Assembly (NCBI GenBank): GCA_019358985.1
Contig: JAHHIJ010000043.1
Coordinates: 1 to 49,105, forward strand
Reading direction: 5' to 3'
Length of the DNA stretch: 49,105 nucleotides
Origin: Tolypothrix brevis GSE-NOS-MK-07-07A
Lineage (GTDB): Bacteria; Cyanobacteriota; Cyanobacteriia; Cyanobacteriales; Nostocaceae
The notes beneath the pieces were generated by a model. That model was not told where the DNA came from. It saw nothing but the letters and a program-made list of their open reading frames with translations, and did not search any database. The first letter of the stretch is position 1. Every line of letters starts with the position of its first letter. The translations under genes were made by a program, and so were the position numbers. Shown one piece after another: positions 1 to 49,105 of the stretch.

Positions 1-72
1 CTGCGGTTGTTTTGGGATGATAGCCGAATTGCTTATAAACTTGATCTGGGGTTAAGTATTTCATTTAAATAG
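1..72 (+). CDS. Possible 3' end of a gene cut by the window edge
   Basis: Frame 1 is open from the first base to a TAG at 70-72 and would give a 23-residue C-terminal tail ending LDLGLSISFK. An open stretch this short can arise by chance, so this is a weak call. The alternating hydrophobic end would fit a beta-barrel tail, but no family can be named. From 73 to about 469 I see no convincing gene. Confidence 0.2.
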   Translation: MRLFWDDSRIAYKLDLGLSISFK

Positions 73-469
73 ATTGAATACATTTGACCCCATTATACTC
101 CGTTATTTCGAGATTAGCTCAATCGGCTTCGGTTTGGGTGCTTCTTTGGCACTCACCCAAGAGAAGGAGAGGAGGAAAATAAGGAATAATGTAAAAGGGA
201 ACAGGAAAAAGGGGGAAAGCTTGCTGGTTTTGCGGGCAGTTTTGAGCATGGGGGAAAGCACAAGATGATACGCCGCTGTTGGTATAATATCATGTCGTGT
301 TAATTGTCTCTTGTTGTTCAGGTAACAATTGTATTAACCACAGAGGAAGTGTTTTATCTTTTACTATCTTCATTTCCCTTGAAGCAGATTTCGGATTGTA
401 TGCTGCCAAATTAGATGATGTCCCCATAGTTAAAGTGCGCTGACATTTTGCAGCAATCGCAACAACCGC

Positions 470-577
470 CTTAGAATGAATTCTAAGGCTAATAGCTAAA
501 CTCGTCTAAAGACGACTAGATAAAGGTTTTAGTCTACTTAAGTAGACTTAAGCTATTAGAGATAGAGTTTCAACTCT
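470..577. repeat. Compound palindromic element with four nested hairpins
   Basis: Five complementary pairs occur in 108 bases: CTTAGAAT/ATTCTAAG (470-487), AATAGCT (491-497) with AGCTATT (551-557), TCGTCT/AGACGA (502-515), the perfect palindrome AGTCTACTTAAGTAGACT (531-548), and AGAGTT/AACTCT (564-577). The AATAGCT arms enclose two of the hairpins, so a single strand could fold into a branched structure. It lies in a gene-free stretch and resembles the small dispersed hairpin repeats of filamentous cyanobacteria. Confidence 0.75.
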
Positions 578-657
578 GGGCGAGTCTGAACGCCAATTGA
601 GAATAATCGCATGTAGCGTTTATCAGTTGAATGCAATACATTAAAGAATTAAGCAAC

Positions 658-687
658 CGCAGATAAACGCAGATGGACGCAGATAAA
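658..687. repeat. Three tandem decamers (CGCAGATAAA type)
   Basis: Three adjacent 10-base units begin with CGCAGAT (658-667, 668-677, 678-687); the middle one differs in its last three bases. Short tandem repeats of this kind are common in spacers of filamentous cyanobacteria. No function is evident. Confidence 0.8.
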
Positions 688-739
688 GAGGAATCGACTC
701 GTTATTTTATTAAGTCACTTATCTGCTGAGAACAAACGC

Positions 740-967
740 TTACTCAATAATTTCGTCATATTGACTGGTGTTGTCTTCGGATAACTGTTTCATTTCTACC
801 AGCACATCTGTCAAAGTTTTTTCATCTAGCCATTGATGACGTTCTTTGGTATAATCTCCTTTACCTGGATTGAAGTATTGAATAAATCGAATAGTATCGG
901 CAATTCCCAGAGAATTGATTAAGGCATCGTAGCCCTGTTTGATAATTTCATTTTGGGTTTTCATCAT
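740..967 (-). CDS. Small protein paired with a PIN toxin, candidate antitoxin
   Basis: A 75-residue acidic protein beginning MMKTQNEIIKQGYDAL; a second ATG directly follows the first. Its start overlaps the end of the upstream PIN-domain gene by 20 bases, so the two are probably translated together. I recognise no DNA-binding fold. The antitoxin role is inferred only from size, overlap and partner. The order, toxin gene first and partner second, is the reverse of the usual VapBC layout. It could instead be an accessory protein of unknown role. Confidence 0.7.
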   Translation of the reverse strand: MMKTQNEIIKQGYDALINSLGIADTIRFIQYFNPGKGDYTKERHQWLDEKTLTDVLVEMKQLSEDNTSQYDEIIE

Positions 968-1433
968 TGCTTTCCTCAGCTTGTATTACGAATGCTAGCC
1001 ATTGAACGGGATTATTAATGAATACGTTAATTAATTGAGAGTTTTTTTGAGCTTTGTTGAAGAGTCTGTCATCTGTTGTGAGAAATACATCAGCCTGACT
1101 TCTTTCTGCGCTAGCGATGTGGGTGGCATCATAGCTTGAGAATCCTAATCTTTGAAGTTGATCTGCTCTGTCTTCAATGAAGGCGCTATTAATAACTTTT
1201 ATTTTAGCAATGTCGAGTAATTTATTGACATTTTGTAGTCTTTCTAAATCAGGTATTTGGTTTAATTCGGCAATTAAAACACTGCTGTTGATAAGTTTCC
1301 AAGTCCCAGATTGACATTTACTCAAAATTGTCATAACTGCCTGTGCTTCTAAATAAATACGGGATTGTGTCTGGTCATCAAACGGACGATTAAAACAACA
1401 AGCATCAAGATAAATTTTATATTGTTTGCTCAT
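948..1433 (-). CDS. PIN-domain ribonuclease, probable toxin
   Basis: A 161-residue protein with the acidic residues of a PIN nuclease: Asp10 in IYLDACCFNRPFD, Glu56 in LIAELNQIP, Asp102 in SYDATHIASAE, and Asp121/122 in FLTTDDRLF. PIN domains are Mg-dependent RNases and commonly act as VapC-type toxins that cleave tRNA or rRNA. The downstream gene overlaps by 20 bases and is the likely partner. No Shine-Dalgarno precedes the ATG. The fold is well supported; the toxin role is inferred from family and context. Confidence 0.85.
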   Translation of the reverse strand: MSKQYKIYLDACCFNRPFDDQTQSRIYLEAQAVMTILSKCQSGTWKLINSSVLIAELNQIPDLERLQNVNKLLDIAKIKVINSAFIEDRADQLQRLGFSSYDATHIASAERSQADVFLTTDDRLFNKAQKNSQLINVFINNPVQWLAFVIQAEESNDENPK

Positions 1434-1457
1434 GGTGTTTACTCATTGGTAATACCC

Positions 1458-1532
1458 TGCAATGCGATCGCGATCCAATTCGATGCGATCGCGATCGCAT
1501 TGCGATTGTCACCCGATACAATGCGATCGCCA
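1458..1532. repeat. Cluster of HIP1 octamers upstream of glyS
   Basis: Within about 75 bases, GCGATCGC recurs several times, partly overlapping as GCGATCGCGATCGC, with related GCGATT and GATCC variants between. HIP1 (GCGATCGC) is over-represented in cyanobacterial genomes, but a tight cluster like this is unusual. An ORF of 63 codons crosses it on the - strand and is almost certainly an artefact of the repeat. Confidence 0.85.
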
Positions 1533-1543
1533 CACTTTCTATC

Positions 1544-1570
1544 TAAAGATGCGATTAATCGCGTCTCTAC
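1544..1570. repeat. Hairpin repeat, CGATTAATCG-core type
   Basis: A degenerate copy of the GTAGAGACG...CGTCTCTAC family: the left end is altered (TAAAGATGCG), while the core CGATTAATCG and the right end CGTCTCTAC are intact. It lies 70 bases upstream of glyS. Confidence 0.75.
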
Positions 1571-1639
1571 AAGGATTTCGGGCTTAACGAAGGGTATTGT
1601 AATATAGTTAAGCCACGGTTTCCTTGACAATAGTGTTCT

Positions 1640-3790
1640 ATGCCTAATTTTTTATTAGAAGTCGGTACTGAAGAATTACCCGCAAGCTTTGTCAGTAGTG
1701 CTGTCTCGCAGTGGAAACAGCGCATTCCCCAAAGTCTGGAAGCACACAACTTAACTAGCGATGCGGTGGAAGTTTATGGCACTCCCCGACGTTTGGCTGT
1801 GTTAATTACAGGTTTACCAGCGCAGCAACCAGACAAAGAAGAAGAAATTAAAGGTCCCCCTGCACAAGCTGCATTTAAGGATGGTCAACCAACTCCGGCA
1901 GCGTCAGGGTTTGCGAAAAAGCAAGGTGTAGATGTTGCTGATTTTGAAATTCGTCCCACAGAGAAGGGGGAATTTATCTTTGTGAGGAAAAAAACTCTTG
2001 GTCGTCCAGTGGCAGAAATCTTGACGGAATTTGTCAAAGAGTGGATTTTCAACTTGGAAGGTAAGCGGTTGATGCGCTGGGGTGATGGGGATGTGAAGTT
2101 TTCGCGTCCGATTCGTTGGTTGGTGGTTTTGTTGGATGATGCGGTGCTGCCAATTGAGTGGGATAATGGATCTGAGGTGATTAAGAGCGATCGCTTAACT
2201 CACTCTCATCGTGTCTTACATCCACAACCAGTCACTATTCCCCAAGCTAGTGATTATCTTACCACGTTACGTTCGGCTTTTGTCGTTGTTGATGCGGACG
2301 AACGCGCCAATACAATTAAAGAGCAAGTTCTTTCATCTGTGCAGAATCTCGACGGACATGTAGAAATTTACCCCGATTTGTTAGAAGAAGTCACAAATCT
2401 AGTAGAATTCCCTTCAGCGGTTGTCGGTAAATTTGAAGCTGATTTTTTAGAACTTCCCACGGAAGTGATTACAACGGTGATGGTGAGTCATCAACGTTAT
2501 TTCCCTGTGTTCAAATCAGCTAACAGTAAAGAGTTACTTCCTTATTTCGTCACCATTTCCAACGGCGATCCCGCAAAAGCAGATATCATTGCTGTAGGGA
2601 ATGAAAGAGTTATTCGCGCTCGTTTAGCTGATGGGAAGTTTTTCTACGACAGTGATTTAAAGAAGCCTTTAGAAAGCTTTTTGCCGCAGTTGGAAAAAGT
2701 CACGTTTCAAGAAGATTTAGGTTCGGTACGTGCCAAGGTTGATAGAATCTGTCAAAATGCCGCAGCAATTACAGCACAACTGCAATTAACTCAAGAAGAA
2801 AATAACAACATTCAAAGAGCAGCTTTGCTTTGTAAAGCCGATTTAGTCAGCCAAATGGTGTATGAGTTCCCAGAATTGCAAGGCATTATGGGAGAAAAAT
2901 ATGCTACTAAAAGCGGAGAAACTCCAGAAGTTGCAACCGCAATTGTGGAACATTATTTACCAAAAGGTGCTGGTGATAACTTACCTGAAACTATCACAGG
3001 TCAAATTGTCGGTTTAGCAGACAGACTCGATACTTTGGTAAGTATATTCGGTTTGGGAATGATACCCACAAGTTCATCTGATCCGTTTGCTTTGCGAAGA
3101 GCGGCAAATGCGATAGTTAATATTACGTGGTTTGGAAATTTAGCAATTAACTTGCAAGAATTGATCGAGGAAATAGCAAGTAACTTTGCGACAACTTATA
3201 ATAAAGATAGCGGGAAGTTAAGTACAGCACTAAAAGACTTTTTTCTGCAACGCATTAGAACATTGTTGCAAGAAGAAAAATCCATTGATTACGACTTGGT
3301 GAATGCAGTGTTGGGAGAAAATGATGCAGAATATGCCGAACGCGCTTTAAAGGATTTATTGGATGTACGCGATCGCGCTTTATTCTTGCAAGAAATTCGC
3401 AAGGATGGTACATTAGATAAAATCTACGAAACCGTCAACCGTTCAACTCGGTTAGCAGCACAAGGCGATTTAGACTTTATCGAGTTGAATCCTACAGCTA
3501 CAATCAATCCAGAACTATTCCAAAAATCCTCAGAACAAGCGTTGTATGATGGTTTAATTGAATTAGTGCCAGAAACAGAATCTGCAAAGCGATCGCGAAA
3601 CTATAGACAGTTAGTAACAGCACTTTTAAAAGTTTCTCCTGCCGTGACCAACTTTTTTGATGGTGCAGAAAGTGTCTTAGTAATGGATTCAAATCCAGAA
3701 ATCAAGCGCAACCGATTACATTTGCTCGGATTACTTCGCAATCATGCCCGTGTTTTAGCTGATTTTGGTGCCGTGGTCAAAAATTTGTAG
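1640..3790 (+). CDS. glyS: Glycyl-tRNA synthetase beta subunit
   Basis: The 716-residue product begins [18 protein letters not shown], the hallmark start of bacterial GlyS, and has the family's usual length. GlyS joins the catalytic alpha subunit GlyQ in an alpha2beta2 enzyme that charges tRNA-Gly; the beta chain supplies tRNA recognition and contains an HD-like region and a C-terminal anticodon-binding helical domain. Conserved family stretches include [10 protein letters not shown] and [29 protein letters not shown]. glyQ is not in this window, so the subunits are encoded apart, as is usual in cyanobacteria. No clear Shine-Dalgarno precedes the ATG. murD follows after 82 bases on the same strand. 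Confidence 0.97.
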
Positions 3791-3872
3791 CGCAAGTCAT
3801 AAAAAAGTTGTGTAAATCGTACCAAGAAACGCTACCATAGTGACACTTAACCAGGGATAACTGCTACAGTCT

Positions 3873-5288
3873 ATGTCCAAAGCTCATGTAATTGGATTCG
3901 GAAAATCCGGTGTTGCTGCGGCAAGATTGTTGAAAAAGGAAGGTTGGGAGGTGGTGATTAGTGATTCTGCTAATGGGGATATCCTTGCTTCACGCAGCAC
4001 CTCCGAAAACTTCCTTGACCAGCAACAAGAACTTGCCGCCCTAGCAATAACTGTTAAACTGGGATATTATCTAGATTTTAATGATGCCGATTTACCTCAA
4101 TTAATTGTCGTTAGTCCTGGTGTCCCTTGGGATATTCCCTATTTAGTTAAAGCGCGAGAATTGGGGATTGAAACTATCGGCGAAATGGAACTCGCTTGGC
4201 GTTATTTACAATCTATACCTTGGGTAGGAATTACTGGTACTAATGGTAAAACTACCACGACAGCCTTAACAGCAGCAATTTTTCAAGCCGCCGGATTTAA
4301 CGCCCCCGCTTGCGGTAACATCGGCTTGGCAGTTTGCGAAGTTGCTTTATTACCAAACCATCCTGATTGGATAATTGCTGAATTTAGCAGTTATCAAATA
4401 GAATCTTCTAATACTGTTGCTCCCCACATCGGTGTTTGGACGACTTTTACACCAGACCATCTAGCTCGTCATAAAATTTTAGAGAAATATTACGATATCA
4501 AAGCGCAATTGTTGCATCAATCTCAGTTACAAGTGTTTAATGGGGATGACGCATATTTAAGCAAGATTGGTTTAAGTCAGTGGAGTAACGCTTATTGGAC
4601 AAGTGTTAAAGGTAAAGAGCATTTGATTGGTGAAAAAGGCTTTTATATAGAAGATGGTTGGGTTGTAGAGACGCGATTAATCGCGTCTCCAAATGTCGCG
4701 TCTCTAGAAGAAGATGAACGCATAGTTGAAGTGTCAGCTTTGCGGATGGTGGGTGAACACAACCAGCAAAATCTGTTAATGTCAGTAGCAGCAGCGCGGT
4801 TAGCGGGAATTGAAAAAGATGCTATATCTGCTGCAATTCGTGAATTCCCTGGCGTTCCCCATCGTCTTGAGCATATCTGCACTTGGAAAAATATCGATTT
4901 TATCAATGACAGCAAAGCGACTAACTACGACGCAGCAGAAGTTGGTTTAGCATCAGTGCAAGCTCCGGTGATTTTGATTGCCGGTGGGGAAGCGAAAGCT
5001 GGGGATGATACAGCGTGGCTAGCAAAAATTAAGGCGAAAGCCGCTGTGGTATTACTTATAGGTAGTGCGGCTGAAAGTTTTGCTAAACGTTTAGAAGATG
5101 TGGGGTATAATAGTTACGAAGTTGTGGAAACAATGGAAAATGCGGTTAAGCGATCGCTATCCTTAGCAATCACACATCAAGCGTCTGTTGTGCTACTATC
5201 TCCGGCTTGTGCAAGTTTTGACCAGTATCCTAATTTTGAAGCGCGTGGTGATGATTTTCGCATGTTGTGTTTGAATCATTGCATATAA
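3873..5288 (+). CDS. murD: UDP-N-acetylmuramoylalanine--D-glutamate ligase, with a repeat-derived insertion
   Basis: MurD adds D-glutamate to UDP-MurNAc-L-Ala in the cytoplasmic part of peptidoglycan synthesis. The 471-residue product has the N-terminal Rossmann motif [15 protein letters not shown], the Mur-ligase ATP loop [12 protein letters not shown] (about residues 118-129), the central [15 protein letters not shown] region and the C-terminal [12 protein letters not shown] motif. Residues about 265-280 (VETRLIAS and following) are encoded by a hairpin repeat inserted in frame (4665-4711), in a loop of the central domain just before the GEHN motif. The frame is kept and all recognisable motifs survive, so the enzyme is probably functional. 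Upstream there is only a distant AGGGATAA. Confidence 0.96.
4665..4692. repeat. Hairpin repeat inside murD
   Basis: GTAGAGACG, core CGATTAATCG, then CGTCTCC: a copy of the dispersed hairpin family with one changed end base. A partial right arm (GTCGCGTCTCTAG) follows up to about 4707. It encodes VETRLIAS in the murD reading frame. Confidence 0.9.
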
Positions 5289-5308
5289 ATGCATTACCCG
5301 AAACCGAT

Positions 5309-5337
5309 ATAAAGACGTAGCATTGCTACGTCTCTAC
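5309..5337. repeat. Hairpin repeat, TAGCA/TGCTA-core type
   Basis: A 29-base copy (left end ATAAAGACG) with core TAGCATTGCTA and right end CGTCTCTAC, in the murD/protease spacer 21 bases after the murD stop. It could act as a transcript-end hairpin, but there is no T tract. Confidence 0.85.
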
Positions 5338-5409
5338 ATTGTCTATTTTTGTAACGTAAACGATCGCTAGCGACTTGTAAGATTTAGAGTAAGTCTTGAG
5401 ATAAGTTTT

Positions 5410-7137
5410 ATGGTTAGCGATCGCTTAAACAACACAAGTAACTTGACTCCTAAATTTGAAGGCTTTTTTATTGAGATGGTAATGCCAGGACAAAAGAAAA
5501 GAGTCCAAGAAGTTGTGACTCAAGCTTTTGGTTTAGATGGTCAGGTGAAATCAGTTGGTGATAATCAGACTGAGTTTCAAGTCAGCCTGAAGAAGAAAGT
5601 TTTATCGGTGAAGGATGCTTGGGATAAATCATATCATCTGCGATCGCAACCAGGAGTTGTGGATGCACAGCCATTGTTTGCGGTTCCCCTAGCTGATAAT
5701 TCCCAATCAAAACCGATAGGTGACACTCAGGGTCAAATAGAAGAACAAAGTAATGATGTAGAATGGAGTCTCAAGCAGATTCGAGTTTTTGAAGCATGGT
5801 CGCGCTTTTTCCCTGACCCCCAGCGACCACCAGGACATGATATTATTATCGGGCTGCCGGATACAGGTTATTCAGAACATCCAGAAATTATTCGTAATCT
5901 GCTTTTGGCAAAAGGGTACGATTTTCTCAAAAAAGACAAAGACCCAAAAGATGAATTACAAAGGTCTCCAGGTGAAGTTATAAATAATCCCGGTCACGGT
6001 ACATCAACAGCAAGTATACTTATCAGTCCCAGAGGAGCGCAAGGTGATTATCTGAGTGGGAAAGCTGTTACGGGAGTTGCACCTGGTGCTAAAGTAGTAC
6101 CTCTGCGAGTTTCCTATTCAGTGGTATTATTAAGTGTGCAAAATCTTGCTGAAGCGATGGAATATGCGGCAGATAATAATATTCATGTTTTGTCAATCAG
6201 CTTGGGGACTGGTTTCTTTAACCAACGTCTGCGGAGTGCGATAATTTATGCTCAAAAACGAGGCGTAATTATAGTAGCAGCATCTGGGACTTATGTCCCC
6301 TACGTAGTTTGGCCCGCTGCCTATGATGAGGTAATTGCTGTAACTGGTAGCAATGTACTGCGTGAGATTTGGTCAGGTTCATCCCAAGGACGCCAAGTTG
6401 ATGTTACCGCACCTGCTGAGAAAGTTTGGTATGCGAAAGTTGATAAAATAGATAATGAATTTAGATATAATATACTTCAAGGCTCCGGGACTTCATTTTC
6501 TGCGCCAATAGTTGCGGGTGTAGCGGCTTTATGGCTATCGTATCATGGACGAGAGCAGTTAATTAAGCGCTACGGTGCCGAAAAGATTCCTTTTATCTTT
6601 AATCAGATTCTGCGGGATAGTTGCGAAAAATTCCCGACATGGAAGCCGGATAAATATGGTGCAGGAATTGTCAATGCAGAGAAAGTTCTTGCCGCACCAT
6701 TACCTGATAATATTAGTATTACTAATTTTGCACCAGCGATCGCACTACAACAACATCCAGCTATAGACAACGGCAGGCTAGAAACTTTCACCCATCTGTT
6801 TGAAAAGCAACTAACCGACAATCAACCAAAAGATAATTTTATCGCGGTAGCTGGCGATCGCAATACACTTCATGCAAGTCTGGCGGAACTATTGCAAACA
6901 ACAGAAACTCAGTTACCACAACGATTGAAAGAAGTAGGGCAAGAGCTAGCCTTTCATTTTACCACAAATCCAATACTTTATCAGCAATTAGCAAAGGCTT
7001 TATCTATTGAAAAATCCGATGCCAATCAGTTGAAAACAAAATCTTTAACTGAGCCATCAAAATCAAACAATTTGGATTCAGTACGCGAGATATTGTTGCA
7101 GAATGTATCTGAAGTTTTGAAGACAAAGTTGAGATAA
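5410..7137 (+). CDS. Subtilisin-like (S8 family) serine protease
   Basis: A 575-residue protein with the S8 catalytic triad: Asp151 in IIIGLPDTGYSEHPE, His196 in NNPGHGTSTAS and Ser362 in GSGTSFSAPIVAGVAAL. About 120 residues precede the domain and resemble a propeptide; no clear signal peptide is visible, so its location is unclear. About 150 residues of low-similarity tail follow. Where subtilisins have the oxyanion-hole Asn in an AAGN-type motif, this protein reads AASGTYV, so the expected Asn appears to be replaced. It may use another residue, have weak activity or act as a binding protein. The gene stands alone between murD and an exported protein. Confidence 0.92.
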   Translation: MVSDRLNNTSNLTPKFEGFFIEMVMPGQKKRVQEVVTQAFGLDGQVKSVGDNQTEFQVSLKKKVLSVKDAWDKSYHLRSQPGVVDAQPLFAVPLADNSQSKPIGDTQGQIEEQSNDVEWSLKQIRVFEAWSRFFPDPQRPPGHDIIIGLPDTGYSEHPEIIRNLLLAKGYDFLKKDKDPKDELQRSPGEVINNPGHGTSTASILISPRGAQGDYLSGKAVTGVAPGAKVVPLRVSYSVVLLSVQNLAEAMEYAADNNIHVLSISLGTGFFNQRLRSAIIYAQKRGVIIVAASGTYVPYVVWPAAYDEVIAVTGSNVLREIWSGSSQGRQVDVTAPAEKVWYAKVDKIDNEFRYNILQGSGTSFSAPIVAGVAALWLSYHGREQLIKRYGAEKIPFIFNQILRDSCEKFPTWKPDKYGAGIVNAEKVLAAPLPDNISITNFAPAIALQQHPAIDNGRLETFTHLFEKQLTDNQPKDNFIAVAGDRNTLHASLAELLQTTETQLPQRLKEVGQELAFHFTTNPILYQQLAKALSIEKSDANQLKTKSLTEPSKSNNLDSVREILLQNVSEVLKTKLR

Positions 7138-7350
7138 AATAATGGTCTATAATCTCACTTTCCAACTGTGTAACCCAAGCTAATAATGAGCGTTAAACCT
7201 TTCATGGCAAGGCTTTCAATGGCTTGATCCCCTTTCCTGATTCGTGTAAATACATATAAGTGACTAAATAGGCAATCAGGATGAATGCTCATGACATTCT
7301 GTGTATCTACCAAATATATTGATCTTTGGAAACACAAGATAGACTATTTC

Positions 7351-8439
7351 ATGAGCTTTTTTCCCTATTTGATCAGGCGCTTGCGGGTATCTAGTTTACT
7401 GATATTCATAGCTAGTGTAATTGTCGCTCTTGCTCTCGGTTGTCTGCCAACTCCTAGCCAGATTCCTGCACGAGACAAGTTTCTCCAACCCTTTTCATCC
7501 ACATCCCCTTGGAATATGCCCATAGGCTCAAATGCCCAATACATAACTGCTGGTATCAATAAGGCAGGTTATGCTGCGGCAGATGAAGAGTACTTCTACA
7601 AAATCAAAGCAGACGACCCCTCCCGTCCAGTTTATAGCCCTGGGGCTTGGGGTGTAGGGCGATGTACAGGCACTAAATCTATGGAAATCTCACTACCCAT
7701 TCCAGACGATTTAATTGTTCCAGATGCCACGAATCAGCCTTACAGCACTCCCAATAATGCGAGTGCTTTTTTAATGCCAAATGGTAAAACTTTAGTGCAG
7801 CTTGAACCGTTGGCTCGTTGTCAACCCGGAGGTTCAATTTATGGTTGGCGTTTTCCGGACGTTGACATTTACGGAGAAGGAATAGGTGGAGCGCATTTTG
7901 GTTCTGGTCTTTCTTCGATAGGTGGCTCTATTCGCAAAGGTGAACTCACCAACAATCAGCCAATTCCTCATGCATTGAAAGTTCTTCTTTGGGGGGAAAA
8001 ATATCTTTATTACTCTCAGTCTAATCCTGGGTATCGCTGGCCCGCAGATCGTGCAGATACCAATGCCGCCAACCAGTATCATGGTAAAAACCCCGCGCTT
8101 GTGCAAGGAGCGCTTTTAGCAATTCTTCCCAGCCAAACCGAACAAAGTCTTAACTTGCAAACACCTGCTGCTAAAAAAATATTTCATGCCTTGCAAGATT
8201 ACGGTGCTTATGTTGTTGATGATGCCGGTTGGGACGCTCATTACCTCGCAGTGGAAAAAGGAGTTGTAGATGAGTTTCGCAACACCTTCGGCTATGATTT
8301 CGAGGGTAGAAGCGGACAGTTCCACGACGACTTTATGAAGCTATTTCAAGCGTTGCAAATTGTCGATAACAATAAAGCAAGCAGTCTTGGTGGTGGTGGA
8401 ACTCCGCGTGCTGCTCTTGCTCCACCGATTGGAAACTGA
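7351..8439 (+). CDS. Exported protein of unknown function, possible lipoprotein
   Basis: From the ATG at 7351 the 362-residue product starts MSFFPYLIRRLRVSSLL, a basic n-region, then a hydrophobic stretch ending ALALGCLPTP. This is a Sec signal peptide with an imperfect lipobox (ALGC), so lipid attachment is possible. The open frame extends upstream to an ATG at 7285, which would bury the signal peptide behind 22 extra residues; an AGGAT sequence precedes that ATG, so it cannot be excluded. Mature-region features include SPWNMPIGS, GAHFGSGLSSIGGSIRKGEL and YRWPADRAD. I recognise the pattern as widespread in environmental bacteria but cannot assign an activity. Confidence 0.8.
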   Translation: MSFFPYLIRRLRVSSLLIFIASVIVALALGCLPTPSQIPARDKFLQPFSSTSPWNMPIGSNAQYITAGINKAGYAAADEEYFYKIKADDPSRPVYSPGAWGVGRCTGTKSMEISLPIPDDLIVPDATNQPYSTPNNASAFLMPNGKTLVQLEPLARCQPGGSIYGWRFPDVDIYGEGIGGAHFGSGLSSIGGSIRKGELTNNQPIPHALKVLLWGEKYLYYSQSNPGYRWPADRADTNAANQYHGKNPALVQGALLAILPSQTEQSLNLQTPAAKKIFHALQDYGAYVVDDAGWDAHYLAVEKGVVDEFRNTFGYDFEGRSGQFHDDFMKLFQALQIVDNNKASSLGGGGTPRAALAPPIGN

Positions 8440-8481
8440 AGAATTAGTGTAAACCTCTCTTGATGCTTTGAGGTAACTTTC

Positions 8482-8510
8482 GTAGAGACGTAGCAATGCT
8501 ACGTCTCTCT
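8482..8510. repeat. Hairpin repeat, TAGCA/TGCTA-core type
   Basis: A near-perfect 29-base palindrome: GTAGAGACG, core TAGCAATGCTA, CGTCTCTCT. It is the first of three copies in a 780-base gene-free spacer (8440-9228). Confidence 0.9.
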
Positions 8511-8587
8511 TAACATCTGTGCAGACGTTAGATCAATATCATGACAGGTTTATAACTCAATACCGTTCAGTTAAGCCCCAAATCCTC

Positions 8588-8616
8588 ATAGAGACTACCA
8601 AGTGCTACGTCTCTAC
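8588..8616. repeat. Degenerate hairpin repeat
   Basis: The right half (TGCTACGTCTCTAC) is intact while the left half (ATAGAGACTACCAAG) has several changes, so the palindrome is decaying. Confidence 0.65.
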
Positions 8617-8678
8617 ATGCATACCATTTTTTACCACCAATTCCTTAACACCAACTGTATTGGTTTATAACTTACAAT

Positions 8679-8707
8679 TTGAAGACGTTCCACTGGAACG
8701 TCTCTAC
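8679..8707. repeat. Hairpin repeat, TTCC/GGAA-core type
   Basis: The core GACGTTCCACTGGAACGTC is self-complementary and the right end is CGTCTCTAC; the left end is altered (TTTGAAGACG). It is a different core subtype from its neighbour at 8482. Confidence 0.8.
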
Positions 8708-9042
8708 GACGGTAGATAGGTTTTTAATAATGTTAATTAACCCTCTTTTATCACTCTCACCAAAGAATATTCTATAACCCTTGAATTTAAATAATTTACC
8801 TAAAAATAAATGTTTCGGGCTTCATCCACCGGATTTAACACTCAAATCCATAATGCTGTATAGTTTTCAGATTTACCCGAAAATTTTTCTCTTACCGGAG
8901 TAATAAAAGAGGGTGTTTCGTTGTCAAGAGATGATGAAACAGCGCGACTGAGTTTGACTTTTTATTTGATCGTATTGCTTCTTAACAAAAATATATATAA
9001 AAAAGTTCTATTTTATTATAAATTTTATGATGCTAGTATAAG

Positions 9043-9159
9043 TGATCTCACGGGAGCATCCACTTTTGGAAGAAATATAATTATTCAGTGCTGTAAACCC
9101 TAGTATATGGCGTGTTGAAAAAAGTCTATCTGCCAAAACCGGATGCTCCCTGATCTCAC
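9043..9159. mobile_element. 99-bp MITE with terminal inverted repeats and 9-bp target duplication
   Basis: The element spans 9052-9150. It begins GGGAGCATCCACTTTTGGAAGA and its other end, read inward, matches this at 19 of 22 positions, including all ten outermost bases. The 9-base sequence TGATCTCAC lies directly on both sides (9043-9051 and 9151-9159) as a target-site duplication. It encodes no protein and so depends on a transposase elsewhere. A 9-bp duplication is compatible with IS4-like transposases among others; the parent family is not determined. A 60-codon ORF that crosses the left end is spurious. Confidence 0.9.
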
Positions 9160-9228
9160 TTGACTAGGCTGTGCCTTTATAGGTTCAAATTTGTTCTCAA
9201 ATACTGCTCATAAAGAAGGAGATTGATC

Positions 9229-9690
9229 ATGTTTCGTAAATCGATGCTTGTATCTTTTGGTTTGGGGTGGAGCTTGCTTAACTGTGGTATCGCTCAGGCG
9301 TTACCCAACCCCATTGCAAAACCAAATTTAGTAGCGCAAAGTTATGATGATAGACCTTCTGGTCCTGCTTTTGGCAACGTAAGGACAAGAGGTGCAGTAG
9401 TCCTCAGTAATGGCACTCTTGCTCGTAGCTTAGGAGCAATATCATCAAGCCTGCTTGATACAGGAGCATATGAGGTAGAATTTCCACAAGATGTAAGCAA
9501 TTGCATCTACAATGCAACTCTTGGAGAACCTGGTCTAGAAAATCCGGAAACAGGAGAGATTGTAGTGGGGCTGCGCCGTGGTAATCCGAACGCTGTGTTT
9601 GTTGGAACATTTAACAGCAGTGGAGAAAGCGCCAACAAAGGATTCCATTTAACAGTTACTTGCCCGGTAAATCGTGGTGGGTATCGGTAA
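9229..9690 (+). CDS. Small exported protein of unknown function
   Basis: The ATG at 9229 is chosen because AAGAAGGAGA (9212-9221) lies just upstream at good spacing; an in-frame TTG at 9223 sits inside that zone. The 153-residue product has a typical signal peptide, MFRKSMLVSFGLGWSLLNC, ending near AQALPNP, and a mature domain of about 125 residues with two cysteines (SNCIYNATLGEPG and TVTCPVN) that may form a disulfide. I do not recognise the family. It is probably periplasmic or secreted, and is monocistronic behind the repeat-rich spacer. Confidence 0.85.
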   Translation: MFRKSMLVSFGLGWSLLNCGIAQALPNPIAKPNLVAQSYDDRPSGPAFGNVRTRGAVVLSNGTLARSLGAISSSLLDTGAYEVEFPQDVSNCIYNATLGEPGLENPETGEIVVGLRRGNPNAVFVGTFNSSGESANKGFHLTVTCPVNRGGYR

Positions 9691-9720
9691 ACCGTAAGCC
9701 AGCACTTGATATAAAACCCT

Positions 9721-9792
9721 GTAGAGACGTTACATCGCTCAACGCTCTTAACCCGCGCACGCGAGTGGCTCCGTTACATGTAACGTCTCTAC
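9721..9792. repeat. Hairpin repeat interrupted by a 37-base insertion
   Basis: Arms GTAGAGACGTTACAT (9721-9735) and ATGTAACGTCTCTAC (9778-9792) are perfectly complementary. Between them lie 37 bases (9736-9772) followed by a second GTTACAT (9773-9779), duplicating the GTTACAT at 9729-9735. Removing one GTTACAT and the insert restores an ordinary hairpin of the family, so this looks like one small repeat inserted into another with a 7-base duplication. Confidence 0.8.
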
Positions 9793-9819
9793 AATATAGG
9801 CAATAAACCTGATATTATA

Positions 9820-10707
9820 TCAAGAACTAAAAGCGAATAATTTTCTTATTTTTGCACCTATGTACGATCGCCTGATTTTGGCATCTTTCAAAAGAAAGAT
9901 AAAATCTTTGAGGGAGATTTTTTCTTTTTTAACAAACTCCATTGGTTTAAATTGAAAAAACGTTTTTTGACTATACCAAGTCATTAACATTTTCTTTTCT
10001 AAAAAGATAAAAGGTGTTTGATTAGCAAATTTTAAGTTTGATTTTAAATGAGTAGGAAAAACATCATAAACAGCAGAAAATGCTTCTGTAATTATGGCGA
10101 TGCCGGAAGTTTTCAGCATAGAGTTAATATCTCTAATAGCGGTAATAGGGTCAGTCAAGTGTTCTAAAACTTCAAAAGAAAGCACAACATCATATTGAGA
10201 TGTCAGACAAGAATTATAATCAGAGATAAGATTTACGCGCTCGCCTATCAAATCGTAATGGGCAAACCGCTTTGTCGCAAATTCGTATGTTTTACTTCCA
10301 GGGATATCAAAATAGTTAATTTTAAATCCATTATTAACAAGTTCTAAAGAATCATTGCCGGTGCCATCACCTAACATGAGAATTGTTAAATCATCAAGTG
10401 TGCGATTATTCTTTTGGGCGTATAAACGAATCCTTTCAATCGCCTGTTGAATCCAAAGCTGTCTTTCTTGTGTTGCCCAAAAAACCATAGTCTCAATTAT
10501 TAATCCATGTCCTTCTTTGTAGAGTTTTTCCATCTTGTCATCATATTGATGGGGAGTTACTCCAAAATGCTTTGCTTCTTGAATTACGGTGCCTTCACCT
10601 ATAGCCTGCATCCACACTCTATGTTCTACTTCCTGTCTGGGTAAATCGGTAAAATTAACTAGTTCATCAACAATTTCTTGATAACTGGAAGGAAGTTTAA
10701 TGTTCAT
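9820..10707 (-). CDS. SAM-dependent methyltransferase at the end of the polysaccharide cluster
   Basis: A 295-residue class I methyltransferase: motif I is ILMLGDGTGNDSLELV (about residues 105-120), the acidic end of strand 2 is INYFDIPGS, and the post-motif region reads YDVVLSFEVLEHLTDP, typical of Methyltransf_11/23-type enzymes. The substrate is unknown; lying last in a polysaccharide locus, it may methylate a sugar or lipid-linked intermediate. About 100 residues before the fold (YQEIVDELVNFTDLPRQEVE) form a helical extension. The gene is 191 bases from its upstream neighbour, with two hairpin repeats between, so it may be transcribed separately. Confidence 0.88.
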   Translation of the reverse strand: MNIKLPSSYQEIVDELVNFTDLPRQEVEHRVWMQAIGEGTVIQEAKHFGVTPHQYDDKMEKLYKEGHGLIIETMVFWATQERQLWIQQAIERIRLYAQKNNRTLDDLTILMLGDGTGNDSLELVNNGFKINYFDIPGSKTYEFATKRFAHYDLIGERVNLISDYNSCLTSQYDVVLSFEVLEHLTDPITAIRDINSMLKTSGIAIITEAFSAVYDVFPTHLKSNLKFANQTPFIFLEKKMLMTWYSQKTFFQFKPMEFVKKEKISLKDFIFLLKDAKIRRSYIGAKIRKLFAFSS

Positions 10708-10808
10708 AGTTTTGTAGCGCTAAGTTCAATTACATTGTAGCTGGGACGCTTAGATTAGCCTAATATCATGTCCGTTTAATTAACAGTAAGAAAAACATAG
10801 TAACCGTC

Positions 10809-10870
10809 GTAGAGACGTTCCGGCGGAACATCTTTACATTCGTAGAGACGTTCCGCCGGAACGTCTTTAC
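10809..10870. repeat. Two tandem hairpin repeats, TTCCG-core type
   Basis: Two 29-base copies (10809-10837 and 10842-10870) are separated by four bases. The first has core GACGTTCCGGCGGAACATC, the second GACGTTCCGCCGGAACGTC; both end CTTTAC. They lie between the flippase and methyltransferase genes. Confidence 0.9.
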
Positions 10871-10898
10871 ATAATACGTGATATAAGCGCCTTTATTT

Positions 10899-12284
10899 TT
10901 AAGTCCTCAAAATTTGTAAATAGCCGACAAGAGTATTTCTCTCTTTAGTTGATAATAGTGGAAGCAGTAGCAACAAGCAAGACAGGTAACGAGCTGAACC
11001 AGGTAATGTACTTAAAACTAAAACAGCGATGGTGATGCCATACCAAATAAGAGCTTTAGTGTAATTTAAATTGCCCAATTCTTTGACTATATATATATGA
11101 AGTAGTAGGTAACTAGCTAATGCACATATTTCAGCCCAGCCATAACCAACTATTCCTATTTGTGGTACTAGCAAAAATGCACCACCGGCAAAAAGTGCGA
11201 CATGAGCTGCATGAAACCAAGCAACTGATAAATTTTTACCCAGCAGATAAAGTACTGAGCAATGGAGATTGAAGATGGAATTGGAAAGATAGCCAACAGC
11301 AATATATGGAAAGACTTGCAGCACTGGAGTCCAATTTTTCCCAAAAATCAGTAATAATACCATCGGACCGAGTAGCGCAAAACCTGCCAATGGAACGCCA
11401 ACTGCTAACGCTTGCAAACGCATTCCCTCTTCAATACTATGACGCAGGCGAGTTTTGTCATTTTCGAGTTTAGCAAGCGCTGCCATAGCTAAACGCCAAG
11501 TTACTGACTTAGCAAAACAAAGCATTTCTACTAAACGAATGGCAAGAGAAACAAAACCCACAGCTTCAGCGCCGGCGAAACGTCCGACAATGACTGGATT
11601 GACAAGCGATCGCAATTGCCATAACCAAGTTGAACTAGAATAGCTTAAGCCATACTTCAGCATCTCCCGAATTAAACTTGGCTTCCAGCACAAGCGCGGA
11701 CGAAGTTTAGTACTCGAATAAGTCAGCGCAACCATGCTGATTTGCTGAAGCCACAAACCAGCAGTTGGTGCCCAAGCACCAGCTCCTTGATGCGCTAGTG
11801 GCAGGGCGATTGCATAGTAGCTAATTTGACTGATTAACTCAATATATGCCACACGCTGAAAATTTAAGTCGCGATCGAGTTTAATTGTTAAAGGTATATT
11901 TAACAATGATAAAGGTACAGTCAAACCCAAAGCCCCCAAAAACGGTGCTGCTTCTGGAAGGTTAAGCATTTGGGCGATAACATGTTGCCCTAATACCAAA
12001 GTCAGCGCAAAAGTTCCACCAAAACATAGCAATAGAGTAAACGCTTGGTCATAATCTTCTTGTTCTGGGTTGCTGGTTTTGCGTAATAAATAAACATCCA
12101 AACCCCATACACCCAAACCGCCTATAAAGCTGACAATTCCATAACCTACTCCATACAATCCGTATTGGGTAGGTCCAATAACTCTCGTAATAAATATTAC
12201 TCCTATCAGACTGAGTAATATTCCCAGAGCTTGTCTTATAACCAATAAAGCTCCACCCTTAATTACTTGATTACGCAGTCCCAC
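10899..12284 (-). CDS. Wzx-type polysaccharide flippase
   Basis: A 461-residue integral membrane protein with about 12 hydrophobic segments, starting GLRNQVIKGGALLVIRQALGILLSLIGVIFITRVIGPTQYGLYG in register with the MATE/PST (RfbX) superfamily. Such proteins move undecaprenyl-linked repeat units across the cytoplasmic membrane for Wzy polymerisation. The start is a GTG with GGAGT five bases upstream, which supports it over internal ATGs. It shares the cluster with a Wzy-like protein and a Wzc-like co-polymerase, giving a complete export/polymerisation set. Confidence 0.92.
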   Translation of the reverse strand: MGLRNQVIKGGALLVIRQALGILLSLIGVIFITRVIGPTQYGLYGVGYGIVSFIGGLGVWGLDVYLLRKTSNPEQEDYDQAFTLLLCFGGTFALTLVLGQHVIAQMLNLPEAAPFLGALGLTVPLSLLNIPLTIKLDRDLNFQRVAYIELISQISYYAIALPLAHQGAGAWAPTAGLWLQQISMVALTYSSTKLRPRLCWKPSLIREMLKYGLSYSSSTWLWQLRSLVNPVIVGRFAGAEAVGFVSLAIRLVEMLCFAKSVTWRLAMAALAKLENDKTRLRHSIEEGMRLQALAVGVPLAGFALLGPMVLLLIFGKNWTPVLQVFPYIAVGYLSNSIFNLHCSVLYLLGKNLSVAWFHAAHVALFAGGAFLLVPQIGIVGYGWAEICALASYLLLHIYIVKELGNLNYTKALIWYGITIAVLVLSTLPGSARYLSCLLLLLPLLSTKERNTLVGYLQILRT

Positions 12285-12299
12285 AGTTACTCCAAAAAG

Positions 12300-12390
12300 C
12301 GATTAGGTATTAGGAATTGGGCATTGGGCATGGGTAATGAGGAATAATTCTTTTTCTAATTCCCATTCCCTAATCCCTAGTGCCTAATCC
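12300..12390. repeat. Short low-complexity inverted repeat region
   Basis: TTAGGAATTGGGCATTGGGCATGGG and related heptamer-like units are followed by their near complement (ATTCCCATTCCCTAATCCC...GCCTAATCCC). This is typical short tandemly repeated sequence of filamentous cyanobacteria and sits between two cluster genes. Confidence 0.6.
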
Positions 12391-12391
12391 C

Positions 12392-13342
12392 TTAAAATGA
12401 CAAACGCCGACGTAAAGCACGATTAAACGATCGCACTTTTTCATAACCTTCAGATCCCAGCCATTCTAGTGCGGCGATGGCTACACTCAAACGCATAAAC
12501 CAAGGTCGTAAAAGTAGTTGCGGATAGTTAGCTAAGGCTAAGTTGCGATAATGTGCCGCTTGTTGGAAATCTTTGTTATCTATAGACCTCCAAGCAAGAA
12601 AGACATACAATCTTCCATAACTTTGCGGTCTTAAATACAATACTTCTGTTGGCAAAGTTCGATATGTTTTCTCAATCAATTGCCGGAAACCTTCTAACAT
12701 CGACTGACAATCTTTTGATTTATTATTAGGATGCTGTCGATATCTCACCAAAGGTTCTTTTATCACTGCATAGTAATAACGAGAGGCGATTCTAATCCAC
12801 ATATCCACATCTTCGATGTAGCTATTTTCATCAAATAACCCAAGAGTTTCAAAACAAGAACGGCGAATCATCGGTGAACTTCCACAACAAACCGAGCTAT
12901 CGCATGTTTCAAAAACCTTTTTGTAGACATCACCTTCTTCTGTGTGTCTCATAACTATGCCTGTGAGCTTACCACTTTCATCCATGTAAGCTGTCCAAGC
13001 ATCAACTAGACCAACTAAAAGATTATTATCTAAACAATTTGCTTGTTTTTCTAACTTAGTTGGTTCCCAAATATCATCAGCATCTAAAAAGGCAATATAC
13101 TCACCTTGAGATTCAGTAATTCCTTTATTTCGTGCCGCAGCCGTACCTTGATTTTCCTGGGAAATAACTTTGATTCTGGGGTCAGTTATTTGAGAACCCC
13201 ATTCCACGATTTCATCGGAACTACCATCATTAACAATCAATACTTCAAAATCAGTCAAAGTTTGCTGCAAGACGCTCTCCACGGTTTCTCGGAGGTATTT
13301 CATTGCATTATATGCGGGAACAACAACAGATACTTTTGGCAT
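12392..13342 (-). CDS. Family 2 glycosyltransferase
   Basis: From the ATG at 13342 (preceded by GAGAGA) the 316-residue protein begins MPKVSVVVPAYNAMKYLRET, the GT-A start of GT2 enzymes. FEVLIVNDGSSDE and YIAFLDADDIWEP carry the nucleotide- and metal-binding Asp residues, with the DADD motif as DXD. An ED motif (NSYIEDVDMWIRIA) supplies the probable base. The upstream extension to 13384 lacks similarity and is not used. It is clearly paralogous to the next gene upstream (13406-14392), sharing EPLVRYRQHP, RRSCFE and the C-terminal layout. Confidence 0.9.
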   Translation of the reverse strand: MPKVSVVVPAYNAMKYLRETVESVLQQTLTDFEVLIVNDGSSDEIVEWGSQITDPRIKVISQENQGTAAARNKGITESQGEYIAFLDADDIWEPTKLEKQANCLDNNLLVGLVDAWTAYMDESGKLTGIVMRHTEEGDVYKKVFETCDSSVCCGSSPMIRRSCFETLGLFDENSYIEDVDMWIRIASRYYYAVIKEPLVRYRQHPNNKSKDCQSMLEGFRQLIEKTYRTLPTEVLYLRPQSYGRLYVFLAWRSIDNKDFQQAAHYRNLALANYPQLLLRPWFMRLSVAIAALEWLGSEGYEKVRSFNRALRRRLSF

Positions 13343-13405
13343 ATTTTTATCTCTCGAATTGTCTACTTTGGTAATTAATACCAAATCTTAAATTGCTGTT
13401 TTTTC

Positions 13406-14392
13406 TTAAGTCCGCGCAGGGGGACTTTCTTTCTGTAGCTGCGAATGGAATTCGCTACGCCGCATTCTTTGCACAAGCGATCGCATTCTGTCATAAGTTC
13501 GCGATCCCAGTCGTTTTAGCAGTGCCAAAGCAATACTTTGACGAATGAAATCCCAAGATAAAATTAGTTGTGGATGATGAGCGATCGCTTGATTATTATA
13601 ATGAATTGCTTGTTCAAAATCCTTATTATTAATCGCTCTCCAAGCTAAATAAAGATTAACGCGACCATATCCTTTCTCTCTTAAAGGTAGTAATTCAGTG
13701 GGTACAAATTCAAAAGCTTGTTCTATAATTGTCCGAAAAGCTTCTAAAGTTTCTTTACAGTTAGTAGACTTACTTTGAGGATGCTGTCGATAACGAACCA
13801 AAGGTTCTTTTATTGCTGCAAATTCATAACGAGCCACAAGACGAATCCACATATCTAAGTCTTCGAGATAAGGTAAATCTGGATTAAATAATCCCACATT
13901 TTCAAAACAACTGCGACGAATCAAAGGTGTACTGTCACAGCAACAAACTGGTTTAAATTGCACAAGTTGTTTCCAAACATCACCTTCAGCATAAGAAACA
14001 ATTATTCTTCCTGTAGATTTACCTTTTTGGTTAATTAAAATCGTCCAGGTATCTACTAAACCGATTGAGGGATTTTGTTCTAAAAATCGTACTTGCTTTT
14101 CTATTTTGGTTGGTTCCCATAAATCATCAGCATCTAAAAGCGCGATATATTCACCTTTAGCGGCAGCAATACCTGTATTTCTGGCAACAGATGAACCTTG
14201 ATTTTTTTGGTAAATTACTCTCACTCGTGGATCTGTGATTTGCGTTGCCCATCCCGCAGTTCCATCGGAACTACCATCATCAACTATTAATACCTCAAAG
14301 TCATAAAAAGTCTGTTTGAAAACGCTCTCTATTGTTTCTGGAAGATAAGTAAGAGCATTGTAAGCCGGGATAATTACAGAAACTTTAGGCAT
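13406..14392 (-). CDS. Family 2 glycosyltransferase, paralogue of its neighbour
   Basis: The ATG at 14392 follows a strong GGAGGGTTTTAT, so it is preferred to an upstream ATG at 14479 that would overlap the previous gene by 73 bases. The 328-residue product begins MPKVSVIIPAYNALTYLPET and has FEVLIVDDGSSDG, LLDADDLWEP (DXD) and LPYLEDLDMWIRLV. Its architecture matches the neighbour at 12392-13342 along the whole length, indicating tandem duplication followed by divergence. Each probably adds a different sugar to the lipid-linked repeat unit; specificities cannot be read from sequence. Confidence 0.92.
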   Translation of the reverse strand: MPKVSVIIPAYNALTYLPETIESVFKQTFYDFEVLIVDDGSSDGTAGWATQITDPRVRVIYQKNQGSSVARNTGIAAAKGEYIALLDADDLWEPTKIEKQVRFLEQNPSIGLVDTWTILINQKGKSTGRIIVSYAEGDVWKQLVQFKPVCCCDSTPLIRRSCFENVGLFNPDLPYLEDLDMWIRLVARYEFAAIKEPLVRYRQHPQSKSTNCKETLEAFRTIIEQAFEFVPTELLPLREKGYGRVNLYLAWRAINNKDFEQAIHYNNQAIAHHPQLILSWDFIRQSIALALLKRLGSRTYDRMRSLVQRMRRSEFHSQLQKESPPART

Positions 14393-14406
14393 ATAAAACC
14401 CTCCAT

Positions 14407-15579
14407 TTAATAAGTTTGTTTTGATTGTGCAATCGTTTCTAAAATCGCATCGCGGTAGCTTAATGTCACCGCATCCCAACTGAAGCGCATAGCGTTCAGT
14501 CGTGGTTGTATTTCTGTTTTTGAATCGAGAACTTTTGCCAGTGCAGCCGCGTAAATATCTAGGTTAGTTACGTCACATAATATCCCACCGTCAGCGACAA
14601 TGTAACGCCGCATTTCGTCGTCAGTAGCCACCACAGGTAAACCACTTGCCATTGCTTCTATATAAGCTAATCCGAATGGCTCATCAATAGAAGGGAGAGT
14701 GAATACATCTGCACTGCGATAGATTTCTGGCATTCGCTCATAGGGAAATGTGCAGATAGCGAAGCGTTGGGTACTGAGTAACTTATCACCGAGAGATTGA
14801 AAGTAAGAGCGATCGCATCCATCACCACACAATAAAAGGCTAGCGTGGGGTAGTCGCGCTACTGCTTGCATTGCAAGTTCAATGCGTTTATGGCTATTGC
14901 GCTTTAAAGAAGCGACACACAATATGATTGGTTTCACCAAATTAAAATCGATGGCACCACCTAAGGGTGTAAATTGATCAAGATCTACACCGTTAGGAAT
15001 AACATTAACAACTTGCTTCGGTTTTTGACTATGAACAAAATCTGCCATTGCTTGGGAAAAAACCACCAAGCGATCGGGTTGAAAACGCAGGTTGCGTTTT
15101 AATGAACGTCCATCCCCCATTAATCCCACATGTTCGGTAAAAAGAATCGGTGTACCAATTAAAGCTCTAACAAAAGCCGCCATCCCTAACCCACCATAAT
15201 CATTACAGGGAAATATCACATCTGCGCGGCGACGTAATAAGTGAAAAGCACAAGGTAGAAAATTGGTAAGATGTTCGATAACGATTTCCGGATGAGTTGC
15301 AAATCGATGCACTAACGATGCAATTAACGGATGTCGTACCGCACTATAAGCTTGAACGCGAGAAATACCACCAGTTGGATGACAAAAAGAACCGCAGTCA
15401 GATCCACTTAACAGTTCAACGTCAAAGTAAGCACTCAATCGCTTGGTTAATTCTATCGCAAAAATCTCAGATCCACCACTCCAATTAATTCCCGCACTCG
15501 GATGAACCAACACAACTCTATGACGCCTTTCATGTGGCGTTGTTGCGGCATTATTAGTATCAACTATTTGCTGGCTCAT
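14407..15579 (-). CDS. Family 4 glycosyltransferase
   Basis: A 390-residue GT-B enzyme. The N-terminal domain contains HPSAGINWSGGSEIFAIELTKRL, and the C-terminal Rossmann domain has PIILCVASLKRNSHKRIELA, LLLCGDGCD and the GT4 donor-site motif ADVFTLPSIDEPFGLAYIEAMASGLPVVATD, whose first Glu of the EX7E pair lies in DEPFGLAYIE. It transfers a sugar from an NDP donor, probably in repeat-unit assembly. Fourteen bases separate it from the GT2 gene downstream, consistent with one transcript. Confidence 0.92.
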   Translation of the reverse strand: MSQQIVDTNNAATTPHERRHRVVLVHPSAGINWSGGSEIFAIELTKRLSAYFDVELLSGSDCGSFCHPTGGISRVQAYSAVRHPLIASLVHRFATHPEIVIEHLTNFLPCAFHLLRRRADVIFPCNDYGGLGMAAFVRALIGTPILFTEHVGLMGDGRSLKRNLRFQPDRLVVFSQAMADFVHSQKPKQVVNVIPNGVDLDQFTPLGGAIDFNLVKPIILCVASLKRNSHKRIELAMQAVARLPHASLLLCGDGCDRSYFQSLGDKLLSTQRFAICTFPYERMPEIYRSADVFTLPSIDEPFGLAYIEAMASGLPVVATDDEMRRYIVADGGILCDVTNLDIYAAALAKVLDSKTEIQPRLNAMRFSWDAVTLSYRDAILETIAQSKQTY

Positions 15580-15605
15580 AATTTTTATGTTCTTAATAAT
15601 TAATT

Positions 15606-15699
15606 CGTAGTGAGCGCTTCAGCGCTCTCCTTACCCCTAATACAATGAGAGTAATAATTCAAAGAGATATTTATTGAAAGCGCTGAAGCACTGACTACG
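15606..15699. repeat. Hairpin repeat of a second family (CGTAGTGAG ends)
   Basis: CGTAGTGAGCGCTTCAGCGC (15606-15625) is matched in reverse by GCGCTGAAGCACTGACTACG (15680-15699), enclosing about 55 bases. Its right end overlaps the last codons of the acyltransferase gene and supplies that gene's TAG stop. Related elements are at 33108-33164 and 33867-33923. Confidence 0.8.
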
Positions 15700-16768
15700 T
15701 TGTCGCTAATTTTGGTTTAAAAATTGAAATTAATGGTTTCTCAATATAAGAATAAACAGCACATCCAAATAAAAGAGCTATGAAACCAATTATCAACCCC
15801 AGTATATTTAAAATCAAAATATTTTGAGTAATATCAGGAGCAACTTTCAGGAGAAACTTGGTAATATTATTGATCACAAAACCGTGCATTAAATAAATAG
15901 AATATGATGCATTTCCTATATAAATCAAAAATTTATTTACATCGACATGTTTCCTCATTTCTAAAGATGTAGAGCCAACTACCAAAAGCATCGAAGGAAT
16001 ACCAAAGGAAATTACAGACGATATATCTACAAGTTTGTAGTAATAATTGATTGCTCCTAAAGTATATAAAAAAGCCCCTAGACAAATTAAAGTCATTTCT
16101 TGAGGAATTTTATGTTTAGATACAATGTAAGCTGCTAGGCAACCGAGAAAAAACTCTAGATTATGTTCGTTCAAAAGAAAATTAAGCATAAAGCTGTCTT
16201 TCGGCAAATCGAAAACACCAATAAAATGTGCAAATGTCAATAATAACCATGCGAAAATTATGGGAAAACATAATTTTGGTTTTAAGCCAATTAATAAAGC
16301 AAATATGATATAAAAGAAAACTTCAAAGCTCAATGTCCAGCTAACACCGAGAAAGCTGCTTGAGAGAATTTCTTGTCTTTGAGGAAATAAGATAAAAGCT
16401 TTGAATATTTCTAGAATATTTCTCTTTCCGGTGTCAGGATCATAAGCAAAGAATAAAGAAGCAGATAACTTGAGCGTCAAAACTACCCAATAAATCGGGT
16501 AAATTCGGGTAACTCGCTTAATAACAAATGACTTTAGCTTGCTTCTATTCCCAATATCTGATTGGTGAATATATAAGATAATAAATCCACTTAAGACAAA
16601 GAAGAAATCTACACCTGAGCCACCAAAATTAAAGATTTTTCCAAAAAAGTCTTTTTGAAAATTTTGATTAAAGATCAAGTCGCAGTGAGCAAGTATTACC
16701 ATGACTGCGGCAAGTCCTCGAAACACCTGGAGGAGATTTAGTTTTTGATGTTTTGTAGCTTTTTGCAT
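15695..16768 (-). CDS. Acyltransferase 3 family membrane protein
   Basis: A 357-residue protein with about 10 membrane segments and the family start LNLLQVFRGLAAVMVILAHCDL, where the RG and H are conserved (R/H motif), followed by SGVDFFFVLSGFIILYIH. Acyltransferase-3 proteins move acetyl or other acyl groups onto sugars at the membrane, so it probably O-acetylates the exopolysaccharide or its precursor. The SGNH domain present in some relatives is absent. The stop codon lies within a hairpin repeat (15606-15699). Eleven bases separate it from the Wzy-like gene upstream. Confidence 0.92.
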   Translation of the reverse strand: MQKATKHQKLNLLQVFRGLAAVMVILAHCDLIFNQNFQKDFFGKIFNFGGSGVDFFFVLSGFIILYIHQSDIGNRSKLKSFVIKRVTRIYPIYWVVLTLKLSASLFFAYDPDTGKRNILEIFKAFILFPQRQEILSSSFLGVSWTLSFEVFFYIIFALLIGLKPKLCFPIIFAWLLLTFAHFIGVFDLPKDSFMLNFLLNEHNLEFFLGCLAAYIVSKHKIPQEMTLICLGAFLYTLGAINYYYKLVDISSVISFGIPSMLLVVGSTSLEMRKHVDVNKFLIYIGNASYSIYLMHGFVINNITKFLLKVAPDITQNILILNILGLIIGFIALLFGCAVYSYIEKPLISIFKPKLATT

Positions 16769-16779
16769 GAAAAATCTCT

Positions 16780-18210
16780 TTAATAAGCTTTGGTGAATAA
16801 AGGAGTTTTTGGTTGAAGTTTATGCCAATTCCAATCAGCAACTGCTGATACAGTCCACCAGTAAAAGAATAGAGTGGTATGAGTCCAAATATTTTCGGTA
16901 ATCATCCCCACAGGGATAGCTAAAAAAACAGCTAAAAGAGTTAGACAAAAGTCATGTTGAGCGGTGCCGTTAGGTGTATCTTTAATTAAGCGGATCAAAC
17001 GCACAATTTGAGCTAGGAAAAAGGCAATGAAACTCACCATACCGACAATTCCTTGTTCTACCAAAGTTCGGATATAATCATTGTGGGGAAGAAATCCATT
17101 ACCAGCTACTTGTTTGCTCAACCCCAAACCATAACCTAAGATTGGGTATTCTTGCCAAGCTTTTAGTAGTATATACCATTGAGAAAGTCGCCAGTTGAAG
17201 CTGTTATTATCGCCTTGTGATAAGAGAATTGCTCGCGATATATCTATATCTGGATTGAGAAGTGGTGTATTCGCAATTGATGCCAAACGTTCTTGTCCGA
17301 ATTCGGTACTAGCAAATAAGCCGATGACAATTGCTAAAAAAACTATACCACCAAGTAACTTGATAATATTTAATTTTGGCGAAATCAAAACTAGTACAAA
17401 AACGGCAAGCATGAGCAAGCTAAATAAAGCTTTAGTACTCACATAAAAAAATGCCAGCAGGGACAGCAATATCAGCCAACGCCAACGTTGTTTTGAGTGA
17501 CTGAATTTCCACCAAGTAAGACCAATGAACAGCAATAAAAAGGTGGCGAAGGTGTTCGGATGACCCAAGGTTCCGTTAATGCGAGAGGCTTTTTCAAATG
17601 AAACTTGATCACCTCCCCCAAACGCAAATATTGACGGTAAAAGCGAAGGCGGTAAAACTGTCTGCATCAATGCTACTGTGAGGGGAAAGATCAGCGCTAA
17701 TAGTAAAGCAGAAACAATTTTTTCTGGATGAAGTCGGTCTTTAAGCTGCATGACTATCAGGTAGACCATCAGCCAGGAAAAAATACGTACCCATTCGCGA
17801 ATACTGTCTGACAAAAAGGCAGCATTTAGCCCCAGTCCTCCCAAAGGCAAAAGTATCACCCATAAGCCTTGTAGGGCTACCCAAGCGGCAAATAACCACC
17901 AAAATTTATTGGTGCGTACAGTTTGTCCTGTCAGTAACATTACTGTGACATAAAGTATAGTCAGGGCATCTAGACCAATGGCAAACGCGGCTGGTAGCTG
18001 TTGACCAGAAAACGGATCTAAAGCCGATCGCAAGATTAATAGACCGAGTACAGCTTGCTCAAAGAAGGAAAAAAAGCAGATAATTGCTGCGATCGCTCCG
18101 AAAGCTACACCCAGATAAAAGGGTTGAGCACCTGCAGCGAAGCCTACAACTATACCAGTTGCTACGCCCAGGAAGCTAATCAATAGTGCCGAACCTTGAT
18201 TATTCAGCAT
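16780..18210 (-). CDS. O-antigen ligase / Wzy-like polymerase
   Basis: The ATG at 18210 is taken as start (MLNNQGSALLISFLG) because it follows the upstream stop by 10 bases; the longer frame would overlap the previous gene. The 476-residue product has about 12 membrane segments and the Wzy_C/WaaL signature ILGYGLGLSK...GFLPHNDYIRTLVEQGIVG, with the His and Glu expected near the active site. In this locus it most likely polymerises lipid-linked repeat units rather than ligating O-antigen, but sequence alone does not separate the two roles. Confidence 0.88.
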   Translation of the reverse strand: MLNNQGSALLISFLGVATGIVVGFAAGAQPFYLGVAFGAIAAIICFFSFFEQAVLGLLILRSALDPFSGQQLPAAFAIGLDALTILYVTVMLLTGQTVRTNKFWWLFAAWVALQGLWVILLPLGGLGLNAAFLSDSIREWVRIFSWLMVYLIVMQLKDRLHPEKIVSALLLALIFPLTVALMQTVLPPSLLPSIFAFGGGDQVSFEKASRINGTLGHPNTFATFLLLFIGLTWWKFSHSKQRWRWLILLSLLAFFYVSTKALFSLLMLAVFVLVLISPKLNIIKLLGGIVFLAIVIGLFASTEFGQERLASIANTPLLNPDIDISRAILLSQGDNNSFNWRLSQWYILLKAWQEYPILGYGLGLSKQVAGNGFLPHNDYIRTLVEQGIVGMVSFIAFFLAQIVRLIRLIKDTPNGTAQHDFCLTLLAVFLAIPVGMITENIWTHTTLFFYWWTVSAVADWNWHKLQPKTPLFTKAY

Positions 18211-18220
18211 TCTTACTACC

Positions 18221-20383
18221 CTAACCGTTGTTATAATTCTTACGACCACCTTTGACTGCGGTTAAACGCTTTGGCGATCGCCCCCCTACCGGTCGATAAC
18301 CATCAACTGGATAGCGGAAATACTTTTCTGTCTGCTCTGTCATTCCATTGACGACTACTCCCAATACTGGTATCTGATTATTTTCTAATTCTGATACTGC
18401 TCTTTGCAGTACCTCCTTGATGGTGATGTTAGGACGTGTTACCAGCATGATTCCATCACTCTGTCGCGCCAATGTAGCTGCATCTGCACAAGCACTGATA
18501 GGTGCTGTATCTATAATTACTACATCGTAAATTACCGCTGCTTCTGCCACCAAAGACTTCATCGCCGGTGACTCTAACAACTGCGAGGGACGTCCGTGAA
18601 ATTCACCACCAGTTAACACATGCAAATTTTCAACATCTGTGGGCTGCACCGCTTGATTTAGGGTTCTGCGCTTCTCTATTACATCTGTAATTCCCGGCGT
18701 CTGCGCTAAGTTAAATAGTGTATGCTGCATCGGGCGACGCAAATCTGCATCTATGATTAATGTCCGCCGAGATAACATAGCGGAAATGGCGGCTAGGTGC
18801 GATGCAACTATTGACTTACCTTCCCCAGAAAGTGCGCTGCTGACTACAATAATCTGCACCTTATCGCTACTGCGAAACTCTAAGGTTTTCAGGAGCATTC
18901 GGTAAGGCTCAACTAAGCTTATATCATCTAAAAAGCGATCGGCTGGCTCCAGAACGAGAGTTTTAGCAGGTAGACGCGGCAACACTCCAAGTAATGGCAA
19001 ACTCAATAGTTCCTCGGCTTCGGAAGCATCTTTTAAGGTGTTATCCATCACTTCTAAAAGCAACATTACACCAGTACCTAAAACAGTTCCGAACACCGTT
19101 GCTAGCGCCAGTACAGCTGAACGCTTGGGTGAAGAGGCGATTGTCGGTGCTTTCGCGGCTTCGATCAAGCGGAGATTGCTAACCTTTTGAGCTTCAGTAA
19201 TGCGTGCTTCCTCTAGTTTGCTTTGTAGCGATTTCAATGAGGCAGTAGCGTCTTCCCGTTCGCGGGTTAGTGCAATGAGGGGTTGCTGTTGAATCGGTAG
19301 CTTTGCAAGGCGAATTTGAAGTTGATTTCTTTGAGCTTTTACTGTCTTAAGCTTATTTTCAATTGCCGATCGCTCTGTCTCATTCGCCAGAAATTTGGAA
19401 GTCAAATCTTGACTAATTTCATCGCCGGCGACACTGTTTGTCGCAACCAATGAACTTGCCGGCGACACGCGAACAAGTTGCTTTGTGTACAATTTATTGA
19501 CTTGATCTCGTTGCTCAAGCAGCGCTATAACAGTTGGATGGTCTTCTGTTAAACGCAAACGCGCTTCAATTAACTTTGTATTTAATTCTGTTAACTTAGC
19601 GCGTAAAGTTTTTAGTTGTTCATCTTGTCCACCGCGTACAGATGCGTAAGCTTTATCTAGGCTTTTAGCGTCGGTGATTTGCCGCAAAGATGCATCCCGT
19701 CCTTTCGCTTCTTGCAGTTGAGCTGTCAGACTGCGCTCTTGGTCTTCTAAAGTGGCTAAACTATCAACTGCGCTTTTACTCTGCGCTTCAAAAGAGATGA
19801 TGCCGCTGGTATATCTATACTGGCTTTCATTTCGTTCGGCTGTTGCTAGACGCTTACGCGCGTTAGGTATTTCGCTACTTTCTAAAAATTCCCGTACTTT
19901 CGTCGCTTCGGAACTGATTGTTTTCGTATTTTCCTCAATCATTGCTTGAGAAACGGCATTCAGCAATTGGGCTGCAAGTTCGGGATCTTTCGATTTATAG
20001 CTCAGTTCCAGAATATTGGTAGCGGGAACAATTTTCACACCCAATCCTTTCTTAAGTTCGACCGATGTGATTTTACTTGTGGATTTGGCAGAAGCGATCG
20101 CCATCGCTTGTTCCAAAACACGTTGGGATTTAACTAATTCGGCTTGGTTAGCGAGGGGACTCGGACCTCCAGGAGTGCCTGAAGATACCTGGGTCAAGTC
20201 GCGACCCAATTCCGAAACGCTCACCCTTCTATCATCCTGTATCAGTCGTGCTGATGCTTCATACAAACGCGGGGTAACGGTGAGGTAAGCAAAAGCCCCA
20301 CCAATTACTGCCGTAAATGTCACTAATGCGGGCAATGCACGCCGCTTTAAAACTGCTAATAATGAGGATATACCCTTCTCCAT
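18221..20383 (-). CDS. Wzc-like polysaccharide co-polymerase fused to a BY-kinase
   Basis: A 720-residue protein. Residues 1-100 form a Wzz domain with a first membrane segment (ALVTFTAVIGGAFAYLTV), a long coiled-coil periplasmic part follows, and a second membrane segment lies near 415-440. The C-terminal BY-kinase domain has Walker A SALSGEGKS (about 516-524), Walker A' LIIDADLRRP and Walker B VVIIDTAPIS. Such proteins set chain length through cyclic tyrosine phosphorylation. The C-terminal tail has only a few tyrosines (KYFRYPVDGYRP and NYNNG) rather than the dense cluster of enteric Wzc. Confidence 0.94.
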   Translation of the reverse strand: MEKGISSLLAVLKRRALPALVTFTAVIGGAFAYLTVTPRLYEASARLIQDDRRVSVSELGRDLTQVSSGTPGGPSPLANQAELVKSQRVLEQAMAIASAKSTSKITSVELKKGLGVKIVPATNILELSYKSKDPELAAQLLNAVSQAMIEENTKTISSEATKVREFLESSEIPNARKRLATAERNESQYRYTSGIISFEAQSKSAVDSLATLEDQERSLTAQLQEAKGRDASLRQITDAKSLDKAYASVRGGQDEQLKTLRAKLTELNTKLIEARLRLTEDHPTVIALLEQRDQVNKLYTKQLVRVSPASSLVATNSVAGDEISQDLTSKFLANETERSAIENKLKTVKAQRNQLQIRLAKLPIQQQPLIALTREREDATASLKSLQSKLEEARITEAQKVSNLRLIEAAKAPTIASSPKRSAVLALATVFGTVLGTGVMLLLEVMDNTLKDASEAEELLSLPLLGVLPRLPAKTLVLEPADRFLDDISLVEPYRMLLKTLEFRSSDKVQIIVVSSALSGEGKSIVASHLAAISAMLSRRTLIIDADLRRPMQHTLFNLAQTPGITDVIEKRRTLNQAVQPTDVENLHVLTGGEFHGRPSQLLESPAMKSLVAEAAVIYDVVIIDTAPISACADAATLARQSDGIMLVTRPNITIKEVLQRAVSELENNQIPVLGVVVNGMTEQTEKYFRYPVDGYRPVGGRSPKRLTAVKGGRKNYNNG

Positions 20384-20444
20384 GATACAAAACCTTGTTT
20401 CATTGGTGATTAATTAGTAAAGCACCTAACAACTTAAACAAATA

Positions 20445-21650
20445 TTATTTTTTGCCCATCGCCTCAGCCAGCTTACTTTTACTCTGGGAAATACCGACTG
20501 CTTCAACTGGTGCAGGGGATTTCAACAGTGTGGTGTACAATTTTAAGGTTTCAGAGGTAATGCGATCCCAACTATAATTGTTTTGTATGTGCTTTTGGGC
20601 ATTTTTAGCCATTACTGCGAGTTCTTGGGGGTGATTAATTGCCCAATCTAAAGATTTAATGCAGGATTTAACGTTTCCAACTTCAAAAAGCATTCCTCGT
20701 CCGTTATTAATTAATTCTTGGTGCGGTGGAATGTCGCTTGCTAGTACGGGAATACCTTCGCGCATGGCTTCTAGCATTGCTAAAGGTAGTCCTTCTAAGT
20801 CAGAAGGTAGGACAAATAATCCAGCCCCTCGGATAATTTCTGCGAGTCGAGAACCTCTGAGTTCTCCAGCAAAGATGATATTGCGATCGCTTGCTACTTT
20901 TTCTAACAAATTGGTGGTGAAGGTTTTGGTATCGCTAACACCACCTGCTAATACTAATTTCCAACCTTTCGGTTTCAGGGAAGAAAAGGCTTCAACCAAC
21001 AAGTCGGGACATTTTTCGGGTACGAGTCTGCCCAAAAATACAATATAGCGTCCTCGTTCTAGACCCAAATCAGTGCCGTATTCAAAATTGGGGTCAGAAT
21101 CAGCATAACTCGCAGGGGCGTTAGGGATGTATATTGTTTCGCGATTGTAAGTTTGCCAAAAGTACTTTTTCAGTGCGTCTGATACAACTATAAAGCCGTC
21201 GGCGAAACGGACTGCGGCTTTTTCACCTAGTTGAATCAGCCGAGTCGAAAAACTACCCCATTTGGCACGTTGCCAATCTAACCCTTGACAGGTGACAACT
21301 ACTTTTGCTTCGGTGGCGATATTGGGCAAACAAGTAAATAAAGATGGACCTAGAGCATGGAAATGAACTATATCATATTTTTTGTCAGTTGCGGCGATCG
21401 CTCCCAGTCCTGAAGTAATAAATGCATCTACTCCTCTTAAGTGTCCACCTGGCAGAGAAATAACTCGCACGCCTTTGTAGTCATAATTCTCAAGCCAGGA
21501 ACTCTCAGTGTAAGAGGAACGGGCAAATAAATCGACACTGTGACCTTGTGCAACCATGCGCGGATATACTTCTGCACAGTAATGCTCTATACCACCTTGT
21601 TTCGGAGGAAGACCTTTTGCACCAATTACAGCAATTTTCATTTTTCTCAT
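20445..21650 (-). CDS. Family 4 glycosyltransferase
   Basis: Start at the ATG at 21650 (MRKMKIAVIGAKGLPPKQGGIEHY); the next ATG at 21641 is equally possible, and neither has a strong Shine-Dalgarno. The N-terminal motif GAKGLPPKQGGIE is characteristic of GT4 enzymes of the rhamnosyltransferase-like group. The C-terminal domain has YIVFLGRLVPEKCPDLLVEA, LVLAGGVSD and the donor-site region GLFVLPSDLEGLPLAMLEAMREGIPVLASD. It probably builds the repeat unit; the sugar is unknown. It precedes the Wzc-like gene by 61 bases. Confidence 0.92.
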   Translation of the reverse strand: MRKMKIAVIGAKGLPPKQGGIEHYCAEVYPRMVAQGHSVDLFARSSYTESSWLENYDYKGVRVISLPGGHLRGVDAFITSGLGAIAATDKKYDIVHFHALGPSLFTCLPNIATEAKVVVTCQGLDWQRAKWGSFSTRLIQLGEKAAVRFADGFIVVSDALKKYFWQTYNRETIYIPNAPASYADSDPNFEYGTDLGLERGRYIVFLGRLVPEKCPDLLVEAFSSLKPKGWKLVLAGGVSDTKTFTTNLLEKVASDRNIIFAGELRGSRLAEIIRGAGLFVLPSDLEGLPLAMLEAMREGIPVLASDIPPHQELINNGRGMLFEVGNVKSCIKSLDWAINHPQELAVMAKNAQKHIQNNYSWDRITSETLKLYTTLLKSPAPVEAVGISQSKSKLAEAMGKK

Positions 21651-21857
21651 TTGTTTTCTGGAGGTAGTGTACAACTTGATCTGCAAACGCTATAAAGACT
21701 GGAAAACTGCACCAGGAACGCGCCATTAGGCGCTATTTTTCGTTTTCTACAATTGTTTGCATCGCTCCCTCAAGGAGTTGCTAAAACGAATGATGAATGG
21801 CTCTTGTATTTGATTTAACCGCATTTTTGGTGTTTAGGCTCAAATCACCAATCTGGG

Positions 21858-21929
21858 AGGGGTAAAGGGTAAAGGTATGGAAATAAAGAGTTACTTAAAT
21901 CACTCATGATATTTTTCCCCTTTCCCCCT
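21858..21929. repeat. About 70-base dispersed repeat, copy 1
   Basis: The stretch beginning AGGGGTAAAGGGTAAAGGTA reappears on the opposite strand at about 26947-27016, essentially identical over 64 bases, including the central AAAGAGTTACTTAAATCACT. It lies between two glycosyltransferase genes. No ORF or palindrome explains it. Confidence 0.85.
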
Positions 21930-21931
21930 CT

Positions 21932-23143
21932 TCATGAAGCCGAGTCAACTCGCTGTTCCCAACGATTTAACATTTCAGTGTAGATATCTCGAACAACCGT
22001 GCGCGCTGCATAGGGTTGTGCAGTGCGGATACACGATTCAATCGGATAATCTTCTGGATGCTGTAGTACCTTGCGTAAGCCATCAGCGATGCACTCCCTT
22101 GTGCGTTGCCCACAAACAACTCCACTGTTAGAAGTTAGCAATTTTGGGGTTTCACCACATTCAGTCGTGACTACTGGGGTTCCGCTAGCTAGCGCTTCTA
22201 GGACAACCAAAGGTAGACCTTCATAAGCACTACTCAGCACAAAGACGTTACAGGTACGATGTAACTGTGCAAGTTCTGCAATTGGCACAGCACCAAGCAT
22301 TGTGACTCGATTTGTCAAACCCAATGTATCAATTTCTGCGCGAACTTGAGTTGCTAACTCTCCATCTCCCGCTATAAGTAGATGAACAGAAGGGTCGTTT
22401 AAAGCTGCAACTGCACGTACTAACAATGTTGGATCTTTCTGCGGATGCAGACGACCCGCAAACAGCACAAAGCGTGTATCATCTGATAAACCTAGCTTTT
22501 GGGCTAGTTCGCGTTTTTTTACTTCCTTCTCTTGCTGACTCAGAGGATAAAAAAGCTCGTTATCGTAGGAATTTTTAATATATGCAACGCGATCGCTAAC
22601 ACTCTTATAACGCTCTTTATAATGTTTTACTGCATCGGTATTGCATGAAAGAATTTGGCTAAACTGAGGCACTAATAAACTCTCGACAGCGAAATATGCT
22701 GCGGGAAATCTTCGCCAAAGAATCGCTTTCTTATCACGCACCGTTTGCATTTGTGCGTGGATATCATTATGTATGAATAAAGTTTTTTCTCCTTGCCAAT
22801 TAAGGGCTGCTAAGGTTGGTTCTAGTCGATGAAAATGCATGAAATCTGACTCAAAACACCGTCCTAAAAGCGCTGCCGTATACTTTACCGTCGTCGGTAT
22901 CAAGTTTCTCACATTATCATTTTCCAGAGAAAATAAAGGTAGGAAACTAATTTCTCTACCTGCAAATTCGGCTTCTTGCCATTTGAGAAGAGGCTGGCTT
23001 TTGTCGTTTGCTGTTCCTACAAGTCGCACCGCAAATTCTGGAGGTGCGTACTTGATAAATATGTTTATTAGAGTCTGAATGCCCCCGATAGTAGTGTTCC
23101 AAGGATTGAACTGATAAAAAATTGTGAGAACTGGTTTACGCAT
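21932..23143 (-). CDS. Family 4 glycosyltransferase
   Basis: From the ATG at 23143 (MRKPVLTIFYQFNPWNTTIGGIQT) the product has 403 residues; an in-frame TTG at 23161 would add six. The GT-B fold is shown by FVLFAGRLHPQKDPTLLVRAV, LLIAGDGEL and the GT4 donor motif CNVFVLSSAYEGLPLVVLEALASGTPVVTTE, with both Glu residues of EX7E present. It is the first well-supported gene of the - strand polysaccharide cluster, about 280 bases before the next cluster gene. Specificity unknown. Confidence 0.92.
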   Translation of the reverse strand: MRKPVLTIFYQFNPWNTTIGGIQTLINIFIKYAPPEFAVRLVGTANDKSQPLLKWQEAEFAGREISFLPLFSLENDNVRNLIPTTVKYTAALLGRCFESDFMHFHRLEPTLAALNWQGEKTLFIHNDIHAQMQTVRDKKAILWRRFPAAYFAVESLLVPQFSQILSCNTDAVKHYKERYKSVSDRVAYIKNSYDNELFYPLSQQEKEVKKRELAQKLGLSDDTRFVLFAGRLHPQKDPTLLVRAVAALNDPSVHLLIAGDGELATQVRAEIDTLGLTNRVTMLGAVPIAELAQLHRTCNVFVLSSAYEGLPLVVLEALASGTPVVTTECGETPKLLTSNSGVVCGQRTRECIADGLRKVLQHPEDYPIESCIRTAQPYAARTVVRDIYTEMLNRWEQRVDSAS

Positions 23144-23185
23144 TACTACAACCCTGGACAACTTGTGTAAACACTAATATAAGTT

Positions 23186-23383
23186 TTAACACAAAATCTT
23201 AAAGGAGGTGTATTTTTTGACTATATCCTTATATCTGTTTGGTTTCATCTCCAGTTCGTAGTATCTCTTAGGTAATATTTTTCTTCTCAGTGAATTAAAT
23301 GCCGGCAGAGTAATTTTTCGCTCTACTTGTCTAATTTTATTTAACTTGGGAAAATGGTATGAAAGAACACAAATTTTTGCCAA
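23186..23383 (-). CDS. Small unassigned ORF, possibly a gene remnant
   Basis: A 65-codon ORF beginning MAKICVLSYHFPKLNK. The first ten residues resemble the opening strand of a GT4 enzyme, but the rest is basic and unlike any fold I recognise. It may be the degraded start of another glycosyltransferase, a small gene, or chance. The spacer 23384-24158 holds only repeats and AT-rich sequence. Confidence 0.3.
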   Translation of the reverse strand: MAKICVLSYHFPKLNKIRQVERKITLPAFNSLRRKILPKRYYELEMKPNRYKDIVKKYTSFKILC

Positions 23384-23446
23384 GTTTTATACATAAAAAG
23401 CAAAATACTTGACATGAACTTAGTCATGGGTTCCCCAACTCTAAAT

Positions 23447-23540
23447 TAGACATAGGAGTGGAAATGAACTATGCTTTGCCCCAAACCCTTGTAGAGACGT
23501 AGCACTGCTACGTCTTTACATTGTTTTCTGGAGATGTCTA
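23447..23540. mobile_element. Composite MITE-like element carrying a hairpin repeat, copy A
   Basis: The left end starts TAGACATAGGAGTG; the right end TCTGGAGATGTCTA (23527-23540) is complementary over its outer eight bases. Inside are GCCCCAAACCCTT and a complete GTAGAGACG-type hairpin (23491-23519, core TAGCACTGCTA). The same arrangement recurs at 23972-24063. Confidence 0.75.
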
Positions 23541-23629
23541 TTATAGAAAAATTCACCCTCGAAAGTAGCAATTAATTCTTACAGCAAATTTCAGGTAGAT
23601 GAGGTACATACGTAAAACCCAAAACCCTT

Positions 23630-23658
23630 GATTAGACGTAGCATTGCTACGTCTCTAC
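23630..23658. repeat. Hairpin repeat, TAGCA/TGCTA-core type
   Basis: GATTAGACG, core TAGCATTGCTA, CGTCTCTAC. The preceding AAAACCCTT matches the sequence found left of the hairpin in the composite elements, so it may be a remnant of one. Confidence 0.85.
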
Positions 23659-23971
23659 ATGTATTTCATAACAACGCAATGTGCTGTATCTGCTTAAATG
23701 AATTCTTAAGATACACTTCAACGTAGTGCTTTCTTTTGTGGTGAATTGTACTTTACAAATATGCACACTGATGTTAACTCTGTAAAAACCTTGTGTGCGT
23801 CTGTAAATGAATTAACAAAAATTTAACTTTGGCAAAAAGTTTAATTAACTAAAATCCCTTTCAAAAGTTATAAATATAATGTAAATGCCAATATAAACGG
23901 CTTTTGAGCAATAACTTTTGAAGAAGGGGAAAATTACACTCAACTATGAATAAATGACATGTTGAATCCAA

Positions 23972-24063
23972 TAGACATCTCCAGAAATTAATTATGCGTT
24001 GCCCCAAACCCTTGATTAGACGTAGCAGTGCTACGTCTCTACCTATGACTCTGGAGATGTCTA
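23972..24063. mobile_element. Composite MITE-like element carrying a hairpin repeat, copy B
   Basis: Perfect 14-base terminal inverted repeats, TAGACATCTCCAGA (23972-23985) and TCTGGAGATGTCTA (24050-24063), bound a 92-base element. Inside are GCCCCAAACCCTTGATTAG and a hairpin repeat (24014-24042, core TAGCAGTGCTA). It has no coding capacity. It is the best-preserved of the copies in this window. Confidence 0.85.
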
Positions 24064-24158
24064 ATTAAAAAGGGCAATAAGTCGAAACTTGTCTACCTTT
24101 TGGATGAATGTTTAGGTGCGTTAGGCAATAACACCTAAGCACCTAAATAGCGCATCTA

Positions 24159-26822
24159 TTACAGCTTGGATTTGGCTTCTAAATTTTCCAAGCGGCTTTT
24201 GAGTTCTTGATTTTGTTGTTTTACTTGGTCGAGTTCTTCGCGTAATTGACGCAGAGTTCCTTCTGTGCCGATATTATTACCCACTTTGGTAATTTCTTCT
24301 TCAGCATAACGACGGACGCGTCCATCAGCTGTTTGGTCAGCAAGCGATCGCAAAATTGAGATTGCTTTGGGAGTTTCCATTTGTCCGAGTGCCACAACCA
24401 CTGCAACTTGCGTTAAAAAGAAGCTTTCTTTAGCAAGTTCAGCCAATCTATTTAAAATCGTTTCTAAGTTTGCGGCACTTTGACCTACAGAAATTTTACC
24501 CAAAGCACGAATTGCCGATAAACGCAAGGGTTGCGGTATACCAATTTTGGTGTATTCGAGAATTAAATTTAAAGCGGCTTCAGAAGTTTTGAGTTCAGCT
24601 AAACCAGCGATCGCACCACTGCGGACAACTTCATTCCAACCTGCTTTTTCTGTCAAAACTGATTTTAGCAGCTTTAGTACCTTTTCTTCCTTGGGTTTGT
24701 CATCCAAGTTAGCAGAAGCGATCGCACCAATTGACCGAGCTGCCATTGCCTCTACATAATAACTAGGATCGCCATCTTGCAAAAGCGGTTTTAAAGCCTT
24801 AAAGCTTTCATTCGTCTTAATTGTACCAAGTGCTTCCACCACAGATCGCCGCACGAAAGAACTTGTATCTTTTAATCCAACAACTAACCTTTCAAAAGCC
24901 TGATCTAATTTGACATTTGCTAGTTGCTTGGCTACTTCCACACGTACTCCCCAAAAGGAGTCATTTTGTAACGCAGCAGACAACGCATTTACCGCTTCTA
25001 AACCTCCTTTTTTTGCCAAAGCTTCGGCTGCATATATACGGGAGATAGGATTTGGGTCAAATTCCATCTGTGCTTTTAACTCCGGGACAGCATACTCCAA
25101 AGACACAGTTTTCAGATAATTGTTCCCGACATCAAAGCTAATAAAGTTCGGTTTCTCTGTAAGTGGAAAATAAAAGCTTTGTTCGCGTTCATTCACACGC
25201 ACTGTAAAGATTTTCAAATTAGGAGTAGAGACGCGATTAATCGCGTCTGTAGGAGTATTCAATGAATCTCCGTAAAGACGTTCCGCCGGAACGTCTCTAC
25301 TTTCTTGTGGGGTATAACCAAAACCAATGGGAATTTTCAAATCAAACAAGTTATTACCATTACTTTCTGTGGTAACTTGAACTTGGGTGACAGTGACTTT
25401 CGCCAGCTTTGCATCTTGATCCCAAGAATAAGCGACTTTAAAATCAGGATGACCACCACGATAAACATACTGGTCAAACAAAAACGTCAGATTGCGTCCA
25501 GTAGCTTTTTCAATTGCCCTTAGTAAATCGATTGTTTCGACAGTTTTGTGGGCATTATCCCGGACAAATGTTTGAATTGCTTGCCAAAATAGGTCTTCGC
25601 CTAATTCAGCCCGAATCATATGATATACACAAGAACCTTTTTCGTAAATGTGGCGATCGTAAAGTTCGATCGCTTCTCGGTAAACATGTGTCACCATCGG
25701 ACGACGATAACGAGATGCATCTTCAGCTAAATACCTACGCGCTTCCAGTAACCGATAATATACAGCATCTTGGTAGCCATATTCATGTTCTGTCCACATC
25801 ACCTCAGAATAGCTTGCCATTCCCTCCTTCACCCAAGCGTGTGACCAATGTTTTATCACCACCAAATCGCCAAACCATTGGTGTGCTAGTTCGTGGACAA
25901 CTAAACTTTCACTATTGCGGTTATCGAATGCAGCGCGTTCATCCAATAAACATCTATCAGTTAACAGTGTGGTGGAAGTATTTTCCATCCCACCAAAGAT
26001 AAAGTCATCAACGCACACTTGATCGTAGTTGGGGAAAGCATAGGTATAACCATATTTTTCGCTTAAAAACTCCATCATGCGCGGAGTTTTGCCCATGCTG
26101 CGTTTAGCATCTTCCTCTCGTCCCTTTTCTACATAGTAGGTAACGGGTTTGCCTTGCCACTCATCGCGAATTGCCGCAAATTTGCCTACAGCCAAGGTCA
26201 TTAAATAGGTAGGATGAACTTGTTGCTGTAACCAGTGGTATATTTTATCATCGCCGTCTTCTGTGGTGTTAATCAGTTCGCCATTGGAAATGGCTATAAA
26301 TTGTTTGGGTACTCGGACTTTGATTTCACTCGAAGATAATTGTCCTGGATAGTCGAAGCAGGGAAACCAAAAGCGGGAGTCTTCGTCTTCTCCTTGAGTC
26401 CAGACTTGGGTAGGTTTGTCGGGATAATGCTTGTCAGGTTGAATAAAGTAAATACCGCGTTGGGGTTTTTCCACAGAGTAAGCGATCGCAATCAACAATC
26501 TTACACCTACTTGCGTCGGTTGAGAAAGCTGAATAAAAAGCTGTTCTCCATCGCAGTCAAACTTCTCTGACACTTCATTAACTTCGACAGACTGAATGTT
26601 CAAATTCACCGCATCCAAAGTCAAGCGATCAACACCATTGCTGATCGGTAATAAGCGAATGCGACAACTACCCTGGTAACTTTGGTTAGGAATATCCAAG
26701 CTGAGATCTAGATAAATATGCTCTACCTGTCCTGGACGATCAGGGTTATAGTGTGGTTTTGCACCTGGTAACTCAAAAGACCTGTGGTGATTATTCCTGG
26801 CTTCAAAAGAAAACTGCGACAT
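24159..26822 (-). CDS. M1 family (PepN-like) aminopeptidase with C-terminal HEAT-like repeats and two repeat-derived peptides
   Basis: An 887-residue zinc metallopeptidase that removes N-terminal residues from peptides. It has the exopeptidase motif GGMEN (277-281, the GAMEN variant), the zinc site HELAH (310-314) and Glu333 in WVKEGMASY. The N-terminal half is the beta-saddle (FWFPCFDYPGQ). Beyond about residue 570 are HEAT/PBS-lyase-like repeats (VRVEVAKQLANVK, VRRSVVEALGTIK) and a final coiled coil (LREELDQVKQQNQELKSRLENLEAK). Residues about 508-533 (SRDVPAERLYG, then DAINRVST) are encoded by two hairpin repeats inserted in frame (25225-25300) between the catalytic part and the HEAT tail. 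Probably cytoplasmic; no signal peptide. Confidence 0.94.
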   Translation of the reverse strand: MSQFSFEARNNHHRSFELPGAKPHYNPDRPGQVEHIYLDLSLDIPNQSYQGSCRIRLLPISNGVDRLTLDAVNLNIQSVEVNEVSEKFDCDGEQLFIQLSQPTQVGVRLLIAIAYSVEKPQRGIYFIQPDKHYPDKPTQVWTQGEDEDSRFWFPCFDYPGQLSSSEIKVRVPKQFIAISNGELINTTEDGDDKIYHWLQQQVHPTYLMTLAVGKFAAIRDEWQGKPVTYYVEKGREEDAKRSMGKTPRMMEFLSEKYGYTYAFPNYDQVCVDDFIFGGMENTSTTLLTDRCLLDERAAFDNRNSESLVVHELAHQWFGDLVVIKHWSHAWVKEGMASYSEVMWTEHEYGYQDAVYYRLLEARRYLAEDASRYRRPMVTHVYREAIELYDRHIYEKGSCVYHMIRAELGEDLFWQAIQTFVRDNAHKTVETIDLLRAIEKATGRNLTFLFDQYVYRGGHPDFKVAYSWDQDAKLAKVTVTQVQVTTESNGNNLFDLKIPIGFGYTPQESRDVPAERLYGDSLNTPTDAINRVSTPNLKIFTVRVNEREQSFYFPLTEKPNFISFDVGNNYLKTVSLEYAVPELKAQMEFDPNPISRIYAAEALAKKGGLEAVNALSAALQNDSFWGVRVEVAKQLANVKLDQAFERLVVGLKDTSSFVRRSVVEALGTIKTNESFKALKPLLQDGDPSYYVEAMAARSIGAIASANLDDKPKEEKVLKLLKSVLTEKAGWNEVVRSGAIAGLAELKTSEAALNLILEYTKIGIPQPLRLSAIRALGKISVGQSAANLETILNRLAELAKESFFLTQVAVVVALGQMETPKAISILRSLADQTADGRVRRYAEEEITKVGNNIGTEGTLRQLREELDQVKQQNQELKSRLENLEAKSKL
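25225..25300. repeat. Two hairpin repeats of different core types inside the aminopeptidase gene
   Basis: 25225-25252 is GTAGAGACG with core CGATTAATCG; 25272-25300 is GTAAAGACG with core TTCCGCCGGAA and end CGTCTCTAC. Nineteen bases separate them. On the - strand they are read as coding sequence without a stop or frameshift. Confidence 0.92.
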
Positions 26823-26946
26823 TGATACTTATTAACCTTTTAGGGAAAGAAAACTCTTAGTGAATCTAGGTTAAGACAAATAGCGAAAGAAGTGTTTTTT
26901 GCCCAAGTCAACACATTCACTTATAAGGGGAAAGGGGGAAGGGGAA

Positions 26947-27016
26947 AGGGGGAAGGGGAAAAATATCATGAGTGATTTAAGTAACTCTTTATTTCCATAC
27001 CTTTACCCTTTACCCC
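26947..27016. repeat. About 70-base dispersed repeat, copy 2
   Basis: The inverted counterpart of 21858-21929, including GGGGAAAAATATCATGAGTG and CCATACCTTTACCC. Immediately to the left are tandem AAGGGGAAAGGGGG units (26928-26960). It lies in the spacer between the divergently transcribed aminopeptidase and DUF3352 genes, which otherwise shows no gene. Confidence 0.85.
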
Positions 27017-27395
27017 TTCCCCTTTACCCCTCTTAAAAAAACCCTCTGGTATCTGTCTTCAGTAAATGCACTCCTTGAAAAGCGATCGCACCCTTTCTAC
27101 GCTTGATTAACAGCTACAAGAGAGTGTCTCATAATCTTAAGCCTTTCTATAGCTTAGAATAGCTGACCAGAGCGCGATCGCTTTCAGTTGGGAATTTACA
27201 ACATAGCATTTACGGATTCATTACTCACCCCATTGAAGTAATTCTTGGAGGAATTTGCCAAGAATGAGTTCTTTTTATTCCTAAAGTTACTAGTAAATAA
27301 CGCCACATTTGTGCAAAAAAACAATAAATCAGCAAACTCCACCATGACGCTTATACAAGCCTCAGTCACAATTTGAGGAAAATAGGATAACATAA

Positions 27396-29066
27396 ATGCC
27401 CGAAACTAAATCAAAATTTTTAATTCCTGCTATTGGCGCTGCTGTAATTGCGATCGGATGTATAGCAGGTTATATGTATCTAAAGGGACCGTCTGGCAAT
27501 AGTTCAGATGCTTTGGCAAGTGCTAAGATTGTTCCTTCTGAAGCATTTCTTGCAACTTATATATCTACCGATACTCAAGCCTGGGCAAAGTTAGAACAAT
27601 TTGGCACACCAGAAGCACAAAAAATAGTCGCAAAAGGTCTAGATAGCTTAAATAAAGATTTGCTCACAGAAAGTAATATTTCTTATGAAAAAGATTTAAA
27701 GCCTTGGGTCGGGGGTGTGATGATTGCTGTGCTACCATCAACTCCAGCAAACTCAACGCCAAATACTCCCCCAACCACACGAGAACCGAATATTTTGATG
27801 GTGGTGGGAATTAAGGACAAACTCGCTGCCTTAAATTTTGCTAAAAAATTAAAGCAAGAATTAGGCGTAACCACAAAGGAAATTGACTATAAAGGCGAAA
27901 AAATTACCGAAACTACAGGTAAGGGTAAACCTTCCTATAGTGCAGTTCTAAATAATACTTACGTGGTACTTGCTCCGTCAAGGCAAACTGTAGAAAATTC
28001 CATTAATACGTATAAAGGACAACCGTCTTTTGCTAGTAAAACAGGTGCAGACAGCGTTTTTGCGAAAAAAGTAGATGTAAAAAATACTGTAGCGCAAATT
28101 TACGTACCAGACTATGGCGGGATGGTGCAGCAACTAATAGCGACAAATTCCCAAACTACAATACCTCCAGAAACTCTCAAGCAGTTGAAGCAGGTGAAAT
28201 CGATGGTAGCGGATATTGGTATTGATGATGCGGGAGTGCGGATGAAAGCGATCGCTAATTTAGATCCCCAAGCCAGCAAATTTCAGTATCAAAACACGAG
28301 CGCAAAAATAGTAGGAAACTTTCCTGGTGATACCTTAGCGCTAATTAACGGACAGGGGATCAGCAGTTGGTGGTTAGCAGTAATCGAACAGTCAAAAGAT
28401 TATCCGCAATTTAAGCAAGCAGTCGAACAAGGTCGCATACAACTTAAAGCATTAAATTTTGACTTAGATAAAGATATTTTTGGGTGGATGGATGGGGAAT
28501 TTGGTTTTGCGGCAATCCCTTCCAATCAAGGGATTTTAGCACAAGTTGGTGTTGGTGGAGCATTTGTATTTGACACAAGCGATCGCAAAACCGCTGAATC
28601 CACCTTCGCGAAACTAGATAACCTTGCCAAAGCCCAAAAAATCAAAGTCGCTCAAACAAATATTGGTGGTAAAGATATCACTGAATGGCAAATTCCCCAA
28701 CAAGGAGCATTGTTAGCACATGGTTGGCTAGACCAGGATACCATATTTGTGGCGTTAGGTGGTCCCATAGGTCAAGCGATCGCTGAACCCAAAAATCAAT
28801 CTCTCGACAACAGCGACAACTTTAAAGCCGTCACCAGTTCCTTACAAAAACCTAACGGTGGCTTCCTCTACGTAGACATGGATCAAACCGTTTCTCTTCT
28901 AAATCGTTATGCCATCCTCGGTCAAGCCATCCCCCCAGAAGTCGCTGCCATCCTCAGTTCCATTCGCGGACTCGGTGTAACTGCTACCAGTCTCGACAAA
29001 TCCACCTCTCAAATAGAAATGTTGTTAGCACTCAAACCAAAAACCGCCAGCCAAATAGAAAAATAA
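27396..29066 (+). CDS. DUF3352 family protein with N-terminal membrane anchor
   Basis: A 556-residue protein starting MPETKSKFLIPAIGAAVIAIGCIAGYMYLKG, a single membrane segment or uncleaved signal near residues 8-28, followed by a large soluble domain. KIVPSEAFLATYISTDTQAWAKLEQFGTPEAQK is typical of the cyanobacterial DUF3352 family, whose function is unknown. The domain is probably exposed on the periplasmic or lumenal side, an inference from the anchor. AGGATAACATAA lies before the ATG. It is monocistronic; the next gene follows after 158 bases of spacer containing a GC-rich dispersed repeat (about 29078-29110). Confidence 0.88.
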   Translation: MPETKSKFLIPAIGAAVIAIGCIAGYMYLKGPSGNSSDALASAKIVPSEAFLATYISTDTQAWAKLEQFGTPEAQKIVAKGLDSLNKDLLTESNISYEKDLKPWVGGVMIAVLPSTPANSTPNTPPTTREPNILMVVGIKDKLAALNFAKKLKQELGVTTKEIDYKGEKITETTGKGKPSYSAVLNNTYVVLAPSRQTVENSINTYKGQPSFASKTGADSVFAKKVDVKNTVAQIYVPDYGGMVQQLIATNSQTTIPPETLKQLKQVKSMVADIGIDDAGVRMKAIANLDPQASKFQYQNTSAKIVGNFPGDTLALINGQGISSWWLAVIEQSKDYPQFKQAVEQGRIQLKALNFDLDKDIFGWMDGEFGFAAIPSNQGILAQVGVGGAFVFDTSDRKTAESTFAKLDNLAKAQKIKVAQTNIGGKDITEWQIPQQGALLAHGWLDQDTIFVALGGPIGQAIAEPKNQSLDNSDNFKAVTSSLQKPNGGFLYVDMDQTVSLLNRYAILGQAIPPEVAAILSSIRGLGVTATSLDKSTSQIEMLLALKPKTASQIEK

Positions 29067-29224
29067 AATTAGCCCACGCAGGTGGGCTTCCCTGCGGGAC
29101 GCTACGCGAACGTTTGTAGAGCCAGCGGCGTTAAATTCAGCACTACTCAGTTCACGGATTGTCAATATAGTAAATAGACTTCTATGATGCCTAAAGTAGA
29201 AAAATAGTTAAACCAAATTTACTA

Positions 29225-30145
29225 ATGACAGCTGCTGTAAAAACTTCTCCTGACTTAATTTCCCGTTTGGTGAATCGTATCCTAGCCATTAAGCCGCTAT
29301 ATAATTTAGCCAAACACCAAGCCAGACAAATGATGCTCAAACGCGCCGAAAAAATAGGCGTACCTTGGAAGAAAGAAGTAGAGACACTAAAAGCGCGTGA
29401 TTGGGAAAGCGATTTAGCTGAAGTCCAAAATTCCCAGCTTTCTTACCCAGAATACTACCTCCGCCCATTTCACGCTTACGAAGCGGGAAATCTGGACTGG
29501 GAAGCAGCTTTAGAATTAGAAGTTGCTGCTTGCACAGTCCACGCGGGAATTTGGCAGGATGCCCAAGCCGAAGGCGATGCTAAACTACGCCAAAGTTACC
29601 ACGATATCCTCAAACCACAAATTACCCATGAACCGCAAGATATCCTAGACATGGGATGCAGCGTGGGTTTGAGTACCTTTGCCCTGCAAAAGATTTATCC
29701 CCAAGCCAAAATTACAGGCTTAGACTTATCTCCCTACTTTTTAGCCGTTGCCCACTACCGAGAACAGCAACATAACTGTAAAATAAATTGGGTTCATGCA
29801 CCTGCCGAATCAACTGGACTGTCAGATGCATCATTTGATTTAGTCTCAATTTTCCTAATGTGCCATGAATTGCCCCAATCAGCAACCAAAGAGATTTTTA
29901 CAGAAGCGCGGCGTCTGCTGCGTCCTGGTGGACATTTGGCAATCATGGATATGAATCCCAAATCGGAAATTTATACCCAGATGCCACCTTACATTTTGAC
30001 GCTGCTCAAAAGTACTGAACCCTATTTAGACGAATATTTTGCCTTAGACATCGAACAAACTCTGATTTCGGCAGGTTTTAATACACCTACCATCACTCGT
30101 AACACTCCCCGTCACCGTACCGTAATTGCTCAGATGAGTGACTGA
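29225..30145 (+). CDS. SAM-dependent methyltransferase
   Basis: A 306-residue class I methyltransferase. Motif I is ILDMGCSVGLSTFAL, the strand 2 acid is ITGLDLSPYFLAVAHYR, motif II is FDLVSIFLMCHELPQ, and the strand 5 region reads LRPGGHLAIMDMNP. About 130 residues precede the fold and include LSYPEYYLRPFHAYEAGNLDWEAALE, which I recognise from cyanobacterial and plant methyltransferases of unknown substrate. Its 3' end overlaps the next gene by eight bases, so the two are probably translated together. Confidence 0.9.
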   Translation: MTAAVKTSPDLISRLVNRILAIKPLYNLAKHQARQMMLKRAEKIGVPWKKEVETLKARDWESDLAEVQNSQLSYPEYYLRPFHAYEAGNLDWEAALELEVAACTVHAGIWQDAQAEGDAKLRQSYHDILKPQITHEPQDILDMGCSVGLSTFALQKIYPQAKITGLDLSPYFLAVAHYREQQHNCKINWVHAPAESTGLSDASFDLVSIFLMCHELPQSATKEIFTEARRLLRPGGHLAIMDMNPKSEIYTQMPPYILTLLKSTEPYLDEYFALDIEQTLISAGFNTPTITRNTPRHRTVIAQMSD

Positions 30146-31106
30146 TTTATCTCTACTGCTGTATGCTGTTATATCACCGCTGCTGCTTCTTGCTTACTAC
30201 TATTGCCGTGTTTCCACTGCTCCATCTTTGCTACGGCTACTATTGTTATTTATTGTCGGGGCAATATCTGGTTTCATCGCTCTGAGTCTAGAATGGGTTT
30301 TTGAAACTGTAGCCAACTCGATTGTAGACTGGCAGCAGATGAATAAATCCCTTCCTGGTATTGCCCTGCGGCAGCTTGTGGAGATTGGTCCAATAGAAGA
30401 AGGCTGTAAGTTAGCAGCGGTTGTTGTTCCAACTTGCTACTTTCAACGCAAGTATCAATTACGACCTGGTAGCGTTTTTCTTTTTACCATAGCTGTTGCC
30501 CTTGGATTCACCGCTCAAGAAAACTGGATTTATCTTGAGAATGGCACGGCATCAATTTTTGAGCGTGCTTTTGGTACCCCTGTCCACGCCATGTTCTCGG
30601 CTCCTTGGGGTTATGCTCTAGGAATATTTATTGGCTCATATGTTCGTTTATCTCGATACAAAAAAGTTATTCCCAGCGCTTGGGTAAATTCTATAATTTG
30701 TCATGCTTTAGTAAATTTTCTATCTAGTGCTTGGCGTTTCCCAGCACCGTTAAGCTTCCTCAGCTATGGTTTGTTTCCGTTTCTATTATGGATGTTTTGG
30801 CGATTGGAGCAATTATTACGAAAAGTACAAAGTAAACCACCGATTACTCTGATTTCTGGTTATACACCCAAACTTCGTAACTGGCAACGGGGTTTAGTGC
30901 TGTTTGCCCTAATGATAGGTGGAAATGCAATTTTAGGGCTTTTTTTGATGGCAAGAATTATCAGTCCCTTAAGTCCGTCACAGCTTTTTTACCCTGATGT
31001 TTTCTGGTTTATATTTCCCCGTTTTCTGCTAAGTCTAATTTTGGGACTGATAGCGTGGCTAACTTATCGGTATTTAAGACGTTCAGCGCGAGAGCAATAT
31101 TTCTAA
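30138..31106 (+). CDS. PrsW-type intramembrane metalloprotease
   Basis: A 322-residue membrane protein with the PrsW/CAAX-like motifs: EE..K at 87-91 (IEEGCKLAAV), FTAQEN at 124-129, His150 (TPVHAMFSAPWGYALG) and His189 (IICHALVNFLSS). These residues form the metal site in the family; B. subtilis PrsW cleaves an anti-sigma factor. About eight hydrophobic segments are visible. The start is a GTG at 30138 within the end of the methyltransferase gene. The substrate is unknown and no anti-sigma gene lies nearby. Confidence 0.9.
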   Translation: MTDLSLLLYAVISPLLLLAYYYCRVSTAPSLLRLLLLFIVGAISGFIALSLEWVFETVANSIVDWQQMNKSLPGIALRQLVEIGPIEEGCKLAAVVVPTCYFQRKYQLRPGSVFLFTIAVALGFTAQENWIYLENGTASIFERAFGTPVHAMFSAPWGYALGIFIGSYVRLSRYKKVIPSAWVNSIICHALVNFLSSAWRFPAPLSFLSYGLFPFLLWMFWRLEQLLRKVQSKPPITLISGYTPKLRNWQRGLVLFALMIGGNAILGLFLMARIISPLSPSQLFYPDVFWFIFPRFLLSLILGLIAWLTYRYLRRSAREQYF

Positions 31107-31108
31107 AC

Positions 31109-31160
31109 TAGACATGGGAAAGTGAAAAAAAATGTAGAGACGTAGCACTGCTACGTCTAC
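31109..31160. repeat. Hairpin repeat with left part of a composite element
   Basis: TAGACATGGG (31109-31118), right after the PrsW stop, resembles the left end of the composite elements at 23447 and 36585. The hairpin 31134-31160 (core TAGCACTGCTA) follows, ending in CGTCTAC with CT missing. No right terminal repeat is present, so the element is truncated. Confidence 0.75.
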
Positions 31161-31190
31161 CCTAATTGTTAAATTTATATGCGATGTGAG

Positions 31191-32063
31191 CTACACGGGT
31201 ATTAAAACTCGCTGATTTTCTCCCGCAGTGGTTGAGCTTGATTCTGACTCAGTGGAGTAGATTTCGCAGGAGTTATTGGGACTCTCGATGAGTTTAACTT
31301 TGTAAAGCTTTGCCCCCAATTCTTGAATAGGCGATCGCAACAAATTACTAATGTAAAGTGCTATATTCTCAGCAGTGGGAACTACTTCACCAAAATAAGC
31401 AATATCTTTGTTTAAAAAGGTGTGGTCAAATGGCTCAACAACGTAATCTTCTATCGCTTGATTCAAAGCAACTAAATCCACAATCATCCCGGTGCGCTGG
31501 TCAATTTCTCCTTTGACGGTAACTTCTAAATGGTAGTTGTGTCCGTGACCGTGAGGACGAGCGCATTTACCGTAAATCTCCTTGTTCTCTATGTCGCTGA
31601 GTTGAGGGTGAGCCAATCTGTGCGCGGCGCTAAAATGTGTGCTGGTAGTGAGGTAAGCTTCCATTGAGTTTCCCATATAATCTGCCCAAAGTTCAGGATG
31701 TTCAAACAACTGCACACGGACTACAGGCAAGTGGGGTGCTAGCCGCTGCCAGATAACTCGTGCGATATTTTCTGTAGTGGGCAGAGTTTGTTGAAATTCT
31801 GTCCACACATCATTGAGATAAGAAAAGTCTAGTTGGCTTGTGACTTCCCGCTTAATTACGTGTTTCACATCAGATAAATTCAGCACCATGCCATATTTAT
31901 CTAATTCCCCAGCTAGAGAGACAAATAGAACATAGTTATGTCCATGTCCAGGAAATCGCGAACAAGCGCCAAATTTCTCAATATTCTCTGCTTCACTTAG
32001 TTCTGGCAACCAATAACGATGACTTGCCGAAAACTGAGCGCGGCGATTAACAATGCATTGCAT
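31191..32063 (-). CDS. Two-domain 6-pyruvoyl/6-carboxytetrahydropterin synthase-like protein (QueD family)
   Basis: A 290-residue protein made of two PTPS/QueD domains in tandem. Domain 1 (about 1-130) has FSASHRYWL, CSRFPGHGHNY and PTTENIA; domain 2 (about 138-275) has FSAAHRLAH, CARPHGHGHNY and PTAENIA. Each shows three zinc-binding His residues (one in SASH/SAAH, two in HGHN) and the Cys of the catalytic site. Bacterial family members typically have one domain of about 120-150 residues and act in queuosine or tetrahydropterin synthesis. The fusion suggests an internal duplication; whether both halves are active cannot be told. Confidence 0.9.
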   Translation of the reverse strand: MQCIVNRRAQFSASHRYWLPELSEAENIEKFGACSRFPGHGHNYVLFVSLAGELDKYGMVLNLSDVKHVIKREVTSQLDFSYLNDVWTEFQQTLPTTENIARVIWQRLAPHLPVVRVQLFEHPELWADYMGNSMEAYLTTSTHFSAAHRLAHPQLSDIENKEIYGKCARPHGHGHNYHLEVTVKGEIDQRTGMIVDLVALNQAIEDYVVEPFDHTFLNKDIAYFGEVVPTAENIALYISNLLRSPIQELGAKLYKVKLIESPNNSCEIYSTESESSSTTAGENQRVLIPV

Positions 32064-32131
32064 GAGTATCCTGTCAGCAGAATTTAAAATTTCTTAAACT
32101 TTCACTCTTTCCAGGATAAACTAATTCGTTT

Positions 32132-32280
32132 GTTAGTGGTTAGTGGTTGGTTGTTGGTTGTTGCTTAGTTGTTGGTGATAAGGCAGTCCAGTGATATTCT
32201 TTACCCCCATAACAACTAACATGTCACAAGTAATATTCTTTACTCCCATAACCACTAACGACTATCCACTAACCACTAAC
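32132..32280. repeat. Inverted repeat of GTTAGTG heptamers
   Basis: GTTAGTGGTTAGTGG (32132-32146) is perfectly complementary to CCACTAACCACTAAC (32266-32280). Between them AATATTCTTTAC..CCCATAAC occurs twice as a direct repeat (about 32193 and 32232). It fills the spacer between the J-domain and PTPS genes and ends four bases before the J-domain stop; the long hairpin could serve as a transcript end. Confidence 0.8.
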
Positions 32281-32283
32281 AAA

Positions 32284-32979
32284 TCATACATATACATCTA
32301 TAGATTCTTGCGCTTCACGGTGCAATCCTATAGCGATGCGGAACATTTCGTGTCCGGTATGCAGATAATGTTCATCGTAGTTCAAAGGGAAATATTCTAA
32401 CTCGTCAAGTCCATCGGCGATACGATTCAGGCTGTAGTAAAGGTGAGCCGCAGCTCTTGCTAAACTTGGGGGATTCGGTAGAGAATGAAAACTAATTTGT
32501 GCCTGCTTGAGGTCATTTCGACAGGTGTTTAAGTAATCTTGAAATTCTTCTAATAATTCATCATCAAAGGGATCGGCGGCTAGTTGATCAATTTGGTCTT
32601 CTAGAGAATCGAGAATGCCACTAACTAAGCGATTGACTGGTTGATAAACTAGGTGCAGCCATGCCTCAATTTGGTCATCAATATCGCGTCCGGTTCGCCT
32701 TGTTGCTTTGTAACGTTGTTGAGCAGATGCCGTGCGTTGTTGGCGATCGCTCTCAAATTTTTGGGACTTGTCGCCCAGTTTTTGGTCATAATTTAGGCGA
32801 CTTTCTGCGTCGCCTAAAACTTCATATGCTGCATTAATGTGGATAATCTGCTCACGTTCTGCTGTTTGTTGATTAGTATCCGGATGAAATAATTTTACTA
32901 AGCGGCGATAAGCCTGCTTAATTTCCGCTTGACTTGCATTCGGACTTACTTTAAGAGTTTCGTAATAATTAGATGCCAT
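32284..32979 (-). CDS. J-domain protein (DnaJ-like)
   Basis: A 231-residue protein with an N-terminal J domain (about 3-65): YYETLKVSPNASQAEIKQAYRRLVKLFHPDTN contains the invariant HPD, and AAYEVLGDAESRLNYD completes the fold. There is no Gly/Phe region or zinc finger, so this is a type III J protein that would recruit a DnaK to a specific client. The C-terminal 150 residues are helical and rich in Leu, Asp and Glu (DDQIEAWLHLVYQPVNRLVSGILDSLEDQ), of a kind common in cyanobacteria with unknown client. Confidence 0.92.
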   Translation of the reverse strand: MASNYYETLKVSPNASQAEIKQAYRRLVKLFHPDTNQQTAEREQIIHINAAYEVLGDAESRLNYDQKLGDKSQKFESDRQQRTASAQQRYKATRRTGRDIDDQIEAWLHLVYQPVNRLVSGILDSLEDQIDQLAADPFDDELLEEFQDYLNTCRNDLKQAQISFHSLPNPPSLARAAAHLYYSLNRIADGLDELEYFPLNYDEHYLHTGHEMFRIAIGLHREAQESIDVYV

Positions 32980-33107
32980 TACTCCAATTTATTATTAGCT
33001 AATTTTAGCTGTTAATGCACCAATTTAACTCTTGGAACAACAGCGGACTCAAATACGTCTTTCCAAAACTGGCTTGAATCATCACAATTAAACATCTTGA
33101 TTTATTT

Positions 33108-33164
33108 CGTAGTCAGGGCTTCAGCCCTCATAAATTTGTTTTTAAGGGCTGAAGTCCGTACTAC
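33108..33164. repeat. Hairpin repeat of the second family (CGTAGTCAG ends)
   Basis: CGTAGTCAGGGCTTCAGCCCT is mirrored by AGGGCTGAAGTCCGTACTAC 16 bases later. The outer CGTAGTCAG is shared with elements at 15606 and 33867, but the inner bases differ (GGGCTTCAGCCC here, GCGCTTCAGCGC at 15606) while staying complementary. Confidence 0.85.
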
Positions 33165-33239
33165 AAAAGAATGCCCATCTACTTAGTAATTAGTCAAGCA
33201 ACAGTCGAAAGTTTTTCCCTATTGACCATTAACCATTAA

Positions 33240-33677
33240 CTAAATGTAGTACATGATATCTAACTGCCGCCGTGCATCTCGTTTCTCACAGAGATCCTGA
33301 AGCGTGTATTTTTGTAAAACTGCGTTTGCTGCTTGACGTGCTTCAAGCCAGATATCTTCTATAACACCACTGTCCACCGTTTTCGCCTGGACATCTTCAT
33401 CACACGTCCGCACATCTAACCCTTCCAAACATCCCATAACCTCAAAAATTGTTATTTTCCAAGGTTCTCGTGATAGAATATATCCTCCTTTTGATCCGCG
33501 TTGGCTTTTGAGTATACCTCCACGTCTTAAAGTTGCCAGCAGTTGTTCCAGATAGCGATCGGGTATATTTTGTTGTGCCGCAATGGTACGAATTTGCAGT
33601 GGTTCACCGCTTTGGTAATGAGTTGCCAACTCTAATAAGGCAAGAATTGCGTATTCTGATTTACACGATATTTCCAC
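33240..33677 (-). CDS. Rrf2 family transcriptional regulator
   Basis: A 145-residue protein with the Rrf2 winged helix: KSEYAILALLELATHY, IRTIAAQQNIPDRYLEQLLATLRRGGILKSQRGSKGGYIL. Only two cysteines are present, in VRTCDEDV and LQDLCEKRD, rather than the three-Cys cluster of the Fe-S sensor IscR, so it is closer to CymR-like or uncharacterised cyanobacterial members. It starts with GTG and no strong Shine-Dalgarno. There is no iron-sulfur or cysteine gene beside it; the target is unknown. Confidence 0.9.
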   Translation of the reverse strand: MEISCKSEYAILALLELATHYQSGEPLQIRTIAAQQNIPDRYLEQLLATLRRGGILKSQRGSKGGYILSREPWKITIFEVMGCLEGLDVRTCDEDVQAKTVDSGVIEDIWLEARQAANAVLQKYTLQDLCEKRDARRQLDIMYYI

Positions 33678-33866
33678 AGGCTGTAATAAGTTAAGAGTTA
33701 GGAATTAGGAGTTAGGAGTTTAAGAGGAGGCAAGGGGTTTAGGCTAAGTGGACTCGCTGAACCAAGAATCATCGAGCGTCATGTTCGAGGAGTGTCAAAA
33801 GTTAACAATTCAAAACTCCCAACTTTTTCTAGTATAGTCCGGTTCTCCACTAGGGTTTGATACTTT

Positions 33867-33923
33867 GTAGTCAGCGCTACCCTACGGGAAAGCTCCGCTA
33901 ACAGCACTCTTCGCGCCGACTAC
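33867..33923. repeat. Hairpin repeat of the second family, degenerate
   Basis: GTAGTCAGCGC (33867-33877) and GCGCCGACTAC (33913-33923) are complementary at 10 of 11 positions. The 35-base interior contains CCTACGGGAAAGCTCCGCTAA, itself a common dispersed motif. It lies directly beside the porin terminator. Confidence 0.7.
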
Positions 33924-33927
33924 GAAT

Positions 33928-33951
33928 AAAAAACCCCGCTTGACGGCGGGG
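33928..33951 (-). terminator. Rho-independent terminator of the porin gene
   Basis: On the - strand, CCCCGC (33951-33946), a loop of CGTCAA and GCGGGG (33939-33934) are followed by TTTTTTATT. It lies 40 bases after the porin stop codon. Confidence 0.85.
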
Positions 33952-33991
33952 GAGCAATAGGGTTTTAAATTGTAGTCAGATTGTCAATGTT

Positions 33992-35956
33992 CTAGAAGGT
34001 GAATGTTGTTCTGAGCGTACCGATAAACGCATCACTGTTATCGCTATTTTGACCAGGAGAGGTCAACCAAATCACACCAGGGGTGATGGAAACGTTATCA
34101 GACACGCGATACTTGTAGAAACCTTCAACTTGATAAGGAATATCTCTTGAATTACGACCGGTACGACCCAAAGCGTAAGGTTGTGCGCCACCGAAGATAC
34201 CTAAAACGTTACCCTTCTTACCAAAGTCAGGTAGGGCTATGCCGGCTCCGTAGCTCCAAGCTTCAAAATTATCATTACTACCGAAGCCGTTAACATCAGA
34301 GTAAGAGACAAAGCCGCTGATAGACAGTTTGTCACTTGGTCTAACGGCTGCTGACAGACCGTAGGAGTTACTGGAGGATGCGCTTTGAATACCTGTTGCA
34401 GAGTTAACACCTAAATTGTTGGCTTGTTGAGTACCCACTAAACCAACATTTTGTCCTTGGAATCCACCTGCATCAAATAAAGCACTGCCAGCACCGTGGT
34501 AGCCGTGGACATAGGTTGCAGCTAATGCCACACGCTCACCCAAGTTAAAGTTCACTTGTCCTAAAGCAGCATAATTACCATTGAATATACCTTGACCTAT
34601 GCCAGGATTATTCGGTTCCGATCCCAAGTAACCTAAAGTTAATCCGCTTGGTTTCAACAGACCACCGCTTTTGCCAAAGTTGAAGTTAAGCGCTGCACCT
34701 GCACCACCACCAATCCGGAAGATGGGGTTTTCCGAAGCAAATGTAGTTAGAGCGCCGTTACCGCCGTCATAGTCCTCAAAGTAAGGGTTGACAGTGGCTG
34801 CATAGTCGCTATGAACACCTCCGGTTGCTGAAACGTAAAGTCTAGCAGGTCCAATGGGGACGTAATACGCCAACCAGTCTAGAACCACACCGTTATCATT
34901 TTGTTCTCTACCGGTTACGTTAAAGGTTTGAAGACCTTCAGCACTACGCTCCGAGGGGTCTAAAACTCCGTTTCTATTCGTGTCTATACCACCAGTACCT
35001 AGATTAAATTGTCCGGCATTACCAGTAGCTAGACGGGTGTGCAGGACGTCTTTCCCTGTGAAGCTGGTTTGCAAGTCCAAACGTATTCTTTCTTGGAAGA
35101 CGGTGTTATTTCTGTCACCAGCTCGATCGCCAAAAACATCAGAAAGGGCGAAAATAGCTTCACCTACCAACTTGGTGGTAGTAGAGAATTGATTTGCCTC
35201 TAGTTCAGCAGACCGAGCTTCCAACGCATCTACACGTCCGCGTAGGGTTGCCAGTTCTGCGGAAAATTCTTCTTGCAAACGCTGTAAGGTCGCCAAATCT
35301 TCTTTTGTTACCAAGTCAGCGGTGGCTGTGGCAATCAATTCGTTAACGCGATCCAAACAAGCATTTAAACCAGCGGCAAATTCATAACGGGTTAATGCAC
35401 GGTTCCCGCGATAGGTTCCATTTGGATAACCTGCGATACAACCGTAACGCTCAACTAAGGACTGCAACGCTTGGAATGCCCAATCTGTGGGTTGTACGTC
35501 AGAAAACTGCGAAACCGATGTTACTTGAGCCTGAGAACTACCGTTTTTGCCTTCGTTGCCGTACTTGTTAACTTGATCTAAAGTGTTAACTTGAGTTTGT
35601 TCTACTTGAGCTAATACTTGTGGCTTTTTACCAACTGTAGTGGCGGTAGATGTTGAAATTACTGTGCTGTTTTGTACTTGAGCTACTTCTTGTTTTTGGG
35701 CAACTTCTGTAGCGGCAGTTGGGAATACTATACCTTTAGAAGTATTTTTGGAAGCTTCTAGTTTATCTACTGTTGGTAGAATTTCTAGTTTGTCAGCTTG
35801 TAATGTTACTTCTGATTTTTCAGTTTGTAATGTTTCTGTCTGAATTGCCTTCTGGGTGGTTGTAGTTGGAGCTGCTATCGCTGTTGCGGAAACTAACAAC
35901 GTTGCTCCTAAAACTGCTGGACTAACCACCAAGGATTTCCACAATAAATTAGACAT
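33992..35956 (-). CDS. SLH-domain OprB-type outer-membrane porin
   Basis: The ATG at 35956 follows AAGAGGAAAG and opens a signal peptide (MSNLLWKSLVVSPAVLGATLLVSATAIAAP); the longer frame to 36004 would place 16 residues before it. The 654-residue precursor has a Val/Gln/Thr-rich linker, an SLH domain (SQFSDVQPTDWAFQALQSLV...RYEFAAGLNACLDRV, about 145-205) that binds peptidoglycan, a coiled coil (LQRLQEEFSAELATLRGRVDALEAR) and an OprB-like beta-barrel of about 390 residues ending TTFTF, with the C-terminal Phe of outer-membrane proteins. Cyanobacterial relatives have been linked to inorganic-ion or iron uptake; the solute here is unknown. Confidence 0.94.
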   Translation of the reverse strand: MSNLLWKSLVVSPAVLGATLLVSATAIAAPTTTTQKAIQTETLQTEKSEVTLQADKLEILPTVDKLEASKNTSKGIVFPTAATEVAQKQEVAQVQNSTVISTSTATTVGKKPQVLAQVEQTQVNTLDQVNKYGNEGKNGSSQAQVTSVSQFSDVQPTDWAFQALQSLVERYGCIAGYPNGTYRGNRALTRYEFAAGLNACLDRVNELIATATADLVTKEDLATLQRLQEEFSAELATLRGRVDALEARSAELEANQFSTTTKLVGEAIFALSDVFGDRAGDRNNTVFQERIRLDLQTSFTGKDVLHTRLATGNAGQFNLGTGGIDTNRNGVLDPSERSAEGLQTFNVTGREQNDNGVVLDWLAYYVPIGPARLYVSATGGVHSDYAATVNPYFEDYDGGNGALTTFASENPIFRIGGGAGAALNFNFGKSGGLLKPSGLTLGYLGSEPNNPGIGQGIFNGNYAALGQVNFNLGERVALAATYVHGYHGAGSALFDAGGFQGQNVGLVGTQQANNLGVNSATGIQSASSSNSYGLSAAVRPSDKLSISGFVSYSDVNGFGSNDNFEAWSYGAGIALPDFGKKGNVLGIFGGAQPYALGRTGRNSRDIPYQVEGFYKYRVSDNVSITPGVIWLTSPGQNSDNSDAFIGTLRTTFTF

Positions 35957-36281
35957 CTTTCCTCTTTTCCTCACACCTTGTATAGATAACCTTGTCTGTT
36001 GCACCTATTCCGGAAAATGCGACATCTTTTTTAAACCTTGTATATGAGGCTTAATTGTCACCACTACAATTCTAGTTTTTGCAAAGTTAATAACTATAAT
36101 TTTGTATAAAAATTTATGTGATTAACTTAATCCAAAAACTTACCCTTATACTTTAGCTATTATAAAACATCTAACTCATCTGACAAGGTAGATGCGATCG
36201 CCTCATAAACTGTCACACATCCCAGGCGATAAGAAATTTATTGTTGATGAAAAAACTTAAAAAACACCCTTAAATAACTAT

Positions 36282-36319
36282 CCGCCCGGAATTAGATCAG
36301 ATAATCTAATTCCGGGCGG
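36282..36319 (-). promoter_or_regulatory. Perfect 16-bp hairpin, possible terminator or attenuator
   Basis: CCGCCCGGAATTAGAT (36282-36297) and ATCTAATTCCGGGCGG (36304-36319) pair perfectly around a six-base loop. On the - strand it follows the long-range stem (36326-36469) by six bases, and T runs come only about 17 bases later, so it is not a canonical terminator. It stands 326 bases before the porin start. Confidence 0.7.
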
Positions 36320-36325
36320 TCTAGC

Positions 36326-36469
36326 GGGTCTTCAGATTGCAACCAGACTGTCGGAAGGAACTCCGAGCGAGCCTTGCTACTTGAGCTAACTTAGTCTCTC
36401 AACAGAGCTAAGGCTAACTTTTAGAGAACAGCCCCGACACACAGCCGGCTAACTGCAATCTGATGACCC
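36326..36469 (-). ncRNA. Candidate structured RNA overlapping a leader-peptide ORF
   Basis: GGGTC-T-TCAGATTGCA (36326-36341) is complementary to TGCAATCTGA-T-GACCC (36454-36469): 15 pairs with one mismatch closing a 112-base interior. The 5' arm on the - strand lies within codons 8-13 of the small ORF at 36421-36492, so ribosomes on that ORF would open the stem. I do not recognise the structure as a known riboswitch class. Strand and RNA status are inferred from the Shine-Dalgarno and the hairpin order; the DNA could instead be a mobile palindrome. Confidence 0.5.
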
Positions 36470-36492
36470 ATGCGTATACTACTTTCTATCAT
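36421..36492 (-). CDS. 23-codon ORF with perfect Shine-Dalgarno (leader-peptide candidate)
   Basis: AAGGAGGTGAT (36507-36497) is a full-length complement of the 16S rRNA 3' end, and the ATG at 36492 follows GGAGG at eight bases, ideal for initiation. The peptide starts MIESSIRMGHQIAV and ends SRLCVGAVL before a TAA. It is too short for a typical protein, contains one Cys and has no obvious signal. Its codons 8-13 form one arm of the long stem (36326-36469). It could be an attenuation leader, a small protein, or a sensor of translation. Confidence 0.55.
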   Translation of the reverse strand: MIESSIRMGHQIAVSRLCVGAVL

Positions 36493-36537
36493 GGGCATCA
36501 CCTCCTTGTTGCCTAAGTGGTCTTATTTTCAAAAAGG

Positions 36538-36554
36538 CAGAGCATTTTGCTCTG
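36538..36554. terminator. Bidirectional terminator-like hairpin
   Basis: CAGAGCA (36538-36544) and TGCTCTG (36548-36554) pair around TTT. On the + strand GGTTTTT follows; on the - strand CCTTTTT follows. It could end transcripts from both sides and isolates the small-ORF unit from the psbD side. Confidence 0.7.
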
Positions 36555-36584
36555 GGTTTTTACACCTTCAATTAATATAACACA

Positions 36585-36714
36585 TTAGACATAGGCGTGA
36601 AAAAGAATGTAGAGACGTAGCAGTGAAAAAAAATCTAGAGACGTAGCAGTGAAAAAAATCTAGAGACGTAGCAGTGCTACGTCTCTACAAGGGTTCTGGA
36701 TCAGGCATATCTAA
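36585..36714. mobile_element. Composite element with triplicated hairpin half, copy C
   Basis: The left end TTAGACATAGG (36585-36595) matches copy A at 23447; the right end ATATCTAA (36707-36714) complements TTAGACAT with one mismatch. Inside, TAGAGACGTAGCAGTG followed by an A run appears at 36610, 36636 and 36661 (period 25-26), and only the third copy continues into a complete hairpin (36661-36688). Confidence 0.8.
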
Positions 36715-36736
36715 ATTCGGTCGATTTATGATAAAT

Positions 36737-36764
36737 AAAAAACCCCCACTAAAAAAGGCGGGGG
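36737..36764 (-). terminator. Rho-independent terminator of psbD
   Basis: On the - strand CCCCCGCC (36764-36757), a T-rich loop and GTGGGGG (down to 36743) form a GC-rich stem followed by TTTTTTATTT. It lies 50 bases after the psbD stop codon, showing that transcription ends there and that no psbC follows. Confidence 0.85.
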
Positions 36765-36813
36765 ATAAATGATGAATGCGAAATGCAGATTAATTAATGC
36801 ATCACAAAGATCC

Positions 36814-37869
36814 TTACAGAGCGTTACCGCGAGGTAGTACCTCTTCAGGGAATACAAATTGTTCGTGAGGCTGATCTTGAGGAGCCATCCAAGCGCGGAT
36901 ACCCTCGTTCAGCAAAATGTTTTTGGTATAGAATGTTTCAAACTCTGGGTCTTCTGCCGCACGCAATTCTTGCGATACGAAGTCATAAGCCCGCAAGTTC
37001 AGCGCCAAACCGACAATTCCAATTGCTGCCATCCACAAGCCTGTGACTGGGACAAACAACATGAAGAAGTGCAGCCAACGCTTGTTGGAGAAAGCAATGC
37101 CGAATATCTGTGACCAGAAACGGTTTGCTGTCACCATTGAGTAGGTTTCTTCTGATTGAGTTGGGTTGAAAGCACGGAAGGTATTTGCACCTTCGCCATC
37201 TTCAAACAGAGTATTTTCCACTGTTGCACCGTGAATCGCGCAAAGTAATGCACCACCCAATACACCAGCTACACCCATCATGTGGAAGGGGTTTAAGGTG
37301 AAGTTGTGGAAACCTTGGATAAACAAGATGAAGCGGAAAATTGCTGCTACGCCGAAGCTAGGAGCAAAGAACCAGCTTGATTGTCCCAAGGGGTACATTA
37401 AAAATACGCTGACGAATACAGCGATGGGGGCAGAAAATGCGATCGCATTATAAGGACGAATCCCTACTAAACGAGCGATTTCAAATTGTCGCAACATGAA
37501 GCCAATTAAAGCGAAGGCTCCGTGTAAAGCTACAAATGCCCACAATCCACCCAATTGAAACCAACGGGTGAAGTCGCCTTGTGCTTCTGGTCCCCACAGC
37601 AACATCAAAGAGTGTCCCAAGCTATTTGCTGGGGTGGATACTGCTACTGTCAAGAAGTTACAGCCTTCCAGGTATGATGAGGCTAATCCGTGGGTGTACC
37701 AAGAAGTGACGAATGTTGTACCGGTTAGCCAACCGCCTAATGCTAGGAAGGCGGTTGGGAATAATAATATCCCTGACCAACCTACGAATACAAAGCGATC
37801 GCGCTTCAACCAGTCGTCTAGTACGTCAAACCACCCTCTACTGGGGGCGCGTCCTACTGCGATGGTCAT
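36814..37869 (-). CDS. psbD: Photosystem II D2 protein, solitary gene copy
   Basis: The 351-residue product starts [20 protein letters not shown] at 37869, with GGAG ten bases upstream; the longer frame to 37953 is not used. D2 pairs with D1 in the thylakoid PSII reaction centre. Key residues are present: Tyr159 (redox TyrD), His188 (its partner), His196 (P680 chlorophyll ligand), His213 and His267 (non-haem iron) and Trp252 (QA site). Compared with typical D2 from memory, it has Phe190 where Trp191 is usual (GFHNF), Ala111 for Pro beside the accessory-chlorophyll His116, Ala120 for Gly, and Cys70 for Ala. The gene ends at its own terminator and lacks the overlapping psbC of the usual psbDC operon, so it is probably a second psbD copy. 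Confidence 0.96.
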
Positions 37870-38155
37870 TTCAGGAAATCTCCAAAAGTTTATAAGTTCA
37901 GGTTTTGTCAGCCTATAGATTGCGATTTTACTGCTATCTATAAGACAGAACACAAACTGGGTTATTAATCCAGTTTACAATTTTTTACTGTGTCTCATTA
38001 TTCTATAACTATTCTTTCTCATTTTTGTACACAATTTTTAACTTAATTTAATATTTATATTTATTTAAGATTTATAAGGGGTAATAAGCACGCTCGCAAT
38101 GGGCATTGCCCACACGTTAAAATGATTGCTACAGTTAAATTTCATTAACCGATTC

Positions 38156-38428
38156 ATGTTCACAATCGACTTGACCTTAAGAAATACGCCTTTCCCCGCA
38201 TCAGTACAACGTAAAACATCTGAGGATGCTGAAGCTGTTTACCAATTGATTTTGGCAGCGATGCGCTCTGGCAACCCTGATATTGTGGAACTAGTATGTG
38301 AGGGCAAGACAGAGAAAAAAATTGCCGTCCGTGCTAGTGAAATTTCTGGGGTACAAATATCTCAGAAAGATGGTGTAGCTGCTGGTGGTTCTAGACCACC
38401 TGGTTTCTTTGCCCTAGCGTCTGAGTAA
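38156..38428 (+). CDS. UPF0367 family small protein
   Basis: The ATG at 38156 gives a 90-residue protein, MFTIDLTLRNTPFPASVQRK..., ending RPPGFFALASE; both ends are typical of the cyanobacterial UPF0367 family. The frame is open back to 38126 but the shorter start fits the family. Function is unknown. It lies 18 bases before the ABC ATPase gene and probably shares its transcript, and is divergent from psbD with a 286-base AT-rich shared promoter region. Confidence 0.85.
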   Translation: MFTIDLTLRNTPFPASVQRKTSEDAEAVYQLILAAMRSGNPDIVELVCEGKTEKKIAVRASEISGVQISQKDGVAAGGSRPPGFFALASE

Positions 38429-38446
38429 GCCATCGGCGATAAAAAA

Positions 38447-39124
38447 ATGGCTGAATTGGGCATTGAGGTAAAGGATTTAAACTTCAGTTGGACTAATGGA
38501 GAGAAAGTTATCAAATCTTGCTCTCTAGAAGTACCTCAAGGTGAATTTTGGATGCTTTTGGGTACTAATGGCAGTGGCAAATCAACTTTGCTCAGATTAC
38601 TTGCGGGATTATTAGCACCTCAGTCTGGAGAAATTCGGATTTTGCATCCGGTTGGCTTTGTCTTCCAAAATCCGGATCATCAATTGGTAATGCCAACTGT
38701 TGGTGCAGATGTGGCTTTTGGATTGGTGGAAGAAAAATTGCCGCCAAAAGTAGTCATAGCAAGGGTTGAGGAAGCGCTGGGGGCAGTGAATTTGCTTTCA
38801 CTGCAACGACGTCCTATCTATGCTTTGAGTGGTGGACAGAAGCAGCGAGTGGCAATTGCTGGTGCGATCGCTCGTCGCTGTGAGGTTTTACTATTAGATG
38901 AACCTACTGCTTTACTCGATCCAGATAGTCAACTGGACTTAGTAGCTCAAGTACAGCGCTTAGTCAAAAGTCGCAATATGACGGCTCTTTGGGTAACGCA
39001 TCGCCTAGACGAGTTAAATTACTGTGATGGCGCTTTTTTGCTAGAAAAAGGCTCTCTCGTGGATAAAGGTGAAGCTTTACGCTTGAAACAACGTTTGATG
39101 GAGGTACACAACGAAGCCTCTTAA
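38447..39124 (+). CDS. ABC transporter ATP-binding protein (CbiO/EcfA-like)
   Basis: A 225-residue nucleotide-binding subunit with Walker A GTNGSGKST (39-47), Q-loop FVFQNPDHQLVMPTV, signature LSGGQKQRVAIAGAIA, Walker B VLLLDEPTALLD and H-loop WVTHRLDEL. The QNPDHQ...PTVGADVAFGL motif places it nearest the energy-coupling-factor ATPases that power uptake of vitamins or metal ions. No membrane partner or second ATPase is adjacent, so the substrate cannot be assigned. Confidence 0.92.
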   Translation: MAELGIEVKDLNFSWTNGEKVIKSCSLEVPQGEFWMLLGTNGSGKSTLLRLLAGLLAPQSGEIRILHPVGFVFQNPDHQLVMPTVGADVAFGLVEEKLPPKVVIARVEEALGAVNLLSLQRRPIYALSGGQKQRVAIAGAIARRCEVLLLDEPTALLDPDSQLDLVAQVQRLVKSRNMTALWVTHRLDELNYCDGAFLLEKGSLVDKGEALRLKQRLMEVHNEAS

Positions 39125-39149
39125 TATCTAGTTGTCCAGCTTTCTTTTA

Positions 39150-39690
39150 TCTCAAGCTAATAATTAATTAGCTTGATCAGCAGAAGCCTCACACCCCTAA
39201 AAGTGGGTGTGAGGACACCAGTCGCCTGCGACGGGAAACCCGTCTACAGCGCTGGCTCATGAATGCGCGGGAGTGGAGAGATATAGTAATTAATATATTT
39301 TGGCGTAGCCGAAACAGTTAATTGCTATGTCGAACCATGACCCATATTGATTATATTTTATAATTTTAATACCACGATTAATGGTATTATAAAGAAGTAC
39401 GAACAAAGCCGAAAATGCTGGTCGTACACTAAACCTTCTCCCAAAGGGAGACGAATTTCGTTTATACAATCTACAATATGGGGTTCCATTCAAGAATAGA
39501 CATTTTTGTGTCGTCTCCGTGAATGGGTAAAAATAAGAGCGGTACTAAGGTAGAACATACTTTTTGGTACTTGTTCAAAGTCTGCGGAGGGGCATCTCGT
39601 GGACTCAAAACAAAGCTCAGTTAATGTGCGACGGGATACCGGGAGTCGCTGAGAAGCCCACACCTACAGCTTACTGAGGTGTGGGAGTAT
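39150..39690 (+). mobile_element. IS200/IS605-like remnant with two end hairpins and omega-RNA-like sequence
   Basis: CCTCACACCC/GGGTGTGAGG (39187-39214) and CCCACACCT/AGGTGTGGG followed by AGTATGTCAC (39657-39695) are strong hairpins, each preceded by AGAAGCC. The second resembles the right-end hairpin that closes many cyanobacterial TnpB-type elements. The interval has no intact ORF; a 67-codon - strand ORF (39290-39493) looks like non-coding element sequence. Most likely a MITE or decayed element whose transcript resembles the TnpB guide RNA. Assignment rests on pattern memory. Confidence 0.45.
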
Positions 39691-39712
39691 GTCACTAATT
39701 ACAAACAACTGC

Positions 39713-39738
39713 AACGCGCCTCTAAAAAGGCGCGTTTT
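39713..39738 (+). terminator. Terminator-like hairpin
   Basis: AACGCGCCT (39713-39721) and AGGCGCGTT (39728-39736) pair perfectly around a CTAAAA loop, and the + strand continues in TTTTC. It would end any transcript from the upstream ABC gene or IS remnant before the YacP gene. Confidence 0.7.
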
Positions 39739-39872
39739 CAGTTTATACAGCAACTTTACACAATTGATCTACATTTTTTGTTTTCTGTAACATAGAGTTA
39801 CAAGCAGTGCTTCAACTACTATAAAAGTTATGAATGAATTTTGTTAACTCTAGATAATTGTGATTAAAAACC

Positions 39873-40409
39873 ATGCCCCCCTCCTCACTTTCAGCCGTTT
39901 TATTAGTGGACGGCTACAATATAATTGGCACTTGGCATTGCCTGAAAAAAACCCGTGACCATGTTGGGTTAGAGGCAGCACGCGGCGAATTGATTGAAAC
40001 TTTAATCAGTTACACTGCTTTTGAGGGTTATGAGACTCAAGTCGTCTTTGATGCCCAATATCAAAATTCCTCTAGCAATAAAGAAGTTATTACAGAGCTT
40101 TTATCAGTTCATTACACTGATTTTGGACAGACTGCTGACACGTACATCGAAAAAACTTGTGCGTCTTTGCGCTCTTCATTATCTCGCGTAATTGTTGCCA
40201 CATCAGACCGGGCACAACAGCTGATGATACTAGGTTATGGTGCTGAATGGTTGTCCGCTCAAAAACTATGTTGGGAAGTGGAAGCCACTGTGTGTCGATC
40301 TCGGCAAAAGTATCAAACAAGGAAACAATCTAAAACTAGATTTCTCGCAAATTCTATTGATCCCAAAGCGCGGCAGCGTCTGGCGCAATTGCGAATGGGA
40401 GTAAATTAA
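39873..40409 (+). CDS. YacP-like NYN-domain ribonuclease
   Basis: A 178-residue protein of the YacP/Rae1 (formerly DUF901) group, a PIN-like NYN nuclease fold. AVLLVDGYNIIGTW holds the first catalytic Asp (residue 13), QVVFDAQY the next, TDFGQTADTYIEKTC the Asp and Glu, and VIVATSDRAQQLMILGYGAEWLSA the final acidic site. B. subtilis Rae1 is a ribosome-associated endoribonuclease; the cyanobacterial protein probably also cuts RNA, but its target is unknown. The basic tail (RSRQKYQTRKQSKTR) fits RNA binding. Confidence 0.9.
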   Translation: MPPSSLSAVLLVDGYNIIGTWHCLKKTRDHVGLEAARGELIETLISYTAFEGYETQVVFDAQYQNSSSNKEVITELLSVHYTDFGQTADTYIEKTCASLRSSLSRVIVATSDRAQQLMILGYGAEWLSAQKLCWEVEATVCRSRQKYQTRKQSKTRFLANSIDPKARQRLAQLRMGVN

Positions 40410-40527
40410 ATATTAGCATTAATTTCTTATCGCCAAGTTACAAGGAGGGCTGGGAAGTTTGAAAGCCCCTAAGTAAGCTTTGCGTAGCAATGCCTTGCGT
40501 GCAATAGATGCGGGGATGAAAAACGAC

Positions 40528-40689
40528 TCAAGTGGTTTCAACCACAGTCAATATTTCTTGGTTTCCTAGTCTAGAAATGTATTTTCTAACTACATCGGAC
40601 ATCGAAACACCCTGCTTTTTTGATTCCAGCTTCAACTGCTCGTATTCGTAATTAGAAACTCTCACTTTTAATGTTTTATCTCTTGGCAT
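40528..40689 (-). CDS. Ribbon-helix-helix small regulator
   Basis: Starting at the ATG at 40689 (AAAGG upstream), the 53-residue product MPRDKTLKVRVSNYEYEQLK...GVSMSDVVRKYISRLG has the beta strand and two helices of a CopG/Arc-type ribbon-helix-helix DNA-binding protein. Such proteins act as dimeric repressors or as antitoxins. No toxin is adjacent, so it may be an orphan or a transposon-associated regulator. The longer ORF back to 40824 encodes unlikely sequence and is not used. Confidence 0.7.
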   Translation of the reverse strand: MPRDKTLKVRVSNYEYEQLKLESKKQGVSMSDVVRKYISRLGNQEILTVVETT

Positions 40690-40924
40690 AGGGCTACCTT
40701 TGGGGCTACAGTATAAATATACCACAGGTAGAGTAACCGCTAGCACAAATGGATAACCAACCCCAAAACGACTGGCTAGGAAAAAATAATGGTAAGTGGG
40801 TAGTGAGTAAACCACTTTAAACATAACCAGGATACCGACGCGTATCTAAATCCAGCAAACCAATATATTTTCAACACTTAATTAAACGTACCGTGGGGCA
40901 CACGGGAACGAAAGAATTTACTCT

Positions 40925-41095
40925 TTAGCGCTTAGGGAGATGAAGCCCGCTGGGATTATCTAAATTGAACTTGATGCTTGGTTCTATTGAACGGGTTTTA
41001 GGTTTAAGTATTGCCGCAAGGATAGGTGGTTTTAAGGCACGTCGATGAACTAAGAATCCCCGTCCATTTATGGCGGGGAGTGTCAACTCTGTCAT
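40925..41095 (+). mobile_element. Possible IS-end remnant with GC hairpin
   Basis: CCCCGTCCATTTATGGCGGGG (41059-41079) forms a stem with one bulge, preceded by AAGAAT and followed by AGTGTCAAC, resembling the right end of IS200/IS605 or TnpB-type elements in cyanobacteria. Upstream, a short + strand frame reads ...IERVLGLSIAARIGGFKARR with an in-frame stop, which could be the decayed end of an element-encoded protein. Weakly supported. Confidence 0.3.
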
Positions 41096-41210
41096 TGGGT
41101 TTGGATGGAAAGGATTATGGACTCGAAGTATCTTGCGAAAAGTTTTTTGAAAAAAATTTCGCAAGATACTTGCCAAATCCTATCTTTACCCTTAAGATAA
41201 AAAAATGTGA

Positions 41211-41282
<72 letters not shown>

Positions 41283-41307
41283 TTAAGTAAAGGGTGAAAG
41301 GTGAAGA

Positions 41308-42519
41308 ATGAAGGATGAAAAAAATAATTTCAAACTTCAATCCTCAACCTTTCAGCAGTTATGGTTGCTTGATTCATCGGTAACGTTTCTCAATCATGGT
41401 TCCTTTGGTGCTTGTCCTAAGGCTGTGCTAGAAGCGCAACAACGACTGCGCGAGCAGTTAGAACATGAACCTCTGCGCTTTTTTGGCAGGGAGTGGGAAG
41501 GGTTGCTGGATGACGCCAGGAGGAAATTGGCAGTGTTTGTTGGTGCAGATGCCGAAGATTTGGTATTTGTTCCAAATGCGACGACTGGCGTTAATTGTGT
41601 GTTGCGATCGCTTGTCTTTCATCCAGAGGATGAAATTATCACAACGAACCATGAATATAACGCTTGCCGTAATGCTTTAGATTTTATCGCTAGTCGCACT
41701 GGGGCGCGGGTGGTGGTGGCAAAAATTCCTTTTCCTTTAGAATCGTCAGAACAAATTTTATCAGCGGTAATTGAGCAGGTTTCGCCAAAAACGCGATTAG
41801 CACTTTTGGATCACGTTAGCAGCCAAACTGGGTTAATTTTTCCCATTCAGCAGTTGGTGAAACAGTTGCAACAGCGCGGTGTAGATACCCTTGTAGATGG
41901 TGCCCACGCGCCGGGAATGCTTCCTTTAAACTTATCAGAAATTGGAGCGACTTATTACACCGGGAATTGTCATAAATGGCTGTGTGCGCCGAAAGGTGCA
42001 GCGTTTTTGTATGTACGACGCGATAAACAGTTAGAAATTCGTCCGTTGACAATTAGCCACGGTGCAAACTCACCACGAACTGATAAATCACGCTTTCAGT
42101 TAGAGTTTGATTGGATGGGTACAGACGATCCTACAGCTTATATGTGCGTACCGGAAGCGATCGCTTTTATGGGTTCTCTGTTACCTGGTGGGTGGAATGA
42201 ATTAAGACAGCGAAATCATCAGCTAGCATTGCAGGCAAGACAGCTACTTTGTGAAGCGTTGAACGTGTCGATGCCGTGTCCAGATGAGATGATTGGTTCT
42301 ATGGCGGTAGTTCCGATGCCAGAAATGTTGGAAAGTCGCAATTTTATGGCTTTGCGCGATGAGTTATTTGATAGATTTGGGATTCAAGTGCAAGTGGTTC
42401 CCTGGCAGGAAAAACCGAAGTTACTGGTAAGGGTTTCGGCGCAAATTTACAATACACCAGAACAGTACGAGTATTTGGGAAAAGCGTTGAGAACGTTACT
42501 TACAGAAAGTGCCGATTAG
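41308..42519 (+). CDS. Class V aminotransferase (isopenicillin-N-epimerase-like PLP enzyme)
   Basis: A 403-residue fold-type I PLP enzyme. FLNHGSFGACPKAVLEAQ is the CefD-like start, FVPNATTGVNCVLRSL binds the cofactor phosphate, VDGAHAPGMLPLNL carries the Asp contacting the pyridine nitrogen and the stacking region, and YTGNCHKWLCAPKGAAFLYV contains the Schiff-base Lys. The family includes epimerases, desulfurases and transaminases; relatives in non-producers of beta-lactams have diverse substrates, so the name should not be read as evidence for antibiotic synthesis. It converges with the PIN gene, overlapping it by four bases. Confidence 0.92.
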   Translation: MKDEKNNFKLQSSTFQQLWLLDSSVTFLNHGSFGACPKAVLEAQQRLREQLEHEPLRFFGREWEGLLDDARRKLAVFVGADAEDLVFVPNATTGVNCVLRSLVFHPEDEIITTNHEYNACRNALDFIASRTGARVVVAKIPFPLESSEQILSAVIEQVSPKTRLALLDHVSSQTGLIFPIQQLVKQLQQRGVDTLVDGAHAPGMLPLNLSEIGATYYTGNCHKWLCAPKGAAFLYVRRDKQLEIRPLTISHGANSPRTDKSRFQLEFDWMGTDDPTAYMCVPEAIAFMGSLLPGGWNELRQRNHQLALQARQLLCEALNVSMPCPDEMIGSMAVVPMPEMLESRNFMALRDELFDRFGIQVQVVPWQEKPKLLVRVSAQIYNTPEQYEYLGKALRTLLTESAD

Positions 42520-42953
42520 CTACTTAATGTCACTAAATGTATCCACGGTAACGAAGCTTGCACCGAATTAAACAGTCGCTTGTCTGCCGTCCAAAATTCG
42601 CATTCTAATCTTTGAGCTAGCGCTAGATAGTGAGCATCATAGGTTGCTGACAGTTTCAAACTTCTCGCTAAAGTAAAGGCTTGTTGGTGTAATTCTGCAT
42701 CACCGTAAACCCTGATACTTAGATTCATTGCTTCTGCTAAAACTTGATCCGCTTCTTCTGGTGCTATTTGCCCTGCAACAGCAGAACGATGCAAAGCATT
42801 GCTAAGTTCATAGTAAATCAAGGTCGGTGCAACAATTGTGCAGTTTAACTCTAACCACTGATTCCACAATTCTCTTATCCGCAACGCCGAAGTACCTCTT
42901 GATAACAAAAGTACTACTAAGTTGGCATCAACACAAACTACACCTGATGTCAT
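42516..42953 (-). CDS. PIN-domain ribonuclease, VapC-like toxin
   Basis: A 145-residue protein with Asp9 (VVCVDANLVVLLL), Glu49 (LIYYELSNALHR), Asp106 (SATYDAHYLALA) and Asp124 (FWTADKRLF), the full acidic set of a PIN nuclease. Its ATG overlaps the upstream gene's stop as ATGA (42950-42953), a tight translational coupling usual for antitoxin-toxin pairs. Unlike the PIN module at 948-1433, the small partner gene comes first here. Confidence 0.9.
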   Translation of the reverse strand: MTSGVVCVDANLVVLLLSRGTSALRIRELWNQWLELNCTIVAPTLIYYELSNALHRSAVAGQIAPEEADQVLAEAMNLSIRVYGDAELHQQAFTLARSLKLSATYDAHYLALAQRLECEFWTADKRLFNSVQASLPWIHLVTLSS

Positions 42954-43219
42954 TTTGCCTCAGATTTTGGAAAGCAACTACGCATAAGCTCATCATATTG
43001 CTCGTTACGTTCTTCTCTTGTTTGTTGGATATAGTCTTCTAGTGGTGGGTCAAATGGTTTTCCTGCACGACGAGCGTTGATTTTATCTCCCAATTCAATC
43101 AGTCTTTGGAAAGCTGCTTGTCCGTCGGATTTTTTCAGTTTTTCATCTAAAAGCGCTTTTTCCTCTTTGGAGAGGGACTGGATAATTTGTGCTAGACCGT
43201 CTACAAGTTTCGTGTTCAT
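42950..43219 (-). CDS. Probable antitoxin of the PIN toxin
   Basis: An 89-residue, highly charged protein (MNTKLVDGLAQIIQSLSKEEKALLDEKLKK...) encoded directly upstream of the VapC-like gene with a four-base overlap. The N-terminal helix pattern QIIQSLSKEEKALLDEKL occurs in many cyanobacterial antitoxin-like proteins. No AbrB or RHH fold is obvious. The C-terminal half (DYIQQTREERNEQYDELMR) is probably the toxin-binding tail. Confidence 0.78.
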   Translation of the reverse strand: MNTKLVDGLAQIIQSLSKEEKALLDEKLKKSDGQAAFQRLIELGDKINARRAGKPFDPPLEDYIQQTREERNEQYDELMRSCFPKSEAK

Positions 43220-43490
43220 AGGGTTTACACAGGAAAGTAATTATATTCATAATCTTATATTAAAGGCTTGATAGCGGTTTTAAATAAAATACAACTTGTA
43301 AGGATACAAAATTGTGGTGTCAATTCATTCTTATGAACCAGAGGATTTAAATAATACCGTTCATTACAAGAAAATATGCCAGATCGTGCATTTTACGAAC
43401 GGCATAATTTTCAAGTGGGCAAAGTGTCTATAAATAAAATCAACAATCAACCCAATGTCGAATATTACTGAATGCCTTAGTACGAGCAAT
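43220..43490. other. Spacer without a gene
   Basis: AT-rich sequence between the antitoxin start and the M56 peptidase stop. The only structure is a loose pairing of CCGTTCATTA (about 43358) with TTACGAACGG (about 43393). No ORF is supported. Confidence 0.5.
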
Positions 43491-44321
43491 TTACTTGTGA
43501 AATATCACACTTACTAAGGGCAAAAACGCCAACAAAAAGCCATTCCAATTTTGGAAGTTAAGTTCTGGAGTCGGTTCTGGTTGTGCTAGCAAAGCTTCTA
43601 TTCTCTGTTCTAAGCGATCGCTACCTAATGCAGCACAAAAAATTTCGGAGGAGACAGAAGTTGTACTCACTACCAACAACAGCGATTCTGCTAACAATAA
43701 CGGATCTACTCGCGATGCAGCGTAAGCATCCGCACGTAATTCGCGCAAAATTAACAGTTCTTCCCACAATGCATCTGTATTTGGCAACCAAGCGGTGCAG
43801 GAACGCACCCAACCCAACCAAAAAAACCAAAATGTATCCCTATAATGGTAGTGTCCTTTCTCGTGTGCGAAAACGGTTTCTAAATGCTTTGGTGAAAGAT
43901 TTTCCAGTAGTCCTTGACTAATTACTAATTCCGAGTGCCAAAAACCGATTTGACCGGCGAATAGTGCTTCGGTGCTTAGTAACCGGACTTGTTTACCCTC
44001 AACATTAACTAAAGGACAGTTGCGGACAGATTTCACAGATTGCCAACCACCGAAGGCAAGTTTGATGCACAGAATATCAACAATTGCCAGACAAATTAAC
44101 GTTAAGACATAACTAAACCAGCCGGTGTACATCCCGCTCATTTTGCCTTGGGGTCCCATCCACAAAATGGCGATCGCAGTCATAAAAATTAACAATGGCG
44201 GGAAGAGAAATAAAGATAGCGATCGCCTCCAGCGCACACTCCAACTACCTTGAAAGTCAGTAAGAAAGGATCTTAAGCACCAAGCGACTGTTAAAGCAGT
44301 CAAAATCATGATCAAATGCAT
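43491..44321 (-). CDS. M56 family (BlaR1-like) membrane metallopeptidase
   Basis: A 276-residue protein with several membrane segments and the zinc site HEKGH (153-157) in TVFAHEKGHYHYRDTFWFF; ELRADAYAAS further on supplies the third ligand. BlaR1/MecR1 relatives relay an outside signal by cleaving a BlaI-type repressor. This protein has no penicillin-binding sensor domain, so the signal differs. Its ATG overlaps the BlaI stop by one base (TAATG). Confidence 0.92.
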   Translation of the reverse strand: MHLIMILTALTVAWCLRSFLTDFQGSWSVRWRRSLSLFLFPPLLIFMTAIAILWMGPQGKMSGMYTGWFSYVLTLICLAIVDILCIKLAFGGWQSVKSVRNCPLVNVEGKQVRLLSTEALFAGQIGFWHSELVISQGLLENLSPKHLETVFAHEKGHYHYRDTFWFFWLGWVRSCTAWLPNTDALWEELLILRELRADAYAASRVDPLLLAESLLLVVSTTSVSSEIFCAALGSDRLEQRIEALLAQPEPTPELNFQNWNGFLLAFLPLVSVIFHK

Positions 44322-44740
44322 TATTGTTGCTCCCTGGCTTGACGTGCAGCTTGAATGCGTTTGGCGATCGCTTGTATTTGTTCGCTCGCAGCTTCATCTA
44401 AACTATCTGCAAAAGCAGCAATTACGTCGGGATTACCCACCGCGAGAAATCGCTGTAACTGCTCGTGTGCTTTAATTACCTCAGCTTGCTGTTTGGTAAT
44501 CAACGGACGCCAATAAAATGCTCGTCCTTTTTTGTCGCAGGTTAGCCAACCTTTATCGGTAAGGCGACGCAATACGGTTGTGACAGAAGTATAAGCTAAT
44601 TCGCGATTGGGGTCAGTAAGAATGCGATCGTGTACATCTTTAACTGTAACTGAACTCAGTTCCCAGATGATATGCAAAATTTCTGCTTCTAGTGGACCTA
44701 AAGACAGTTGTTTGGGGCGATATTCAGGTAAAGGTGCCAT
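44321..44740 (-). CDS. BlaI/MecI family transcriptional repressor
   Basis: A 139-residue winged-helix protein: LGPLEAEILHIIWELSSVTVKDVHDRI, then AYTSVTTVLRRLTDKGWLTCDKKGRAFYWRPLIT, and a dimerising helical C-terminus. BlaI repressors bind dyad operators and are inactivated by proteolysis. The overlapping M56 peptidase gene downstream makes a two-gene signal module. No beta-lactamase gene is adjacent, so the regulon is probably elsewhere or is the operon itself. Confidence 0.93.
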   Translation of the reverse strand: MAPLPEYRPKQLSLGPLEAEILHIIWELSSVTVKDVHDRILTDPNRELAYTSVTTVLRRLTDKGWLTCDKKGRAFYWRPLITKQQAEVIKAHEQLQRFLAVGNPDVIAAFADSLDEAASEQIQAIAKRIQAARQAREQQ

Positions 44741-44829
44741 ATTGATTTTCGATTAGGGATGGTGAGCGGCAAAGCATGAAGTGCAGAAGTATTCCTGGGA
44801 TTGTTAGAAAGTTTGTCCTTATTTTCACT

Positions 44830-44994
44830 CTAGCCAATGTCGGTGCATTTTACGCAAAGAAAAACGTCATCCGGTATTGGCTCGTTAGTTGCTAAGGTTT
44901 CGTAGAACTGTATTGGATAGGGACTGTACCAATCATGCAAAGTTCTACATCCGCAGTACAGACAAAGGTGATAACCTTTTGCTGGTTTTGTCAT
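44830..44994 (-). CDS. 54-residue zinc-ribbon protein coupled to the IS110-type recombinase
   Basis: The ATG (44994) overlaps the recombinase stop as ATGA (44994-44991). The product begins MTKPAKGYHLCLYCGCRTLHDW and ends VFLCVKCTDIG, giving CLYC...CVKC, a four-cysteine zinc ribbon with an additional Cys (CGC). The 54 codons are open with good start context through the coupling. IS110 elements normally carry one gene, so this partner is unusual; it might bind nucleic acid or the recombinase, but no role is known. Confidence 0.75.
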   Translation of the reverse strand: MTKPAKGYHLCLYCGCRTLHDWYSPYPIQFYETLATNEPIPDDVFLCVKCTDIG

Positions 44995-46187
44995 AAAATA
45001 ACCTTTACTAATTCCCTAAATAGTAACTTTGCAGCTTTGGCTGATATACGCGATCGCACTAACCGAACTGGACGACCCGCAGCTTTTTCAGCATCCAACT
45101 GAGCGCCGAGCGCTGCACCAATCTCATTATCAAGACGGCAGCGCTTTACCTCGATGCGGGTAAAAACCCACTGCCAGAAAGCGATACGGCACAAATCAGA
45201 ACCACCAACAATCTTGATTTTACTTTTATCTCCTGACGCTTCTAACGACGGTGCCAGCCCTAATGACTTTTGGAACCGACGCAGTGAAAGGTAGCGCTTA
45301 GTTGGCTTTCCAGACTTTCGACCCTTACGAATTCTCACCTCTGGCTTACCGTCAGCACCAAAGTAAGCTTCAATAGGGTAAATTTGGCTGAGGATAATTC
45401 CCTCTAACCGCACACCAAAACCAAAAGTTTTGAAAACCTCGCGGTATGCAGTAAATTTAGAGTCACTTAAAAGTTGCTGCAATTCTACCTCGATGCTGTG
45501 TTCTTCCTTTTGCAAATCGCATAATCTGCTGGCGTGATGCCGAACTGTCGAGGTAATGCCCAATCCAATAGAGCGATCGCGCAGCGCATCATATTTATTA
45601 CTTTTGCGTTCCCCACAAAGCCACCCCCACAATAAAGGCACATCCCCCTCAATCCCCCGCCGGGATTTTACATGTGCGACTTCGGGAAACTGCCACGCCA
45701 AATCCTGACGCAAGCGATTGATAATTGGTGACTGCACCCGATTAAGGTGAGCTAGCCGTAATACCAATTCCCTAATGCGCGTGGTGGTGAAGTCCCTAAT
45801 TTGGACAAAGCGCCTGGGGGTATCAAAGTAATCAAAGTAGTAACAAGCCAAGGCTAGGGCGTCGGCGTCATCATCTTTATCGGGTAAATTTAAATGGTGT
45901 TCCCGGTAGCTCCTAAGTTCTTTATGTCCGACTAAACGCACCTCAACCCCGCCACGGGCAAGGTGCGTACCCCAAAGACGCGAGTAATTTACCCCCGTTG
46001 GCTCCATAATTGCAATGTCCGGTTTTAGCGCCAACAGTGCTTTTATTCCTGCGCTATTGGCGCTAAACAATTTAAACGGACATTCATAATAAAATTGACG
46101 TGGGTCACTTGGCTTACTTTCGAGTAAACATGCAGAAACTGAGGACTTGCTAACATCAAGTCCCAAAATTCTTTTATTCTGTTGCAT
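44991..46187 (-). CDS. IS110-family DEDD recombinase/transposase
   Basis: From the ATG at 46187 the product has 398 residues. The RuvC-like N-terminal domain has Asp11 (ILGLDVSKSSV), Glu62 (IAIMEPTGVNY) and Asp106/Asp109 (DKDDDADALALA), the DEDD set of IS110. The C-terminal Tnp_20-like part includes FGFGVRLEGIILSQI and SLGLAPSLEASGDKS, where the Ser of ASG aligns with the catalytic serine region of IS110 enzymes. An inserted basic stretch (RIRKGRKSGKPTKRYLSLRR) lies between. Family enzymes are guided by a bridge RNA from a non-coding end. It seems intact. The open frame extends to 46241 without a better start. Confidence 0.9.
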   Translation of the reverse strand: MQQNKRILGLDVSKSSVSACLLESKPSDPRQFYYECPFKLFSANSAGIKALLALKPDIAIMEPTGVNYSRLWGTHLARGGVEVRLVGHKELRSYREHHLNLPDKDDDADALALACYYFDYFDTPRRFVQIRDFTTTRIRELVLRLAHLNRVQSPIINRLRQDLAWQFPEVAHVKSRRGIEGDVPLLWGWLCGERKSNKYDALRDRSIGLGITSTVRHHASRLCDLQKEEHSIEVELQQLLSDSKFTAYREVFKTFGFGVRLEGIILSQIYPIEAYFGADGKPEVRIRKGRKSGKPTKRYLSLRRFQKSLGLAPSLEASGDKSKIKIVGGSDLCRIAFWQWVFTRIEVKRCRLDNEIGAALGAQLDAEKAAGRPVRLVRSRISAKAAKLLFRELVKVIL

Positions 46188-46189
46188 TG

Positions 46190-46345
46190 GCTGTGGTTGT
46201 TTGTGGAACCAGAAAACCTCGTACAAGAGCCTGCGAATCACCCAAAGGCGCGTAGCCTATCTCACTCTCAAGGCTGTGTCAAAGCGCTAACTTTGACACT
46301 ACGAGGGGAAACTGCTTTATAGTGCAGTAACCGAGCTTAGGAAAA
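46190..46345 (-). ncRNA. Candidate bridge-RNA region upstream of the recombinase
   Basis: Between the upstream terminator and the recombinase start lie about 155 non-coding bases with two clear hairpins on the - strand: GTGTCAAAG/CTTTGACAC with a six-base loop (about 46275-46298), and ACTGC/GCAGT with an eight-base loop (about 46312-46330). Length and position fit the left-end bridge RNA of IS110-group elements. No guide loops could be matched to flanking DNA by eye. Confidence 0.4.
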
Positions 46346-46364
46346 TAAAAAAGCGATAACGCTT
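46345..46364 (-). terminator. Weak rho-independent terminator
   Basis: On the - strand AAGCG-TTAT-CGCTT (46364-46351) runs into TTTTATTTTC. The five-pair stem is short, but it sits just after the 105-residue ORF and before the recombinase leader. A second hairpin, CTCCCCAA/TTGGGGAG, lies at about 46434-46451. Confidence 0.5.
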
Positions 46365-46485
46365 GATTCAGATTAAAAGCCCTAAGTTGCTGCACACGTT
46401 TTACAGGCGAATGATTTGGACTCGATCCGCGACTCCCCAATGTTGGGGAGTTTCGTCGGTGAGTTAGTCCGGCTCGTCAGGCGGG

Positions 46486-46803
46486 TTAGAAAGGAATCCC
46501 GTTTGCATCCTCAGTAGTACTTTCAGTTTTGGAGTTGACGGACTCGGATAAAAGTTTGAGGATGCAAGTAGCTAAAAAAGCGCGATCGTAGTGAGGCAAT
46601 CCGGAGGCAGTCAATGCAGCAAGTAATATTTGCACTTCTGGCTTGACGCCTTCACCACAATTGATTTCAGGCAAGACGGACAGCAAGCAACGGGCATAAG
46701 CCCTAACTTCTTTATGGCTGTGTTTCCCGCCATCATGGTTGTCTGCGATCCGAGATAGGATTTTTTCAAAGCCTTCTGTGTTCCCGTTAAAACCAAAATA
46801 CAT
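46486..46803 (-). CDS. Hypothetical protein of the accessory operon
   Basis: A 105-residue protein, MYFGFNGNTEGFEKILSRIADNHDGGKHSHKEVRAYARC, predicted to be mostly helical. It follows the ATPase gene by 30 bases on the same strand. I recognise no family; the helical pattern ILLAALTASGLPHYDRAFLATCILKLL is reminiscent of a small structural or partner protein. It is probably co-transcribed with the ATPase. Confidence 0.7.
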   Translation of the reverse strand: MYFGFNGNTEGFEKILSRIADNHDGGKHSHKEVRAYARCLLSVLPEINCGEGVKPEVQILLAALTASGLPHYDRAFLATCILKLLSESVNSKTESTTEDANGIPF

Positions 46804-46833
46804 TGCTGCCTCGCTTGCGATCGCGTCAAAAGT

Positions 46834-47970
46834 TTACCCAAAATCCCGTCGCAGTTTTTCCAAGACGGTTTTACCTTCCGAGTAACGTTTACCGGTAAAA
46901 CCAAGAATTTCGGTCACGATCGCACTATCAGATTTTTCGGCTCCAAATCGCTGAATCATCCGCCAAAGTAGCTCATCACTGCTCGAACAATTTACCCCCA
47001 AATCGGCTCTAGGAGCGGTTTTGAGGGCATTTTCATCCCCTTTTTTGTCTTGGATCACGTTGTTACTGTTTGGTGGTAGTATGGTTGAACTATAGCGAGA
47101 TGATGCTGATTTCATTTCCCTGTAATTTGGAAGTTTACAAGGACTATCGTCAAGCAAACAATGGGAACGGTCTTGCTTTAACCAGTCAACAAGAGCGTTA
47201 TTTTTCAAGCTTTTGGCATGTGCTTGAGCTTTTTTACCAAGTCTGATTCGGTAAAAAGCATCCGCTAAATCGCTTTTACCCTCAAGTCCCCAAGCTGCAA
47301 CGCGATCGTACTGGGATAGTAAGACCGTAAACCGCCGCGCTTTGCGACCCCTCCTGGCGTGACGCTCTAGCCATTCACCCGACGAAGGGACTTTAGAAAC
47401 TAGCTCTGGGTATTCCTCCACAATAATTACCCGTTCTGTACCCTCCAACGCCCCATCACCGCGTTCGTTGCGGGTCTTCATTTGGTTGGATAAATCCTCT
47501 AAATCTTCCAACATCCCCCGCTCGATCGCCATCCAATTTTCACCTTTACCAATCACCTCAAGTCCTAACCAGTCCGTCGGTGTCCCTTCACATTCGTATA
47601 CTTTGACATGTCCACCAACTGTATAAGCTAAGTATTGGGCAATGGTTGATTTACCAGTCCCCATCTCCCCTATAACCATTACTTGCTTGCCTTCAGTGGC
47701 GGCAACGATATCTGCAATGATGTCAAACTCTTCTGTAACAGTCGTTGCAGACACATCGATGATATTTTGAACCGCTGCGCCCATGTAGGGCAGTTGGTCG
47801 TAAACTTTCAGCAATTGCAGTGTGGTTTGACGTGTCATTTCTGCTACATTGATTGTCACCTTACAGACGACTGTTATGGTGTGAAGTCCAAACAGCCAAC
47901 CCGATAAAAGGACTCTCCCGGTTCCCCAAAGTACATATCTTGCTATAGATGAGGGGGAGGGTAGTTGCAT
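46834..47970 (-). CDS. Membrane-anchored P-loop ATPase (TraG/VirB4/FtsK-like)
   Basis: Taken from the ATG at 47970, the 378-residue product has a membrane segment (YVLWGTGRVLLSGWLFGLHTITVVC, about 12-36), Walker A GEMGTGKST (101-109), Walker B VIIVEEYPE (181-189) and a sensor-like FTVLLSQYDRVAAWGLEGKSDLADAFYRIRLG. That pattern is typical of ATPases of conjugation and mobile elements in cyanobacteria. The C-terminal part (LLWRMIQRFGAEKSDSAIVTEILGFTGKRYSEGKTVLEKLRRD) looks like a winged helix. An in-frame TTG at 47994 with AGGAG upstream is an alternative start overlapping the preceding gene. The precise role is unknown. Confidence 0.8.
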   Translation of the reverse strand: MQLPSPSSIARYVLWGTGRVLLSGWLFGLHTITVVCKVTINVAEMTRQTTLQLLKVYDQLPYMGAAVQNIIDVSATTVTEEFDIIADIVAATEGKQVMVIGEMGTGKSTIAQYLAYTVGGHVKVYECEGTPTDWLGLEVIGKGENWMAIERGMLEDLEDLSNQMKTRNERGDGALEGTERVIIVEEYPELVSKVPSSGEWLERHARRGRKARRFTVLLSQYDRVAAWGLEGKSDLADAFYRIRLGKKAQAHAKSLKNNALVDWLKQDRSHCLLDDSPCKLPNYREMKSASSRYSSTILPPNSNNVIQDKKGDENALKTAPRADLGVNCSSSDELLWRMIQRFGAEKSDSAIVTEILGFTGKRYSEGKTVLEKLRRDFG

Positions 47971-47983
47971 CGGAACCCAGTAA

Positions 47984-48187
47984 TTATCTGCCAATTTCGT
48001 CACTCTCCTGAGTCTTCTCAATTGTTACGGAACCGTGAGCATCTTGAAAATTGCAGACAGTAGAAGAGCTATTTTCTAGCAAGTTAACTTGATCGGGAAA
48101 ATAATATTCCGCTTCTCTAAAGCTAAAGTTGATACTGCGGTCTTCACCGTCATCAATAAATTGAATTTGATACCTGTTATCTGCCAT
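47984..48187 (-). CDS. Small acidic hypothetical protein
   Basis: The ATG at 48187 follows GAAGGGGTGCTTT and lies inside the end of the preceding membrane-peptide gene. The 67-residue product, MADNRYQIQFIDDGEDRSIN..., alternates strands and acidic turns and is not recognised. The overlapping arrangement suggests translational coupling in the accessory operon. Confidence 0.65.
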   Translation of the reverse strand: MADNRYQIQFIDDGEDRSINFSFREAEYYFPDQVNLLENSSSTVCNFQDAHGSVTIEKTQESDEIGR

Positions 48188-48332
48188 AAAGCACCCCTTC
48201 TTTAAATGCTCGAAAGTCGTTGTTACACTGATTAAGTGCCGTCTGTAACTCAGCATTCTGAATGTGCAGCCAGATGGCGACGCCGAGCGCCGCCACTCCT
48301 AAGAATATTAGGGTGGGGTCGCTCTCTTTCAT
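48177..48332 (-). CDS. 51-residue single-pass membrane protein
   Basis: The start ATG overlaps the preceding gene's TGA as ATGA (48332-48329). The product starts MKESDPTLIFLGVAALGVAIW, a single membrane helix, followed by a short coiled-coil-like polar tail (HIQNAELQTALNQCNNDFRAF). Its size and position beside a membrane-anchored ATPase suggest a holin-like or small accessory membrane protein; no family is assigned. The end overlaps the next gene by 11 bases. Confidence 0.65.
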   Translation of the reverse strand: MKESDPTLIFLGVAALGVAIWLHIQNAELQTALNQCNNDFRAFKEGVLYGR

Positions 48333-48535
48333 TCGGCTTTGCCCCCTGATTGGAGATAGGGCAAGACTTGTTTGATAACTGCCTGGTCTTCAGGTGTGCG
48401 TCCCAAGTCGGGTTTTGACGCTTCGTCGCTGGCAATTATCACAGATGCTTTTTCGGTTAAGTCTTCCGGAACACCGCGCTCTTCACAAGCTTTTCGACAT
48501 GATGAGTACAGGTTTTGGTTAAAAGGTTTACTCAT
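48329..48535 (-). CDS. Small hypothetical protein of the accessory operon
   Basis: The ATG at 48535 follows a strong AAAGGAGGTAGTG. The 68-residue product starts MSKPFNQNLYSSCRKACEERGVPEDLTEK. It is helical and unassigned; the two Cys near the start (SSCRKAC) are spaced three residues apart. It overlaps the gene before by eight bases and the gene after as ATGA. Confidence 0.7.
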   Translation of the reverse strand: MSKPFNQNLYSSCRKACEERGVPEDLTEKASVIIASDEASKPDLGRTPEDQAVIKQVLPYLQSGGKAE

Positions 48536-48728
48536 CACTACCTCCTTTACACTTAGCTGCATCCAGGATAATTGTCCGTTGCTCTTCTGTAAGGTTGGCG
48601 TTGCCGTTGCACGGCACGGCTTCTAACTCTAAATGAGTCCCCAAGCGGTAAAGAGCATCGTTTTCAGCCTCTTTGGTAGATGCTGACTCGTAAAATCTGA
48701 TTTGTCTTTCGACGTACTTATCTGACAT
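48528..48728 (-). CDS. Small hypothetical protein of the accessory operon
   Basis: A 66-residue acidic protein, MSDKYVERQIRFYESASTKEAEN..., with two cysteines far apart. No family is recognised. Its stop lies inside the start region of the next gene, part of a run of overlapping short genes on the - strand. The ATG has no clear Shine-Dalgarno. Confidence 0.65.
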   Translation of the reverse strand: MSDKYVERQIRFYESASTKEAENDALYRLGTHLELEAVPCNGNANLTEEQRTIILDAAKCKGGSDE

Positions 48729-48860
48729 GATTGGGTTATTCCTATGTTTTGGAGTAGAAACTTAACTTCCCCGTTACGGTTGCTGAGTTTCTGGTTTTTA
48801 CACTTCGCGCGATCGCACTGACGGCTAATCTAGGCGATCGCTTTTTCATGGAGACTGGCT

Positions 48861-49082
48861 TCAAAACGTTGGTGCATAGTGGTTTGAGAGTGAAACTCGA
48901 TAGCATCTACCACCACCAACCATCAAAACCTCGCGGTCTGATAATCGAACGGCTTTCGAGCGGCTGACTTTCATCAGAGGAAAGGACCCATCTGGGGAAA
49001 GACTGAAGATTTCGTAGTTTTTTAAAAAGCTCCATTCGACTGGGGTCTTATCTGACAGTCCGCCATAAGTGACTGTTTGCAT
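48861..49082 (-). CDS. Hypothetical protein, possibly cut by the window edge
   Basis: The ATG at 49082 gives 73 residues (MQTVTYGGLSDKTPVEWSFL...). The frame is open beyond it to the end of the window, so the true start may lie outside. It has strand-rich, basic features (LMVGGGRCYRVSLS) and is unassigned. It probably belongs to the same accessory operon. Confidence 0.55.
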   Translation of the reverse strand: MQTVTYGGLSDKTPVEWSFLKNYEIFSLSPDGSFPLMKVSRSKAVRLSDREVLMVGGGRCYRVSLSNHYAPTF

Positions 49083-49105
49083 GTCAGAGGCACTTGATGC
49101 ACCGG

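Follow-up and report, generated by a model that had tools for sequence, protein, structure and literature searches.

The minus strand at positions 36584-36272 of the window, the 49,105-nt stretch of DNA analysed here, holds a compact gene made up of a promoter motif, a perfect Shine-Dalgarno (SD) sequence, a 23-codon open reading frame (ORF), a long-range helix and an intrinsic terminator. We lean, with modest confidence, towards the view that this is a free-standing small RNA (sRNA) gene with a predicted length of about 290 nt, most likely a homologue of ncl0160, and that its RNA is translated and probably bifunctional, with translation switching it between a closed and an open form.

Anatomy of the element

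Read 5' to 3', the unit consists of TGTGTTATATT, a small hairpin with a T-run, AAGGAGGTGAT, the ORF, a variable region, the 3' arm of the helix, and a terminator hairpin with a T-rich tail. These features and the two adjoining genes are as follows.

36574..36584, minus strand: extended -10 promoter motif TGTGTTATATT, a match to TGTGYTANNNT upstream of the SD
near 36567, minus strand: predicted transcription start site (TSS), placed from the TGTGTTATATT promoter motif
36538..36554, minus strand: small hairpin with a T-run after it, found in most of the 30 closest loci and lying within the predicted 5' UTR
36497..36507, minus strand: Shine-Dalgarno sequence AAGGAGGTGAT, from the sequence and the GGAGG-ATG spacing
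36421..36492, minus strand: 23-codon ORF MIESSIRMGHQIAVSRLCVGAVL, ATG at 36492 and TAA ending at 36421, from the sequence and a 90-locus comparison
36478..36483, minus strand: codons 4-5, AGT AGT (Ser Ser), near-invariant in 45 loci
36423..36469, minus strand: 5' arm of the long-range helix, codons 9-23, from folding and covariation
36326..36364, minus strand: 3' arm of the long-range helix, from folding and covariation
36272..36324, minus strand: intrinsic terminator, a CTA-GA-CCGC..GCGG-A-TAG hairpin with a T-rich tail, from folding and covariation
36814..37953, minus strand: psbA (D1), upstream neighbour (PF00124)
33992..36004, minus strand: SLH/OprB porin gene, downstream neighbour (PF04966 and PF00395)

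The helix runs from GGGTC (36469) to GACCC (36326) and spans 144 bases, so the long-range stem with ORF codons in one arm that the first-pass annotation had described is indeed present, the arm being codons 9-23. The perfect hairpin that it had placed behind this stem lies at 36319-36282, and has 17 pairs, rather than 16, around a 4-base loop. From promoter motif to terminator the unit measures about 290 nt, of which the TSS end is predicted only. The element RNA has a minimum free energy (MFE) of -103.8 kcal/mol with a z-score of -6.39, and none of 200 dinucleotide shuffles was as low.

The element is single-copy in its own genome, where the second match is the terminator hairpin against itself on the other strand, and it is therefore not a dispersed repeat. 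Together with the single match in each of 121 positive genomes, this rules out a mobile repeat, the possibility for which dispersed copies had been named as the sign. A tRNA or tmRNA was also ruled out, as ARAGORN called a single gene in the window, a tRNA-Asn at 41211-41282. The element likewise does not belong to a known Rfam family, since release 15 gave no match at the gathering threshold in the window element, nor did any of 13 related loci match at that score; with E values up to 10 there were eight matches around the element, all under the gathering score.

The motif TGTGYTANNNT was present in 57 of 90 loci between -105 and -15 relative to the SD, compared to 0.6 expected in shuffles and 0/90 in a downstream window of equal length. 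It was found in 29 of the 30 closest loci (L003-L032) and in 28 of the 60 distant loci (L033-L072 and L103-L122), there at -30 to -86, and was missing from 33 of the 90. The counts of this motif and of neighbouring genes include one locus with a misplaced anchor (L106), which was mended for the terminator and ORF counts. In the closest loci the small hairpin sits between the promoter motif and the SD. Because the conserved TGTGTTATATT (36584-36574) lies upstream of this hairpin (36554-36538), the hairpin falls within the predicted 5' UTR; it does have T-runs on both strands, as the first-pass annotation stated, but probably does not isolate the unit in the way proposed there. The promoter and terminator motifs support the predicted minus-strand orientation. 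The accessible text of PMC3610870 gave no TSS near the locus.

Distribution in cyanobacteria

The element is widespread in cyanobacteria but missing from some genomes. A 201-base query had matches in 140 of 149 relatives, mostly one per genome. A covariance model (R1) built on the 101 positions at the 5' end was positive in 121 genomes of a 386-genome draw from the phylum, with one match each, and all of the positives were within the class (the share of the draw outside the class is not stated). Because R1 carries a local 15-pair fold and not the long helix, the searches made with it are mainly sequence searches. Family f41, which we take to be the marine Prochlorococcus/Synechococcus lineage, gave only two weak R1 matches (E values of 5.6e-5 and 4e-4), and when it was searched with the DNA of one of its own members, 52 of 81 genomes matched. 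Both f36 and f41, which are deeply split families, have kept the element, and so has the order of the window.

Nine genomes without a first match were searched again, namely eight of the nine negatives among the 149 relatives and one genome (G380) from the phylum draw; a relative with 54% completeness (G003) was left out. A pattern search found the element in 0/9 of them, and in a model search four of the nine had best E values of 0.02 to 4, which were counted as none. Two near-complete genomes, both from one genus in the family of the window, are without the element. Because the element was absent on this renewed search, these two genomes included, it is dispensable in the negative genomes.

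Structure and covariation

RNAalifold, applied to 38 diverse loci, proposed both the long helix and the terminator. In the alignment of these 38 loci, 29 of the 45 pairs in the two structures had changes on both sides, against a shuffle mean of 12.2 and with 0/500 shuffles as high, and 95.9% of the cells held standard pairs, while controls with slid partners reached 29.6-51.2%. The covariation in the stem that had been suggested as a check is therefore there. In single-sequence folds, 65 of 77 loci showed pairing between the block at codon 9 and the stretch that precedes the terminator, and the other 12 did not. The terminator hairpin formed in the MFE structure of 76 of the 77 full RNAs, and in all 77 once everything up to and including the stop codon had been removed; 13 of the 90 loci were left out of these terminator folds, as the pattern did not recognise the end of their T-run.

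The 20 loci of f41 differ in sequence and have the same order of helix blocks from codon 9 on (GGGTC with GACCC). The terminator is present in 19 of them, and the remaining locus (L254) is cut before it. Because the helix hardly varies within this family, f41 adds topology and not covariation. A hairpin at the start codon (GCCCAUG/CAUGGGU) was considered as a translation switch and rejected, since 0/7 of its pairs changed on both sides and the observed value equalled that of the shuffles.

Reading frame and peptide

The 23-codon frame behind a perfect SD, noted by the first-pass annotation, is found in the sequence and is kept in related loci. ORF length was 23 aa in 75 of the 90 loci, 24 in nine, 17 in five and 34 in one, so that 84 loci have 23-24 aa counted from the second ATG; an in-frame ATG two codons upstream, present in 83 of the 90, would add two residues. 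In the 17-aa loci an earlier stop replaces the last six codons, and the 34-aa frame (L041) results from a one-base deletion. The 90 ORFs end in TAA (59), TAG (27) or TGA (4). The spacing from GGAGG to ATG is 8 nt in 88 of 89 loci and 9 nt in the other (L106 left out). Shifted frames contain stops in 75/90 and 88/90 loci, and the substitution score was higher in frame than in the shifted frames for codons 2-8 (-0.14 vs -1.14 and -1.74) and for codons 9-23 (0.29 vs -0.54 and -0.52). This comparison supports translation of the predicted ORF. For codons 2-8, the synonymous fraction was 0.088 in frame and 0.061 and 0.086 out of frame, and because the former is hardly above the latter, support for selection on the peptide itself is weak.

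The helix begins about +24 from the A of the ATG with a nearly fixed spacing, and the stop codon falls within the helix or at the end of it. Counting from residue 6, the first G comes at residue 9 in 80 of 89 loci, at residue 10 in seven and at residue 8 in two. At codons 10, 11 and 13-15, the amino acid changes and the pairing with the partner bases is kept. The peptide past residue 9 differs between lineages, and D/E-S-S and G9 are kept in most loci. Conservation, on which the first-pass annotation had made its reading depend, thus holds for the frame and the stem and fails for the peptide past residue 9. With both ORF and stem conserved, its general idea of a regulatory type of RNA with a translated-looking peptide is borne out.

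The element might instead be a small mRNA, in which the peptide of 17-24 residues is the working product and the fold merely tunes its translation or stability. The strong SD, the kept frame, the three-base indels that add AGT codons and the conservation of D/E-S-S and G9 in most loci would all suit such a gene, and the authors of PMC4734099, in the accessible part of that paper, call ncl0160 likely translated. It is less easily reconciled with the residues past position 9, which are not conserved between lineages, with an earlier stop that removes the last six codons in five loci, or with Ser codons 4-5, at which the 45 loci counted conserve the codon AGT and not just the amino acid. We consider a small mRNA rather doubtful, and favour an RNA with a translation-gated fold because base pairing has persisted where the peptide sequence has not. 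Being translated seems to be more important for this RNA than the peptide that results.

Among the serine codons, AGT is found at codon 4 in 43 and at codon 5 in all of 45 loci (those with 23 aa outside L003-L032), with no AGC or TCN, and AGC was seen at Ser codons in loci of other ORF lengths (L103, L105 and L110). Extra AGT codons, inserted as three-base indels, occur in L052, L055, L063, L105 and L122. These near-invariant codons, with runs that reach 3-4 Ser codons in some loci and a helix that starts at a nearly fixed distance, could point to a sensor of seryl-tRNA or decoding speed, in which a ribosome pausing on AGT-AGT just short of the helix keeps the helix closed; genes for a CysK-like protein and Rrf2 are recurrent neighbours. 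However, members of f41, many of which have a GTG start, carry Cys, His, Pro or TCC at codons 4-5 (with TGT or TCC among those at codon 5), and no effector gene accompanies the element throughout, which make a serine sensor very improbable.

Neighbouring genes

In the distant loci, the upstream gene is psbA or a CobB-like gene (the CobB name was given by eye). Downstream, a pterin-4a-carbinolamine dehydratase gene (PCD, PF01329) lies on the same strand in 22 of the 60, and other neighbours encode a porin, Rrf2, CysK (by eye) or a DnaJ protein. The PCD start is often 224-330 nt after the SD, and the median RNA end is at 237 nt. The order psbA-element-PCD-porin recurs in several families. Matches to the porin begin from about 0.36 kb to more than 3 kb past the element, or are absent from the fetched stretch. 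The next gene is convergent in 13 of the 60 distant loci (L040, L044, L051, L061, L067, L072, L105, L107, L112, L113, L114, L116 and L121), as counted on ORFs of at least 90 aa taken longest first, with just 424 bases available downstream in L041; small ORFs lying antisense to a colinear gene (L042, L103 and L110) were judged non-convergent. Five of the convergent proteins were confirmed by Pfam: citrate synthase, GSDH, Tab2, YchF and DUF29. In the genome of the window, both genes with a PCD domain are on other contigs. Because of this and of the convergent loci, we think that the unit can stand alone.

These neighbourhoods bear on two ways in which the element could act in cis. The first-pass annotation had favoured a translation-sensing attenuator of the porin gene. 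This was not upheld: nothing in the fold offers an alternative to the terminator, which forms with or without the ORF part, the start hairpin does not covary, the distance to the porin and the identity of the neighbours vary, some next genes are convergent, and PCD lies elsewhere in the window genome. A cis attenuator is unlikely for these reasons. The other way is that of an actuaton, in which the sRNA also serves as the 5' region of the downstream gene, often PCD and then the porin, through read-through of the terminator. Such a concept has been described in Synechocystis (PMC5386190, as far as its accessible text goes), and it would suit the frequent same-strand PCD at short distance and the recurrent gene order. 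It suits less well the 13 convergent loci, the location of both PCD-domain genes of the window genome, and a terminator that forms in 77/77 folds without the ORF part. We regard an actuaton as improbable.

Some further observations were made around the element. After the porin gene, on the same strand, the window contains genes for an Rrf2-type regulator (33240-33677) and a DnaJ-domain protein (32284-32979), and genes like these recur, with CysK, in distant loci. A gene for a Tab2/Atab2-like RNA-binding protein adjoins the element in L105 (411-1314 after the SD, opposite strand) and in L058 (327-1197 after the SD, same strand); the two were grouped by BLAST, with Pfam run on L105 only. Draft contigs (e.g. 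L006, L010 and L032) frequently stop 200-600 bases upstream of the element, in or at psbA, as expected from the collapse of repeated psbA genes. A strong terminator-like hairpin at 36743-36764, 50 bases past the psbA stop, is probably the terminator of psbA. The dispersed repeat GTAGAGACGTAGCA has 12 copies in the window with at most one mismatch (0.02 expected), at 36600-36690, 5324, 8482, 8603, 23491-23658, 24029 and 31134, and four of them lie between psbA and the element.

Relation to known RNAs

Dual-function sRNAs such as RNAIII, SgrS and SR1 are structured RNAs that also bear a short ORF. The element is likened to them by general design, and differs in that one arm of its main helix is the ORF. 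Leader-peptide attenuators, e.g. trpL, have an SD, a short ORF, a helix and a terminator in series, as the element does, but the element has neither a visible antiterminator nor a constant downstream gene. Like the Downstream-peptide RNA motif (RF01704) and Yfr6, it is a cyanobacterial structured RNA tied to a short ORF; according to the accessible text of PMC2864571, however, the RNA there is the 5' UTR of the ORF, whereas here the ORF is inside the helix.

The closest counterpart is ncl0160, for which the following is taken from the accessible part of PMC4734099, a 2016 study of sRNAs in Nostoc sp. PCC 7120. This widely distributed cyanobacterial sRNA was first seen in Synechocystis and named in a 2011 study cited there. 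It came from a pipeline that sought an intergenic TSS and a Rho-independent terminator 45-350 nt apart, and 83 homologues of it were counted among 89 genomes. It contains a conserved peptide of 23-25 aa behind a ribosome site, with TAA as the stop in 47 cases, TAG in 34 and TGA in two. The wide spread, peptide length, SD and stop usage are all close to those of our element. The two accounts differ in three respects: GTG starts were reported there, whereas the start taken in the 90 loci here is ATG; marine Prochlorococcus/Synechococcus were left out there, whereas we found a relative in f41; and the accessible text gives a predicted fold with no mention of covariation, which was counted for the element here. 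We are highly confident that the element is a homologue of ncl0160, by a match of description and not of sequence. It has probably already been described under that name, which probably contradicts the earlier statement that no described class matches.

Within the library searched, the name ncl0160 led to PMC4734099 alone and to no functional study, and a search with the letters of the peptide or SD found no match. The accessible texts of PMC2662882, PMC1242208, PMC3219970, PMC3960264, PMC5386190, PMC11221513 and PMC2864571 name no matching element, and Table 2 of PMC5126843, as available, begins at 26 aa.

A possible mode of action

The proposed course of events, which draws on the conserved sequence features described above, begins with transcription of the minus strand from the element's own predicted promoter to its own terminator. 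A ribosome would then load on the exposed SD and the first eight codons while the helix is still closed; given the size of the ribosome footprint, a loading ribosome would leave the helix closed. Elongation beyond codon 9 would have to melt the helix, which would close again once translation is over. The RNA may act in trans by way of the 3' arm, through RNA stability or through a protein bound to it. A stronger form of this proposal is a phylum-wide translation-gated switch, with a site for ribosome loading kept open beside a helix that the ORF itself helps to build. In this form, the 3' arm would be released for action in trans by the passing ribosome and not by a ligand, and the peptide would be largely a by-product. 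We offer this form tentatively and think it unlikely; if it is true, the switch would report on translation globally in oxygenic phototrophs.

An RNA gene has been kept in many cyanobacterial families, yet is without a match in Rfam. If its helix and ORF regulate each other, the conserved anatomy would offer clear mutations, and a function for the element would shed light on the way in which oxygenic phototrophs couple translation to gene control.
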